DNA of 34,130 nucleotides from a virus. Positions within the stretch are counted from its first letter, which is position 1. Each line of letters starts with the position of its first letter. The position numbers were made by a program, and so were the translations under genes. Shown piece after piece: positions 1-34,130 of the stretch. Under the pieces are notes generated by a model. It saw nothing but the letters and a program-made list of their open reading frames with translations. It ran no database searches and was not told the origin of the DNA. Location of the stretch: the IMG/VR virus record IMGVR_UViG_3300025769_000426, positions 1-34,130 of that record; one strand, given 5' to 3'.

Positions 1-912
1 AATCGTAAATCTATTCATCTGATGACGGGTGTGAGTGGATCTTTAGCGGATGTAAAAACCACACAGGTAACAGATGAAGTGGGGGCAACTGCTCGTAAGT
101 CAATAGTACAGGTAGCCAATCAAATTATGTTCCTATCTGATCAAGGGATTTATGGAGTAGAGTTTATTGATGAGTATAATCTGCGAGGTACAGGCACACC
201 TTTGTCCGAAACTATTCAACCCTACATTGACCGCATAAATCAGGACTTTGCATACCTGTCAGTCGGAGTTTATTTCAATAACCGCTATTGGCTCGCAGTA
301 CCACTTGACTCGGAACCTGGTGCCGGGGATACGAATAAACTAAACACGATTTTAATATACAACTTCATCAATCAGGGATTTGAAAGCATTGATAGCGTGA
401 ACTCTACAGACTTCGCGATCCGCGATTTATTGGTAGCTCGCGAGGGTTCGCAGAATGCTTTGTATCTTACAACTCTCGAAGGTGGAGTACATAAATTGGA
501 TGCGTTGGAAGGCTCGGATAAGGTATCTCAGAAAGCGGGACAAAGACCCGAAGATGATCCTGGTATTGATGTGGTAAGTCAGCTAACCACACGGCAATAT
601 GATGCCGACTCAATGGATCGCAAGAATTTCAGTCGGGCAGAATTTCAGATTAAATCTAGTGAATCGAATCCATCCAATGGTGATATTCGCTTCATCGCAG
701 AAGATCCCGACTCAACGAGCGAACCTATAAACTTAACTACACTGCTCGGCAATGAGCTTGGAACTGCTGAAGATGCATCTGTCAGGCTTCGCGTCAGAAA
801 GCGTGGATTCGGAATCCAAGCAGACTTCCAACCATCTAATGGTAGACCCTATGTTCGGGCTACGAAGGTGGATGCTAGAATTACAGATCGTTCAACAACT
901 TCAGTTCAATAG
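1..912 (+). CDS. Tail nozzle / tail tubular protein B-like, 5' partial
   Basis: The frame is open from the first base (Asn-Arg-Lys-Ser-Ile...), so the gene starts outside the window; the first internal ATG at 22 is unlikely to be the true start. About 303 residues remain. The motif FLSDQGIYGV and the alternating beta-strand pattern resemble the T7 gp12 type of tail-nozzle protein, which forms the distal tube of short tails. That assignment is inference from position and pattern, not from a diagnostic motif. It lies directly upstream of a collar-domain fibre gene and the ejection-protein-like genes, which is the usual order in podoviruses. A phage-specific beta-rich tail protein of another class is the alternative. 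Confidence 0.6.
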   Translation, partial: NRKSIHLMTGVSGSLADVKTTQVTDEVGATARKSIVQVANQIMFLSDQGIYGVEFIDEYNLRGTGTPLSETIQPYIDRINQDFAYLSVGVYFNNRYWLAVPLDSEPGAGDTNKLNTILIYNFINQGFESIDSVNSTDFAIRDLLVAREGSQNALYLTTLEGGVHKLDALEGSDKVSQKAGQRPEDDPGIDVVSQLTTRQYDADSMDRKNFSRAEFQIKSSESNPSNGDIRFIAEDPDSTSEPINLTTLLGNELGTAEDASVRLRVRKRGFGIQADFQPSNGRPYVRATKVDARITDRSTTSVQ

Positions 913-924
913 GAGAGATAAAAA

Positions 925-1767
925 ATGCCAATACTTAAAACAGGACAACAATTTTCATCGGGTGATCAAGTTACATCACAAAAGTTAATGGACATCGCGG
1001 ATCTCGCGACTTTTGAGGAACCTGCTGACGGGTCTACTATCATTGTAAACAATGAGTTCTACAATAATGGACAAAACAATGGTGATGGAAAACTAAAAGT
1101 TCCTGATAACGGAATAACAGGAAATGAACTTTTAAGCAGTGCGAGTATCGATGATAATCGTGCAGTCACTACGGATCATATAAAGGATGGAGCGGTGACA
1201 TCTGACAAATTGGCAACCACTGCCATAAGCTCAATAATGCCGACAGGGACAGTCATGCCATTTGCCGGAGAGAATCTTCCTAATGACGAATGGTTGTTTT
1301 GTGGTGGACAGTCTGTTGCAATTGCGGACTACGAAGCATTATACAATACAATTGGGTTAACTTATGGGGGCACAGGTAGTAATTTCAATTTACCTGATTT
1401 ACGAGGTCGAGTGATTGCGGGTAAGGATGATATGAATGGCCTCACCGCGAGCCGACTGACATCATCATCTGTGGCAAATATAAATGGTGTGGTTTTAGGT
1501 GCAAACAATGGTGACCCAGGTGATACAGGTAGAGGCACAAATGGAACACAAGAACACACCCTTGCAACCTCAGAAATGCCATCTCACACGCATGGCGGTC
1601 TAACTGATATTGATCCCGATGGGGGTGATGGGGGTTCAGCCAATGACCCAGGTCAAGATTATGTATTATCGAACGGGCCGGGCACTGTCAGTGGTTCAAC
1701 AGGAGGCGGTGGCGCTCACAACAATGTTCAGCCCACAATCATTTTAAATTATATAATTAAAACTTAA
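925..1767 (+). CDS. Tail fibre protein with phage tail collar domain
   Basis: This 280-aa protein has a short N-terminal region (about 1-100) rich in Asp/Asn and then a phage tail collar domain (about 105-170). The domain is recognised by GTVMPFAG, DEWLFCGGQ, then NLPDLRGRVIAGKDDM. The Gly/Asp-rich C-terminal part contains HTHGG near residue 221 and ends in VQPTIILNYIIKT, the usual ending of collar-domain fibre tips. It probably sits at the host-contacting end of the tail. AGGAGA lies 9 bases upstream of the ATG, one of the clear Shine-Dalgarno sites in the virion genes. The gene is 12 bases after the nozzle-like gene, so they are probably cotranscribed. Confidence 0.85.
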   Translation: MPILKTGQQFSSGDQVTSQKLMDIADLATFEEPADGSTIIVNNEFYNNGQNNGDGKLKVPDNGITGNELLSSASIDDNRAVTTDHIKDGAVTSDKLATTAISSIMPTGTVMPFAGENLPNDEWLFCGGQSVAIADYEALYNTIGLTYGGTGSNFNLPDLRGRVIAGKDDMNGLTASRLTSSSVANINGVVLGANNGDPGDTGRGTNGTQEHTLATSEMPSHTHGGLTDIDPDGGDGGSANDPGQDYVLSNGPGTVSGSTGGGGAHNNVQPTIILNYIIKT

Positions 1768-1772
1768 TAGCC

Positions 1773-2816
1773 ATGAAGAAGAAAAATATCAAAGATCCAT
1801 TGGCACAGGCCGCTCTGCTTTTAAATGAGAATGCTCCCGAAGGTGAGTCACTCGCTTACATAAATTCGGCAGAAGCTCAAATGCTCAAAGATGCCGGAGG
1901 AGCAGGTGAGCCGGTAAATAGTTCAGGGGTTCCATCCTACTTCTTGCAGAAACTTTTTGGTGGGGGTAAAGCACCACCCAAATTAGAGAAACTAGATGTC
2001 GGTAAATCTGCCCGCGATTATGTATCTGCAATGGCAGACCCCACTCTACAGGGTCAACTCTTACAGACTCGTCAGACATACGATCCTCAGTATCAGGATT
2101 TACAGATGAGTCTTGCCCGAAGAGCCGCTGATCCGATGGCAAGCCTAGCCGAACAGGAGGCTATGAGGGCACAGGAGTTTGGTGGTCGCATGGCCGAGCG
2201 TCAGGCGGGTACTGATATATCTCTGATGAATCGATTCGGTGCTGACATGACACAGGCGGCTAGAGCATCCGATCCGCTTATGCAGGCTCGCGTGGAGCAG
2301 GCTAATCAGTTGGCCGACCAAGCGTTTCAGGAAGCACAGATGCAGGATTTATCTCCTGAGATGAGACGCAGGGCAACTCAATCGGCTCGGGAGTCATTGG
2401 TAGCTCGCGGACGCGACATGGACAATGCGGCGATTGCGGCAGAGGCGATGAGTAGGGAAGACTACCTTCGTGATATCCTTCGCGAGAATCGCCAACAGGC
2501 ACAAAGCCTTGGAGGTTTTGCAAGTAACTTAAATCGTGCCACTTCAGTCGATCCATTAATGATGGCGAGGGGTGGAGGCAATTACACGCAACAGGGATAC
2601 GGAGCAAGGGCGGCTTTGTTCGGCATACCGCAGGAACAGGTGACTCGAATAAATCCTGATGCGGGTGTGAATATTGGTATGCAAGAGTTGGCTAACCGAG
2701 CTAATTACAACGCCGCCACTTATGCGGCTAGAGAACAGGCGGCAGGTGGAATGGCAGGTGGATTGTTAAGTGGGTTAGGTTCAATAGCAGGAGGATTCTT
2801 AGCGGGAAGGAAATAA
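1773..2816 (+). CDS. Internal virion / ejection protein-like (Ala/Gln/Arg-rich, glycine-zipper C-terminus)
   Basis: This 347-aa protein is mostly predicted helix, rich in Ala, Gln, Met and Arg, with a central region full of QA and RA pairs. It ends in a glycine-zipper-like hydrophobic segment (about 325-347, GGLLSGLGSIAGGFLAG then a basic end). Such an ending could insert into a membrane during genome ejection, as proposed for T7 gp14-type proteins. The family is not recognised by sequence; the assignment rests on composition and on being first of three large genes after the tail genes. No clear Shine-Dalgarno site precedes the ATG, which is 6 bases after the preceding stop codon. Confidence 0.5.
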   Translation: MKKKNIKDPLAQAALLLNENAPEGESLAYINSAEAQMLKDAGGAGEPVNSSGVPSYFLQKLFGGGKAPPKLEKLDVGKSARDYVSAMADPTLQGQLLQTRQTYDPQYQDLQMSLARRAADPMASLAEQEAMRAQEFGGRMAERQAGTDISLMNRFGADMTQAARASDPLMQARVEQANQLADQAFQEAQMQDLSPEMRRRATQSARESLVARGRDMDNAAIAAEAMSREDYLRDILRENRQQAQSLGGFASNLNRATSVDPLMMARGGGNYTQQGYGARAALFGIPQEQVTRINPDAGVNIGMQELANRANYNAATYAAREQAAGGMAGGLLSGLGSIAGGFLAGRK

Positions 2817-2818
2817 CT

Positions 2819-4171
2819 ATGGCAATAGGAGATACAGTACAGGCGGGGTTGATGAGGATAGATCCCTCGGCAATATTGGAAGCAGGTAGAGTACAAGGTC
2901 AGCTTGGTCAGCAAATAGGGCAGACTTTAGGTGGTTTGGCTACTACTTACTTTGATACTAAGAAGCGTAACAAAGAGTCTGAGGGGCAGATCAAAGGTGT
3001 ATCAATGGCTCTTAAAACACTTGCAAAAGCTGATGATGACTTTGCTGATCTATATGAAGCACAAGATGCAAGAATAAATGATCCTGAGATTCCATTGACA
3101 CAAAGAAGAACAGAAGCATTAAGTTTTATGCAGAATCTTGGGGTTACACAGAAATTGCGTAGTGCCCAAATTGCTGATCAGGCAACACTTGCAAGCATGG
3201 AAATATCTGAGGAGAACCAAAAACTTAAGAAAGAGCAATCGATATTCGATAGAGTTATTAAGCAGCTAGGTATCTCGAAAGACGTACTTAGTCTAGCGGA
3301 ATCTATTAGACAGAGGGACGATGACATAAAAATGCGAAAAGTATTTCCTCCTGAAATGGAAGCAAGAGGAAAAATTGCTGAAATTGAAAAGAAAGAAATA
3401 GAAGCATCTCAAGAAGTACAACCTGTGACTGAAGTGGGTGGTCAAGCTGTGCCCAATTTATTTAGAAGAGGCACTACATTACTTCGGAAAGATCCAACGA
3501 CAGGTCAATTTTCTATTCTTGGTACAGGAATAGAGAATGTGGTGGATGTTGATCAAACACCAATCGCTACACCTACTATTAAAATGGTTGATCCTGAAAG
3601 AGGTTTCAGAGGAACAATACCTCGCCAAATTGAAGACGCTATACAAAGTGCCGCAAGATATGTGGGCATTGGAACACTCCCTGATACTATCTTGGAAGGT
3701 GGTGAGGAAAAATTAACTGCATCACAGAGAATAACTACTATTGGTAGAACATTAGAACCACTTTTGATGGAGACGTTTGGTGGAAAGATGACGGATTATC
3801 AGATTAAACGAATCGAACGAAGTATACCTTTATCATCCGATGATCCTGAAGAAGGCATGGCAAAGATGGCAGAAACTGTAGGTTTATTAAGGGATCAGTT
3901 GAATAGAGCAAATGATGCTATAGGAACTCTCAATCCCAAAACAGAAGCTTTTGCAGAAGCTATGAGTACCAAGAAAGGAATCGAGGCTAATCTACCAATC
4001 ATAGAAGAAATAGTTAATCGATACTATGGTGACATTCCTTCAGATGGTAGCATGGGTTCTTTATCTGATGTAGATGCTCTTTTACAAAGTGAAGAATTGC
4101 TTCAAAGTTTGCCAAGAGATACAAATAAAACAAATTCGAATATTAGCCCACTCGATATACTTGCCCGATAA
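2819..4171 (+). CDS. Putative internal virion protein (450 aa, helical)
   Basis: I do not recognise a named family. The protein begins MAIGDTVQAG and has a hydrophobic Gly-rich stretch near residues 25-45. A charged, coiled-coil-like region follows (about 120-205, many Glu/Lys/Gln), and the C-terminal half is mixed and rich in Glu and Thr. AAGGAAA inside the end of the previous gene can serve as ribosome binding site; only 2 bases separate the genes. Position between two other large helical proteins suggests a component of the internal core or ejection apparatus, comparable in position to T7 gp15. This is inference from gene order. Confidence 0.45.
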   Translation: MAIGDTVQAGLMRIDPSAILEAGRVQGQLGQQIGQTLGGLATTYFDTKKRNKESEGQIKGVSMALKTLAKADDDFADLYEAQDARINDPEIPLTQRRTEALSFMQNLGVTQKLRSAQIADQATLASMEISEENQKLKKEQSIFDRVIKQLGISKDVLSLAESIRQRDDDIKMRKVFPPEMEARGKIAEIEKKEIEASQEVQPVTEVGGQAVPNLFRRGTTLLRKDPTTGQFSILGTGIENVVDVDQTPIATPTIKMVDPERGFRGTIPRQIEDAIQSAARYVGIGTLPDTILEGGEEKLTASQRITTIGRTLEPLLMETFGGKMTDYQIKRIERSIPLSSDDPEEGMAKMAETVGLLRDQLNRANDAIGTLNPKTEAFAEAMSTKKGIEANLPIIEEIVNRYYGDIPSDGSMGSLSDVDALLQSEELLQSLPRDTNKTNSNISPLDILAR

Positions 4172-4173
4172 TT

Positions 4174-7100
4174 ATGGATGAGCAACAAAATACTAAACTA
4201 CCATTTGATCCTTCTCGATTAAGCAATAAAGATCTTGATAATCAACATAGTAAATTTCAAAATTATTTAGGAGAAAATATTGGATTACAAGGAGAAGTAG
4301 GCTATGCAGAGGCAAAAAGTCACTATGAGTCTTTAAATGCTGAAAGAGCAAAAAGGATGTCGATTGCTCTACAGGAGCAGACACAAAAAGATCCTAGCTT
4401 GGCTCAACAAATTGATACTATAGGTCGTGGTTTCCAAGAAAAAGGTGTAGATATTATGGGCGCTTTGCCTGATATATCACAAGCTATAGCAAATAGATTA
4501 GGTATGTCCGAGGGTGAAAGTCCTTTTGGTTCAAAAAACCTAAGCAGAAGCCTGCAGGGTCTAGGAGGTGGATATTATAGTTCCGAGCGTTTACCAACAG
4601 CAGATGATTCTAAGCCAAGAATCTTAAACCCTATAACGCAAGCAATATTAGGCGTACAGAGTACATCTGAACCTGCCACACTTGGAGATATGCCATCAAG
4701 GTTACGGCCATATGCCGTAGGTGGAGAGGAGTTGGCTATAGGTATGAGTTTCTTTGCTCCACAAGCGATATCTGCTAGGTTTGCCAAACTTGCACCCACT
4801 CCTGTTGCAATGAGTCAGGGAAGAGGTTTTGCAGTTAAGCAAGCAGTTAATGATCAAGTTCAAGCTTTTGCTAAAAATCCATTAGCATATGCAGGTGTGG
4901 AAACAGGTGTAGCCACACTACAAGCTTTAGGTGGTGGGGTAGCGGAAAAAATAGCACCCGGTAATGAAAATGCAAGGATGATTGGAACATTAGCACCTGT
5001 TCCGCTTGTAGCATCAGGTGGAGTTGCTTTAACTTCTTTCTTAAATTCCATAACAAGAGAAGCTGTACCAAGGACAGCAAAACAAGCTACTAAAGTAGCA
5101 CGTATGTTACTGCAAGGAGATAAGGCAATAGAAGCTGAACTCAGTAAGGAATTAAGTAAATACTTTGCAAAGGTGGATATGAATCCATCAGAAGCTATAA
5201 AAGTTTTAAGTGAAGCAATAAGTAAACAGGGTTTAGTTGAGGGTAAACTACCGGGTACATCTGTAGGCTTATTAACAGGAAACAAGGAGTTACTTGCAAT
5301 TGAATCTGCAATAATAAACAACATTCCTGATGTAAGTGAAGAGGCGGCAAAGGAGGCAAAAAATGCAGTAGTCACACTAAATAATGCTTTTGATAATGTT
5401 TTAAAAATTGAAGGTGCAAATCCTGAAATAGTAAGGGAAATTGCAGATGCTAGAGTGGCTCAAATAAATGCACTTTTTAGCACTAAGATTAGTAATGAGA
5501 TTACTAAAATAAAAAACCTACAAAAACAAGCAAGATTAGTTAAATCGCCAAATGCACCACTTGCAAAACAAAGTAGTGCTGTACAAATCAGAAAGATTAT
5601 AGATAAAAATCTCAAACAACTTGATGATTATGAAACTTCACAATGGAATAAGCTTGATAGAACCCTAAATGCACAAACTAATGAAACTCAATTGGCAATA
5701 TCTAGCCTTATTGACGAAGGGTCTACACCTTTTGTTCCTGAGTCCTTAAGTAAACTTAGGGCAGTAAGAGATATCGGTGAATCCATTGATCCCGTAAAAG
5801 CTAGAGGTGTAAGTTCAGGTGACTTAATCGATGCAAAAAAAGAATTATCGAAAAGAATAAGAGAAGCAAAAAATGCAAACAATCTTCCCCTAGTAAGAGA
5901 GTTAACCATTATGCAAAATGGTGTGTACAATGATTTAAATAAAATCAGTAAAAGATTTGGCGCTCAAATAAGAATAGCAAATGCGGCCACTAGAAATAAA
6001 TATGGTTTTTTGGATATAGATGTTGTATCCGAATTACTTAAAAAAAGTGGTCAAGGTAATTTACCTAAGCCTGATTTGATCTTAGAAAAAAAATTGCTTG
6101 GCGGAGAGCAGTTAGCATACAACACATTTAACGATTTATTAGTAGCAACTAGAGGGCAAATATTGTCTAAAGAAAATGCCAACCCACTAGGTAAGTTTTA
6201 TTTAGCCGCAGTTGATAAAGCTATTGACCCAAATGGATTGGTTGATGCTGATAAATTAAGTACATTTATGATTAAAAACCAAGAAGGTTTAAAAGCCCTT
6301 GGTATGTATGATGCTTTGAGTGAACCCCGTAATCAGGCTTTATTCGTGAAAAAAATGCAAGAATATCATAAGCAAATGAATGAAGCGCCAACACAAAAAA
6401 TTTTACAAAACATTTTAGATACAAAACCAAGTCCTAGAAATTTAAGTGGCGTTAAGGAGTTTATAGATAAAACTTTATTTAGTAGCACTAATAGAAAAAA
6501 AGAATTATTTAAGCTAACAGATTTAATCAAAAGAAAGCAATTCCATAAGCAAGACCCAATTCAAGCTCTTGAAGGTGTACAATATTCTGTACTGCAAAAT
6601 TTGATTAATAAATCTTTTCTTAAAAGAAAGTATACGCCTTATGGAGAAGAGGTAGCAGATTTAAATCTTATAAGTGGTAAAAATATTAAAGATTTGCTTG
6701 AGCAAAAACAAGGCAAGACAACACTCGAACAAGATTTATTATCTGCTAAAATATTCACTAAGGAACAGATTAATTCTATAAAGCTAATGGCAGATAAAGC
6801 TATTGAGCTAGAAAAAAATCTCTTAATTAGAGAAGGCATTGCCCCTAGTGAAGCTGTAGACCTTTTACCCAAAGGTGATGCACTTGCTGATATTATGGGG
6901 AGACTTGGAGGTGTATTTGTCGCACAGGCAAGCCCTATAGTTAGTGGGATTGGACATGAGTTAGTTATTTCATCAATTTTCTCTAAGGCCGGTAAAGACC
7001 TAATGTCTAGATTACCAAAAGATAAACTTAGAAAGGTACTTATTGAAGCTACGAGAGATCCTGTCTTAATGAAAAGACTTCTTGAGGATGTAAAAACGCC

Positions 7101-7458
7101 TAAAGCTGTAAGAAGTAGAGATCAGTATTTCTTAAATGCTATGGTATCTAAGAAAATTCTTTCTGAGCGCGAACGATATGATATTGAAGACTCTGCCTAT
7201 GGTGTTAACAATATAAAAAAGTTACAGGAAGATATTGCATCGTTAGGAAAAAAAGGTCTTTCAGCAAATAGAATTATGGCAGTGTATGAATTAGCCACAA
7301 GAAATAAAAATGAAAATGTTGGGGAGTTTGTGCTAGATCAGGTGCAATCTATTTTAGACATGAGTGACGAGGAAAGGACTAAGATTAGGATGCGTATACC
7401 TAAAAGACCTATTAGGAAACGAATCACTCGACCCAACCTAGAACCAACTAACCCTTGA
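4174..7458 (+). CDS. Very large putative internal virion (ejection) protein, 1094 aa
   Basis: At 1094 aa this is the largest gene in the window. It is Lys/Asn/Leu-rich and largely helical, with long amphipathic stretches (about 320-660 and 790-900). Small-residue-rich hydrophobic segments lie at about 185-300 and 905-940, and the tail is very basic (KRPIRKRITRP near the end). Size, location after two other helical proteins and lack of enzymatic motifs match T7 gp16-like ejection proteins. I see no lysozyme or lytic transglycosylase signature, so if it is a gp16 analogue it lacks the usual peptidoglycan-cutting domain. The start follows the previous stop by 2 bases with no Shine-Dalgarno site (cccgataattATG). 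A terminator follows 65 bases downstream. Confidence 0.5.
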   Translation: MDEQQNTKLPFDPSRLSNKDLDNQHSKFQNYLGENIGLQGEVGYAEAKSHYESLNAERAKRMSIALQEQTQKDPSLAQQIDTIGRGFQEKGVDIMGALPDISQAIANRLGMSEGESPFGSKNLSRSLQGLGGGYYSSERLPTADDSKPRILNPITQAILGVQSTSEPATLGDMPSRLRPYAVGGEELAIGMSFFAPQAISARFAKLAPTPVAMSQGRGFAVKQAVNDQVQAFAKNPLAYAGVETGVATLQALGGGVAEKIAPGNENARMIGTLAPVPLVASGGVALTSFLNSITREAVPRTAKQATKVARMLLQGDKAIEAELSKELSKYFAKVDMNPSEAIKVLSEAISKQGLVEGKLPGTSVGLLTGNKELLAIESAIINNIPDVSEEAAKEAKNAVVTLNNAFDNVLKIEGANPEIVREIADARVAQINALFSTKISNEITKIKNLQKQARLVKSPNAPLAKQSSAVQIRKIIDKNLKQLDDYETSQWNKLDRTLNAQTNETQLAISSLIDEGSTPFVPESLSKLRAVRDIGESIDPVKARGVSSGDLIDAKKELSKRIREAKNANNLPLVRELTIMQNGVYNDLNKISKRFGAQIRIANAATRNKYGFLDIDVVSELLKKSGQGNLPKPDLILEKKLLGGEQLAYNTFNDLLVATRGQILSKENANPLGKFYLAAVDKAIDPNGLVDADKLSTFMIKNQEGLKALGMYDALSEPRNQALFVKKMQEYHKQMNEAPTQKILQNILDTKPSPRNLSGVKEFIDKTLFSSTNRKKELFKLTDLIKRKQFHKQDPIQALEGVQYSVLQNLINKSFLKRKYTPYGEEVADLNLISGKNIKDLLEQKQGKTTLEQDLLSAKIFTKEQINSIKLMADKAIELEKNLLIREGIAPSEAVDLLPKGDALADIMGRLGGVFVAQASPIVSGIGHELVISSIFSKAGKDLMSRLPKDKLRKVLIEATRDPVLMKRLLEDVKTPKAVRSRDQYFLNAMVSKKILSERERYDIEDSAYGVNNIKKLQEDIASLGKKGLSANRIMAVYELATRNKNENVGEFVLDQVQSILDMSDEERTKIRMRIPKRPIRKRITRPNLEPTNP

Positions 7459-7482
7459 CACTTTCACCGATATAGGTAGATT
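7455..7482 (+). promoter_or_regulatory. Possible sigma70-like promoter
   Basis: A perfect -35 hexamer TTGACA (7455-7460) overlaps the stop of the 1094-aa gene and is followed after 16 bases by TAGATT (7477-7482, 4 of 6 to TATAAT). A terminator starts about 40 bases further on, so transcription from here would give only a short RNA. It could also be chance. Confidence 0.3.
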
Positions 7483-7522
7483 GTACTTACATTCATTATT
7501 CATAATATTATCCTTATTATGT

Positions 7523-7551
7523 AGCTACCTCTGAGAGGGGGTAGCTTTTTT
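7523..7551 (+). terminator. Rho-independent terminator
   Basis: The stem AGCTACC (7523-7529) pairs with GGTAGCT (7540-7546), with further partial pairing inside, and is followed by a run of T. It ends the rightward tail/ejection gene block. Confidence 0.75.
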
Positions 7552-7556
7552 ATGTG

Positions 7557-7587
7557 TTGACATATTTGTGCAATACCTGTTTATGTT
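7557..7587 (+). promoter_or_regulatory. Promoter of the replication/recombination block
   Basis: A perfect TTGACA (7557-7562) lies right after the terminator, with a weaker -10 region around 7580-7587 (TTTATG/TATGTT). The leader then contains a perfect 12-bp palindrome GCCCAAAAGGGC (7598-7609), a small hairpin 30 bases before the first ATG. No Shine-Dalgarno site precedes that ATG (aataatattATGG). Confidence 0.5.
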
Positions 7588-7638
7588 CAAATCTCTCGCC
7601 CAAAAGGGCATAACTAAAACATAAACAAAAATAATATT

Positions 7639-8151
7639 ATGGGATTCTTAGACAACATTAGTGAAGAGCCTGTTAAAGCAGGTAAGTATGTAAGATTACA
7701 GGATGGTGAAAATCGTCTTCGTTTATTAGGTGGAGGTGATGATGGATTACTCATCTTCGGCAAAGAAGGATGGACAGGTGGAGATGATAGTAAGAAAGTT
7801 CATCGTTGGGATCTTAAAGCAGAAGCACCTAAATTGGATTTCAATGATGATCCAAAAGTATTCATGGCAGTTCCTGTTTGGAATTACCAAGTGGAAGCAA
7901 TTCAGATTTGGAATATTACTCAGGCAACTATACGGACAAAGATTCGTGAGTTGGCAAATGATCCTGAGTGGGGAGATCCTCGTAACTATGATATCAAGGT
8001 AAAGAAGGAAGGTGAGCAGATGCTGACTAAGTATGAGGTTACTCCATGCAAGGAGAAGGAGTTGACTGATGAGATCAAGCAAAAGCTTGCATCAACAACA
8101 ATCGATACAAAAGCATTGTTTGATGGTGGCGATCCATTGCCCGAATCATGA
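7639..8151 (+). CDS. Phage single-stranded DNA-binding protein-like
   Basis: This 170-aa protein begins MGFLDNISEE. An OB-fold-like core holds FMAVPVWNYQVEAIQIWNI (about 75-93) followed by NDPEWGDPRNYDIKVKKEG (about 107-125) and TKYEVTPC. This 'WGDP..YDI..' pattern is typical of phage-encoded ssDNA-binding proteins related in fold to T4 gp32. The C-terminus is acidic, as in most SSBs, where it recruits partner proteins. It is first in a block with an exonuclease, a resolvase-like nuclease and a helicase, so a role in coating ssDNA during replication and recombination fits. The last four bases overlap the next start. Confidence 0.7.
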   Translation: MGFLDNISEEPVKAGKYVRLQDGENRLRLLGGGDDGLLIFGKEGWTGGDDSKKVHRWDLKAEAPKLDFNDDPKVFMAVPVWNYQVEAIQIWNITQATIRTKIRELANDPEWGDPRNYDIKVKKEGEQMLTKYEVTPCKEKELTDEIKQKLASTTIDTKALFDGGDPLPES

Positions 8152-8420
8152 GTGGAAAGTTTACTATTGAGGTACATAGTAGTCCATCTAGGTATGAGTT
8201 TGAGGGATCAGTAGCGGATGCTATTGATGCAATGGATACATTACACAGGTATCTATTGGATGGACATGATCCAAGGATTGCTCATGCAAAGATTGCAAAC
8301 CTCAAGAGACTTGGTAAAAGTAATGTATCTACAAGGGCTTTATCACCTCAGAAGGAGGAGATACAAAGGTCTAGTTTTGATGTAACCCTGAAACAGATCA
8401 AGGACAATGCTACAGGTTGA
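8148..8420 (+). CDS. Hypothetical protein, 90 aa
   Basis: No family recognised. The protein starts MSGKFTIEVH, with an N-terminal beta-like segment, a helical middle and a charged C-terminus. Its ATG overlaps the SSB-like gene stop (ATGAGT), and its end overlaps the exonuclease start by 14 bases. Translational coupling in the SSB-exonuclease operon suggests an accessory role in recombination or replication, which is inference only. Confidence 0.6.
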   Translation: MSGKFTIEVHSSPSRYEFEGSVADAIDAMDTLHRYLLDGHDPRIAHAKIANLKRLGKSNVSTRALSPQKEEIQRSSFDVTLKQIKDNATG

Positions 8421-9387
8421 TATAAGCAATAGCGAGTATCATTCAAGACCTGAATTGGGTAGGAGTACGGCATTTGACTTGCTGAACACTTGCCCAAAGC
8501 TTGTGCGACACAAACAACAAACAACAAAAACTGATGCCCCTCATTTCGTTATTGGTGGAGCGTTTCATACTGCTACACTTGAGCCACATAAGCTCGATGA
8601 AGAGTATGCCGTGAAGCCAAGCGAAATTGATGGTCAATCATCTCGGACAAAACACTATAAAGAAGCGTTTGAGTTGATTGAGAAATCAAATCCACAAAAG
8701 AGATGGTTGAGTCCATCTGATTGGGATAAAGTAATAGAGATGTCCGAAGAGGCTAAGGAGCATCCATTCTTAGAGAGTTATCTATCTGAGCCTGACAAGA
8801 TAATTGAAGGCACAGGATTCTTTGAGCTTATGGGTGCAAGTTGCAAGGTAAGACCTGACTATTACTCCCCATCAGATGGAACAATCATTGATCTTAAATC
8901 CACTACAGATGCGAGTCCAAGAGAGTTTAAGAGAAGCGTACATAAATATGGTTATGCTTTTCAGGCCGCTTGGTATCTACATGGATTAAGATTGTGTGGT
9001 GAGAACCCAAAGAGATTTATATTCTTTGCGGTAGAAAAAACTCCACCATATCTGACAGGTATATATGAGATCTCCAACGATGATGTAGAGAAATATATTC
9101 CTATGATGGAGCAAGCCTGTACTAAATGGGCAAAATGTGTGGAAACAGGAGTATGGGATGGATACCCTGATAGTGTTCAGGTGCTTGACATGAGCAATAA
9201 AATAACTCATGGAAAGATGTCGATTACTAAATTGGCAAAGCACCTTAGACTATCAAGGAACACAATAAGTAAGTACATAAAGGGGTTAGAGAAACAGATA
9301 GTAGGAAGAGAAACCCTGTATGATATAAACGAGGTAACTAAAGCAATAACAGATGGCAAAAAAAATAAACGCAAATCGAAAAGGTAA
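8407..9387 (+). CDS. RecE-like PD-(D/E)XK exonuclease with C-terminal HTH
   Basis: This 326-aa protein has the features of the phage exodeoxyribonuclease VIII-like (DUF3799/YqaJ-related) family, which degrades dsDNA for recombination. Visible motifs are FVIGGAFHTATLEP (47-60, with the conserved His54), CKVRPDYY (146-153, Asp151), IIDLKST (160-166, the D-x-K pair of the active site) and FQAAWYLHG (185-193, conserved Gln). Residues about 270-300 form an additional helix-turn-helix (MSITKLAKHLRLSRNTISKY) and the end is strongly basic. That extra DNA-binding tail is not part of the usual nuclease domain. No separate annealing protein (Beta, Erf or RecT) is recognised next to it; the SSB-like protein may serve that role. 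Confidence 0.8.
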   Translation: MLQVDISNSEYHSRPELGRSTAFDLLNTCPKLVRHKQQTTKTDAPHFVIGGAFHTATLEPHKLDEEYAVKPSEIDGQSSRTKHYKEAFELIEKSNPQKRWLSPSDWDKVIEMSEEAKEHPFLESYLSEPDKIIEGTGFFELMGASCKVRPDYYSPSDGTIIDLKSTTDASPREFKRSVHKYGYAFQAAWYLHGLRLCGENPKRFIFFAVEKTPPYLTGIYEISNDDVEKYIPMMEQACTKWAKCVETGVWDGYPDSVQVLDMSNKITHGKMSITKLAKHLRLSRNTISKYIKGLEKQIVGRETLYDINEVTKAITDGKKNKRKSKR

Positions 9388-9682
9388 AGCGTTTGAGCGT
9401 AAAGTTGCACATATATTAAGTGATAATGGATTCCCTGCAAGGCGTGGACAACAATTTGCAGGGAGTCCTGACTCACCTGATGTGGTCAGTAGCGACTTCC
9501 CTTTTCACATAGAATGCAAGGCAGTTGAGAGATTAAATATAGATAATGCTATGCTACAATCGATCAAAGATTCAGGTGAAAAAGCACCATGTGTCATCCA
9601 TAAAAAGAACAATGCAGACATACTTTTTACATGCAAATTGGATGATTTTTTAACACTATTAAACAAGAAAAGTTGGGAATAA
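9353..9682 (+). CDS. Holliday-junction-resolvase-like PD-(D/E)XK nuclease
   Basis: The 109-aa protein reads as a compact Hjc/VRR-NUC-like nuclease. It has RKGKAFERKVA (9-19, Glu15), RRGQQFAGSPDSPDVV (30-45, Asp43) and FHIECKAVERLNI (51-63, Glu54 and Lys56). These residues form the canonical E...D...E-x-K active site. The conserved ERLNI plus AMLQS, then a PCVIHKKNN strand, match phage members of this group. It probably resolves branched replication or recombination intermediates. It overlaps the end of the exonuclease gene by 35 bases, in a different frame, with ATG at 9353. Confidence 0.75.
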   Translation: MAKKINANRKGKAFERKVAHILSDNGFPARRGQQFAGSPDSPDVVSSDFPFHIECKAVERLNIDNAMLQSIKDSGEKAPCVIHKKNNADILFTCKLDDFLTLLNKKSWE

Positions 9683-9686
9683 TGAA

Positions 9687-10199
9687 ATGAAAAAAGAAAT
9701 TAGGATAAGAATTGATAATGAATTACATGATAAATTGTATGAATATTATAATAATAATAAGGACAGATACTCCACTTTTACCTCGGCAATCCGTTCACTT
9801 TTCGCAGATATTTTATCCACAAAATGCGGACAAAATGTGGAAGTTTTGCGGACAAAATGCGGACAAAATGCGGACATTTTGGGCGATATCCCTCACGTAC
9901 GCGCGACACTTCCTTCGGAAGTTACTAATAATTATATAGAAAAAAAGAAAAAAAAGGTAACTCCCAAAAAACGTGCTTGTTCCATACCCAAAGATTTCAA
10001 TCCCCCGGTAACCATCGCAAGCGATGAGAACCTTGATCACAAAAGAGCAGTTGAGTACTTTCGTAATTGGGCTGAAGCAGGTGACAAGAAATATGTCGAT
10101 TGGATTGCTTGCTACAGGAATGCCTGTAGGAATTGGTTAAAGGATAAAGTTCCTTCCTCTAGCAAATCCACTAAGGTTAATCGAATCTCCTTAGACTGA
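9687..10199 (+). CDS. Putative replication initiator (lambda O-like logic), iterons inside the gene
   Basis: This is a 170-aa protein. The N-terminal part (1-40, MKKEIRIRIDNELHDKLYEY...) looks like a small DNA-binding domain of ribbon-helix-helix type. Residues about 43-65 contain a tandem KCGQN repeat that is simply the translation of an 11-bp DNA repeat array (9815-9880). A basic Lys-rich linker follows (about 88-97). The C-terminal region AVEYFRNWAEAGDKKYVDWIACYRNACRNWL resembles the C-terminal segment of phage replication proteins that load helicase. The DnaB-type helicase gene starts on its last base. As with lambda O, the gene appears to carry its own origin. The initiator assignment is inference from arrangement and the C-terminal motif. 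Confidence 0.6.
   Translation: MKKEIRIRIDNELHDKLYEYYNNNKDRYSTFTSAIRSLFADILSTKCGQNVEVLRTKCGQNADILGDIPHVRATLPSEVTNNYIEKKKKKVTPKKRACSIPKDFNPPVTIASDENLDHKRAVEYFRNWAEAGDKKYVDWIACYRNACRNWLKDKVPSSSKSTKVNRISLD
9815..9880 (+). repeat. Six 11-bp iteron-like units inside the initiator gene
   Basis: Six consecutive 11-base units lie in perfect register: ATCCACAAAAT, GCGGACAAAAT, GTGGAAGTTTT, GCGGACAAAAT, GCGGACAAAAT, GCGGACATTTT. The period is close to one helical turn, so a protein could bind all units on one DNA face. The same unit types, in inverted orientation, recur at 18495-18527. Candidate replication-origin iterons. Confidence 0.8.
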
Positions 10200-11467
10200 T
10201 GGATTATCAGATATCTGAACAGGCAGTACTATCTGCGTGTCTACGAGATGATAGTGGATTATCAAGTGCCAAGGCTTGCGAGCTACTCACTGAATCTGAT
10301 TTTTCATCAGAGGCTCATCAGAAGATCTTCAATCTCATCAATCAGAAGCATGATATCAATGAGGTTGATGTCTGCATTGAGCTACCCGAATGCTCTCAAG
10401 AGGCTTTAGCTCTATCTGAGCGTTATGGTGGGGGAAAGATTGATCGGTATGTTGAGCAATTGGTTTCCTCAAGAAATCAAAGGATAACTGACTTGGCTCT
10501 CAAGGAAGCGATGGAAGCACTAGAGCAAGGAACATCAGTTGAGAATATTGCAGGTCAGTTCAATAGCAAGGTAGCCAAGGCACTATCGTCAGGGAGTGGG
10601 CAAAGCAAGGTGAGTAGTGCAGTCAAGAAAGCAAGGGATGAGTTCTTTGCTATTGATGAGGGCAACTCAACAGCAGTATCCACAGGATTTAAAACTTTAG
10701 ACTTTGCATTCGGTGGAGGTTTCCAAAGGGGTAGGTTGTATGCATTAGGGGCAAGGCCGGGGATTGGTAAGTCAGCACTTGCCATTCAGTTCTCCCATCA
10801 GGTTGCTTCCAAAGGATACAGGGTCGCCTATGCTTCCCTAGAGATGTCGGCAACCGAATGTGCAGGTCGGATGCTTGTCCGTGACTCAATGGTCTATCGT
10901 CCGAGAAAGAAAGGTGACCTGACTGAATCGAAACGGCAGAAGATTGAGGAAAGTGTTAATCGCATGAGTAATCTTCCCCTGACCTTCAAGGATGATAATA
11001 AAGCGACATTGGATTCCTTCCGAGCATTTCTTTTCCAAGAGAGAGCAAAGGGTGACTTGGGGCTTGCAGTGATTGATTATCTCCAACTCCTGTCAGCGCA
11101 TGGATTCAAGTCACGGACTCAAGAGGTCGATTTTATATCGAGGTCATTAAAGCAATTGGCAATGGAACTTGATGTACCCATCTTAGCCCTAAGCCAATTG
11201 AACAGGAATTTGGAAACGGCAGGTCGAGATCCCATGTTATCCGATCTTCGTGAGTCAGGGGCAATCGAACAGGATTGTGATACTGCAATGCTTCTCTCCG
11301 TTCACAAGGATGGGGATGAGGATGAGGAATCACTTGATCAACCAATCGAAGTAATCAAGTGCCACATTGCTAAGAACAGAGGTGGACAAAATGGGTTGGA
11401 TGAGTTGTTGGACTTCGACAAGGCTCATGGATTGTTCAGCGTTAATCTTCCCAATAGGCTGAATTAG
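10199..11467 (+). CDS. dnaB: Replicative DNA helicase, DnaB family
   Basis: This 422-aa protein unwinds DNA at the replication fork as a hexameric 5'-3' helicase. The N-terminal domain (about 1-100) is shortened relative to bacterial DnaB. The RecA-like domain has a Walker A motif GARPGIGKSA (184-193), the DnaB motif ASLEMSATE (212-220), Walker B VIDYLQLL (291-298), then LALSQLNR and the arginine-finger region near the C-terminus (CHIAKNRGG). At 422 aa it is slightly smaller than the usual 450-470. It follows the initiator-like gene by one-base overlap. No primase or DNA polymerase gene is in the window, so host enzymes or genes outside the window must supply these. Confidence 0.95.
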   Translation: MDYQISEQAVLSACLRDDSGLSSAKACELLTESDFSSEAHQKIFNLINQKHDINEVDVCIELPECSQEALALSERYGGGKIDRYVEQLVSSRNQRITDLALKEAMEALEQGTSVENIAGQFNSKVAKALSSGSGQSKVSSAVKKARDEFFAIDEGNSTAVSTGFKTLDFAFGGGFQRGRLYALGARPGIGKSALAIQFSHQVASKGYRVAYASLEMSATECAGRMLVRDSMVYRPRKKGDLTESKRQKIEESVNRMSNLPLTFKDDNKATLDSFRAFLFQERAKGDLGLAVIDYLQLLSAHGFKSRTQEVDFISRSLKQLAMELDVPILALSQLNRNLETAGRDPMLSDLRESGAIEQDCDTAMLLSVHKDGDEDEESLDQPIEVIKCHIAKNRGGQNGLDELLDFDKAHGLFSVNLPNRLN

Positions 11468-11482
11468 CCTCCCGAAAGCACC

Positions 11483-11542
11483 AAAAAAGCGTTTTGATTG
11501 ATTACGAGGGTCTAGGCTCATGTCTCAAAACAAAACGCTTTT
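11483..11542. terminator. Bidirectional terminator between convergent blocks
   Basis: The perfect 12-bp inverted repeat AAAAGCGTTTTG (11485-11496) and CAAAACGCTTTT (11531-11542) is flanked by A and T runs on the proper sides for both strands. It lies between the rightward helicase gene and the leftward HNH gene. The 34-base loop is long, which lowers confidence in simple intrinsic termination. Confidence 0.55.
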
Positions 11543-11576
11543 AAGAGGGGGTACGGGGTTGGTTAGGTTATGTCAT

Positions 11577-12302
11577 CTATACTTCAATGGTTTTGTAATT
11601 GTTTATCAGTATGGTTAAAACAATTGACCAATGGATCTTACTACTCTTTGAGCAGTTCTCAGATTCCCATAATGGTTGAAGGTTCTGCCAATTGAAACAA
11701 ACCTTTTGGTGACTCGGCTTTGTGAGATCAAAGAATGCACATGGGATAATATGATCAATATGCCATCCACCTCTACCCATGTTTTCCCAATCCATCCCTT
11801 CTTTGAATTTGGATTCCAAACTATCACATGCTTTTTCTATTGTGCATCCTAATAGTTTTATCGAAGACTTTGTTTTGTTTTTAACATAGTGAAGTAATGC
11901 ACGTCTAAGCTTTACAGCAACCTTACCATTCGGACTTTCCCGATAATTCTTTTGTGACCTCTCTATCGCTTTCCGCATCCTTTCTTCTCTTGTTGCATCA
12001 TTATATGTAAGTATATGTGCATTATATTGTAACTTTCTGTACCTCCTCCAATACTTCTTATCCTTTTGTGATTGAAGTATTTTCTTTTTATTTCTTTGAT
12101 ACCAAGCTCTCTTTTGTAGAAGTATTTTCTCCCTGTTCTTTTTTCTACTTTCGATCCTTCTTTTCTTAATAGCTTCTGCATTTTCCTCTCTATATTTTTT
12201 TCCTACCTCTGCTATTTTAATTATATTATCAGGATCTTCCCTGTACCTTTTCCTGTAATTTTTATTATATTCCTTCATGTATTCTTTTTTATTAAAACTC
12301 AT
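11577..12302 (-). CDS. Free-standing HNH endonuclease
   Basis: This is a 241-aa protein. Its N-terminal half is extremely Lys/Arg/Tyr-rich, with repeating KKYREEN-like blocks (residues about 5-100), probably for DNA contact. The C-terminal part carries the HNH motif: GGWHIDHIIPCAFFDL (His-x-Asp-His), then FNWQNLQPLWESENCSKSSK (Asn-Leu-Gln-Pro-Leu and the final Asn/Lys region). This combination is typical of phage homing endonucleases that cut intronless copies of a locus. No intron or split gene is seen at either side, so it is a free-standing gene. It is the last gene of the leftward block, preceded by AGGTG seven bases before the ATG. Confidence 0.85.
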   Translation of the reverse strand: MSFNKKEYMKEYNKNYRKRYREDPDNIIKIAEVGKKYREENAEAIKKRRIESRKKNREKILLQKRAWYQRNKKKILQSQKDKKYWRRYRKLQYNAHILTYNDATREERMRKAIERSQKNYRESPNGKVAVKLRRALLHYVKNKTKSSIKLLGCTIEKACDSLESKFKEGMDWENMGRGGWHIDHIIPCAFFDLTKPSHQKVCFNWQNLQPLWESENCSKSSKIHWSIVLTILINNYKTIEV

Positions 12303-12325
12303 TATTCACCTCACTATTCATCTGT

Positions 12326-12448
12326 TTATAAAAACCTGTTAAACCAACCTCTGTTGAACATCCACTTTACTATCCTGAATACAAAAAAGAAAGATAGGCT
12401 AAGTAGTATTTTTGGTAACAGGTCATCATCGTTATTTTGCTTGCTCAT
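12326..12448 (-). CDS. Small membrane protein, 40 aa
   Basis: A 40-codon ORF starts MSKQNNDDDL, has one hydrophobic segment (about 10-26, LLPKILLSLSFFFVFRIV) and ends with a basic aromatic-rich tail (KWMFNRGWFNRFL). Its start codon overlaps the stop of the 23-aa peptide gene upstream (TGATG), a coupling typical of real phage genes. A holin-like, antiholin or superinfection-related role is possible but unsupported. The topology suggests the acidic N-terminus and basic C-terminus lie on opposite sides of the membrane. Confidence 0.6.
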   Translation of the reverse strand: MSKQNNDDDLLPKILLSLSFFFVFRIVKWMFNRGWFNRFL

Positions 12449-12519
12449 CAATCTCGATACATAAGTGTTATCAGTATGATTAGTACTAGCATAAAGCATA
12501 AGTATCCTGTGATTGTCAT
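12448..12519 (-). CDS. Tiny membrane peptide, 23 aa
   Basis: This 23-codon ORF (MTITGYLCFMLVLIILITLM followed by YRD) is almost entirely one transmembrane helix. It starts within the stop codon of the upstream regulator gene (ATGA overlap), preceded by AAGGAACTTAGG as ribosome binding site. Its stop overlaps the start of the 40-aa membrane protein. The double coupling supports real translation. Function unknown. Confidence 0.5.
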   Translation of the reverse strand: MTITGYLCFMLVLIILITLMYRD

Positions 12520-12929
12520 CCTAAGTTCCTTTCCAATTTGACTTCCAAATGCTCAACCACTTGAGCCTGTATCTGCTCAACCCTTTGCTTGCTTACTCCA
12601 TGATCATTCCCAATCTCCTGAAATGTTTTCTTGGGCATCTCTTCATCGCTTATTAATTGATGCAATCTGAATGCTAAAACATCTACAACTATTCCAATCA
12701 CTTTTGATTTAATTTTACCCTTAGATGTAAGTGCAATCTTGTTTAAACTTCTGTAAGAAATTAAACTATTCTGAGGGATGTCAAGTTGGGTACTTAAATG
12801 GAATTTAATGTCCCTGATTGGCAACTCATATTTGAGCATTAGTGCTTGGTAAGACATTCGTCTATCCATGAAATCCTTGAGGATTCCTTTCGCTGTTCTG
12901 TTATCTATACTTTTACTAACATATGTCAT
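12516..12929 (-). CDS. Sigma-factor region-4-like helix-turn-helix regulator
   Basis: In this 137-aa protein the C-terminal part (about 100-130, TFQEIGNDHGVSKQRVEQIQ) closely resembles the region 4.2 helix-turn-helix of sigma factors (T-x-x-E-I-G...V-S-x-x-R-V-x-Q-I). The N-terminal 60 residues look like a second short HTH-type domain (DFMDRRMSYQALMLKYELPI). No region 2 is present, so it is not a full sigma factor; it may redirect transcription or act as a DNA-binding regulator. Ribosome binding site AAAGGATAAAAGATT overlaps the end of the Mom-like gene. Confidence 0.65.
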   Translation of the reverse strand: MTYVSKSIDNRTAKGILKDFMDRRMSYQALMLKYELPIRDIKFHLSTQLDIPQNSLISYRSLNKIALTSKGKIKSKVIGIVVDVLAFRLHQLISDEEMPKKTFQEIGNDHGVSKQRVEQIQAQVVEHLEVKLERNLG

Positions 12930-12935
12930 AATCTT

Positions 12936-13583
12936 TTATCCTTTCTTTGGGTAATCTTGTATTTTGTAATTTAGTTTATTCATGTAGTTTTTTCTCTCGG
13001 TTTTACTACCAAGAAAATAAATGTATCTGTGCTTCTGTGGCCGATCTACAACCTTGAACCTATCAGGGTTTGCCTGTCGATATGCCAAGGTGTATCTCTC
13101 TGTAATGGTCTTAGAGTGAAGAGGCTTGGTCGTTTCATAATCCATAAACATGTCATCAGATTCAATCGTCTCCTCAACCATTTGCCATTCTGTTCTCTTA
13201 TCACTCAAGCCTGTGTAAATGAAATTGGTTGCCTGATATACTTTGCCTAAGTGATCCTGACTAGTATCTGCGTAGCTAATAATTATCTTAGGTCTTGGAA
13301 GTAATTTGAATGATCCACCTATCAAATAACTTGCCTCATTCTTGCGATTGTATTTCAAGACCAACCTCTGCAACTCTATTACCTGATGCTTGTATTCCTT
13401 ACCACAAACTCCAATTGTCAATGAGTGACTTGGGGGTGATCCATATAGAATGACTCCGATCAACTCATCCCCATCAAACATCCCAAAATAATGGGATGCC
13501 GATGGAAATCGGTGAGCATAGTGGATATCGATCACAAATGGAGTTACATCCAATCGAGTGACTTCTCGGATCTTATAGTTCAT
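12936..13583 (-). CDS. mom-like: Mom-like DNA-modification protein (GNAT-fold family)
   Basis: This 215-aa protein shows the pattern of the phage Mu Mom family, which converts adenine in DNA to a carbamoylmethyl-type derivative that resists restriction. Visible motifs are YFGMFDGDELIGVILYGSPP (32-51), VIELQRLVLKYNRKNEASYL (68-87) and IISYADTSQDHLGKVYQATN (101-120), followed by FIYTG. The Ser-Tyr-Ala-Asp...His-x-Gly...Tyr-Gln-Ala-(T/A)-Asn signature is the clearest support. No Com-like translational activator is seen beside it. It overlaps the preceding 122-aa gene by 11 bases. The substrate base is inferred from the family, not shown. Confidence 0.75.
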   Translation of the reverse strand: MNYKIREVTRLDVTPFVIDIHYAHRFPSASHYFGMFDGDELIGVILYGSPPSHSLTIGVCGKEYKHQVIELQRLVLKYNRKNEASYLIGGSFKLLPRPKIIISYADTSQDHLGKVYQATNFIYTGLSDKRTEWQMVEETIESDDMFMDYETTKPLHSKTITERYTLAYRQANPDRFKVVDRPQKHRYIYFLGSKTERKNYMNKLNYKIQDYPKKG

Positions 13584-13941
13584 TCTTTAGCCAATCACTA
13601 TACATCCGATTAAGACTATTGAAGTAAAAGTTCACTACCCTTGGTAAAGTCTTGAGGTCACCAACGAGCATCCTATCCATGTGTAGCAGTTCACCTTTCT
13701 CAATCTCAAAGGGTAGTTGCCATTCATCATCCCAACCTAGTGTACATCTGATTTGTAGGTTATGGTTAGGTATCCACCAAGTCCAAGCTCCTGTCATTGA
13801 ATCGATATCAAATCTGAACTCATCTTGGAATACTTGAAAAGATTTACTATCCCTTCCTGTGCCTATGATGATTGGCTCATTACCTAGTTTGAGTAGGAAC
13901 TCTTCGAGTTGAGCGACTAGTTTTTTCTGTTCTTCAGTCAT
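13573..13941 (-). CDS. Hypothetical protein, 122 aa
   Basis: No family recognised. The protein is Trp-rich in the middle (GAWTWWIPNHN, TLGWDDEWQLP), with a helical N-terminus (MTEEQKKLVAQLEEFLLKLG) and C-terminus (NFYFNSLNRMYSDWLKN). It is compact and probably soluble. It ends inside the start of the Mom-like gene, so the two are coupled; an accessory role in modification is possible but not shown. GGGGAA upstream can serve as ribosome binding site. Confidence 0.6.
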   Translation of the reverse strand: MTEEQKKLVAQLEEFLLKLGNEPIIIGTGRDSKSFQVFQDEFRFDIDSMTGAWTWWIPNHNLQIRCTLGWDDEWQLPFEIEKGELLHMDRMLVGDLKTLPRVVNFYFNSLNRMYSDWLKNEL

Positions 13942-13943
13942 TG

Positions 13944-14675
13944 TTAGTTCCCCACGTTTACGACTTTTACCTCATTGAACAGGCAGTTATTGTCAGTCAA
14001 TTCAGTAGGTACTCCGAAATGATGAGCCAACTCTTTGATCAGATATCTAAAATCCTTATGAGTGTCATAGGTTGTCTTGCTAATCACATGAGTAATAAGT
14101 GCCTTTGCTCTCTCAATAGGTAGGGATGCAAGTTGCAGATATATATCAAATATATCCTGATTGTCCCCCCAACCTTCAGTATCCTGATCGAGAGTCTCAT
14201 CAACCTCTTCAAACTTTTCGAGTGCCTCTAGGTCTTCAATGACCGAGCCGAGGTCATCAGAATTACCCTCGTGACCATTACTATAAAACTCCAAGCATTT
14301 ATCATGTGTATCTACATCAGACAGGAAGTCATCAATGCCTGTCAGTCCATATAGTAATTTATGTAAGGTTGGATTGCATCCATCATGCTCATTTGCATAA
14401 TTGATCAATGATTTGCCCCAATCAGACCCTTCAATCAATTGCCTGATCTCTCTTAGCTTGTTATTGGCTTCCTCGACTACCTCATTGTAGGCACTTTGAG
14501 CCTCTTCAAAGGAGCATTCAAAGTCACTTTTAGCCTGATCAATATCAGCGTCATTATAATCTTCTAGCAAGCTTATGAGGGTATCAATATCATCCCTTGA
14601 TGGTATGACTAGTTGCCATGCGTTATTGTTTGTCTCTGTAACAACAGAGGTTGATCCATTATTTGTATTATCCAT
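13944..14675 (-). CDS. Acidic hypothetical protein, 243 aa
   Basis: No family recognised. The protein is strongly acidic throughout (many Asp/Glu), with a helical region about 25-75 (LEDYNDADIDQAKSDF...), an acidic middle (about 120-165) and a mixed C-terminus. Such acidic phage proteins sometimes act as DNA mimics or as scaffolds, but nothing here is diagnostic. SD AAGGAT lies about 9 bases upstream. It heads the Mom-containing group of the leftward block. Confidence 0.6.
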   Translation of the reverse strand: MDNTNNGSTSVVTETNNNAWQLVIPSRDDIDTLISLLEDYNDADIDQAKSDFECSFEEAQSAYNEVVEEANNKLREIRQLIEGSDWGKSLINYANEHDGCNPTLHKLLYGLTGIDDFLSDVDTHDKCLEFYSNGHEGNSDDLGSVIEDLEALEKFEEVDETLDQDTEGWGDNQDIFDIYLQLASLPIERAKALITHVISKTTYDTHKDFRYLIKELAHHFGVPTELTDNNCLFNEVKVVNVGN

Positions 14676-14790
14676 TTTTGTATCCTTATTTATTTATTGT
14701 TTGAGGTCAAGTATATTTTTATAATTGGTGAATATAGCACTATTTGTGTAATTATTAATCCGATAAATTCTAAATCTAATTGGCTCATAA

Positions 14791-14988
14791 TTATGCAAAT
14801 AATTCTGTTTTATATACTCTTACGATAATTCTCGACAGATTGCGGTTTGCATAATTTGAACGCACTTTCTCAATCGCGTTATCAATCATCTTTTGTGTAT
14901 GGTATTGGCTCGCCTTTAATATAATCACCTTGCCATCTTTCTCTTGATGGGATTCGTAAGGTATTCCCAATATAGTATTATCTTTCAT
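14791..14988 (-). CDS. Hypothetical protein, 65 aa
   Basis: A small mixed alpha/beta protein: KVIILKASQYHTQKMIDNAI (about 20-39), then a C-terminal strand (RIIVRVYKTE). Not recognised. An AAAGGGA ribosome binding site precedes the ATG. It lies between the DUF932 gene and the acidic protein, with about 115 non-coding bases downstream that are A/T-rich and contain TTGACC-like sequence on the minus strand. Confidence 0.5.
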   Translation of the reverse strand: MKDNTILGIPYESHQEKDGKVIILKASQYHTQKMIDNAIEKVRSNYANRNLSRIIVRVYKTELFA

Positions 14989-15026
14989 AATTTTGTCCCT
15001 TTCTTATTTATGTGAGTAGTGAGGGA

Positions 15027-15977
15027 TTAAGCCCCCACTACCTCCGTGATTATGTTTCTGAACTTTCTCGAATCCTTCTCACTGAAAGCCCCTCGCCATT
15101 GATTCTCCTCTTTAGATGCTCCCTTTGTGTTTCTAGTAGGCCTATCGTGGGTCATGTATGCTGTGTAGGCATTCATCGCATCCCATGCCGTCTGACCAAA
15201 TGTCCCCAAGGTTTCATGATGGAATTGTGACAACATGCGATCACGTCCATTTTTTGACTTGGTAGGTATATCATCATCATGTTTGCCATCAATTTTGAAA
15301 TACTTGTTTGCCATTTTTCTCATTTGTCCCCTTGTCACGTTGACACTATCAAGGTGATTTATATCGTTCTCAATTTTAGAGAAAACTTGCTCCAACCCTG
15401 TAGCCTGACTAAGTGCCTCGCTCATAATCGCCCTTTGGTTTCTAGTATGGCGAACCTTGATTACTTGGTCATCAGTCCAAGTTGCACATCCATTATTACA
15501 CCAAACCCTTAATAGTTCAGTTTTTAATATGGTTGAACTTGATCCATCAAATGAAGTATGCGCTGTTACTCTCTTTTGCAATACGTCCCCTTTTTTCTTT
15601 TTAGTAACGTGCATTTGTCCGCTGTACGCGGATATAAATAGACGTCTACCCTCATGGGTGAAACCTGACTCTTTATAATCAAACCCCATGGTTTCCTTGA
15701 GCGCGTCCATAAATGCAAAGGCTTCAATTGGTTGCAATAAATCATAACTATCTTTTACGATTGCTAGGGGGCAACCCCTATCGTCAAGGATTCTAGAATA
15801 TCCTTTACAGACATTAGGGATATCTTCCTTGCTGTAATCCTTTACATCTAAAAAGGAAAGGATATCATTCACGTTCTCGCATTGCGATACGTCCTGAATT
15901 TCAAACCCACGTGGAGCAATTGGCGTTTCAATTTGTGAGTCAGTGAAGACCCTGTTTTCATTATTTAATACTATCAT
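15027..15977 (-). CDS. DUF932 (phage/plasmid-like TIGR03299) protein
   Basis: The 316-aa protein fits the DUF932 group, common on phages and plasmids but of unknown function. Visible are VCKGYSRILDDRGCPLAIV (55-74) and DSYDLLQPIEAFAFMDAL, then RRLFISAYSG, then TAHTSFDGSSSTI followed by LRVWCNNGCA (about 138-165). The latter 'H(N/T)S(F/H)DGS...R.VC.NG' pattern is the family signature. The C-terminal segment contains NAYTAYMTHDRPTRN, also usual. No catalytic function can be assigned. The start is preceded by A/T-rich sequence without a Shine-Dalgarno site. Confidence 0.8.
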   Translation of the reverse strand: MIVLNNENRVFTDSQIETPIAPRGFEIQDVSQCENVNDILSFLDVKDYSKEDIPNVCKGYSRILDDRGCPLAIVKDSYDLLQPIEAFAFMDALKETMGFDYKESGFTHEGRRLFISAYSGQMHVTKKKKGDVLQKRVTAHTSFDGSSSTILKTELLRVWCNNGCATWTDDQVIKVRHTRNQRAIMSEALSQATGLEQVFSKIENDINHLDSVNVTRGQMRKMANKYFKIDGKHDDDIPTKSKNGRDRMLSQFHHETLGTFGQTAWDAMNAYTAYMTHDRPTRNTKGASKEENQWRGAFSEKDSRKFRNIITEVVGA

Positions 15978-16028
15978 GGTTTATTTATTATTTATGTGGT
16001 TAATGGAAGTCAAATTTATTTTGTGAGA

Positions 16029-16268
16029 TTACAACTCAATGTATTCTTTGCAGTCATGACAGTACACCATGTTGTCACCATATTGTCCCCCCTCGATTGA
16101 ATAGTTTGCGTGGTCACAACCCTTTCTAATTTCGTCAAACGTTGGTTTTTCGGCGAGCTTGATCAATCGGTCAATATCTGCACTTGCTACCAATTCCGCC
16201 AAGCTCGGCGGATTCCGACAAGATTTCCACATGTCTTTAAAACTTTTTAGCCATTCTGAGTCATTCAT
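16029..16268 (-). CDS. Small putative zinc-binding protein, 79 aa
   Basis: The N-terminal half is helical and basic/Trp-containing (MNDSEWLKSFKDMWKSC). The C-terminal half has a possible zinc site: GCDHANYSIEGG then MVYCHDCKEYIEL (Cys-x-His ... Cys-x-x-Cys). Not recognised as a named family. SD AGGAAAGGAT precedes the ATG. Confidence 0.55.
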   Translation of the reverse strand: MNDSEWLKSFKDMWKSCRNPPSLAELVASADIDRLIKLAEKPTFDEIRKGCDHANYSIEGGQYGDNMVYCHDCKEYIEL

Positions 16269-16295
16269 TTTTATCCTTTCCTATTTATATGATTA

Positions 16296-16982
16296 CTAAG
16301 CTATAGCCTGTGCAATTGCTTTATTTTTCTTACTACCATGAGGATTAATCCAAATGTTTTTAGCGCGTTTATTAAGCCCATCACAGAGTCTGCAATCTTT
16401 GCATTGGATACCACGTGAATCACTTGGACATTCAATAAAATTACTAGGCTGATTCGGTGACACGTGAAATACACGTAATCCCATTGCAAGCGCTTTGATC
16501 CTAGATTCTTCCGTTTCTGTGGATGCCATGAAATATTGACCATATGCTAAGGCTCTTTCCTTACTCATGAGATGCCAATTGTGGAAATATCCCGTCCATC
16601 CCTTGCAAGCCTTTGCAATTGGCTTAATGATCTCTAAAGGGATTAAGGATGGATTACCGTAAGCGCCAAATCTTACAAACTTACCCTTGAATGCTTCCGA
16701 TAATTCGGAAATGCCTAGACGATCATATAATCCTCTTTGCCATGCTCTAAAGACGGCAAGTGGAGCTTGTCCGACATTAACATAGCAACCTTGACCATTG
16801 GCGAACGGACAACCTGAGCAATTACTTACAGCATCGAAGCCCGTCTTTACAGATTCAACAGGATTAATATTTTTGTTTAGAATCCAAACTTGAGACATTT
16901 GACCTGTTTTTACGTTGGACGTTTTCCATGTCACTATTGTGACAAAGCGTTTGTTTTCGTGTATTATTGCTCCTTTGCTCAT
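16296..16982 (-). CDS. GP88-like cysteine-rich phage protein
   Basis: This 228-aa protein resembles the phage 'gene product 88' family. It has an N-terminal strand region, the cysteine motif NCSGCPFANGQGCYVNVGQA (54-73) followed by an amphipathic helix (FRAWQRGLYDRLG), and RFGAYGNPSLIPLEI. A C-terminal cluster of cysteines (IECPSDSRGIQCKDCRLCDG, about 190-210) follows. Two Cys clusters suggest a metal or Fe-S site; whether it is catalytic is unknown. I chose ATG at 16982 because it overlaps the upstream stop (ATGA), rather than the TTG 12 bases earlier. Confidence 0.65.
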   Translation of the reverse strand: MSKGAIIHENKRFVTIVTWKTSNVKTGQMSQVWILNKNINPVESVKTGFDAVSNCSGCPFANGQGCYVNVGQAPLAVFRAWQRGLYDRLGISELSEAFKGKFVRFGAYGNPSLIPLEIIKPIAKACKGWTGYFHNWHLMSKERALAYGQYFMASTETEESRIKALAMGLRVFHVSPNQPSNFIECPSDSRGIQCKDCRLCDGLNKRAKNIWINPHGSKKNKAIAQAIA

Positions 16983-17173
16983 GATGATATCCAATCGTTT
17001 TGATGTTTGAATCTATATTGAAAGGAATATCTATCAGGTCGATTTTTCTTCAATCTAGATTTGAGCAATTTTCTATACTCTAAAATTGATTGCTCTAGGT
17101 TAAAGCTTTCGGATTCAATCCAATTGCCATTCAGTTTATATCTTGTCAGTAATACTTTGTAATCTTTACTCAT
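16979..17173 (-). CDS. Hypothetical basic protein, 64 aa
   Basis: MSKDYKVLLTRYKLNGNWIE... is a small basic protein with a beta-like N-terminus and a Lys/Arg-rich helix (LEYRKLLKSRLKKNRPDRY). Not recognised. ATGA overlaps on both sides place it firmly in the chain of coupled tiny genes 16296-17444. Confidence 0.6.
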   Translation of the reverse strand: MSKDYKVLLTRYKLNGNWIESESFNLEQSILEYRKLLKSRLKKNRPDRYSFQYRFKHQNDWISS

Positions 17174-17325
17174 AATGTTTCGTTTATTGCTTGGATTATA
17201 TTCTTATTAACCTTTATATTTTTACCATTTTCTATTCTATCAATTGCTCTTCTCATAAGTTTAAGCTTTTCATCAATTGTTGCATCGAGTAGTAAATCCT
17301 TTAAAGAATAAATTTCTTTGCTCAC
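17170..17325 (-). CDS. Hypothetical protein, 51 aa (GTG start)
   Basis: The ORF starts with GTG overlapping the preceding stop (GTGA) and reads MSKEIYSLKDLLLDATIDEK and onward, ending NETL; its own stop overlaps the next ATG. It is a small helical charged peptide. The coupling at both ends, and the fact that it exactly fills the gap between two genes, support it. Function unknown. Confidence 0.6.
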   Translation of the reverse strand: MSKEIYSLKDLLLDATIDEKLKLMRRAIDRIENGKNIKVNKNIIQAINETL

Positions 17326-17444
17326 ATCGCCCCCCTCTCTCTTAAAGATTGCAAAGCCTGAGCTAGTGACAAGCGCCTTGCGTGCCTGAGTTGGCGTGCC
17401 TTGCGACGTGCTTTTATTACCTGTTTGAATTGTTGCATGTTCAT
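17322..17444 (-). CDS. Very basic small protein, 40 aa
   Basis: MNMQQFKQVIKARRKARQLR and onward: a single highly basic helix of Arg/Lys/Gln, ending QSLRERGAM. The frame is open further upstream, but that would overlap the preceding gene. The ATG at 17444 has a good AAGGATA ribosome binding site within the sequence AAACCAAGGATAA, the same leader that precedes the 65-aa gene. It may bind nucleic acid; this is inference from charge. Confidence 0.55.
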   Translation of the reverse strand: MNMQQFKQVIKARRKARQLRHARRLSLAQALQSLRERGAM

Positions 17445-17469
17445 TATCTTTTTATCCTTGGTTTGCTGA

Positions 17470-17667
17470 TTAATTATTTTGATAGCCTTCTCTAAATATC
17501 TTTGTCCACTTGGTGGAGACCCTTGGCTCAACTAATTGCCTAAACTTGCGATCACTTCTTATTCTTTGAGTGAATAGTTTGGAAGCTTCACTTGCGTTCG
17601 TGGCTTGGCAAGTTGCGAGGGTCTCAATCTCTTTGCCATTCTTTTGCTGTAGATAGTAAGTTGTCAT
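17470..17667 (-). CDS. Hypothetical protein, 65 aa
   Basis: MTTYYLQQKNGKEIETLATC...: a small protein with an N-terminal strand-turn-strand, an Ala/Ser helix (ATNASEASKLFTQRIRSD) and a basic end. Not recognised. It is the first gene of the leftward chain, preceded by AAACCAAGGATAATTAATG and by the promoter at 17728-17756. Confidence 0.6.
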   Translation of the reverse strand: MTTYYLQQKNGKEIETLATCQATNASEASKLFTQRIRSDRKFRQLVEPRVSTKWTKIFREGYQNN

Positions 17668-17727
17668 TAATTATCCTTGGTTTGAGTTAGTAAATTATTT
17701 TTGTGTAGCATGTGTGTCATTCCGATT

Positions 17728-17756
17728 ACTATCTATATATATAATGCCAAGGTCAA
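17728..17756 (-). promoter_or_regulatory. Leftward sigma70-like promoter
   Basis: Read on the minus strand, TTGACC (17756-17751) is followed after 17 bases by GATAGT (17733-17728, 4 of 6 to TATAAT). The spacer contains the alternating tract TATATATA. It is about 60 bases upstream of the first gene of the leftward block. Confidence 0.55.
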
Positions 17757-18189
17757 ACTTTATTTTCACTTTTACTCATAACAAAACAAAGCAATAACAT
17801 ACAAAAACAAGCTAAGTTGTTGATTCACAATAAGTTAAGAGGTCAAAATTGTTTTTAGAGTTTGCGAGGGTACAAGGTCATCTAGAGGGGTAAAAGCAAT
17901 TCTAGAGCCTTCTAGGGCATCTAAAATGGAAATGGCTTATTTCCTGTAGATTTAGTGGCTTATTGAGAATCCATTTCCACTCCGATGCTGATTTATTTAA
18001 TAAGAACAAACTAACAAGCGCTTACTTTATTTGCTTAAATGAAAAAAGGAAAAGCTTACTTGGTTTATTTGGTGTATTTGCTTAATCACCTGATCATATT
18101 TTTATGCCATTTCTGACAGTATTACATTTTTACCATGTTTTATGATCAAATATATAGCCATTTACTTCGCATAATAATGATTACGTCTA

Positions 18190-18225
18190 CTTTACACCTG
18201 TAAAGCAACTTGATTACTTAGTAAT
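18190..18225. repeat. Two adjacent palindromes
   Basis: CTTTACA-CC-TGTAAAG (18190-18205) and ATTACT-T-AGTAAT (18213-18225) are perfect dyads 7 bases apart. They look like operator half-site pairs for dimeric DNA-binding proteins, in a stretch with no gene. Confidence 0.5.
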
Positions 18226-18327
18226 TAGTGTAAATATACTAACTAGGGGGGGAGGGGGTTAAGGATTGGCTCGGCATAAATATTAATATTCATCACACCC
18301 CCCACAAATTTTTTTCGCTATAGCAAC

Positions 18328-18383
18328 CCCTGTGACCCTGTGACCCTGTAGCCTTATAACCCTGTAACCCTCAAGCCCTCTAG
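18328..18383. repeat. Seven tandem 8-bp units
   Basis: In strict 8-base register: CCCTGTGA, CCCTGTGA, CCCTGTAG, CCTTATAA, CCCTGTAA, CCCTCAAG, CCCTCTAG. The units diverge gradually, which suggests an old tandem array. Unlike a CRISPR array it has no spacers. Confidence 0.75.
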
Positions 18384-18393
18384 CCTTGGTTAC

Positions 18394-18480
18394 TGCTCCA
18401 CATTGCTCCACATAGCCCTCTTATTGGTAATATACTACAGCTAACTACAGCTTTGCGCAGACTTGTATAGCTTTGTGTAG
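18394..18480. repeat. Short direct repeats
   Basis: TGCTCCACAT occurs twice in tandem (18394-18413). ACTACAGCTA/T occurs twice in tandem (18434-18453), and AGCTTTG(C/T)G(C/T)AG occurs twice, 20 bases apart (18449-18460 and 18469-18480). They bridge the octamer array and the iteron units. Confidence 0.6.
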
Positions 18481-18494
18481 TCTACCTAACCTTG

Positions 18495-18527
18495 GAAACT
18501 TCCGCAAAATGTCCGCATTTTGTGGAT
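18495..18527 (-). repeat. Three 11-bp iteron units matching those in the initiator gene
   Basis: On the minus strand the sequence reads ATCCACAAAAT, GCGGACATTTT, GCGGAAGTTTC in perfect 11-base register. The first two are identical to units at 9815-9825 and 9870-9880, and the third resembles 9837-9847. They lie just downstream of the stop of the leftward PD-(D/E)XK gene. Confidence 0.8.
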
Positions 18528-18535
18528 ACTTTTAC

Positions 18536-18958
18536 TTAGTAAGTTTGTTTAAAGTAATCCCAATTATCCTTATGCTTCTCATGTTTAGCCTGAGAGTCAG
18601 GATTATGGGGGTACACAGCTATCCTGATGGCAGAGTCAATATCTAGGCATGGTATGATATACCAAATATCCTCAGACTCCACATAGGCCGCTAGGGCATC
18701 AATCTTAGTGCAATCCAAGGTATTTTTCTTTGAGCTACCTGTTGCCGTTGTGATCATATATCTCCCCATACCACCATTAGCTTTATCTATTACTTTGTTT
18801 TTAGTGCCTTTAATCTGTATCCTGAAGATCCTACCCGCCTGATTCATTATGATACAGTCTTGTGGTAGGTAGTCACCAAGAGGAGTAAATACCTCTAGGT
18901 TTCGAGATAGTGCCTCTGTGAAGAACTTTTGTTCATAGAGGTTACCTCTTCTTTTCAT
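18536..18958 (-). CDS. PD-(D/E)XK-type nuclease-like protein, 140 aa
   Basis: The protein opens MKRRGNLYEQKFFTEALSRN (Glu9), then has FTPLGDYLPQDCIIMN (Asp34) and RIFRIQIKGT (Gln48-x-Lys50). This order is the pattern of small PD-(D/E)XK nucleases in which Gln replaces the second acid. Related proteins include restriction-like and Holliday-junction-resolving enzymes. The later part (SEDIWYIIPC) is a usual final strand of the fold. Its start overlaps the stop of the upstream gene (ATGA). Substrate unknown. Confidence 0.6.
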   Translation of the reverse strand: MKRRGNLYEQKFFTEALSRNLEVFTPLGDYLPQDCIIMNQAGRIFRIQIKGTKNKVIDKANGGMGRYMITTATGSSKKNTLDCTKIDALAAYVESEDIWYIIPCLDIDSAIRIAVYPHNPDSQAKHEKHKDNWDYFKQTY

Positions 18959-19434
18959 GTCTCTATGACTTCAGTTTCTTTAGGCTTTGTTTCTCTTTTG
19001 AGAAGGGATCTCATTTCTTCGGGAGTCATATCTGAAGAGCCTAGTTTTACATTAGCGGATGCAGTAATGTTTGTGGGTCTGCCCTTGATAGTCATCATCT
19101 TGTCAAACAGGATAGATAGTGCATAGGGTAGGTTCTGAGGTGGTATATCATCTAGCTTGTCGTGAAGCATATTGAGTGAGTCAGTCACTAATGCTGATAG
19201 TTTGCTCTCAACAGCACCGACAAACTCCTGTTCAGTCATTTCTAGTTTGTAGGTAAGGAAGTGTCTGCAGTAGTTTCTGATGTCTTTCTGTTTGGCAGTA
19301 AGCATCTTTTCATTAATTATTTCCCCTTGCTTGGTAGCACTTGATTGTTTGCTTGCTACTTTCACGGCCGCTTCGATGACATCGTTTTTAAGGTCTTTGC
19401 TAAGTGCCTTAACCACCTTTTTATTTCTAGGCAT
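18955..19434 (-). CDS. Possible small terminase-like protein, 159 aa
   Basis: Basic N-terminus (MPRNKKVVKALSKDLKNDV) then helical throughout. The segment LDDIPPQNLPYALSILFDKM (about 95-114) followed by MTIKGRPTNI is reminiscent of the C-terminal half of some small terminase-type phage proteins. The match is from memory of pattern only and no N-terminal HTH is clear. It is transcribed away from terL, which would be unusual for terS. An alternative is a regulator of the leftward block. Confidence 0.35.
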   Translation of the reverse strand: MPRNKKVVKALSKDLKNDVIEAAVKVASKQSSATKQGEIINEKMLTAKQKDIRNYCRHFLTYKLEMTEQEFVGAVESKLSALVTDSLNMLHDKLDDIPPQNLPYALSILFDKMMTIKGRPTNITASANVKLGSSDMTPEEMRSLLKRETKPKETEVIET

Positions 19435-19455
19435 ATTATTTATTTATCTTATTGT

Positions 19456-19469
19456 ATTGACAAGTCAAT
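19456..19469. promoter_or_regulatory. Palindromic operator overlapping divergent -35 elements
   Basis: ATTGAC-AA-GTCAAT is a perfect 14-bp dyad in the 56-base gap between divergent genes. It contains TTGAC on both strands, so one bound dimer could cover the -35 box of both promoters. The HTH gene immediately to the right is the obvious candidate binder. The rightward -10 is not clear. Confidence 0.5.
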
Positions 19470-19490
19470 GTTAAACCTGTTCAAGGGGGC

Positions 19491-19892
19491 ATGGATAAGG
19501 AGGAGGCGAATCAGATATTAAAGGATAATAAGATGACTAAGGTCAGGTTTGCACAATTGATTGGATTAAAGGTTGGTACAGTCCATACAGCTTTTGGAGC
19601 TAATAAGCTTAGTCAGAGGATGGTTAGGAGACTTGAGAAGCTTGATATAAGGTCTGAGAAGAAGAAACCTAGTATTGTCGAGGGTATGATTAGGCAGACA
19701 ATGGATATACCTGTTAAGCAGACCTTGGAGGCTAAGATTATTGGGTTTCCTACAAATAAGTTTCTACGGATCATTAGGTTTACGGATGGTACAGAGGGTA
19801 AGTTTAAGTGTAAACCGAGCAAGCATCGCAAGATGGGTGAACAAGTATCGGTCAGGTTTATTGAGGGCGATATGTGGATGTTGGTTAGATAG
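19491..19892 (+). CDS. HTH regulator with C-terminal beta domain
   Basis: In this 133-aa protein residues about 14-50 (MTKVRFAQLIGLKVGTVHTA...) resemble a Cro/CI-type helix-turn-helix. Residues about 78-133 form a beta-rich domain (AKIIGFPTNKFLRIIRFTDG ... VSVRFIEGDMWMLVR). It is the first gene of the rightward modification/packaging block and faces the leftward genes across a 14-bp palindrome, the usual layout of a self-regulating switch. The start has AAGGGGG only one base before the ATG, tighter than normal. Confidence 0.65.
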   Translation: MDKEEANQILKDNKMTKVRFAQLIGLKVGTVHTAFGANKLSQRMVRRLEKLDIRSEKKKPSIVEGMIRQTMDIPVKQTLEAKIIGFPTNKFLRIIRFTDGTEGKFKCKPSKHRKMGEQVSVRFIEGDMWMLVR

Positions 19893-20825
19893 ATGTGGAT
19901 AGTCCCCAAAATGTTATCTCAATGTGTACAGGCTACGGAGGGATTGAGCTTGGACTCAGAGGAGCAGGCATGGATGTTAGAACAGTCTGTTACTTGGAGA
20001 TCGAAGTTTATGTCCAAGCTCTATTGGTTAAAGCGATGGAGGAAGGGAGACTATGTACAGCACCTCTGTGGTCTGATGTTAAAACCTTCCCATCATCAGA
20101 GTTTCGTGGAAAAATATGTGGCATCGTTGGAGGATATCCATGTCAGCCATTTAGCTCAGCCGGAAGGAGACAGGGAGAAGAAGACCCAAGGCACTTGTGG
20201 CCACACATCCGAAGACACATCAGGGCAATTAGACCTGTTTGGTGTTTCTTTGAGAATGTCCTCGGACATACCTCGATGGGGTTATGGAGAGTCCTGTCCG
20301 ATTTGGAAACAGAAGGTTACCGATGCGTATGGGGAGTATTCTCAGCGGAAGAAGTTGGCGCACCCCACCAAAGAAAAAGAGTCTTTATCTTGGCCATCTC
20401 CGAGGGCAGGAAATCCGGGGAGTCGGAAACCGGGGACAGGAGGGAAAGTGCTTTCGGAGGAAGCAAAGAGATGGGGGACACCACAGGCAAGCGACCATGT
20501 GGAGGGAGCAAGGACAAGGGTGGACAGTGGTCAGAAGTGTTTGGGAAGGGATTTGAATCGATTAAATTCCCATCAAGACCAAATGAACAACAATACGAAT
20601 GGGAAGCACCAAGAGTCGTGGGCAACACCGATAATGGGGGACGCACATCTCGCAAGCACTCCCGAAGCAGCGAAGAAAAGGTTGGAGGAGGGAAAGAAAA
20701 CACTAAGCAGACAGACAACGGGCAAGCTCAATCCGAATTGGGTGGAGCAATTGATGGGACTTCCCATCGGGTGGACAGACTTAGGCTCTTGGGGAACGGA
20801 GTCTGCCCACAAACAGCAGAATTAG
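19893..20825 (+). CDS. Overlapping reading frame, 310 aa, inside the C5-methyltransferase gene
   Basis: This frame is open for 310 codons across almost the whole methyltransferase gene. It starts with ATG two bases before the methyltransferase GTG (the sequence ATGTG holds both). The product is Trp/Pro/Gly/Lys-rich: LKRWRKGDYVQHLCGLMLKP near 46-65, repeated (S/A)WP(S/T)P and WGTPQASD elements, and an ending GKLNPNWVEQLMGLPIGWTD (about 278-297). From memory, the final motif recurs in phage proteins, some annotated as methyltransferase-associated, so this frame may be expressed. Alternatively the frame is merely kept open by constraint. If translated, a later ATG (such as 20010) could be the real start. 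Confidence 0.5.
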   Translation: MWIVPKMLSQCVQATEGLSLDSEEQAWMLEQSVTWRSKFMSKLYWLKRWRKGDYVQHLCGLMLKPSHHQSFVEKYVASLEDIHVSHLAQPEGDREKKTQGTCGHTSEDTSGQLDLFGVSLRMSSDIPRWGYGESCPIWKQKVTDAYGEYSQRKKLAHPTKEKESLSWPSPRAGNPGSRKPGTGGKVLSEEAKRWGTPQASDHVEGARTRVDSGQKCLGRDLNRLNSHQDQMNNNTNGKHQESWATPIMGDAHLASTPEAAKKRLEEGKKTLSRQTTGKLNPNWVEQLMGLPIGWTDLGSWGTESAHKQQN

Positions 20826-20866
20826 CATGGAGAACTTTATGGCAAAAACTTTCAGAGCAATCCTAA
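19895..20866 (+). CDS. DNA cytosine-C5 methyltransferase
   Basis: The 323-aa enzyme transfers a methyl group from S-adenosylmethionine to C5 of cytosine in a recognition sequence. Motif I is MCTGYGGIELGLRGAG (10-25), motif IV VGGYPCQPFSSAG (78-90, catalytic Cys83) and motif VI FFENV (118-122). Motif VIII is GAPHQRKRVFI (155-165), and motifs IX/X are VDRLRLLGNGVCPQTAELAW near the C-terminus. The region between about 170 and 290, where the target recognition domain lies, is low-complexity and Gly/Ser/Lys-rich, and it coincides with the well-patterned part of the overlapping frame. I take GTG at 19895 as start; an ATG at 19922 would begin right at motif I. No cognate restriction enzyme is evident, so a protective role is likely. 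Confidence 0.9.
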   Translation: MDSPQNVISMCTGYGGIELGLRGAGMDVRTVCYLEIEVYVQALLVKAMEEGRLCTAPLWSDVKTFPSSEFRGKICGIVGGYPCQPFSSAGRRQGEEDPRHLWPHIRRHIRAIRPVWCFFENVLGHTSMGLWRVLSDLETEGYRCVWGVFSAEEVGAPHQRKRVFILAISEGRKSGESETGDRRESAFGGSKEMGDTTGKRPCGGSKDKGGQWSEVFGKGFESIKFPSRPNEQQYEWEAPRVVGNTDNGGRTSRKHSRSSEEKVGGGKENTKQTDNGQAQSELGGAIDGTSHRVDRLRLLGNGVCPQTAELAWRTLWQKLSEQS

Positions 20867-21045
20867 TTTTTGGCCGCAAGGCGATAGGAAAACAAGGAGA
20901 CCTCCACGACACTCGGTGGGTTAGGATTGCTCTATTTTTATTATTAGTAGGTGGTTGTGCAAGAAACCCACATCCCGATCATGTAAAGGGTATTAGTTGC
21001 CCACAGGAAGGGCATGGTAAATGTCCTTTTGGATGCGATGACTGA
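20827..21045 (+). CDS. Putative small lipoprotein, 72 aa
   Basis: The frame has a hydrophobic stretch followed by a possible lipobox (RIALFLLLVGGCARNPHPDH, Cys near residue 44) and a Cys-rich end (CPQEGHGKCPFGC). The region before the hydrophobic part is long for a signal peptide and overlaps the methyltransferase end by 40 bases, so the true start is uncertain (ATG 20827 or 20839, neither with a strong ribosome site). A phage lipoprotein such as a lysis or exclusion factor is possible; this is not shown. Confidence 0.4.
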   Translation: MENFMAKTFRAILIFGRKAIGKQGDLHDTRWVRIALFLLLVGGCARNPHPDHVKGISCPQEGHGKCPFGCDD

Positions 21046-21259
21046 AACAAACTTTATGTTTGGATGTTATATTTCTCCTGAAGAACTTAGTCGTGGTTGG
21101 ATGCATTTTTGGACAAATAATGAGCTAAGATATCGTAAGGGAGAAAGAGATCCTGATTGCCCACCGAATACTTATCGTACTAATATACAAAGGAGATTAC
21201 CTAAGAGAGACACCAATTATAAAAATGGACAAAGAAACAGAAGCAAAGGAACAATTTAA
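21038..21259 (+). CDS. Hypothetical protein, 73 aa
   Basis: MTETNFMFGCYISPEELSRG... A small protein with an aromatic N-terminus (WMHFWTNNELRYRKGERD) and a basic Arg/Asn/Lys-rich end. I chose ATG 21038 because it overlaps the preceding stop; the frame is open eight codons further upstream. Unrecognised. Confidence 0.5.
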   Translation: MTETNFMFGCYISPEELSRGWMHFWTNNELRYRKGERDPDCPPNTYRTNIQRRLPKRDTNYKNGQRNRSKGTI

Positions 21260-21404
21260 GGGTGAAGTTAAAGGTTGCCTGAATCGATGGTTTGAGGAGT
21301 CTGATTTAGATGTGGAGCATCTGACAGGATCTTATGTAAAAGCATTACAAGAATGGTTGAATGAAGAAGTAATAGGATTTGAGTCTGAGATTGACCCCGA
21401 ATGA
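21225..21404 (+). CDS. Acidic hypothetical protein, 59 aa
   Basis: MDKETEAKEQFKGEVKGCLN and onward, ending SEIDPE. A small acidic helical protein; its stop overlaps the next ATG (ATGA), and it overlaps the previous gene by 35 bases. Unrecognised. Supported by the coupled chain of small genes. Confidence 0.6.
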   Translation: MDKETEAKEQFKGEVKGCLNRWFEESDLDVEHLTGSYVKALQEWLNEEVIGFESEIDPE

Positions 21405-21589
21405 ATGCATACAAACCAACAGGTGAAAAGTTGAATCCTTGGCCACAAGAGGTAGGTCGATTGAGTGAGGAGAATAAGGATTTAAAAAAGAAGATTGAGA
21501 AGCTAGAGGCTGAGAACCAAAACCTAAAACGCAGATGTTGTGATTTATTTAAGGAAGTCATCGAAAGTAATGCATCTAATGCAAGGTGA
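21401..21589 (+). CDS. Small coiled-coil protein, 62 aa
   Basis: Residues about 18-50 form a clear heptad pattern (GRLSEENKDLKKKIEKLEAE ...), indicating a parallel coiled coil, followed by RRCCDLFKEV. It probably dimerises. The ATG overlaps the preceding stop; GTGA at its end couples to the next gene. Unrecognised. Confidence 0.6.
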   Translation: MNAYKPTGEKLNPWPQEVGRLSEENKDLKKKIEKLEAENQNLKRRCCDLFKEVIESNASNAR

Positions 21590-21792
21590 AAATACCCAAG
21601 CAATATCATCCTCTTTATTGGACAAGATATGGTCGAGCGCTACCACCATCAGCGCAAAGATTACCACCGTGCGACTTGAAAAAGTTGGGGCCGCCACCAT
21701 TGAAATTAAGCCAAGAGAGGTTGGAGGAGATACGGAAGGGTTCAGTGTGGGTAAAGAAGAAATCCCGGTCAAAACGCTCGAAGAGGCAATAA
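21586..21792 (+). CDS. Small Pro-rich hypothetical protein, 68 aa (GTG start)
   Basis: The frame starts with GTG in a GTGA overlap with the upstream stop and reads MKIPKQYHPLYWTRYGRALP... It has a Pro/Leu-rich centre (DLKKLGPPPLKLSQERLEEI) and a very basic end (KKKSRSKRSKRQ). The 'GPPPLKLS.ERL.EI' segment looks like a conserved linear motif of small phage proteins. An alternative frame in the same place (21540-21824) is less likely; see rejected items. Confidence 0.55.
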   Translation: MKIPKQYHPLYWTRYGRALPPSAQRLPPCDLKKLGPPPLKLSQERLEEIRKGSVWVKKKSRSKRSKRQ

Positions 21793-21820
21793 TTGTGGGA
21801 ATGGAGATACAGGCGAGGCA

Positions 21821-22255
21821 GTGAGTAGACCCATATACGAGACACAGGCAGACCTCGATAATGAGGCAAAGGTAAGAAAGTTCCTTTCAAGTGAATGGGA
21901 GTGTAGGTTTATTAAGCTGAATCCTGTTAAGTGGAAGGTAGATTTCTTGGTTCAGAAGGGTAATAAATACAGTTGGGCAGAACTTAAATGCCCGAAGATG
22001 AACTATGGTGACTTTCCGTTTATGATCAGCTACAAGAAGATCGAAGCGGCTAAGTTATTGCATGACACAAGCAAGAAGAAGTTTAATTTAATATACAAAT
22101 GCAAAGATTTGTTATGCTTTCACACTTGGGACTTTGATAAGGAGTATACTTTTGAGTATGGTGGACGTACTGTAAGCACACGTGACCCACAGGATATTGA
22201 GCCTGTATTCCTGATTGATCCAAAGGATTGCACGATAGTGGAGGGGTATGCATGA
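21821..22255 (+). CDS. PD-(D/E)XK-type nuclease-like protein, 144 aa (GTG start)
   Basis: The protein has a conserved Glu in DLDNEAKVRKFLS (Glu15), WKVDFLVQKG (38-47, Asp41) and SWAELKCPKM (51-60, Glu54-x-Lys56). A later YKKIEAAKLL helix is typical of PD-(D/E)XK folds. It may cleave or repair DNA, possibly the host's unmodified DNA; this is an inference from its neighbours (QueD-like, deoxyribosyltransferase-like, DpdA-like). The GTG start at 21821 sits in GTGAGT. Its end overlaps the QueD-like start (ATGA). Confidence 0.65.
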   Translation: MSRPIYETQADLDNEAKVRKFLSSEWECRFIKLNPVKWKVDFLVQKGNKYSWAELKCPKMNYGDFPFMISYKKIEAAKLLHDTSKKKFNLIYKCKDLLCFHTWDFDKEYTFEYGGRTVSTRDPQDIEPVFLIDPKDCTIVEGYA

Positions 22256-22608
22256 AAACTAAAGTAACAGAGAAGTTTACATTTGAGGCGGCTCATAGAA
22301 TAGAGGGCATTGGTAAAGAGAACTCAAGGATACATGGTCATTCGCATGAGGTATATGTTACTATAAGTGGAGAACCTGATGAGCGATATGGGTGGGTTAT
22401 TCCGCATGAAGAGTTTCAAACCAAGGCAGGGGCAATTGTTAAGCAGTTAGACCATACATATTTAAATGAGTTTATTGAGAATCCCACTGCGGAAATGATA
22501 GCTCGGCACTTGTGGTTAAAACTAATGGATAAAAAGTTCCCTGATCATATTACCCTCGAATCAGTCAAAGTCTGTAAGGTTGGTATGTGCGTGGAGGTGA
22601 ATGGATGA
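22252..22608 (+). CDS. queD-like: QueD / 6-pyruvoyl-tetrahydropterin synthase-like protein
   Basis: The 118-aa protein belongs to the PTPS/QueD (6-carboxy-tetrahydropterin synthase) family, which makes the second intermediate of the preQ0 7-deazaguanine pathway. Metal-binding histidines are visible: FEAAHRI (His15) and RIHGHSHEV (His28, His30). The Asp-His pair is in QLDHTYLN (Asp67, His68) and NPTAEMIARHLW follows. The catalytic Cys expected just before HGH is replaced by Asn24 or Ser25, and the conserved C-terminal Glu of the V-x-V-x-E-T motif is Lys109. I chose ATG 22252, with GGAGGGG upstream, over an earlier TTG. Activity is therefore uncertain. Confidence 0.8.
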   Translation: MKTKVTEKFTFEAAHRIEGIGKENSRIHGHSHEVYVTISGEPDERYGWVIPHEEFQTKAGAIVKQLDHTYLNEFIENPTAEMIARHLWLKLMDKKFPDHITLESVKVCKVGMCVEVNG

Positions 22609-23021
22609 TAGAGGCAAAATTAGTCTATTTAGCGGGACCAATCTATGAGCAAGATGACACTTGTATCCGGTGGAGAAAAGCTACGCACAAACTTTTAATG
22701 AAGAAGAATGTAATGTGCATGAAACCTACAGATGCAGATTACCGGGGCAGGGAGACAATTGCAGGAATACCCAAGCAGATTGTAGAGGGAGACAAGAAGA
22801 GCATTATGTATTGCGATACTATTCTAGCTAAGTGCGATCATCCTTCATATGGCACTGCGATGGAGATTTACTTCGCATGGAGTCTTCGTAAGCAAGTCAT
22901 CGTAGTTACAAATTCTTATAGTCCTTGGATTCGCTACCATGCTGATCACATCTTTCCAACATTAGAAGAAGCAATCGAAAATATAGAGTTCCCTGATTTT
23001 GATCCGGGCGTTTCAAAATGA
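22605..23021 (+). CDS. Nucleoside 2-deoxyribosyltransferase-like (DUF4406-type) protein
   Basis: The 138-aa protein opens with KLVYLAGPI (5-13), then has RWRKATHKLL, an Asp at 63 (EGDKKSIMYCD), and HPSYGTAMEIYFAWSL (79-94), the GT-x-x-E pattern whose Glu87 would be the nucleophile. The family cleaves or exchanges the N-glycosidic bond of nucleosides or nucleotides. Flanked by a QueD-like and a DpdA-like gene, it could prepare or recycle bases for DNA modification; this is inference. Start ATG 22605 overlaps the upstream stop and has GGAGGTG upstream; the last codon overlaps the next ATG (ATGA). Confidence 0.7.
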   Translation: MIEAKLVYLAGPIYEQDDTCIRWRKATHKLLMKKNVMCMKPTDADYRGRETIAGIPKQIVEGDKKSIMYCDTILAKCDHPSYGTAMEIYFAWSLRKQVIVVTNSYSPWIRYHADHIFPTLEEAIENIEFPDFDPGVSK

Positions 23022-23659
23022 TTGTGATGCCATCAAATAACGCTAAAGGCATTGTCCATTATTGGGCAGGCCAAGGTTATCCTGTTGGTTGGTTATTTAC
23101 TCCTGAGTCAGCAGTAAGGGAACCTGTGCCTTGGATACCTTATTCGATAGACAACGGCAGGTTTGCAGTTTGGTCATCAGGTAAAAAATGGAACGAACAT
23201 GATTTCCTAAAGATGCTTGATTACTATAACGAAACAATTCTCAAGCCTCGTTTTGTCAATGTACCCGATGAAGTTGGAGATGCTGATGAAACGAAAAGGA
23301 TGTGGGATAAGTGGTATCCAATACTTATCCAATCGTATGATCTTCCTTGGTCTTTCTGCGTACAAGATGGAATGACTCCCGCCGATGTTCCAACCGAAGC
23401 TGATGTAGTATTCGTTGGAGGTACTATGGAGTGGAAATTACGCAACCTAACTATGTGGACAGATGCATTTGAAAGAGTCCATGTAGGAGCAATTAATACC
23501 CTGAAGAATCTTCTGAGGTGCAAGGAATTAGGTGTCGAATCCTGTGATGGTACAGGATGGTTTCGTGGGCCTAAGATGACAGATACTCTTCATCGATATT
23601 TTCGCATTCAGGCGGGAGAGGAAAAACTACCCGAACAAATAGAACTATGCCTAAGATAA
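23018..23659 (+). CDS. dpdA-like: DpdA-like DNA guanine transglycosylase
   Basis: The 213-aa protein carries motifs of the TGT-related DpdA family, which exchanges guanine in DNA for a 7-deazaguanine. I see PYSIDNGRFA (41-50), FVNVPDEVGDADETKRMW (79-96), FCVQDGMTP (113-121), VFVGGTMEWKL (131-141), HVGAINTLKNL (155-165) and ESCDGTGW (174-181). The Asp-Gly-Thr-Gly and the Pro-Asp-x-(V)-Gly-Asp elements are the strongest links. It is much shorter than tRNA-TGT (about 370 aa) and lacks the usual Cys3-His zinc site, as expected for compact phage DpdA proteins. Its end overlaps the terL start by 13 bases. Confidence 0.75.
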   Translation: MIVMPSNNAKGIVHYWAGQGYPVGWLFTPESAVREPVPWIPYSIDNGRFAVWSSGKKWNEHDFLKMLDYYNETILKPRFVNVPDEVGDADETKRMWDKWYPILIQSYDLPWSFCVQDGMTPADVPTEADVVFVGGTMEWKLRNLTMWTDAFERVHVGAINTLKNLLRCKELGVESCDGTGWFRGPKMTDTLHRYFRIQAGEEKLPEQIELCLR

Positions 23660-25323
23660 CTTACGCAGATGAGGTAGATGCCCATTTTGGCATCCCTTGG
23701 TTGGAAGAGTTAGAAATCCGCAAGGGTGAGTTATCATGTGCTTTAAGTGATGAGCAGATTGATCAATTGCCACCTGAGAAGACAGCAATGCTGTCAGATT
23801 TAATTTTACATCAACCAAACTCTGAGAAGGAAGATCCTATACAATGGGGATGGACATTACCCGGTTGGCAAAGGGTGATGGATAATTGGGAGAATGACAA
23901 GATTCATGTTATTTTGGGCGGCAACAGATCGTCCAAGACTATGTTTGCAAGTCGTATGCTAGTTCATTTAGCTCAAACAATACCTGAAGCTGAAATACGA
24001 AGTATGCACGTAACAGAAGAAAGAAGTATATCAGATGCACAGAAATATATATGGCAGAACTTGCCAATGCGGTACAAGAGGGCAAAGAAAAAGAGTGAGA
24101 ATCATTCTCTACAATATAATCAAAAGAATGGATTTAACTCCTCTAAAGCAATATTTCCCCCCACCCAAGAAGGTGCTGAGAGGGGTAGTACGATTTATTT
24201 TAATAACTATCGGCAGTATCAAGCTGATCCTCAGATTTTTGAAGGTTGGTCTGCACACTGCATACACCTTGACGAAGAAGTACCTGAGGCAATTTTTAAT
24301 ACGCTCTTAGGTCGTACAGTTGACTATCATGGTCGACTAATTTTGACTTTCACGACACTTCAGGGCTGGACACCTTTGATCAATAGTTTGTTAAAGGGTG
24401 CTGAAACTGTAAAGACAAGATACTCTGAGATTATGGGTAGAGAATTACCTACTGAACAGATTTGTAAGAATTGGCCTAATTGTAGAATATATTACTTTTG
24501 GACAGAAGATTCTCCGTTTATTGATGGCAAAGAATTAATTAATACATATGCAAGACAACCACAGGAAGTTAAGCTTGCTAGATTATTCGGCATTCCAAGT
24601 AAAGCTGTAGAGGGTAGATTTCCAAAATTTACAAGAGAAACCAATGTTGTTCCACATGAAACAATACCTACTATTATTGATCCTACTATACCATCGACTA
24701 AGTATTTTGTTACTGACCCCGGTGGTTCTAAGCCTTGGGTAGCAATTTGGGCATCCGTATTGGAGGATGGTACTATCTATATTTATAGGGAGTTTCCTGA
24801 TACAAGTATGGGTGATTGGGCATTGCCTCATGTCAATGGAGTTGGTAAGAGTGTAGGCAAAGCGGGTCCTGCTCAAAGACCTCTTGGATGGGGCTACAGT
24901 CAGTATAAAGAGCATTTTGAGGCATTAGAAGGTGGGGAGCATATATTTGAGCGGATTGTTGACCCTCGTATGGGAGCCGCCACAGTCAGGGAGAAGGAAG
25001 GTGAGAGTAATATAATAAATACAATGGCTAATCTAGATTTTGTTATGAGACCTGCCCCCGGTGTTGAAATTGAGTCAGGCATTGCGGCCATAAACAATGC
25101 TTTATCTTGGGATGATACTGAACCAATGACCGAGCAGAATCGTCCTCAGTTGTTTGTGTCAGACAGGTGCGAGAATCTAATAAGCTGTATGCTAGAATAC
25201 AGTGGTCAAAGTAGAGCAGAACACTTTAAAGATTACATTGACACATTGAGATATTTAATGGTAAGTAAACCTGAACATGTTACAGACGCATCACTTGCTT
25301 GTACAGGTGGTGGTGGATATTGA
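23647..25323 (+). CDS. terL: Large terminase subunit
   Basis: The 558-aa protein is the packaging motor ATPase and nuclease. The ATPase has Walker A GGNRSSKT (91-98), Walker B CIHLDEE (205-211) and motif III LTFTTLQGW (233-241). The nuclease domain has FVTDPGGSKPWVAIW (354-368, Asp357), a middle Asp in ERIVDPRMGAA (about 440) and a final one in HFKDYIDTLRYLM. These form the RNase H-like metal site. It overlaps the end of the DpdA-like gene, so base modification and packaging are translationally coupled. The small subunit is not identified with confidence (see 18955-19434). Confidence 0.95.
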   Translation: MPKITYADEVDAHFGIPWLEELEIRKGELSCALSDEQIDQLPPEKTAMLSDLILHQPNSEKEDPIQWGWTLPGWQRVMDNWENDKIHVILGGNRSSKTMFASRMLVHLAQTIPEAEIRSMHVTEERSISDAQKYIWQNLPMRYKRAKKKSENHSLQYNQKNGFNSSKAIFPPTQEGAERGSTIYFNNYRQYQADPQIFEGWSAHCIHLDEEVPEAIFNTLLGRTVDYHGRLILTFTTLQGWTPLINSLLKGAETVKTRYSEIMGRELPTEQICKNWPNCRIYYFWTEDSPFIDGKELINTYARQPQEVKLARLFGIPSKAVEGRFPKFTRETNVVPHETIPTIIDPTIPSTKYFVTDPGGSKPWVAIWASVLEDGTIYIYREFPDTSMGDWALPHVNGVGKSVGKAGPAQRPLGWGYSQYKEHFEALEGGEHIFERIVDPRMGAATVREKEGESNIINTMANLDFVMRPAPGVEIESGIAAINNALSWDDTEPMTEQNRPQLFVSDRCENLISCMLEYSGQSRAEHFKDYIDTLRYLMVSKPEHVTDASLACTGGGGY

Positions 25324-25361
25324 TTGACTATTTTTGACTATGTGGATAATAGTATAACTTT

Positions 25362-27428
25362 ATGCAAAGCGCTTCTGATCCTGAATTACTTTATGTCAGC
25401 AAAGAACCTGACATTAATTACTTAGCAGAAACCTACCGAAAAACACAGGCAGATCTTGGTGAGTGGTTAGATCGTAGGCAACAGGATTATGATGTAAGGA
25501 ATTGCATGTGGTCAGGTAAATCTGACGACTTTAAGAAACACTCAAACCTTAGTTCCACAGGAGATGTATTCCCTTGGGATGGAGCGAGTGATCAGGAGAT
25601 ACGCATGGTTGATAATCAGATCAACAAGTGTGTCGCGATGGTTATGAATGCAGTAAGACAGGCACATATCGTTGCCACACCTGTTGAGTCAGGTGACATT
25701 GAGCGAGCCAATGTAATATCTATGTTTCTGCGTTGGATAATTAATACTAAAATGGAGGAATTTTATGATCAATTAGAACTTGGTCTTAATCATTTCTTTG
25801 AAAAAGGTTTAATGTGTCACTATGTGTGGTACGATTCACAGGATTTAAAACAACAACAAACAATCCGCTTGGATGAGATAGCACAGGCTTTACCTGAGAT
25901 AGCAGAAGCTATACAGGATGGAAGTATGGATAACGAGTTATCCTCAGCTATTAAAGATCAATTTAAAGTATCTAAGAGAAAAGCGAAAAGTATGCTTCGT
26001 GAGTTGCGTGAACAGGGTACAACCACAATACCTGTAACTAGACAAGTAGTAAATAGACCTAGACTAAAAGCACTTGCTCCTGACGAAGATGTTTTTTGGC
26101 CAAATTACACAATAGATCCACAGGAAGCACCTTATGTTTTTCATGTGCTTCATATGACTCCTGAGCAACTTCGCGCAAAGATTTCATCCGAGGGATGGGA
26201 TGAGGAGTTTGTTGAGAAGGCAATGGAGTTGGCACAAAATACACAAAGGGATGATACACTTTACAATGTTCGTCAGATGGATGAAGCTATTCGTGATGAT
26301 GATGAGACTATTAGAATAGTGTACTGTTATCAAAGATTGCTTGATGAAGATGATGTCCCCGGTATTTACTGCACAATATTGCATCCTGATGTACCTGATC
26401 TTTATGCCAAACATGAGTTATTGGATTATGCTCATGGCAAGTATCCATTCGTAATTACTAAGTACGAACAAACAAGTAAAAGACTTTATTCATCTAGATC
26501 AATTCCTGAGCTTGGAGAACCCTTGCAACAGGTAATGAAGATCGAGACTGACTCAATGATTGATCGTCAATCATTGGCAACGCTTCCACCTTTAGAGCAT
26601 CCATTAGGGCGGCCACCAACCAAATGGGGGCCGGGTGTAAGAGTTCCCTATCGGACACCGGGTGAGATTCGTTGGGCAGATACACCAAGGTTTGATGGTG
26701 GTAATGTTGAGGTTCGTAGGTACATCCAAGAAATGTTTGATAAATACTTTGGTAACTTTGCCCCCGGAGTTGATCAGGTTGAATCTCAGAATAAACAGCA
26801 AGCAGTTATCAATAAGGTGTTTAATCACCTTAAATATGTCTTTGACCAAGTGTGGACTTTGTATCAGCAATATGGGCCGGACGCTGAGTTTTTTCGAGTC
26901 ACAGGAATGCAAGATGTACAGAAGTTTAATAAAGGTAGAGCGGGCGAAAGATTTGACTTTTACTTACAGTTTGATGTGGCAACACAAGATCCTGAGCAGA
27001 TGTTGGAAAGAGTGAAAGCAATTGCAGAACTTGCTCCTGCTTTAGATAGATCAGGAACATTAGATACTGAGAGACTTCTTCAGCTTGCAGTAGGACAGAT
27101 AATGCCCGGTGCTTCCGAGAAGATTATGATCCCCAAGGAGACTGCATCACAGAAGGCAGTAGAGGAGGAGAGACAAACAATTGCTGAACTTGTGGCAGGT
27201 GTACCACCAAATGTAAGACCACAGGACTCACATGAGTTAAAGATGCAAGTATTTCAACAATGGTTATCACAACCTGACATACAACAAAAAGCACAACAAG
27301 ACCAAGCATTACAGGAGAGAATTCAGAATTATATGCAACAGCGTCAAATGCAGATTCAGCAGAAACAGAATGCGGCGATTGGACGACTAGGGGCGACTCC
27401 CACACAGTTTGGTGAAACTGCTAAGTAA
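25362..27428 (+). CDS. Portal protein
   Basis: This 688-aa protein forms the dodecameric gate through which DNA is packaged and to which the tail attaches. Support comes from size, position right after terL, the DYDVRNCMWSGKSDDFKKHS N-terminal region with WDGASDQEIRMVDNQINKC (about 68-90), and a long helical C-terminus. Gln/Glu-rich repeats (LSQPDIQQKAQQDQALQERI ...) lie near 630-680. These are typical of large podovirus portals. There is no Shine-Dalgarno site before ATG 25362; the 38-base gap contains TTGACT and GATAAT with a poor spacing of 15. Confidence 0.85.
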   Translation: MQSASDPELLYVSKEPDINYLAETYRKTQADLGEWLDRRQQDYDVRNCMWSGKSDDFKKHSNLSSTGDVFPWDGASDQEIRMVDNQINKCVAMVMNAVRQAHIVATPVESGDIERANVISMFLRWIINTKMEEFYDQLELGLNHFFEKGLMCHYVWYDSQDLKQQQTIRLDEIAQALPEIAEAIQDGSMDNELSSAIKDQFKVSKRKAKSMLRELREQGTTTIPVTRQVVNRPRLKALAPDEDVFWPNYTIDPQEAPYVFHVLHMTPEQLRAKISSEGWDEEFVEKAMELAQNTQRDDTLYNVRQMDEAIRDDDETIRIVYCYQRLLDEDDVPGIYCTILHPDVPDLYAKHELLDYAHGKYPFVITKYEQTSKRLYSSRSIPELGEPLQQVMKIETDSMIDRQSLATLPPLEHPLGRPPTKWGPGVRVPYRTPGEIRWADTPRFDGGNVEVRRYIQEMFDKYFGNFAPGVDQVESQNKQQAVINKVFNHLKYVFDQVWTLYQQYGPDAEFFRVTGMQDVQKFNKGRAGERFDFYLQFDVATQDPEQMLERVKAIAELAPALDRSGTLDTERLLQLAVGQIMPGASEKIMIPKETASQKAVEEERQTIAELVAGVPPNVRPQDSHELKMQVFQQWLSQPDIQQKAQQDQALQERIQNYMQQRQMQIQQKQNAAIGRLGATPTQFGETAK

Positions 27429-27450
27429 GCAGTATAGAAAGAAAAACATC

Positions 27451-27558
27451 ATGCCAATGGTAGGTAAGAAAAAATTCGATTACACTAAAAAGGGTAAAGC
27501 GAACGCAAAAGCGTACGCAAAGATGATAGGTAAGAAAGTCAAAAAGAAGAAAAAATGA
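27451..27558 (+). CDS. Tiny Lys-rich protein, 35 aa
   Basis: MPMVGKKKFDYTKKGKANAK followed by AYAKMIGKKVKKKKK: half the residues are Lys. It is coupled to the next gene by ATGA overlap and follows portal by 22 bases. It is probably nucleic-acid binding through charge alone. Function unknown. Confidence 0.6.
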   Translation: MPMVGKKKFDYTKKGKANAKAYAKMIGKKVKKKKK

Positions 27559-27803
27559 GTATCACTTATCGTGGTGAACGTTTTAGTGGTTACAATAAGC
27601 CTAAGAGGACACCGGGTAAATCTAAAAAGTTTGCTGTTCTTGCTAAGGAGAACGATAAAGTCCGTCTTGTCAGATTCGGTGATCCGAACATGTCCATTAA
27701 GAAAAATATACCTGCTAGACGAGCTTCCTTCAGAGCAAGACATAAATGCGATGAGAAAAAGTCTAAATTAACCGCAGGTTATTGGAGTTGTAAAAAATGG
27801 TAG
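27555..27803 (+). CDS. Conserved-looking small basic protein, 82 aa
   Basis: MSITYRGERFSGYNKPKRTP then KKFAVLAKENDKVRLVRFGD and a patterned C-terminus FRARHKCDEKKSKLTAGYWSCKKW. The 'FGDPNM.IKK..P.RR.SFRARH.C......AGYWSCK.W' pattern is one I associate with small proteins in portal-proximal positions of aquatic phages; no function is known to me. The two Cys and the His could bind a metal. ATGA overlap on the left; the next ATG lies within its last codons. Confidence 0.7.
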   Translation: MSITYRGERFSGYNKPKRTPGKSKKFAVLAKENDKVRLVRFGDPNMSIKKNIPARRASFRARHKCDEKKSKLTAGYWSCKKW

Positions 27804-27958
27804 CAAAGAAGAAAAAACCAAAACCCACAAATCCGGCTCTTTATTCAAGGGTTAAATCAGAAGCTAAAAAAAAGTTTGATGTTTATCCATCTGCTTACGC
27901 AAATGCGTGGTTAGTTAAAACCTATAAAAAAAGAGGTGGTAGGTATAAAAACGCATGA
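27797..27958 (+). CDS. Small basic protein, 53 aa (DUF5872-like pattern)
   Basis: MVAKKKKPKPTNPALYSRVK then a SEAKKKFDVYPSAYANAWLV helix and a YKKRGGRYKNA end. The 'P.LY.RV..EAK.KFDVYPSAYANAWLVK.YK.RGG.Y' pattern matches, by memory, the DUF5872 type found in viruses and phages. Function unknown. It overlaps the previous gene by 7 bases and the next by 4. Confidence 0.65.
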   Translation: MVAKKKKPKPTNPALYSRVKSEAKKKFDVYPSAYANAWLVKTYKKRGGRYKNA

Positions 27959-28233
27959 GCCTTAAAAAATGGTTTGGTAAAGGCTCAGAAGGAGATTGGG
28001 TAGACATTGGTGCGCCTAAGAAAAAGGGCAAGTACCAACCTTGTGGGCGAAAATCTACTAAAACAAGTAAAAGAAAGTACCCAAAGTGTGTGCCACGCTC
28101 AAAAGCAAAAAGTATGACTGCGGCACAAAGAAAAAGCGCAGTAGCTAGAAAAAGGGCAAAACCACAAGGAGTTGGAGGCAAGCCTACCAATGTAAGGACT
28201 ATTGTTAGAAAAAGAAAAACAAAGAAGAAATGA
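27955..28233 (+). CDS. Small basic protein, 92 aa
   Basis: MSLKKWFGKGSEGDWVDIGA then PKKKGKYQPCGRKSTKTSKR, KYPKCVPRSKAKSM and a tail of RKR/KKK. The 'W.DIGAPKK.GKY..CGR....YPKCVP..KA..MT..Q...AV.RKR' pattern looks conserved in phages (possibly DUF6321); the two or three cysteines could bind zinc. ATGA overlaps couple it to both neighbours. Together with the three preceding genes it makes a run of four Lys/Arg-rich proteins. Confidence 0.65.
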   Translation: MSLKKWFGKGSEGDWVDIGAPKKKGKYQPCGRKSTKTSKRKYPKCVPRSKAKSMTAAQRKSAVARKRAKPQGVGGKPTNVRTIVRKRKTKKK

Positions 28234-28469
28234 GTGCAATTGGTAAAACAGATCACGAAATTGACCATGAAGACGCAATCAGAGCGATGTCCGCTCTCAA
28301 AAACGATCCTAACTTCAAGAAGTATATCGAAGTGCGTGAGAGTATGCGTGAAGAAACGATTAGGGCGTTGCAGACTCCTGAGAACATCTCAGACACAAAC
28401 AGGCACTTTTACATCACAGGTAAGCTAGAAGCTATTGACGAGGAGTTGGATGTACTATATAAACTTTAG
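28230..28469 (+). CDS. Small helical hypothetical protein, 79 aa
   Basis: MSAIGKTDHEIDHEDAIRAM... is a mostly helical, slightly acidic protein ending EAIDEELDVLYKL. Position between the basic proteins and scaffold suggests a minor head role, for example an accessory to the portal, which is inference. Last gene before a strong terminator. Confidence 0.55.
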   Translation: MSAIGKTDHEIDHEDAIRAMSALKNDPNFKKYIEVRESMREETIRALQTPENISDTNRHFYITGKLEAIDEELDVLYKL

Positions 28470-28493
28470 GTAGATTATGTGTAATACCCATAG

Positions 28494-28529
28494 CCCTCTA
28501 CGTTTTTGGGGTAACGTAGGGGGTTTTTT
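28494..28529 (+). terminator. Rho-independent terminator
   Basis: A 10-bp stem CCCTCTACGT (28494-28503) pairs with ACGTAGGGGG (28514-28523, one G-T pair), with a 10-base loop and a run of six T. It ends the portal-small-protein operon. Confidence 0.85.
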
Positions 28530-28619
28530 GTGCATAGATATAAATATGTAAATAAGTCTTGCAATATTTACATCAAATAAATAGCTTAATATCTACTAGG
28601 CTAATTGCCTTGAGTATTT

Positions 28620-29708
28620 ATGGACGAAATTACCAAAGAGGTTGACTCAGAATCCTCCGAAAATTCTGTGGAAATAGAAAAGCCTGTTGATGGGAATGTA
28701 TCCGTTGCGGAGTTTGCAGATCAGTTATTGAAAAACAAACAAAGAAACGATCCTGAACCTGAAGCAAGTACCGAAGAGACGGAACAGTCCACTGAAGAAG
28801 CTGTGGATTCAACAGAAGTCACTGAGGATACACAGTCTGCTGAAGATGCGGAAGACGAGGATGATTCCTCGCCCCCTCCACAGACTTCAGATGTTCTTTC
28901 AAAGTTTAATATTGATCTAGATAGCTTATCAGAGGACGAAAGTCGTGATCTAGCTAAGGCTTTAAATGCAAGTGCTGTTAAGAGATTCGGTACTCTTACT
29001 CGTCAAAAACGGGAATTAGAGGCACAGAATGAGGTATTGCAACAACAAGCAAAGCAAGCTGAAGAAGGGTCTACTCCAAGTTACTTAAAAGATAATGCTT
29101 TATCTGATATTACTGATGAGCAATCTCTAGTTGAGAAAGTTGAGCAACTTAATGACTTGATTGAGTGGACAGAAGATAGCATGGACAACGAAATTCAATA
29201 CGATGACCAAGGTAATGAATTTATTGCCACAAATGGTGATCAGAAGTTCACAAAAGCTGACCTAAAGAAATTCAGAGCAGATGCAAAACGTTTGTTACGC
29301 AAAGATGTTCCTGCGAGAGCTACATGGTTATCAGAAAGAAAGCAAGCTGACGAAATGGCTAAGGATACATTTCAGTTTCTAAGTGATCCTGATAGTGAAG
29401 ATTACAAGTTGTTCAATCAACTGAATGATAATCCGCTTTATCAACCATTTAAGAAGCTACTTCCGAATGCTAATTATGCAATGGGTCTTATGATTGAGGG
29501 GTATAAAGCAATTGAGGGTAGAAAGAAAAATACTGCTAAACCACCACCTAAACCTAAAGCACCTGTAGCATCAACAGAAGCAGGTACATCAAGACCTAAA
29601 TCTAATCAATCAATGAAACTGAAAGCTGTGGAGGCGGCGAAGAAGCAATATGAATCTTCAGGCTCAATGGCAGACTACCAACAATATTTAAAAATAAAAA
29701 AATCTTAG
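28620..29708 (+). CDS. Scaffolding protein
   Basis: The 362-aa protein has a very acidic Glu/Asp/Ser/Thr-rich N-terminal third (about 1-85, e.g. EPEASTEETEQSTEEAVDST). A coiled-coil region follows (about 115-145, RQKRELEAQNEVLQQQAKQA), and the C-terminus is basic (Lys/Pro-rich linker, then MKLKAVEAAKKQYESSG). This layout and the position just upstream of the major capsid gene match head scaffolds that assemble with capsid protein and leave before DNA packaging. It starts after a 90-base gap containing A/T-rich sequence; the Shine-Dalgarno site is weak. Confidence 0.8.
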   Translation: MDEITKEVDSESSENSVEIEKPVDGNVSVAEFADQLLKNKQRNDPEPEASTEETEQSTEEAVDSTEVTEDTQSAEDAEDEDDSSPPPQTSDVLSKFNIDLDSLSEDESRDLAKALNASAVKRFGTLTRQKRELEAQNEVLQQQAKQAEEGSTPSYLKDNALSDITDEQSLVEKVEQLNDLIEWTEDSMDNEIQYDDQGNEFIATNGDQKFTKADLKKFRADAKRLLRKDVPARATWLSERKQADEMAKDTFQFLSDPDSEDYKLFNQLNDNPLYQPFKKLLPNANYAMGLMIEGYKAIEGRKKNTAKPPPKPKAPVASTEAGTSRPKSNQSMKLKAVEAAKKQYESSGSMADYQQYLKIKKS

Positions 29709-29721
29709 GAGGAAATTAATT

Positions 29722-30690
29722 ATGGCACAAGCCGCAAGTTATAACACATCCGGCAACCGGGAGGACTTAACTGACGTCCTTACAATTATGGAGCCGGAAT
29801 CAACACCATTCACAAGTATGGCACAGAAAGCCACCGCAAGTGGTACTTTCTTTGAAGTCCAAGTGGATGATCTTAGTACACCAAGCTTCGATGGAGTAAA
29901 TGAAGGTGAGGACGTTACTGCTTTTGATAACAAAGCTGTAAATCGCGCTCGTATTGGAAATTATGTTCAGAAATTTCGCAGAAGTTTTGCAGTAAGTGAC
30001 ATCCAAGAGATTGTTGCTACAGCGGGCGTCACATCTGAGTTCGCCAATGCCGAAGCAAAAGCAGTAAGAGAATTAAAGCGGGATGTCGAAGCAGCTGTAT
30101 GTTCAGGTCAAGATCGTCAAGCTGAAGCCGGAGCCGGTGCCCCATACAAAACTCGTGGAATGTTTAAGTTCCTCGGTCTTGGTGGTCAACCATCCGACAT
30201 TCCTGCTTTTGCTCAGAATGTTGCTAACGACACAACTGCTACGCAAACCGAAACAACCTTCAATAGCGTTCTCCAAGAACTTTATGAAGCTAACGGAATG
30301 CCCGGTGGTCAACTTACTCTTATCGCCGGTCCTACTCTCAAAAAGGAAATCAGTGACTTTGCTCGTCAAGAAGGTTCTACAACCGCCTTGTCTTTCCAAG
30401 TTACTCAACCTGCTGAGAGTAAGAAAATAACCTTATCAGTCAATTTTTACGAAGGAGATTTCGGAAATGTTGCAATAGTACCTAGCGTGTATTTAAACCG
30501 CACATCGGGTAGCGACACAATTGATGGTGATGCAGGTCTTCTTATCGACCCTGAGTACGTAGCAATCCATACTTTGAAAGCTGAATCTAATTCTGAGCTT
30601 GAAAATCAAGGTGGTGGCCGGCGTGGTTTCTGTGATATAATTGCGGGTCTCGCAGTTCACAGTCCAAAAGCTCATGGTTACTTTAACTAA
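29722..30690 (+). CDS. Major capsid protein, DUF5309 (SU10-type)
   Basis: The 322-aa protein shows the DUF5309/SU10 major capsid pattern. Visible are GNREDLTDVLTIMEPESTPF (11-30), FFEVQVDDLSTPSFDGVNEG (43-62), GNYVQKFRRSFAVSDIQEIV (78-97), then AKAVRELKRDVEAAV (112-126) and TRGMFKFLGLGG. These correspond to the N-arm and E-loop/spine helix of an HK97-like fold in that family. A strong AGGAGG lies 10 bases before the ATG, consistent with very high expression. Scaffold precedes it and the putative decoration protein follows. Confidence 0.85.
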   Translation: MAQAASYNTSGNREDLTDVLTIMEPESTPFTSMAQKATASGTFFEVQVDDLSTPSFDGVNEGEDVTAFDNKAVNRARIGNYVQKFRRSFAVSDIQEIVATAGVTSEFANAEAKAVRELKRDVEAAVCSGQDRQAEAGAGAPYKTRGMFKFLGLGGQPSDIPAFAQNVANDTTATQTETTFNSVLQELYEANGMPGGQLTLIAGPTLKKEISDFARQEGSTTALSFQVTQPAESKKITLSVNFYEGDFGNVAIVPSVYLNRTSGSDTIDGDAGLLIDPEYVAIHTLKAESNSELENQGGGRRGFCDIIAGLAVHSPKAHGYFN

Positions 30691-30713
30691 TATTAATTAG
30701 GAGAACATAAGAC

Positions 30714-31142
30714 ATGGCAGAATTAAGTAACAATGAAGCAGGTCGCGGTTTTACTCACGTATACACTGCTACCTATGAAGACCTACAAACAATTGGAAAT
30801 GGTGGTCAAGCTACCATCGCAACCATCCCTGCGGGTGGTGCTATTGAATGTGTAGGAGTTTATGAATCAGAAGCGTTCGCTGGTACAACCTCTTTGGTTA
30901 TCGATGTAGGAACTTCTTCAGGAGACCCTGATGAGTTCATCGATGCTCTTGATGTTGATGCTATGACTGCTCCTGTTTTCAATACAGGGGATGCCTTCAC
31001 AGGTAATCAATCACAACCTGTAGGTGGAACAAGTAGTGCTACATCTGTACTTTTAGAAGTCACAGATGCCGCTATTGCATCAGCTACAGCCGGAAAGATT
31101 GTTATTGGTCTACGTATTGTTGACCTCGGACAATTTGCTTAA
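30714..31142 (+). CDS. Putative capsid decoration protein, 142 aa
   Basis: The protein is beta-rich and Thr/Gly/Ala-rich with no Lys after the N-terminus except near the end (GKIVIGLRIVDLGQ). SDs are strong (TTAGGAG), matching the capsid gene. It follows the major capsid gene by 24 bases and is followed by a terminator, the common place for a capsid-stabilising protein. It could instead be a minor tail or head component. Confidence 0.55.
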   Translation: MAELSNNEAGRGFTHVYTATYEDLQTIGNGGQATIATIPAGGAIECVGVYESEAFAGTTSLVIDVGTSSGDPDEFIDALDVDAMTAPVFNTGDAFTGNQSQPVGGTSSATSVLLEVTDAAIASATAGKIVIGLRIVDLGQFA

Positions 31143-31158
31143 CAGCATTTAGGAATAT

Positions 31159-31191
31159 GGGAGTGACCTATAGAACGGGTCACTCCCTTTT
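31159..31191 (+). terminator. Rho-independent terminator
   Basis: A perfect 10-bp stem GGGAGTGACC (31159-31168) pairs with GGTCACTCCC (31178-31187) across a 9-base loop and is followed by TTTT. It ends the capsid operon. Confidence 0.85.
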
Positions 31192-31206
31192 CCAACCCAA
31201 TTTATT

Positions 31207-31518
31207 ATGGCAAACATACTTCTACCAAAATGGAGCGGAGGCAATGGTTCACAGTTTATGAAAAACTTGGATCGTTATTTACGATATGAAGTGGATTTAG
31301 AAAAGCATGAAGCATCTTTGCGCGAGCAGATGGTGCGCAAGGAAAATAAAGAAATGGGTGTGGCTAAGACAGATGGTCTAGGTCAATTAAAGGGATCAAT
31401 TCCTGCGAGAGAATACTTTCGTTGGCATCAATCGCATCGTGGTTGTTGGAATGATAAATCATTTGTAAGAGAATTTTTTAGAGACAACCCATCGTTTAGA
31501 GCTAAGACTTTAGCATGA
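31207..31518 (+). CDS. Hypothetical protein, 103 aa (virion-block)
   Basis: MANILLPKWSGGNGSQFMKN... is a soluble protein with a charged helix (DLEKHEASLREQMVRKENKE) and an aromatic basic region (REYFRWHQSHRGCWNDKSFV). Not recognised. There is no Shine-Dalgarno site; the start is ccaatttattATGGC, the same A/T-rich context found at three other virion genes. Its stop overlaps the head-tail adaptor start (ATGA). Confidence 0.5.
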   Translation: MANILLPKWSGGNGSQFMKNLDRYLRYEVDLEKHEASLREQMVRKENKEMGVAKTDGLGQLKGSIPAREYFRWHQSHRGCWNDKSFVREFFRDNPSFRAKTLA

Positions 31519-32354
31519 GACAAGTACCAATAAGCACAATGCTTTCCAATCTTAAACACACGATTGGGGTAGATAGCTTATTGTCGGATGAGCAAAATGC
31601 GGCCATCCGCAGTTTTAATCGCTTTGGTAGATTGGCATGGGAACGCACAAGGTGGCCTGATACTATTCGCTTAGAGCAGAAGACACCCGACTTACAAGTA
31701 CGCAATGTAAATGTAGGTAATGGTGGATCAGGTTATACATCCGCTCCTACAGTTTCATTCACAGGAGGTGGAGGCTCAGGAGCAACTGCTACTGCAACAA
31801 TTGACTCAGAAGGTCGAGTGAATGGTGTGGCAGTAACTGCACATGGCACAGGATATACCTCTGCGCCAAATGTTTCACTTATCTCAGCAAGTGGAAGTGG
31901 TGCTACAGCATCATCAACTGTGATGAATGTTCTAGAGTTTAGTGATACTATAGGAGAGGTTTTACGTGTTACTAATAATGATCCCTATGATACAGGATTT
32001 GCAGATGAGGTGGCATATCGTGTAGAATTTTCTTCAAGCTCTGATACAGATTTTGGTCAAATTACATTGGTTGATCGTTCAAGCACTAAGCCTGTATTTG
32101 TTTTATATCGTGCCCCATTTACTGATTATACATCTACTAGTGTAGACTTCCCTTATGTATTCAGTGAGTATGCGGTTTACGGAGCATATGGGGATTGGTT
32201 AACCGCAGATGGTCAAATGGAAAAAGGACAGGTAGCATTTCAACAGGCTGAATCACTCATAACAATGGAACTAGATAAGCTAGAGCGTCAGCAAGGACAG
32301 CAAAACTTTATACAATTCGTCACATACGGAACAACAATTCAAACATCAATTTAA
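31515..32354 (+). CDS. Head-tail adaptor / tail tubular protein A-like, with inserted beta repeats
   Basis: The 279-aa protein begins with a helical region typical of gp11-like adaptors (AAIRSFNRFGRLAWERTRWP, 29-48). The C-terminal half has FSEYAVYGAYGDWLTADGQM and then a helical tail with LERQQGQQNF. Between them lies a low-complexity beta insert (about 62-137) with two repeats, GSGYTSAPTVSFTGGGGSGA (71-90) and GTGYTSAPNVSLISASGSGA (111-130). Such an adaptor would sit between portal and tail nozzle; the insert could be surface-exposed. The adaptor assignment is from pattern and gene order. Confidence 0.55.
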   Translation: MRQVPISTMLSNLKHTIGVDSLLSDEQNAAIRSFNRFGRLAWERTRWPDTIRLEQKTPDLQVRNVNVGNGGSGYTSAPTVSFTGGGGSGATATATIDSEGRVNGVAVTAHGTGYTSAPNVSLISASGSGATASSTVMNVLEFSDTIGEVLRVTNNDPYDTGFADEVAYRVEFSSSSDTDFGQITLVDRSSTKPVFVLYRAPFTDYTSTSVDFPYVFSEYAVYGAYGDWLTADGQMEKGQVAFQQAESLITMELDKLERQQGQQNFIQFVTYGTTIQTSI

Positions 32355-32356
32355 TT

Positions 32357-32611
32357 ATGGCAAACGAATACAGAGGATTAGGACTTAACGGGGGTAAATA
32401 TATCAACGACACTGCAACTCACACAGGAGACTTTTTTGCAATTGTTTGCACAGAGGATACAGTTTTTGCGAGTATTACTTCTAATGTAGAAAACATCTCT
32501 GCTTTATGTACAGGTGGAGACGCAACCACATTACCAACAAATACCGCGATTTATGGACGCACTACTTCATTTCAACTTACGAGTGGTGCAGTTTTAGCAT
32601 ACAAGATGTAA
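32357..32611 (+). CDS. Small virion-like beta protein, 84 aa
   Basis: MANEYRGLGLNGGKYINDTA... is beta-rich, ends LTSGAVLAYKM, and resembles small tail or head surface proteins that precede fibre genes. No Shine-Dalgarno; start context tttaattATGGC. Unrecognised family. Confidence 0.5.
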   Translation: MANEYRGLGLNGGKYINDTATHTGDFFAIVCTEDTVFASITSNVENISALCTGGDATTLPTNTAIYGRTTSFQLTSGAVLAYKM

Positions 32612-32612
32612 A

Positions 32613-32765
32613 ATGCTGTCTCTTGATCTAAATGTAGGAGTAGCAAGACCCTTCACAGGGAGTGGTATCCCATCAGGTGGTGATGGAGTACCCGCCAACG
32701 CACTCCTGACGGAGAACAATGAACCCATGCTTACGGAAGCCGGAGATAATATAGTCTATGAGTGA
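32613..32765 (+). CDS. Small hypothetical protein, 50 aa
   Basis: MLSLDLNVGVARPFTGSGIP and then NALLTENNEPMLTEAGDNIV. The repeat 'LLTE...MLTEAGD' resembles short tandem elements in small proteins ahead of phage fibre genes. It starts 1 base after the preceding stop and its last codons overlap the fibre start by 8 bases. Function unknown. Confidence 0.5.
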   Translation: MLSLDLNVGVARPFTGSGIPSGGDGVPANALLTENNEPMLTEAGDNIVYE

Positions 32766-33717
32766 TTTACAAAATTTAACACCCGCAAATACCTACAAGG
32801 GACTGCTCCAAGTAGGTGATTACACCAACGGAGTGGACTCTACAGTTAAGGCTGTTTTAGACGGAGAGGGCACAACATCCGCACTCGCCATTGGCACAAC
32901 GAAGGTTGGCATAGGGACAACCTCCCCGACCCAAGAGTTGGATGTCAACGGAAATGTAGTCGCAGATGAATACGCCTTGGATCAAACAGGCACAAGCAGT
33001 TCAGCGGTGGCAATTCATGCACCTGCCACCAATGAGCTTGCGATCCGCACAAATTCGACTGAAGCAATACGCATCGACTCTTCCGGGCAGGTTGGTATTG
33101 GTACTACGAATCCCATATATCCTTTGGATGTTTTTGGTTTTGGTAAAGCTATAGGTATCACAAGTACACACGCTGATGGTACACGAATAACTCACGCATC
33201 TTTATCTAATGACTCGAGCGGTTATGGTCGGATAGATGCATATAATAATGTAGGTAACTCTGTCGTAAGGATACTTTCAAACGGAAATTCTTATTTCAAC
33301 GGCGGCAATGTCGGTGTTGGCACTGCGAGTCCTAATACACTTTTAGATGTAGATGGAGTATCTACATTTAGAGTTCCTACAGGCGGTAGTACTATCATTT
33401 CATACGCAGTAGGAGATACCACATCGGTACAGCAACCGGGTTTAGTATTAAGAACAAATGAAACCGAAGACGCGGATCGTGTTAAACTTAACTCTGACGG
33501 AGACTCTTTTTTTAATGGCGGTAAGTTGGGTATTGGCACAATCGCCCCTTCCGCCCCCCTCGAAGTAGCTTCTACAACAGGTGGTGTGATTATGCCGAGG
33601 ATGACTACTACGCAGATGAATGCCATCAGTAGTCCGACTGACGGAGAAATGATTTACAACACTACTGAGAATAAATTTTACGGACGAGCCAACGGAGCTT
33701 GGACAGCACTTCACTAA
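32758..33717 (+). CDS. Tail fibre / head-surface protein with G-I-G-T repeats
   Basis: The 319-aa protein contains four copies of a beta-turn repeat of the type VGIGTTSPTQELDVNG (near 50-65, 112-127, 185-200 and 257-271). This repeat is common in phage fibre shafts. It ends in a common fibre tail segment (MPRMTTTQMNAISSPTDGEM ... FYGRANGAWTALH). Probably a trimeric fibre. The start overlaps the 50-aa gene by 8 bases. Confidence 0.75.
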   Translation: MSDLQNLTPANTYKGLLQVGDYTNGVDSTVKAVLDGEGTTSALAIGTTKVGIGTTSPTQELDVNGNVVADEYALDQTGTSSSAVAIHAPATNELAIRTNSTEAIRIDSSGQVGIGTTNPIYPLDVFGFGKAIGITSTHADGTRITHASLSNDSSGYGRIDAYNNVGNSVVRILSNGNSYFNGGNVGVGTASPNTLLDVDGVSTFRVPTGGSTIISYAVGDTTSVQQPGLVLRTNETEDADRVKLNSDGDSFFNGGKLGIGTIAPSAPLEVASTTGGVIMPRMTTTQMNAISSPTDGEMIYNTTENKFYGRANGAWTALH

Positions 33718-33725
33718 AAATTATT

Positions 33726-34130
33726 ATGGCTACGAAAAAAATTACAGAATTAACTAACCTAGCGACACCCGTAGGGGCAGACATTTTACCTATCGTGGAT
33801 GATGTCGCAGGAACCGCAACTACTAAAAAAGTCACCGCTACTAACCTGATGACCCTAGCACCTGTGCAGTCGGTCAACGGATCGACAGGAGCAGTCACAT
33901 TAACCACAAATTTATTTTCAGACACAGTAGCAGACACTACGACATCTCGCACACTAAGCGATAGTGATAATGGCAAAGTAATTTTAATGACTAATATTGC
34001 TAACATCACCGTAACCTTACCAAGCACATTGAGCGATGGATTCAATTGTAAATTGGTTCAGGGAGGTGCGGGTCAGATTACAGTAGTAGCAGGAGCGAGC
34101 GTGACTCTGTATGGTTATAATTCTTTCACA
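33726..34130 (+). CDS. Fibre-like protein, 3' partial
   Basis: MATKKITELTNLATPVGADI then LPIVDDVAGTATTKKVTATN and a beta region with NGKVILMTNIANITVTLPST. The N-terminal 'TKKITELT....GAD.LPIVD..AG.TKK' pattern is a common start of phage fibre or receptor-binding proteins. 135 codons are present and the frame runs off the window. No Shine-Dalgarno site; context aattattATGGC. Confidence 0.7.
   Translation, partial: MATKKITELTNLATPVGADILPIVDDVAGTATTKKVTATNLMTLAPVQSVNGSTGAVTLTTNLFSDTVADTTTSRTLSDSDNGKVILMTNIANITVTLPSTLSDGFNCKLVQGGAGQITVVAGASVTLYGYNSFT

Follow-up and report, generated by a model that had tools for sequence, protein, structure and literature searches.

The DNA analyzed here (referred to as the window) is a whole linear virus record of IMG/VR and comprises 34,130 bases. 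It encodes an SU10-type major capsid protein, a DnaB helicase, a DUF3799 exonuclease and an SSB-like gene. Additionally, a gene of the Mom family of DNA adenine-modification proteins, a C5-cytosine DNA methyltransferase gene and a cassette of a QueD-like, a nucleoside 2-deoxyribosyltransferase-like (NDT-like) and a TGT/DpdA-like gene were found.

The mom gene is located at 12936..13583 on the minus strand and encodes a protein of 215 aa. An initial annotation had called it Mom-like from the signature S-Y-A-D...H-x-G...YQATN. This identity was borne out by a match to the Pfam family PF25680 'Mom' (E 1.2e-37, 130 bits, cut-off 27.1) spanning residues 3-213 of 215 and by a match to PHROG 1384 'Mom-like DNA modification protein' (E 4.7e-52). 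Using phmmer, the protein hit the solved structure of Mu Mom (PDB 8bv8, 'Methylcarbamoylase mom', E 3.1e-9), and tblastn aligned residues 21-213 with the mom gene of phage Mu (29.6% identity, E 2e-7). An alignment of 34 homologues was matched to Mu Mom by hhalign with a probability of 98.5%. Here His21, Tyr22, Asp106 and Tyr116, invariant in all 34 homologues, were placed opposite His48, Tyr49, Asp139 and Tyr149 of Mu Mom in the 231-residue numbering (His58, Tyr59, Asp149 and Tyr159 in the 241-residue record), which we take to be functionally important residues. The pair His21-Tyr22 is encoded at 13518..13523 and the signature SYADTSQDHLGKVYQATNF (residues 103-121) at 13221..13277, both on the minus strand. 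Within the segment of residues 102-121, ISYADTSQDHLGKVYQATNF, the positions D106, H111, G113, Y116, A118, N120 and F121 were invariant in the 34 homologues as well.

Window Mom shares full-length homology, the signature and the conserved residues with Mu Mom (8bv8, PF25680) at an identity of about 27-30%; the N-terminal extension of the Mu protein is missing. Full-length Mom-like proteins with 36-39% identity were found in Listeria phages A511/LP-114, in Proteus and Microbacterium phages and in Roseobacter phage CRP-902, the latter lacking a QueD, unlike the window phage. Homologues of comparable length were almost all derived from phages. Compared with eight relatives of 91-98% identity, mom showed an omega of 0.02-0.09, and this strong purifying selection argues that a functional product is being retained. 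Taken together, the comparisons confirm the predicted product as a full-length, intact relative of phage Mu Mom, which most plausibly modifies adenine.

The gene upstream of mom (13573..13941, minus strand) overlaps it by 11 bp and is syntenic in the relatives L003-L008, and we infer that both belong to the same transcription unit. Six bp downstream of mom starts a gene for a small sigma-70 region-4-like HTH protein (12516..12929, minus strand), assigned by synteny and by a Pfam match below the cut-off (PF04545, 8.8e-5). These genes (13.9-12.5 kb) belong to a leftward cluster that starts near 17 kb and is syntenic in L003-L008. The location of mom within such a cluster together with a sigma-region-4-like gene differs from phage Mu, and a com-like regulator as in Mu was not seen adjoining the window mom. 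A scan for promoters and terminators near mom yielded no more than the shuffle level. Among near-identical phages the sigma-region-4-like gene occurred in two allele classes with ~97% and ~58% identity.

The C5-cytosine DNA methyltransferase gene (19895..20866, plus strand) has a GTG start and matched PF00145 (E 4.8e-32) and phrog_363 (2.3e-55). The claim of a C5 methyltransferase is well founded, since besides the Pfam match the catalytic motifs PCQ, ENV, QRKR and LGNGV are intact in the translation. The last of these holds the motif-X Asn, presumably the equivalent of HhaI Asn304. Phage C5 enzymes of the CmoX type are carboxymethyltransferases that carry an Arg at the HhaI Asn304 position (PMC12783734). 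Since the window protein keeps the Asn, a CmoX-type carboxymethylcytosine was ruled out and ordinary 5-methylcytosine is expected, which the enzyme would probably add at its own sites.

A second protein of 310 aa is predicted in the +1 frame of the methyltransferase gene (19893..20825, plus strand), with a match to phrog_1008 (7e-22). Both start codons overlap in the sequence ATGTG, with the ATG belonging to the 310-aa protein and the GTG to the methyltransferase. The +1 frame was open in 309 of 323 codons, compared with a mean of 161 in shuffles of the gene preserving the protein and the codon usage (n=200), and the observed value was reached in none of them. The openness of the +2 frame was at shuffle level. 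Furthermore, the +1 frame ran almost uninterrupted through the gene in 51 of 52 homologous loci; as these loci share ancestry, the 51 open frames are not independent events. In 40 loci the start overlap read either ATGTG (33) or GTGTG (7).

The substitution pattern fits two overlapping coding frames. Between the window and its relative L115, the values for codon positions 1, 2 and 3 of the methyltransferase gene were 0.077, 0.017 and 0.063, respectively, with positions 1 and 3 being similar and far above position 2. For terL they were 0.018, 0.007 and 0.133, i.e. mainly at position 3. The motifs MWI(L/V/I)P at the N-terminal end and LNPxWVExLMG at the C-terminal end are shared by distant homologues of the +1-frame protein, and the two overlapping frames of Paenibacillus phage Tadhana are each annotated as a methyltransferase. 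An AlphaFold model of the 310-aa protein was uninformative (pLDDT 48, pTM 0.24), and a literature search on the overlap found nothing specific. Judged by its sequence, the methyltransferase gene codes for two proteins along almost all of its length, which may be more surprising than the findings on mom and the cassette. If confirmed by protein detection, the overlap would to our knowledge rank with the longest conserved gene overlaps of tailed phages, and the annotation of a common methyltransferase gene would have to be altered.

The three-gene cassette is 1.4 kb in size and occupies the interval 22248..23647 (plus strand). Its left border is formed by a PDDEXK_14 endonuclease-like gene (21821..22255, plus strand; PF24579, 4.8e-21) and its right border by the large terminase gene (23647..25323, plus strand; phrog_2, 1e-6). 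The order QueD-like, NDT-like, TGT-like did not vary across more than 30 IMG/VR contigs, with the NDT-like gene, which the initial annotation had not mentioned, always between the other two. A sequence alignment revealed an exact empty site: the bases 22248-23647 of the window are missing in L115 and L117, with flanks of 83-94% and 91% identity. In total L115-L119 and L134 had no cassette, although their TerL and portal proteins were ~89-99% identical to those of the window. Conversely, the phages L069 and L070 carried cassette proteins of 95-98% identity next to a TerL with only 31% identity to that of the window. All three genes were under purifying selection, with an omega of 0.03-0.07 where it could be computed.

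In L119 the interval between the PDDEXK_14 and terL genes (about 4230-4790) held a short Mom/GNAT-like ORF (LLSYQDTDVHDGTIYKASGW) replacing the cassette. Together with the methyltransferase gene located just upstream, this suggests that the site is a hot spot for DNA-modification and anti-restriction genes. Judged by these alignments, the QueD-NDT-TGT-like unit is a mobile module at this hot spot.

The first cassette gene (22228..22608, plus strand, probable ATG at 22252) encodes a homologue of the QueD/PTPS T-fold family (PF01242, 6.2e-23). Its score with TIGR03367 was 77 bits and below the cut-off of 89.25. The Zn-binding His motifs AAH and HGH are kept. The catalytic Cys (E. coli Cys27; two E. 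coli QueD sequences differ at this position, with Cys or Ala) is gone, the window reading ENSRIHGH compared with the canonical KCGRLHGH, and cassette copies carry Asn, Tyr or Leu instead. Furthermore, the C-terminal Glu is missing (VKVCK compared with the canonical VKETC). Both losses were seen in all cassette copies compared, including homologues from L064-L102. Based on these residues the cassette QueD is best described as a putative re-purposed T-fold enzyme with an altered active site that is nevertheless under selection. Given this alteration, the joint presence of QueD and DpdA should not be taken to prove 7-deazaguanine in DNA.

The second gene (22587..23021, plus strand, probable ATG at 22605) matched PF05014 (3e-11) and the PDB entry 2a0k (1.7e-4). 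Its GTAMEI aligned with GTAFEV of 2a0k, so the presumed catalytic Glu is kept.

The third gene (23018..23659, plus strand) encodes a short TGT/DpdA-like TIM-barrel protein of 213 aa, whose family conserves the motifs DN(G), PD, QDG, GG and DG(T). It had no match in Pfam or NCBIfam, and a search against PDB sequences yielded no TGT or DpdA match. The AlphaFold2 model was a TIM barrel (pLDDT 72) with the N-terminal 40 residues poorly modelled. The top match of this model in VIA-align was the DNA preQ0 insertase DpdA 7ui4 (Z 10.7, 183 residues, rmsd 4.0); TGTs reached a Z of about 10 and unrelated TIM barrels 10.3 as well. When the broad family was compared with canonical phage DpdA by hhalign, a probability of 62% (E 7.6e-5) was obtained, with the motifs in register (DNG on DSG, PDxVGD on DGIGD and GG on GG), compared with a probability of 3.8% for the narrow family profile alone. 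In Seuratvirus phiG7, Vibrio phage R29Z and Arthrobacter phage Sonali, homologues are accompanied by another protein of the TGT/DpdA type, which argues for a separate short TGT-like family. In phiG7 (L203, 4932-5524) and Escherichia phage SHIN8 the protein is divided between two neighbouring ORFs, adjoining a gene with the annotation 'DNA polymerase beta subunit'.

As many IMG/VR records are fragments, the following fractions are lower bounds: among 48 records with a TGT-like gene or a related methyltransferase only one other had a Mom above the cut-off (the short L119 gene), and among the other Mom-bearing records a QueD or TGT-like protein was found in 0 of 33 and a C5 methyltransferase in 3 of 33. 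In isolated Mom phages the corresponding numbers were 0 of 15 for QueD and 1 of 15 for the C5 methyltransferase (RaK2).

For the jumbo phage PA5oct, multiple Mom-type enzymes and a deazaguanine system have been predicted (PMC7824862), and thus Mom-type and deazaguanine-type genes are combined as in the window phage. It differs by its genome of 287 kb and by two QueD-like genes. The published prediction was partly reproduced; the only match to the Mom profile was below the cut-off and within a frame of 553 aa. In the Queuovirinae phage phiG7 and the similar Vibrio phage R29Z, QueD and TGT-like genes including a homologue of the 213-aa protein are present as in the window. However, Mom is missing from these phages, and in addition to a canonical DpdA-type protein they encode FolE and a Cys-containing QueD, which also keeps the C-terminal Glu. 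Synechococcus phage Ssp-JY42 resembles the window in its C5 methyltransferase, TGT-like protein and short Mom-like ORF, but the latter is a borderline match to Mom (28.6 bits, 149 aa) and QueD is missing. The combination of Mom and cassette is therefore rare yet not unprecedented, considering the predicted precedent PA5oct.

As a whole, the data are probably best explained by stacked, separately acquired anti-restriction modifications, with good support for adenine and cytosine and with a third base as a possibility. Family, conserved residues and selection of Mom are observations on the gene itself, whereas for chemistry, target and timing we infer that the GNAT-fold enzyme would add a methylcarbamoyl-type group to the N6 of the phage's own adenines late in infection. 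Sites modified in this way would no longer be recognised by restriction enzymes of the host. The separate C5 methyltransferase, with its intact motifs, would add 5-methylcytosine. The genes of the cassette between the methyltransferase gene and terL move as a unit and most likely have a joint action on a purine base, which may be a base exchange in DNA. The originally proposed three modification chemistries in 34 kb hence stand for A and C, where modification is likely from sequence evidence; the third would depend on a cassette without the canonical QueD residues. Stacked, chemically different modifications in a genome of ~35-40 kb would show that small phages can beat several restriction types at once.

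Could the cassette instead act on free nucleosides or on host tRNA, leaving A and C as the only chemistries on DNA? We regard this as possible although on balance unlikely. NDT-like enzymes use free nucleosides and TGTs act on tRNA. Furthermore, a roseophage NDT has been interpreted as part of nucleotide metabolism (PMC11981692), and phages that have the pathway without DpdA were proposed to boost queuosine of the host (PMC6884629). However, the cassette lies just downstream of a DNA methyltransferase gene and at a site occupied by a Mom-like gene in L119, which suggests a hot spot for DNA modification or anti-restriction.

A full model, in which Mom acts on A, the C5 methyltransferase on C and the DpdA-like protein inserts 7-deazaguanine (preQ0 or a derivative) in place of G, appears doubtful. 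It would require the host to provide FolE, QueE and QueC, with the phage QueD boosting the flux. The TGT/DpdA-like fold of the 213-aa protein and actinophage homologues annotated as DpdA-like are in line with it, and completion by the host has been proposed for phages encoding part of the pathway (PMC6884629, PMC7824862). FolE, QueE and QueC were not found among the 30 window ORFs scanned against Pfam, the window being a linear record beyond which other modification genes possibly lie. However, neither the catalytic Cys nor the C-terminal Glu is present in any of the cassette QueD copies compared, and the coexistence with a canonical DpdA/TGT in phiG7, R29Z and Sonali argues that the TGT-like family is not simply the inserting enzyme. 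Additionally, phage Orion encodes only DpdA and had no modification (PMC6884629), so DpdA alone is no guarantee of it. Of the QueD/DpdA pair originally proposed, the QueD homologue and the TGT/DpdA-like fold are retained; with the QueD residues missing, the pathway genes absent and a 'DpdA' that is short and divergent, a working 7-deazaguanine pathway was rejected as unproven. Until 7-deazaguanine has been measured, the claim of it should be dropped, and the predicted proteins of the cassette are not a canonical preQ0 pathway.

More speculatively, the cassette may form a new base-exchange system, to which we assign a low probability. The T-fold protein, its active site re-purposed, and the deoxyribosyltransferase would make an unusual base or deoxynucleoside that the minimal TGT-like enzyme inserts into phage DNA; with Mom and the methyltransferase this would give three modified bases in a single small phage, one of them different from any known 7-deazaguanine. 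The exact empty sites provide natural pairs with and without the cassette for such a third chemistry.

With regard to the adenine modification itself, it seems improbable that the Mom-like protein works as a GNAT acyltransferase that transfers a different acyl group, or uses a different substrate, instead of placing methylcarbamoyl on DNA adenine. GNAT enzymes diversify readily and the identity to Mu Mom is low, but the full-length profile match, the four conserved key residues and the almost exclusively phage-derived homologues of similar length speak against it.

A chimeric assembly, with the mom region and the cassette region originating from different phages, is unlikely and can be given very little weight: an exact-pattern search for an independent contig bridging 18.1 kb found none across about 18.04-18.25 kb and no other contig holds both Mom and cassette, but two contigs of a single further sample, L063 and L105, agree with the window at >=99.97% over 2.9-13.0 kb and 23.4-33.7 kb, and the gene order is that of longer relatives such as L080 and L124. 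All other joints were covered by independent contigs with conserved order.

A large gene in the left part of the window (4174-7458, plus strand) encodes a virion-type protein of 1094 aa. It had only 23-31% identity in L002 and L009, compared with 84-97% for most of the flanking genes, and this divergence most readily reads as wholesale allele replacement of one large gene. Between 17667 and 18536 a region of ~0.9 kb without long ORFs was found, with a purine-rich tract (TAGGGGGGGAGGGGGT) near 18245 and A/T-rich stretches, which is possibly an origin or a regulatory region.

Follow-up and report, generated by a model that had tools for sequence, protein, structure and literature searches.

A phage methyltransferase gene open in two frames

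The window analysed here, a viral DNA stretch of 34,130 bases (IMG/VR record IMGVR_UViG_3300025769_000426), carries on its plus strand a C5 cytosine methyltransferase gene that is open in two overlapping frames. Frame A (19,895–20,866) starts with GTG and encodes the 323-aa methyltransferase, here the alpha polypeptide; frame B (19,893–20,825), lying +1 relative to A, starts with ATG and encodes a putative overprinted beta polypeptide of 310 aa. The two starts, 2 nt apart, share one ATGTG (19,893–19,897), in which ATG opens B and the overlapping GTG opens A, and the two stops are 41 nt apart, with an overlap of ~930 bases. An earlier note on this DNA, which had described a 310-aa ATG frame over a GTG-started methyltransferase with a 41-base gap between the stops, was exact in its coordinates, and the B segments WPSP, WGTPQASD, WATP and KLNPNWVEQLMGLPIGWTDL are all present in the translation. 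Because B is shifted by +1 against A, the wobble base of an A codon is always the second base of a B codon.

Directly upstream, an ORF with a weak regulator-like match (19,491–19,892, plus strand; phrog_4779, E=2.3e-5) ends in a TAG that abuts the ATG of B. PD-(D/E)XK nuclease genes lie on both sides of the methyltransferase region (18,536–18,958, minus strand, and 21,821–22,255, plus strand), with matches to PF11645 (E=8.8e-13) and the phage PDDEXK family PF24579 (E=4.8e-21). A nucleoside 2-deoxyribosyltransferase-like gene at 22,587–23,021 (PF05014, E=3e-11) may be a sign that the window phage modifies nucleotides or bases.

Frame A carries the catalytic motifs and motif X

Frame A matches PF00145 in Pfam (E=4.8e-32) and phrog_363 (E=2.3e-55), and its residues 6–168 match M.HaeIII and M.HhaI. 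It bears the motifs that define a C5 cytosine methyltransferase: I (residues 9–21), IV with PCQ (79–87), VI with ENV (118–122), VIII (159–167) and X (292–315; RVDRLRLLGNGVCPQTAELAWRTL, 20,768–20,839, plus strand). Motif X was found in frame A in 75 of 75 loci, and a pattern search for motif IX in frame A returned none in the same 75. Taken alone, frame A thus appears to fall short of a monomeric C5 methyltransferase, in which motif IX stands between the variable region and motif X.

A hypervariable stretch occupies 20,391–20,630 (plus strand). Here A consists of a Gly/Ser/Lys-rich linker and a conserved QYEWEAPRV (20,591–20,617), and B carries the repeats WPSP, WGTP and WATP (20,391–20,402, 20,472–20,483 and 20,619–20,630). 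Over residues 171–278 the mean modal residue frequency is 0.32 in A and 0.36 in B, indicative of hypervariability in both frames; outside this stretch, B reaches 0.70, 0.68 and 0.68. The special signal that the earlier note had placed in the recognition-domain region is therefore not confined there, since B is conserved along its remaining length too.

Both frames are under selection

The openness of B was examined by permuting synonymous codons within A, with the protein and the codon usage of A held fixed. The test set comprised 85 homologous genes (the window gene, seven phage records and IMG/VR loci) found chiefly with A alone; the IMG/VR search with A alone gave 80 loci, and almost all of the loci found in this way have B open along nearly the entire gene. 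In the window gene, the core of B contains no stop against 4.3 expected (p=0.008). Across the 85 homologues, 26 stops were observed in the B core against 492.6 expected, a sum that is not a p-value because the loci are related and their counts are not independent. The third frame of the same genes showed no depletion (1438 observed, 1447 expected). Taken individually, most full-length genes gave p values of 0.002–0.016, the exceptions being L004 (p=0.15) and L030 (p=0.14). As a control, the +1 frames of 14 other window genes contained 390 stops against 400 expected, again without depletion. The N-terminal half of B is protected as well: over its overlap with A from PCQ to motif VIII, 84 loci held 4 stops against 109 expected, and seven loci of the split sister group described below held 0 against 7.4.

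Synonymous variation in A points the same way. At 70–80% protein identity, 24% (residues 4–170) and 16% (residues 171–278) of comparisons show a difference at four-fold sites of A, versus 45.5% in flanking ORFs; at 80–90% identity, the figures are 16% and 11% versus 47%. Over this range, four-fold sites of A thus vary two to four times less than those of flanking genes. In residues 171–278 at 80–90% identity, codon positions 1 and 3 of A change equally (0.212 versus 0.212), in contrast to control genes (0.12 versus 0.38). At 50–60% identity no suppression was seen in this region (0.60 versus 0.58), where both frames are hypervariable and the alignment is poor.

The open frame B is not a matter of chance, which the codon permutation and the control genes rule out, and both frames are under selection. 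The suggestion of two proteins encoded by a single stretch of DNA is supported by stop avoidance specific to B, synonymous suppression, a kept double start and the fact that distant phages conserve B as well. Scattered stops in B and unsuppressed synonymous sites, which the earlier note had named as evidence to the contrary, are the reverse of what the homologues contain.

Frame B most likely carries motif IX

A database search with the 310-aa product, proposed in the earlier note, matched B over residues 74–297 to phrog_1008, labelled 'DNA methyltransferase' (E=7.1e-22), and to no Pfam or NCBIfam family. The final positions of phrog_1008 match motif X of A and not window B, which ends before motif X. 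This is as expected, because the split sister group has motif X in beta; the label itself does not record the two-frame arrangement. An AlphaFold model of B alone was of poor quality, with a pLDDT of 56, and a PDB search with this model gave no match.

The best conserved segment of B, LNPxWVExLMGxPxGWT, corresponds in the window to KLNPNWVEQLMGLPIGWTDL (20,724–20,783, plus strand), the end of which is overlapped by motif X of A. A strict pattern recovered an LNPxWVExLMG-like segment of B in 52 of the 75 loci, and it is recognisable by eye in the other 23. In a pattern search for the segment, ~130 of 153 occurrences lay in the +1 frame of a frame with PCQ and/or motif X. Five relatives (L236, L239, L242, L247 and L275) have PCQ, LNPDWVEWLMG and motif X all in a single frame, and in L242 the segment and motif X align with motifs IX–X of M.HhaI (LHPRECARVMGYPDSY being motif IX), a weak match of 4 bits that is nevertheless collinear. 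In mycobacteriophage Graduation, motif IX (EFYEWLMGLPRGW) sits in frame A, and frame B is interrupted by stops. The C-terminal segment of B is most likely the motif IX that is missing from A. As this would be a motif of the same enzyme, B is likely to be a second subunit of that enzyme and not a protein unrelated to it. The earlier description of B as a real conserved protein holds as regards conservation and selection, and its probable identity is what the present analysis adds.

A sister group divides the motifs differently

In a sister group of 14 loci, including one truncated record and with some motifs found by simple patterns, alpha ends 7–28 aa after motif VIII, and beta, in the +1 frame, carries the repeats, motif IX and motif X. 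An initial reading of these 14 loci as B without A was rejected, as most have a short alpha ORF with PCQ overlapping B. No stand-alone B gene was found among them, the short alpha being not demonstrated in L206 and in the truncated L266.

One locus, L194, is a natural fusion of the catalytic part, WPTP repeats, motif IX and motif X. In its structural model, the catalytic part and the regions of motifs IX and X are confident and the WPTP repeats disordered; a fold search gave matches that cover the catalytic domain only. The five single-frame relatives have +1 stretches open for 150–250 codons, with a mild stop deficit (75 versus 93 expected), and may have arisen recently from a two-frame ancestor by re-fusion.

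The double start is conserved

The double start is kept in all 74 loci found with A that have a full 5' end (ATGTGG in 62, GTGTGG in 11 and TTGTGG in 1), although the upstream sequence is diverse. A Shine-Dalgarno match of at least 5 bases is present in 28 of the 49 distinct sequences upstream, with aligned spacers mostly of 4–7 nt. In the window, no strong Shine-Dalgarno sequence lies directly upstream of the double start; the TAG of the upstream ORF abutting the ATG suggests possible translational coupling of the two. A second ATGTGGATG occurs at 19,870–19,880, within the last codons of the upstream ORF and ~22 bases upstream of the true double start.

In E. coli, translation of both frames can begin at AUGUG; Kohl et al. 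(2022) presented such an ambiguous start translating overlapping frames as novel, the second frames known in E. coli being very short (PMC9841429). Both starts are used at the equivalent of a spacer of 4 in our own conversion of the spacers, and AUG is favoured beyond (PMC9841429). The AUGUG/GUGUG sites of E. coli pqiA and tamA have the same start sequence and two frames two bases apart, but their second frames, of 15 and 10 codons, have no known use, unlike those of the present family, which are 250–450 codons long and conserved (PMC9841429).

A probable two-polypeptide methyltransferase

The analysis shows a conserved double start and a split of the conserved motifs between frames A and B. 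In our view, the locus most likely codes for a C5 cytosine methyltransferase made of two polypeptides, in which the beta frame is overprinted on that of alpha and the two are co-initiated. Ribosomes arriving at AUGUG would start either at AUG, making beta, or at GUG, making alpha. Alpha would supply the cofactor-binding and catalytic motifs I–VIII together with motif X, and beta would contribute motif IX and, probably, the larger part of the target-recognition stretch that separates VIII from X. Together they would form a single active enzyme, with the probable role of shielding the phage genome from host restriction. We infer from the sequences that both proteins are produced, that they pair and that activity needs beta. 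If so, cloning A alone is expected to fail.

It seems unlikely to us that B, as a real overprinted protein, does some other job, such as anti-restriction or regulation, with its motif IX-like end lying idle in the methyltransferase. Such a job would fit the well conserved N-terminal 170 residues of B, which have no counterpart in monomeric enzymes, and the lack of any known domain outside the motif IX-like segment; yet it leaves A without motif IX in all 75 loci, and B of the sister group also carries motif X where A loses it. The L194 fusion, moreover, joins the parts.

Programmed frameshifting, by which ribosomes on A would shift into B after motif VIII and one polypeptide would gain motif IX, is less probable still. 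The sister group, whose alpha stops shortly past motif VIII, does resemble a frameshift layout. However, B is protected from stops throughout its overlap with the catalytic part of A (4 versus 109 and 0 versus 7.4, as above) and keeps a start of its own, no conserved homopolymer run is present, and codons past the motif VIII region vary freely. The window class, in addition, would need a second shift back to gain motif X.

We find it hardly credible that B is an untranslated by-product of the composition of A. A +1 frame does often have fewer stops than a +2 frame, and in the single-frame relatives +1 stretches stay open for up to 251 codons, but composition accounts neither for the result of the codon permutation nor for four-fold site suppression and the kept double start, and depletion is absent from the 14 other window genes (390 versus 400) and small in the single-frame relatives (75 versus 93). 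A homing HNH endonuclease hidden in the methylase gene, as inserted in that of mycobacteriophage ShiLan (PMC11855218), likewise an alternate-frame ORF in a phage methylase, was rejected as a virtually negligible prospect, given that B has no HNH family match in Pfam or NCBIfam, extends over the entire gene, catalytic motifs included, without an insertion, and contains the putative motif IX.

Relation to known split methyltransferases

In M.EcoHK31I, a two-polypeptide C5 methyltransferase, beta lies inside alpha in another frame. Frame B, +1 to A over nearly its full length, has this alternative-frame arrangement, a defining trait of the type. The beta of M.EcoHK31I, of ~176 aa, starts inside alpha, unlike window B, which covers nearly all of A and begins at a start site common to both. 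In M.AquI, the two genes hardly overlap.

Two-polypeptide C5 methyltransferases are an established class (PMC3404938). As that source summarises the work of Lee, Kam and Shaw (1995), the larger polypeptide of M.EcoHK31I (YGGCCR) has motifs I–VIII and X, the smaller has IX, and both are needed (PMC3404938). The window divides its motifs likewise, with I–VIII and X in alpha and IX in beta, a likeness in motif layout that rests on the weak M.HhaI match of motif IX and on the in-frame position of the segment in single-frame relatives. The same source gives the recognition domain of M.EcoHK31I as predicted in alpha (PMC3404938), so the recognition stretch here may be shared between the subunits. 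M.AquI (CYCGRG) is divided after motif VIII (PMC3404938). The sister loci, in which beta carries IX and X, resemble it; the window class does not, as its alpha keeps X and only IX moves to beta. Motif IX in B, together with motif X in the beta of the sister group, makes a methyltransferase of the M.EcoHK31I/M.AquI type the most likely reading.

Three features appear to be new: the overlap over the full length, the conservation of the AUGUG start and the broad distribution. To our knowledge, it is rare, except in small viruses, for same-strand genes to overlap over their full length with evidence of selection in both frames, and no description of the present dual-coding phage family was found in the open-access literature. 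We think it somewhat favoured by the evidence that this is a widespread phage, plasmid and prophage family whose near-full-length overprinted subunits would be made at a set ratio from one AUGUG, the first long conserved heterodimer from an ambiguous start. The family offers dozens of natural long examples of such starts with a testable product.

Distribution and annotation

The two-frame arrangement occurs in phages, plasmids and bacterial contigs. Searching by tblastn with the C-terminal half of B gave matches in Paenibacillus, Acinetobacter, Lacticaseibacillus and Microcystis phages, and in those examined B always lay +1 to a methyltransferase frame. Both frames carry annotation in some Paenibacillus records. 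Database entries cover either frame or, under a single name, both, and the arrangement itself is almost never annotated, so that for many C5 methyltransferases the annotation probably describes only half of the enzyme. In Microcystis phage Mwe-JY08 (L005), only a B fragment (392–652) is annotated, as 'hypothetical protein'; its methyltransferase frame is truncated where the record ends and has no annotation. A Citrobacter plasmid (L368, 2240–3250) carries a more distant methyltransferase, the +1 frame of which has WxTxTAS repeats and QLNPHHSRWLMGLPVEW, and this suggests that the two-frame arrangement reaches beyond the families counted here.

Follow-up and report, generated by a model that had tools for sequence, protein, structure and literature searches.

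Three consecutive genes of the window (the whole stretch of DNA analysed, a complete virus record of 34,130 bases) form a horizontally transferable unit whose borders coincide with gene borders. They encode a QueD/PTPS-like protein, here called QueD', an NDT-like (nucleoside deoxyribosyltransferase-like) protein and a compact DpdA. Judged from its sequences, the trio very probably swaps guanine in the phage DNA for a modified base. The reading we favor, and consider fairly probable, is a minimal, mobile, post-replicative DNA-guanine base-exchange cassette in which DpdA inserts a host-derived deazaguanine-type base that the NDT-like protein and QueD' supply or tailor. The cassette is probably a variant of the guanine modification known from phages, new in its probably neofunctionalised QueD paralogue and its NDT partner. 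Deazaguanine bases protect phage DNA against restriction enzymes; the cassette would provide such protection in a very small, mobile form.

Table 1. Positions of the cassette genes, their neighbours and the mobile unit in the window.
Feature	Position	Strand	Remarks
PDDEXK_14 nuclease-like gene	21821..22255	+	neighbour directly upstream; stop within ATGA at 22252
QueD/PTPS-like gene (QueD')	22252..22608	+	118 aa from ATG; PF01242 82 bits, cut-off 22.4
NDT-like gene	22605..23021	+	138 aa; PF05014 44 bits, curated cut-off 28.8
compact DpdA (TGT family)	23018..23659	+	213 aa; phrog_15826
terL	23647..25323	+	ATG inside the DpdA gene; neighbour, outside the cassette
mobile unit	22252..23644	+	exact span matched by the DNA of unrelated phages L005, L006, L013, L014

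ORF analysis places the three genes on the plus strand, and the start of each shares an ATGA with the preceding stop. Purifying selection acts on all three (dN/dS 0.03-0.18 where computable, mostly 0.03-0.09), and their order is kept in dozens of viral contigs. The ATGA-overlapped genes of the original prediction are therefore real, and the trio does run into the start of terL. A portal-like protein and an SU10-like major capsid protein are encoded among the genes further downstream. In L010 and L015 QueD' and NDT are about 165 bases apart, with no ATGA overlap there.

The order QueD'-NDT-DpdA is found in those viral relatives that are >56% identical to the window NDT and have enough flanking sequence. 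The cassette is found at different sites: upstream of terL, in the interval from terL to the portal gene or, where terL is only about 30% identical, several kilobases away from it. The four unrelated phages in Table 1 are 92-93% similar to the window at the nucleotide level over exactly the mobile unit, and elsewhere the similarity amounts to at most about 100 bases. In another branch the similarity spans 22252-23005, that is, QueD' and NDT only, and DpdA is of a different type, about 245 aa long and alignable to the DpdA of phage 9g. The slot is the same, and the type of DpdA is swapped while the QueD'-NDT pair stays. L012 joins QueD' from one branch to NDT and DpdA from another.

The product of the third gene matches no Pfam family, only PHROG 15826, which is of unknown function. 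Its nearest phage relatives are 29-36% identical, and some of these (30-33%) are annotated as DpdA-like tRNA-guanine transglycosylases. A profile search against PDB sequences found no TGT, so the assignment required fold and profile-profile comparison. When the structure model (14 relatives used, mean pLDDT 75) is compared with the PDB by VIA-align, TGTs take all of the top 50 places by score, with Z 11.6-12.1 and 189-196 aligned residues, so the TIM-barrel of the TGT fold is present in the model. Foldseek matches are weak (best TGT E 0.036) and include TGT and the DNA preQ0 insertase 7ui4 (DpdA). Profile-profile alignment of the compact family with the 9g/Erebus-type DpdAs (95%, E 1.8e-8) pairs both catalytic aspartates; these residues, Asp45 and Asp177, are invariant and align with the conserved DSGGF-type and D-S/T-type motifs of the 9g-type proteins. 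Predicted fold, profile and catalytic residues thus place the protein in the TGT/DpdA family, as originally proposed.

The small size of this DpdA, which had been thought unusual, is shared with other phages that have a compact DpdA beside QueC, QueD or QueE. Distant compact relatives outside the cassette adjoin one of these three genes in many viral contigs, so that the family has a link to deazaguanine metabolism that does not depend on the window. Two phages, L176 (Arthrobacter phage Sonali) and L004 (Vibrio phage R29Z), each have a compact DpdA and a separate DpdA of roughly 300 aa, so the two types can coexist.

These features suggest that DpdA very likely catalyses the TGT reaction with guanine in DNA, the DNA substrate being presumed. 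The compact protein would excise guanine from the phage DNA by way of a covalent intermediate of the TGT type, with Asp177 as the probable nucleophile acting together with Asp45, and would then insert a base that is presumably of the deazaguanine type. This base or its precursor would come from the queuosine pathway of the host, since the phage is without FolE, QueE and QueC. The original prediction had noted that these genes were missing, and a scan of the complete record bears this out. Neither FolE, QueC nor a radical SAM/QueE protein was found in the window or in any of the 21 QueD'-NDT-DpdA records searched, which are up to 37 kb long and possibly fragments.

QueD' retains the architecture of its family. 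Its model resembles QueD and PTPS structures (Z 15-17, with Z 15 to QueD), the closest relatives of its sequence among known structures are QueDs, and His15, His28, His30, Asp67 and His68, which make up the Zn His triad and the Asp-His pair, are invariant. Two residues of the active site are lost. In the CxxxHGH motif, the window protein has Asn in place of the catalytic Cys, whose position is four residues ahead of HGH, and its relatives have Asn, Tyr or Leu there; the loss is also visible when the window protein is aligned to E. coli QueD. The pterin-anchoring Glu of V-x-V-x-E is Lys throughout the cassette family. In the divergent NDT lineages L116 and L118/L120 the QueD is likewise Cys-less and Arg replaces the Glu; with these lineages included, the Cys position holds Asn, Tyr, Leu, Ala or Thr. 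Both residues are lost in every cassette copy.

Other QueDs, taken by the same scan from loci that have QueC, QueE, FolE or DpdA and no cassette, keep the Cys wherever HGH is readable and the Glu wherever the C-terminus is readable, the latter being unreadable in a few open frames. All QueDs found beside QueC or QueE and readable at both positions keep both residues, as do 15 of the 15 QueD frames beside a compact DpdA outside the cassette, including that of L226, where NDT and QueE are present. At most one PTPS gene was found in each record searched. Glu23 was considered as a substitute for the lost Cys, as in Plasmodium PTPS, but some cassette copies have Lys or Gly at position 23, and the idea was given up for this reason.

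QueD' is unlikely to make CPH4, because no cassette relative has kept the catalytic Cys or the pterin Glu. It probably acts on a different substrate, as a neofunctionalised QueD paralogue, since the metal site is kept but the residues for CPH4 synthesis are gone. The first gene therefore does not appear to be the preQ0-pathway QueD that the original prediction made of it. In a model that follows that prediction for QueD, an ordinary QueD would relieve a bottleneck in the preQ0 supply of the host, DpdA would insert preQ0, and NDT would be a passenger from nucleotide metabolism. The PTPS score far above its cut-off, the kinship to QueD structures and the invariant metal ligands fit an ordinary QueD, but the uniform loss of Cys and Glu, which all readable QueDs beside QueC or QueE have kept, does not, and the adjacency of NDT and DpdA described below contradicts the passenger role; we regard this model as improbable. 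In the scheme that we prefer, QueD' would be a Zn-dependent QueD paralogue that no longer serves CPH4 synthesis and instead modifies the base or its precursor. DpdL is reportedly a CDG decarboxylase and might be a QueD paralogue; no mention of DpdL in this sense was found in the phage literature searched. QueD' defines a QueD subfamily with an altered active site, whose genes current annotation labels as pathway enzymes.

The NDT-like protein is linked to DpdA well beyond the cassette. The surroundings of NDT were scored for 53 distinct sequences flanked on each side by at least 700 bases, and a DpdA within 1.5 kb counted as a neighbour. A DpdA was that close in 49 of the 53 (30 with a compact DpdA, 19 with another type); of the other four, one lies inside a QueC-QueE-QueD cluster and three are without either. 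The adjacency spans several NDT clusters that are <60% identical to one another, and the distant members had been picked by sequence pattern, not by context. As a rough background, two DpdA searches match 24 and 251 of 50,697 phage records. The converse does not hold, as many DpdA phages are without NDT (251 matching records for one DpdA type against 10 for NDT). Among cultured phages, Erebus, ZHS and RHph_X3_2 have NDT in or near deazaguanine gene clusters, and in HRTV-29 NDT and an annotated DpdA are about 9 kb apart.

In L046, L126, MTATph1 and PhiCh1 the DpdA profiles gave no match, an absence that is not firm because the same search missed the annotated DpdA of HRTV-29. L046, a record of 42.6 kb in which these profiles detected no DpdA, has two NDT genes. 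A scan with the NDT of PhiCh1 gave one relative only, the viral L174, whose 18.5 kb record contains two QueC-family matches, one of them about 1 kb from NDT.

NDT is a constant neighbour of DpdA and not an incidental gene. The possibility that it merely fills in for absent synthesis genes was dropped, because phages with fuller pathways (Erebus, RHph_X3_2 and L226) carry it too. No earlier report linking NDT to deazaguanine-type DNA modification was found in the literature searched, and as far as that literature goes its partnership with DpdA, across several divergent NDT lineages, is newly noticed.

The PF05014 family includes both nucleoside transferases and nucleotide hydrolases. The nucleophile Glu87 of the GTxME motif is invariant, and the Ser of PSxGTxME, which aligns to the corresponding motif of DNPH1, is present in all 57 sequences with a recognised motif. 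In DNPH1/Rcl the Ser of that motif contacts the 5'-phosphate. Because the invariant Ser matches this phosphate-contacting residue, the NDT-like protein most likely cleaves a nucleoside monophosphate to release its base; it would be a DNPH1/Rcl-like N-glycosidase of 5'-monophosphates and free the base for DpdA. It has in common with NDT and with the 2'-deoxynucleoside 5'-phosphate N-hydrolase DNPH1 (Rcl) a YLAGPI start, the GTxME Glu and the PS Ser; unlike these enzymes, it belongs to a distinct phage family that is linked to DpdA and not to nucleotide salvage.

A pre-replicative route, in which NDT joins deoxyribose to a free deazaguanine that is then phosphorylated and polymerised while DpdA is auxiliary, agrees with the NDT family membership and with the remark that 2'-deoxyribosyltransferases might have gone undetected in deazaguanine phages (Hutinet 2019, PMC6884629). 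Such a route is quite unlikely: NDT nearly always has DpdA alongside, the cassette is without a kinase gene, and the invariant Ser suits nucleotide hydrolases better than nucleoside transferases. The 2019 remark can now be tested directly on the cassette NDT.

Translational coupling and the constant gene order would also suit NDT and/or QueD' as non-catalytic partners that hold or activate a small DpdA, as would the absence from the compact TGT of parts of the full-length enzymes and the hosting of two DpdA types in one slot. This role is unlikely, given that the nucleophile Glu and phosphate Ser of NDT and the metal ligands of QueD' are kept throughout and that compact DpdA is found without NDT as well. 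There is a similarly small chance that NDT and QueD' make a guanine analogue without FolE, QueD, QueE and QueC, NDT freeing a purine base from a nucleotide and the Zn site of QueD' altering it, so that DpdA would insert an unreported DNA base not derived from preQ0.

The base-exchange cassette that we favor resembles the phage 7-deazaguanine systems (9g, CAjan, Rosebush and nt-1, with DpdA or DpdA2; PMC6884629) in its TGT-family DpdA with conserved catalytic Asp, in its clustering with queuosine-pathway genes, and in the alignment of the DpdA of one cassette branch to that of 9g. Unlike those systems, it has no FolE, QueE or QueC, its QueD paralogue is without the Cys and Glu, and it has a constant NDT-like partner. 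With the DpdA-only phages (such as Salmonella phage 7-11 and mycobacteriophages with compact DpdA-like proteins) it shares the presumed use of a host-made base, but it has QueD' and NDT in addition and is transferred as a unit. In bacteria, the QueC-like cluster 4 with PfkB-NDT neighbours (PMC13329287) also has an NDT domain adjoining a deazaguanine-family gene; there, the NDT is fused to a kinase and the reported partner is a QueC-like protein and not DpdA.

A Mom-like gene (12939-13583, minus strand; PF25680, 130 bits; phrog_1384) was found in the window only, among the 16 cassette records searched. Mom is the adenine-modifying family of phage Mu, and because such a gene is also present, two bases may be modified in the window phage. 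A C5-cytosine methyltransferase gene is located at 19895-20866 on the plus strand and is overlapped by a second long frame (19893-20825). The short stretch 20724-20937, which covers the end of the methyltransferase gene and a little beyond it, is 70-100% identical (mostly ≥86%) in otherwise diverged phages, and is also conserved in phages that otherwise share only the cassette. L071, a contig from another sample, is 100% identical to the window over 23353-33659, and the virus is therefore present in more than one data set.
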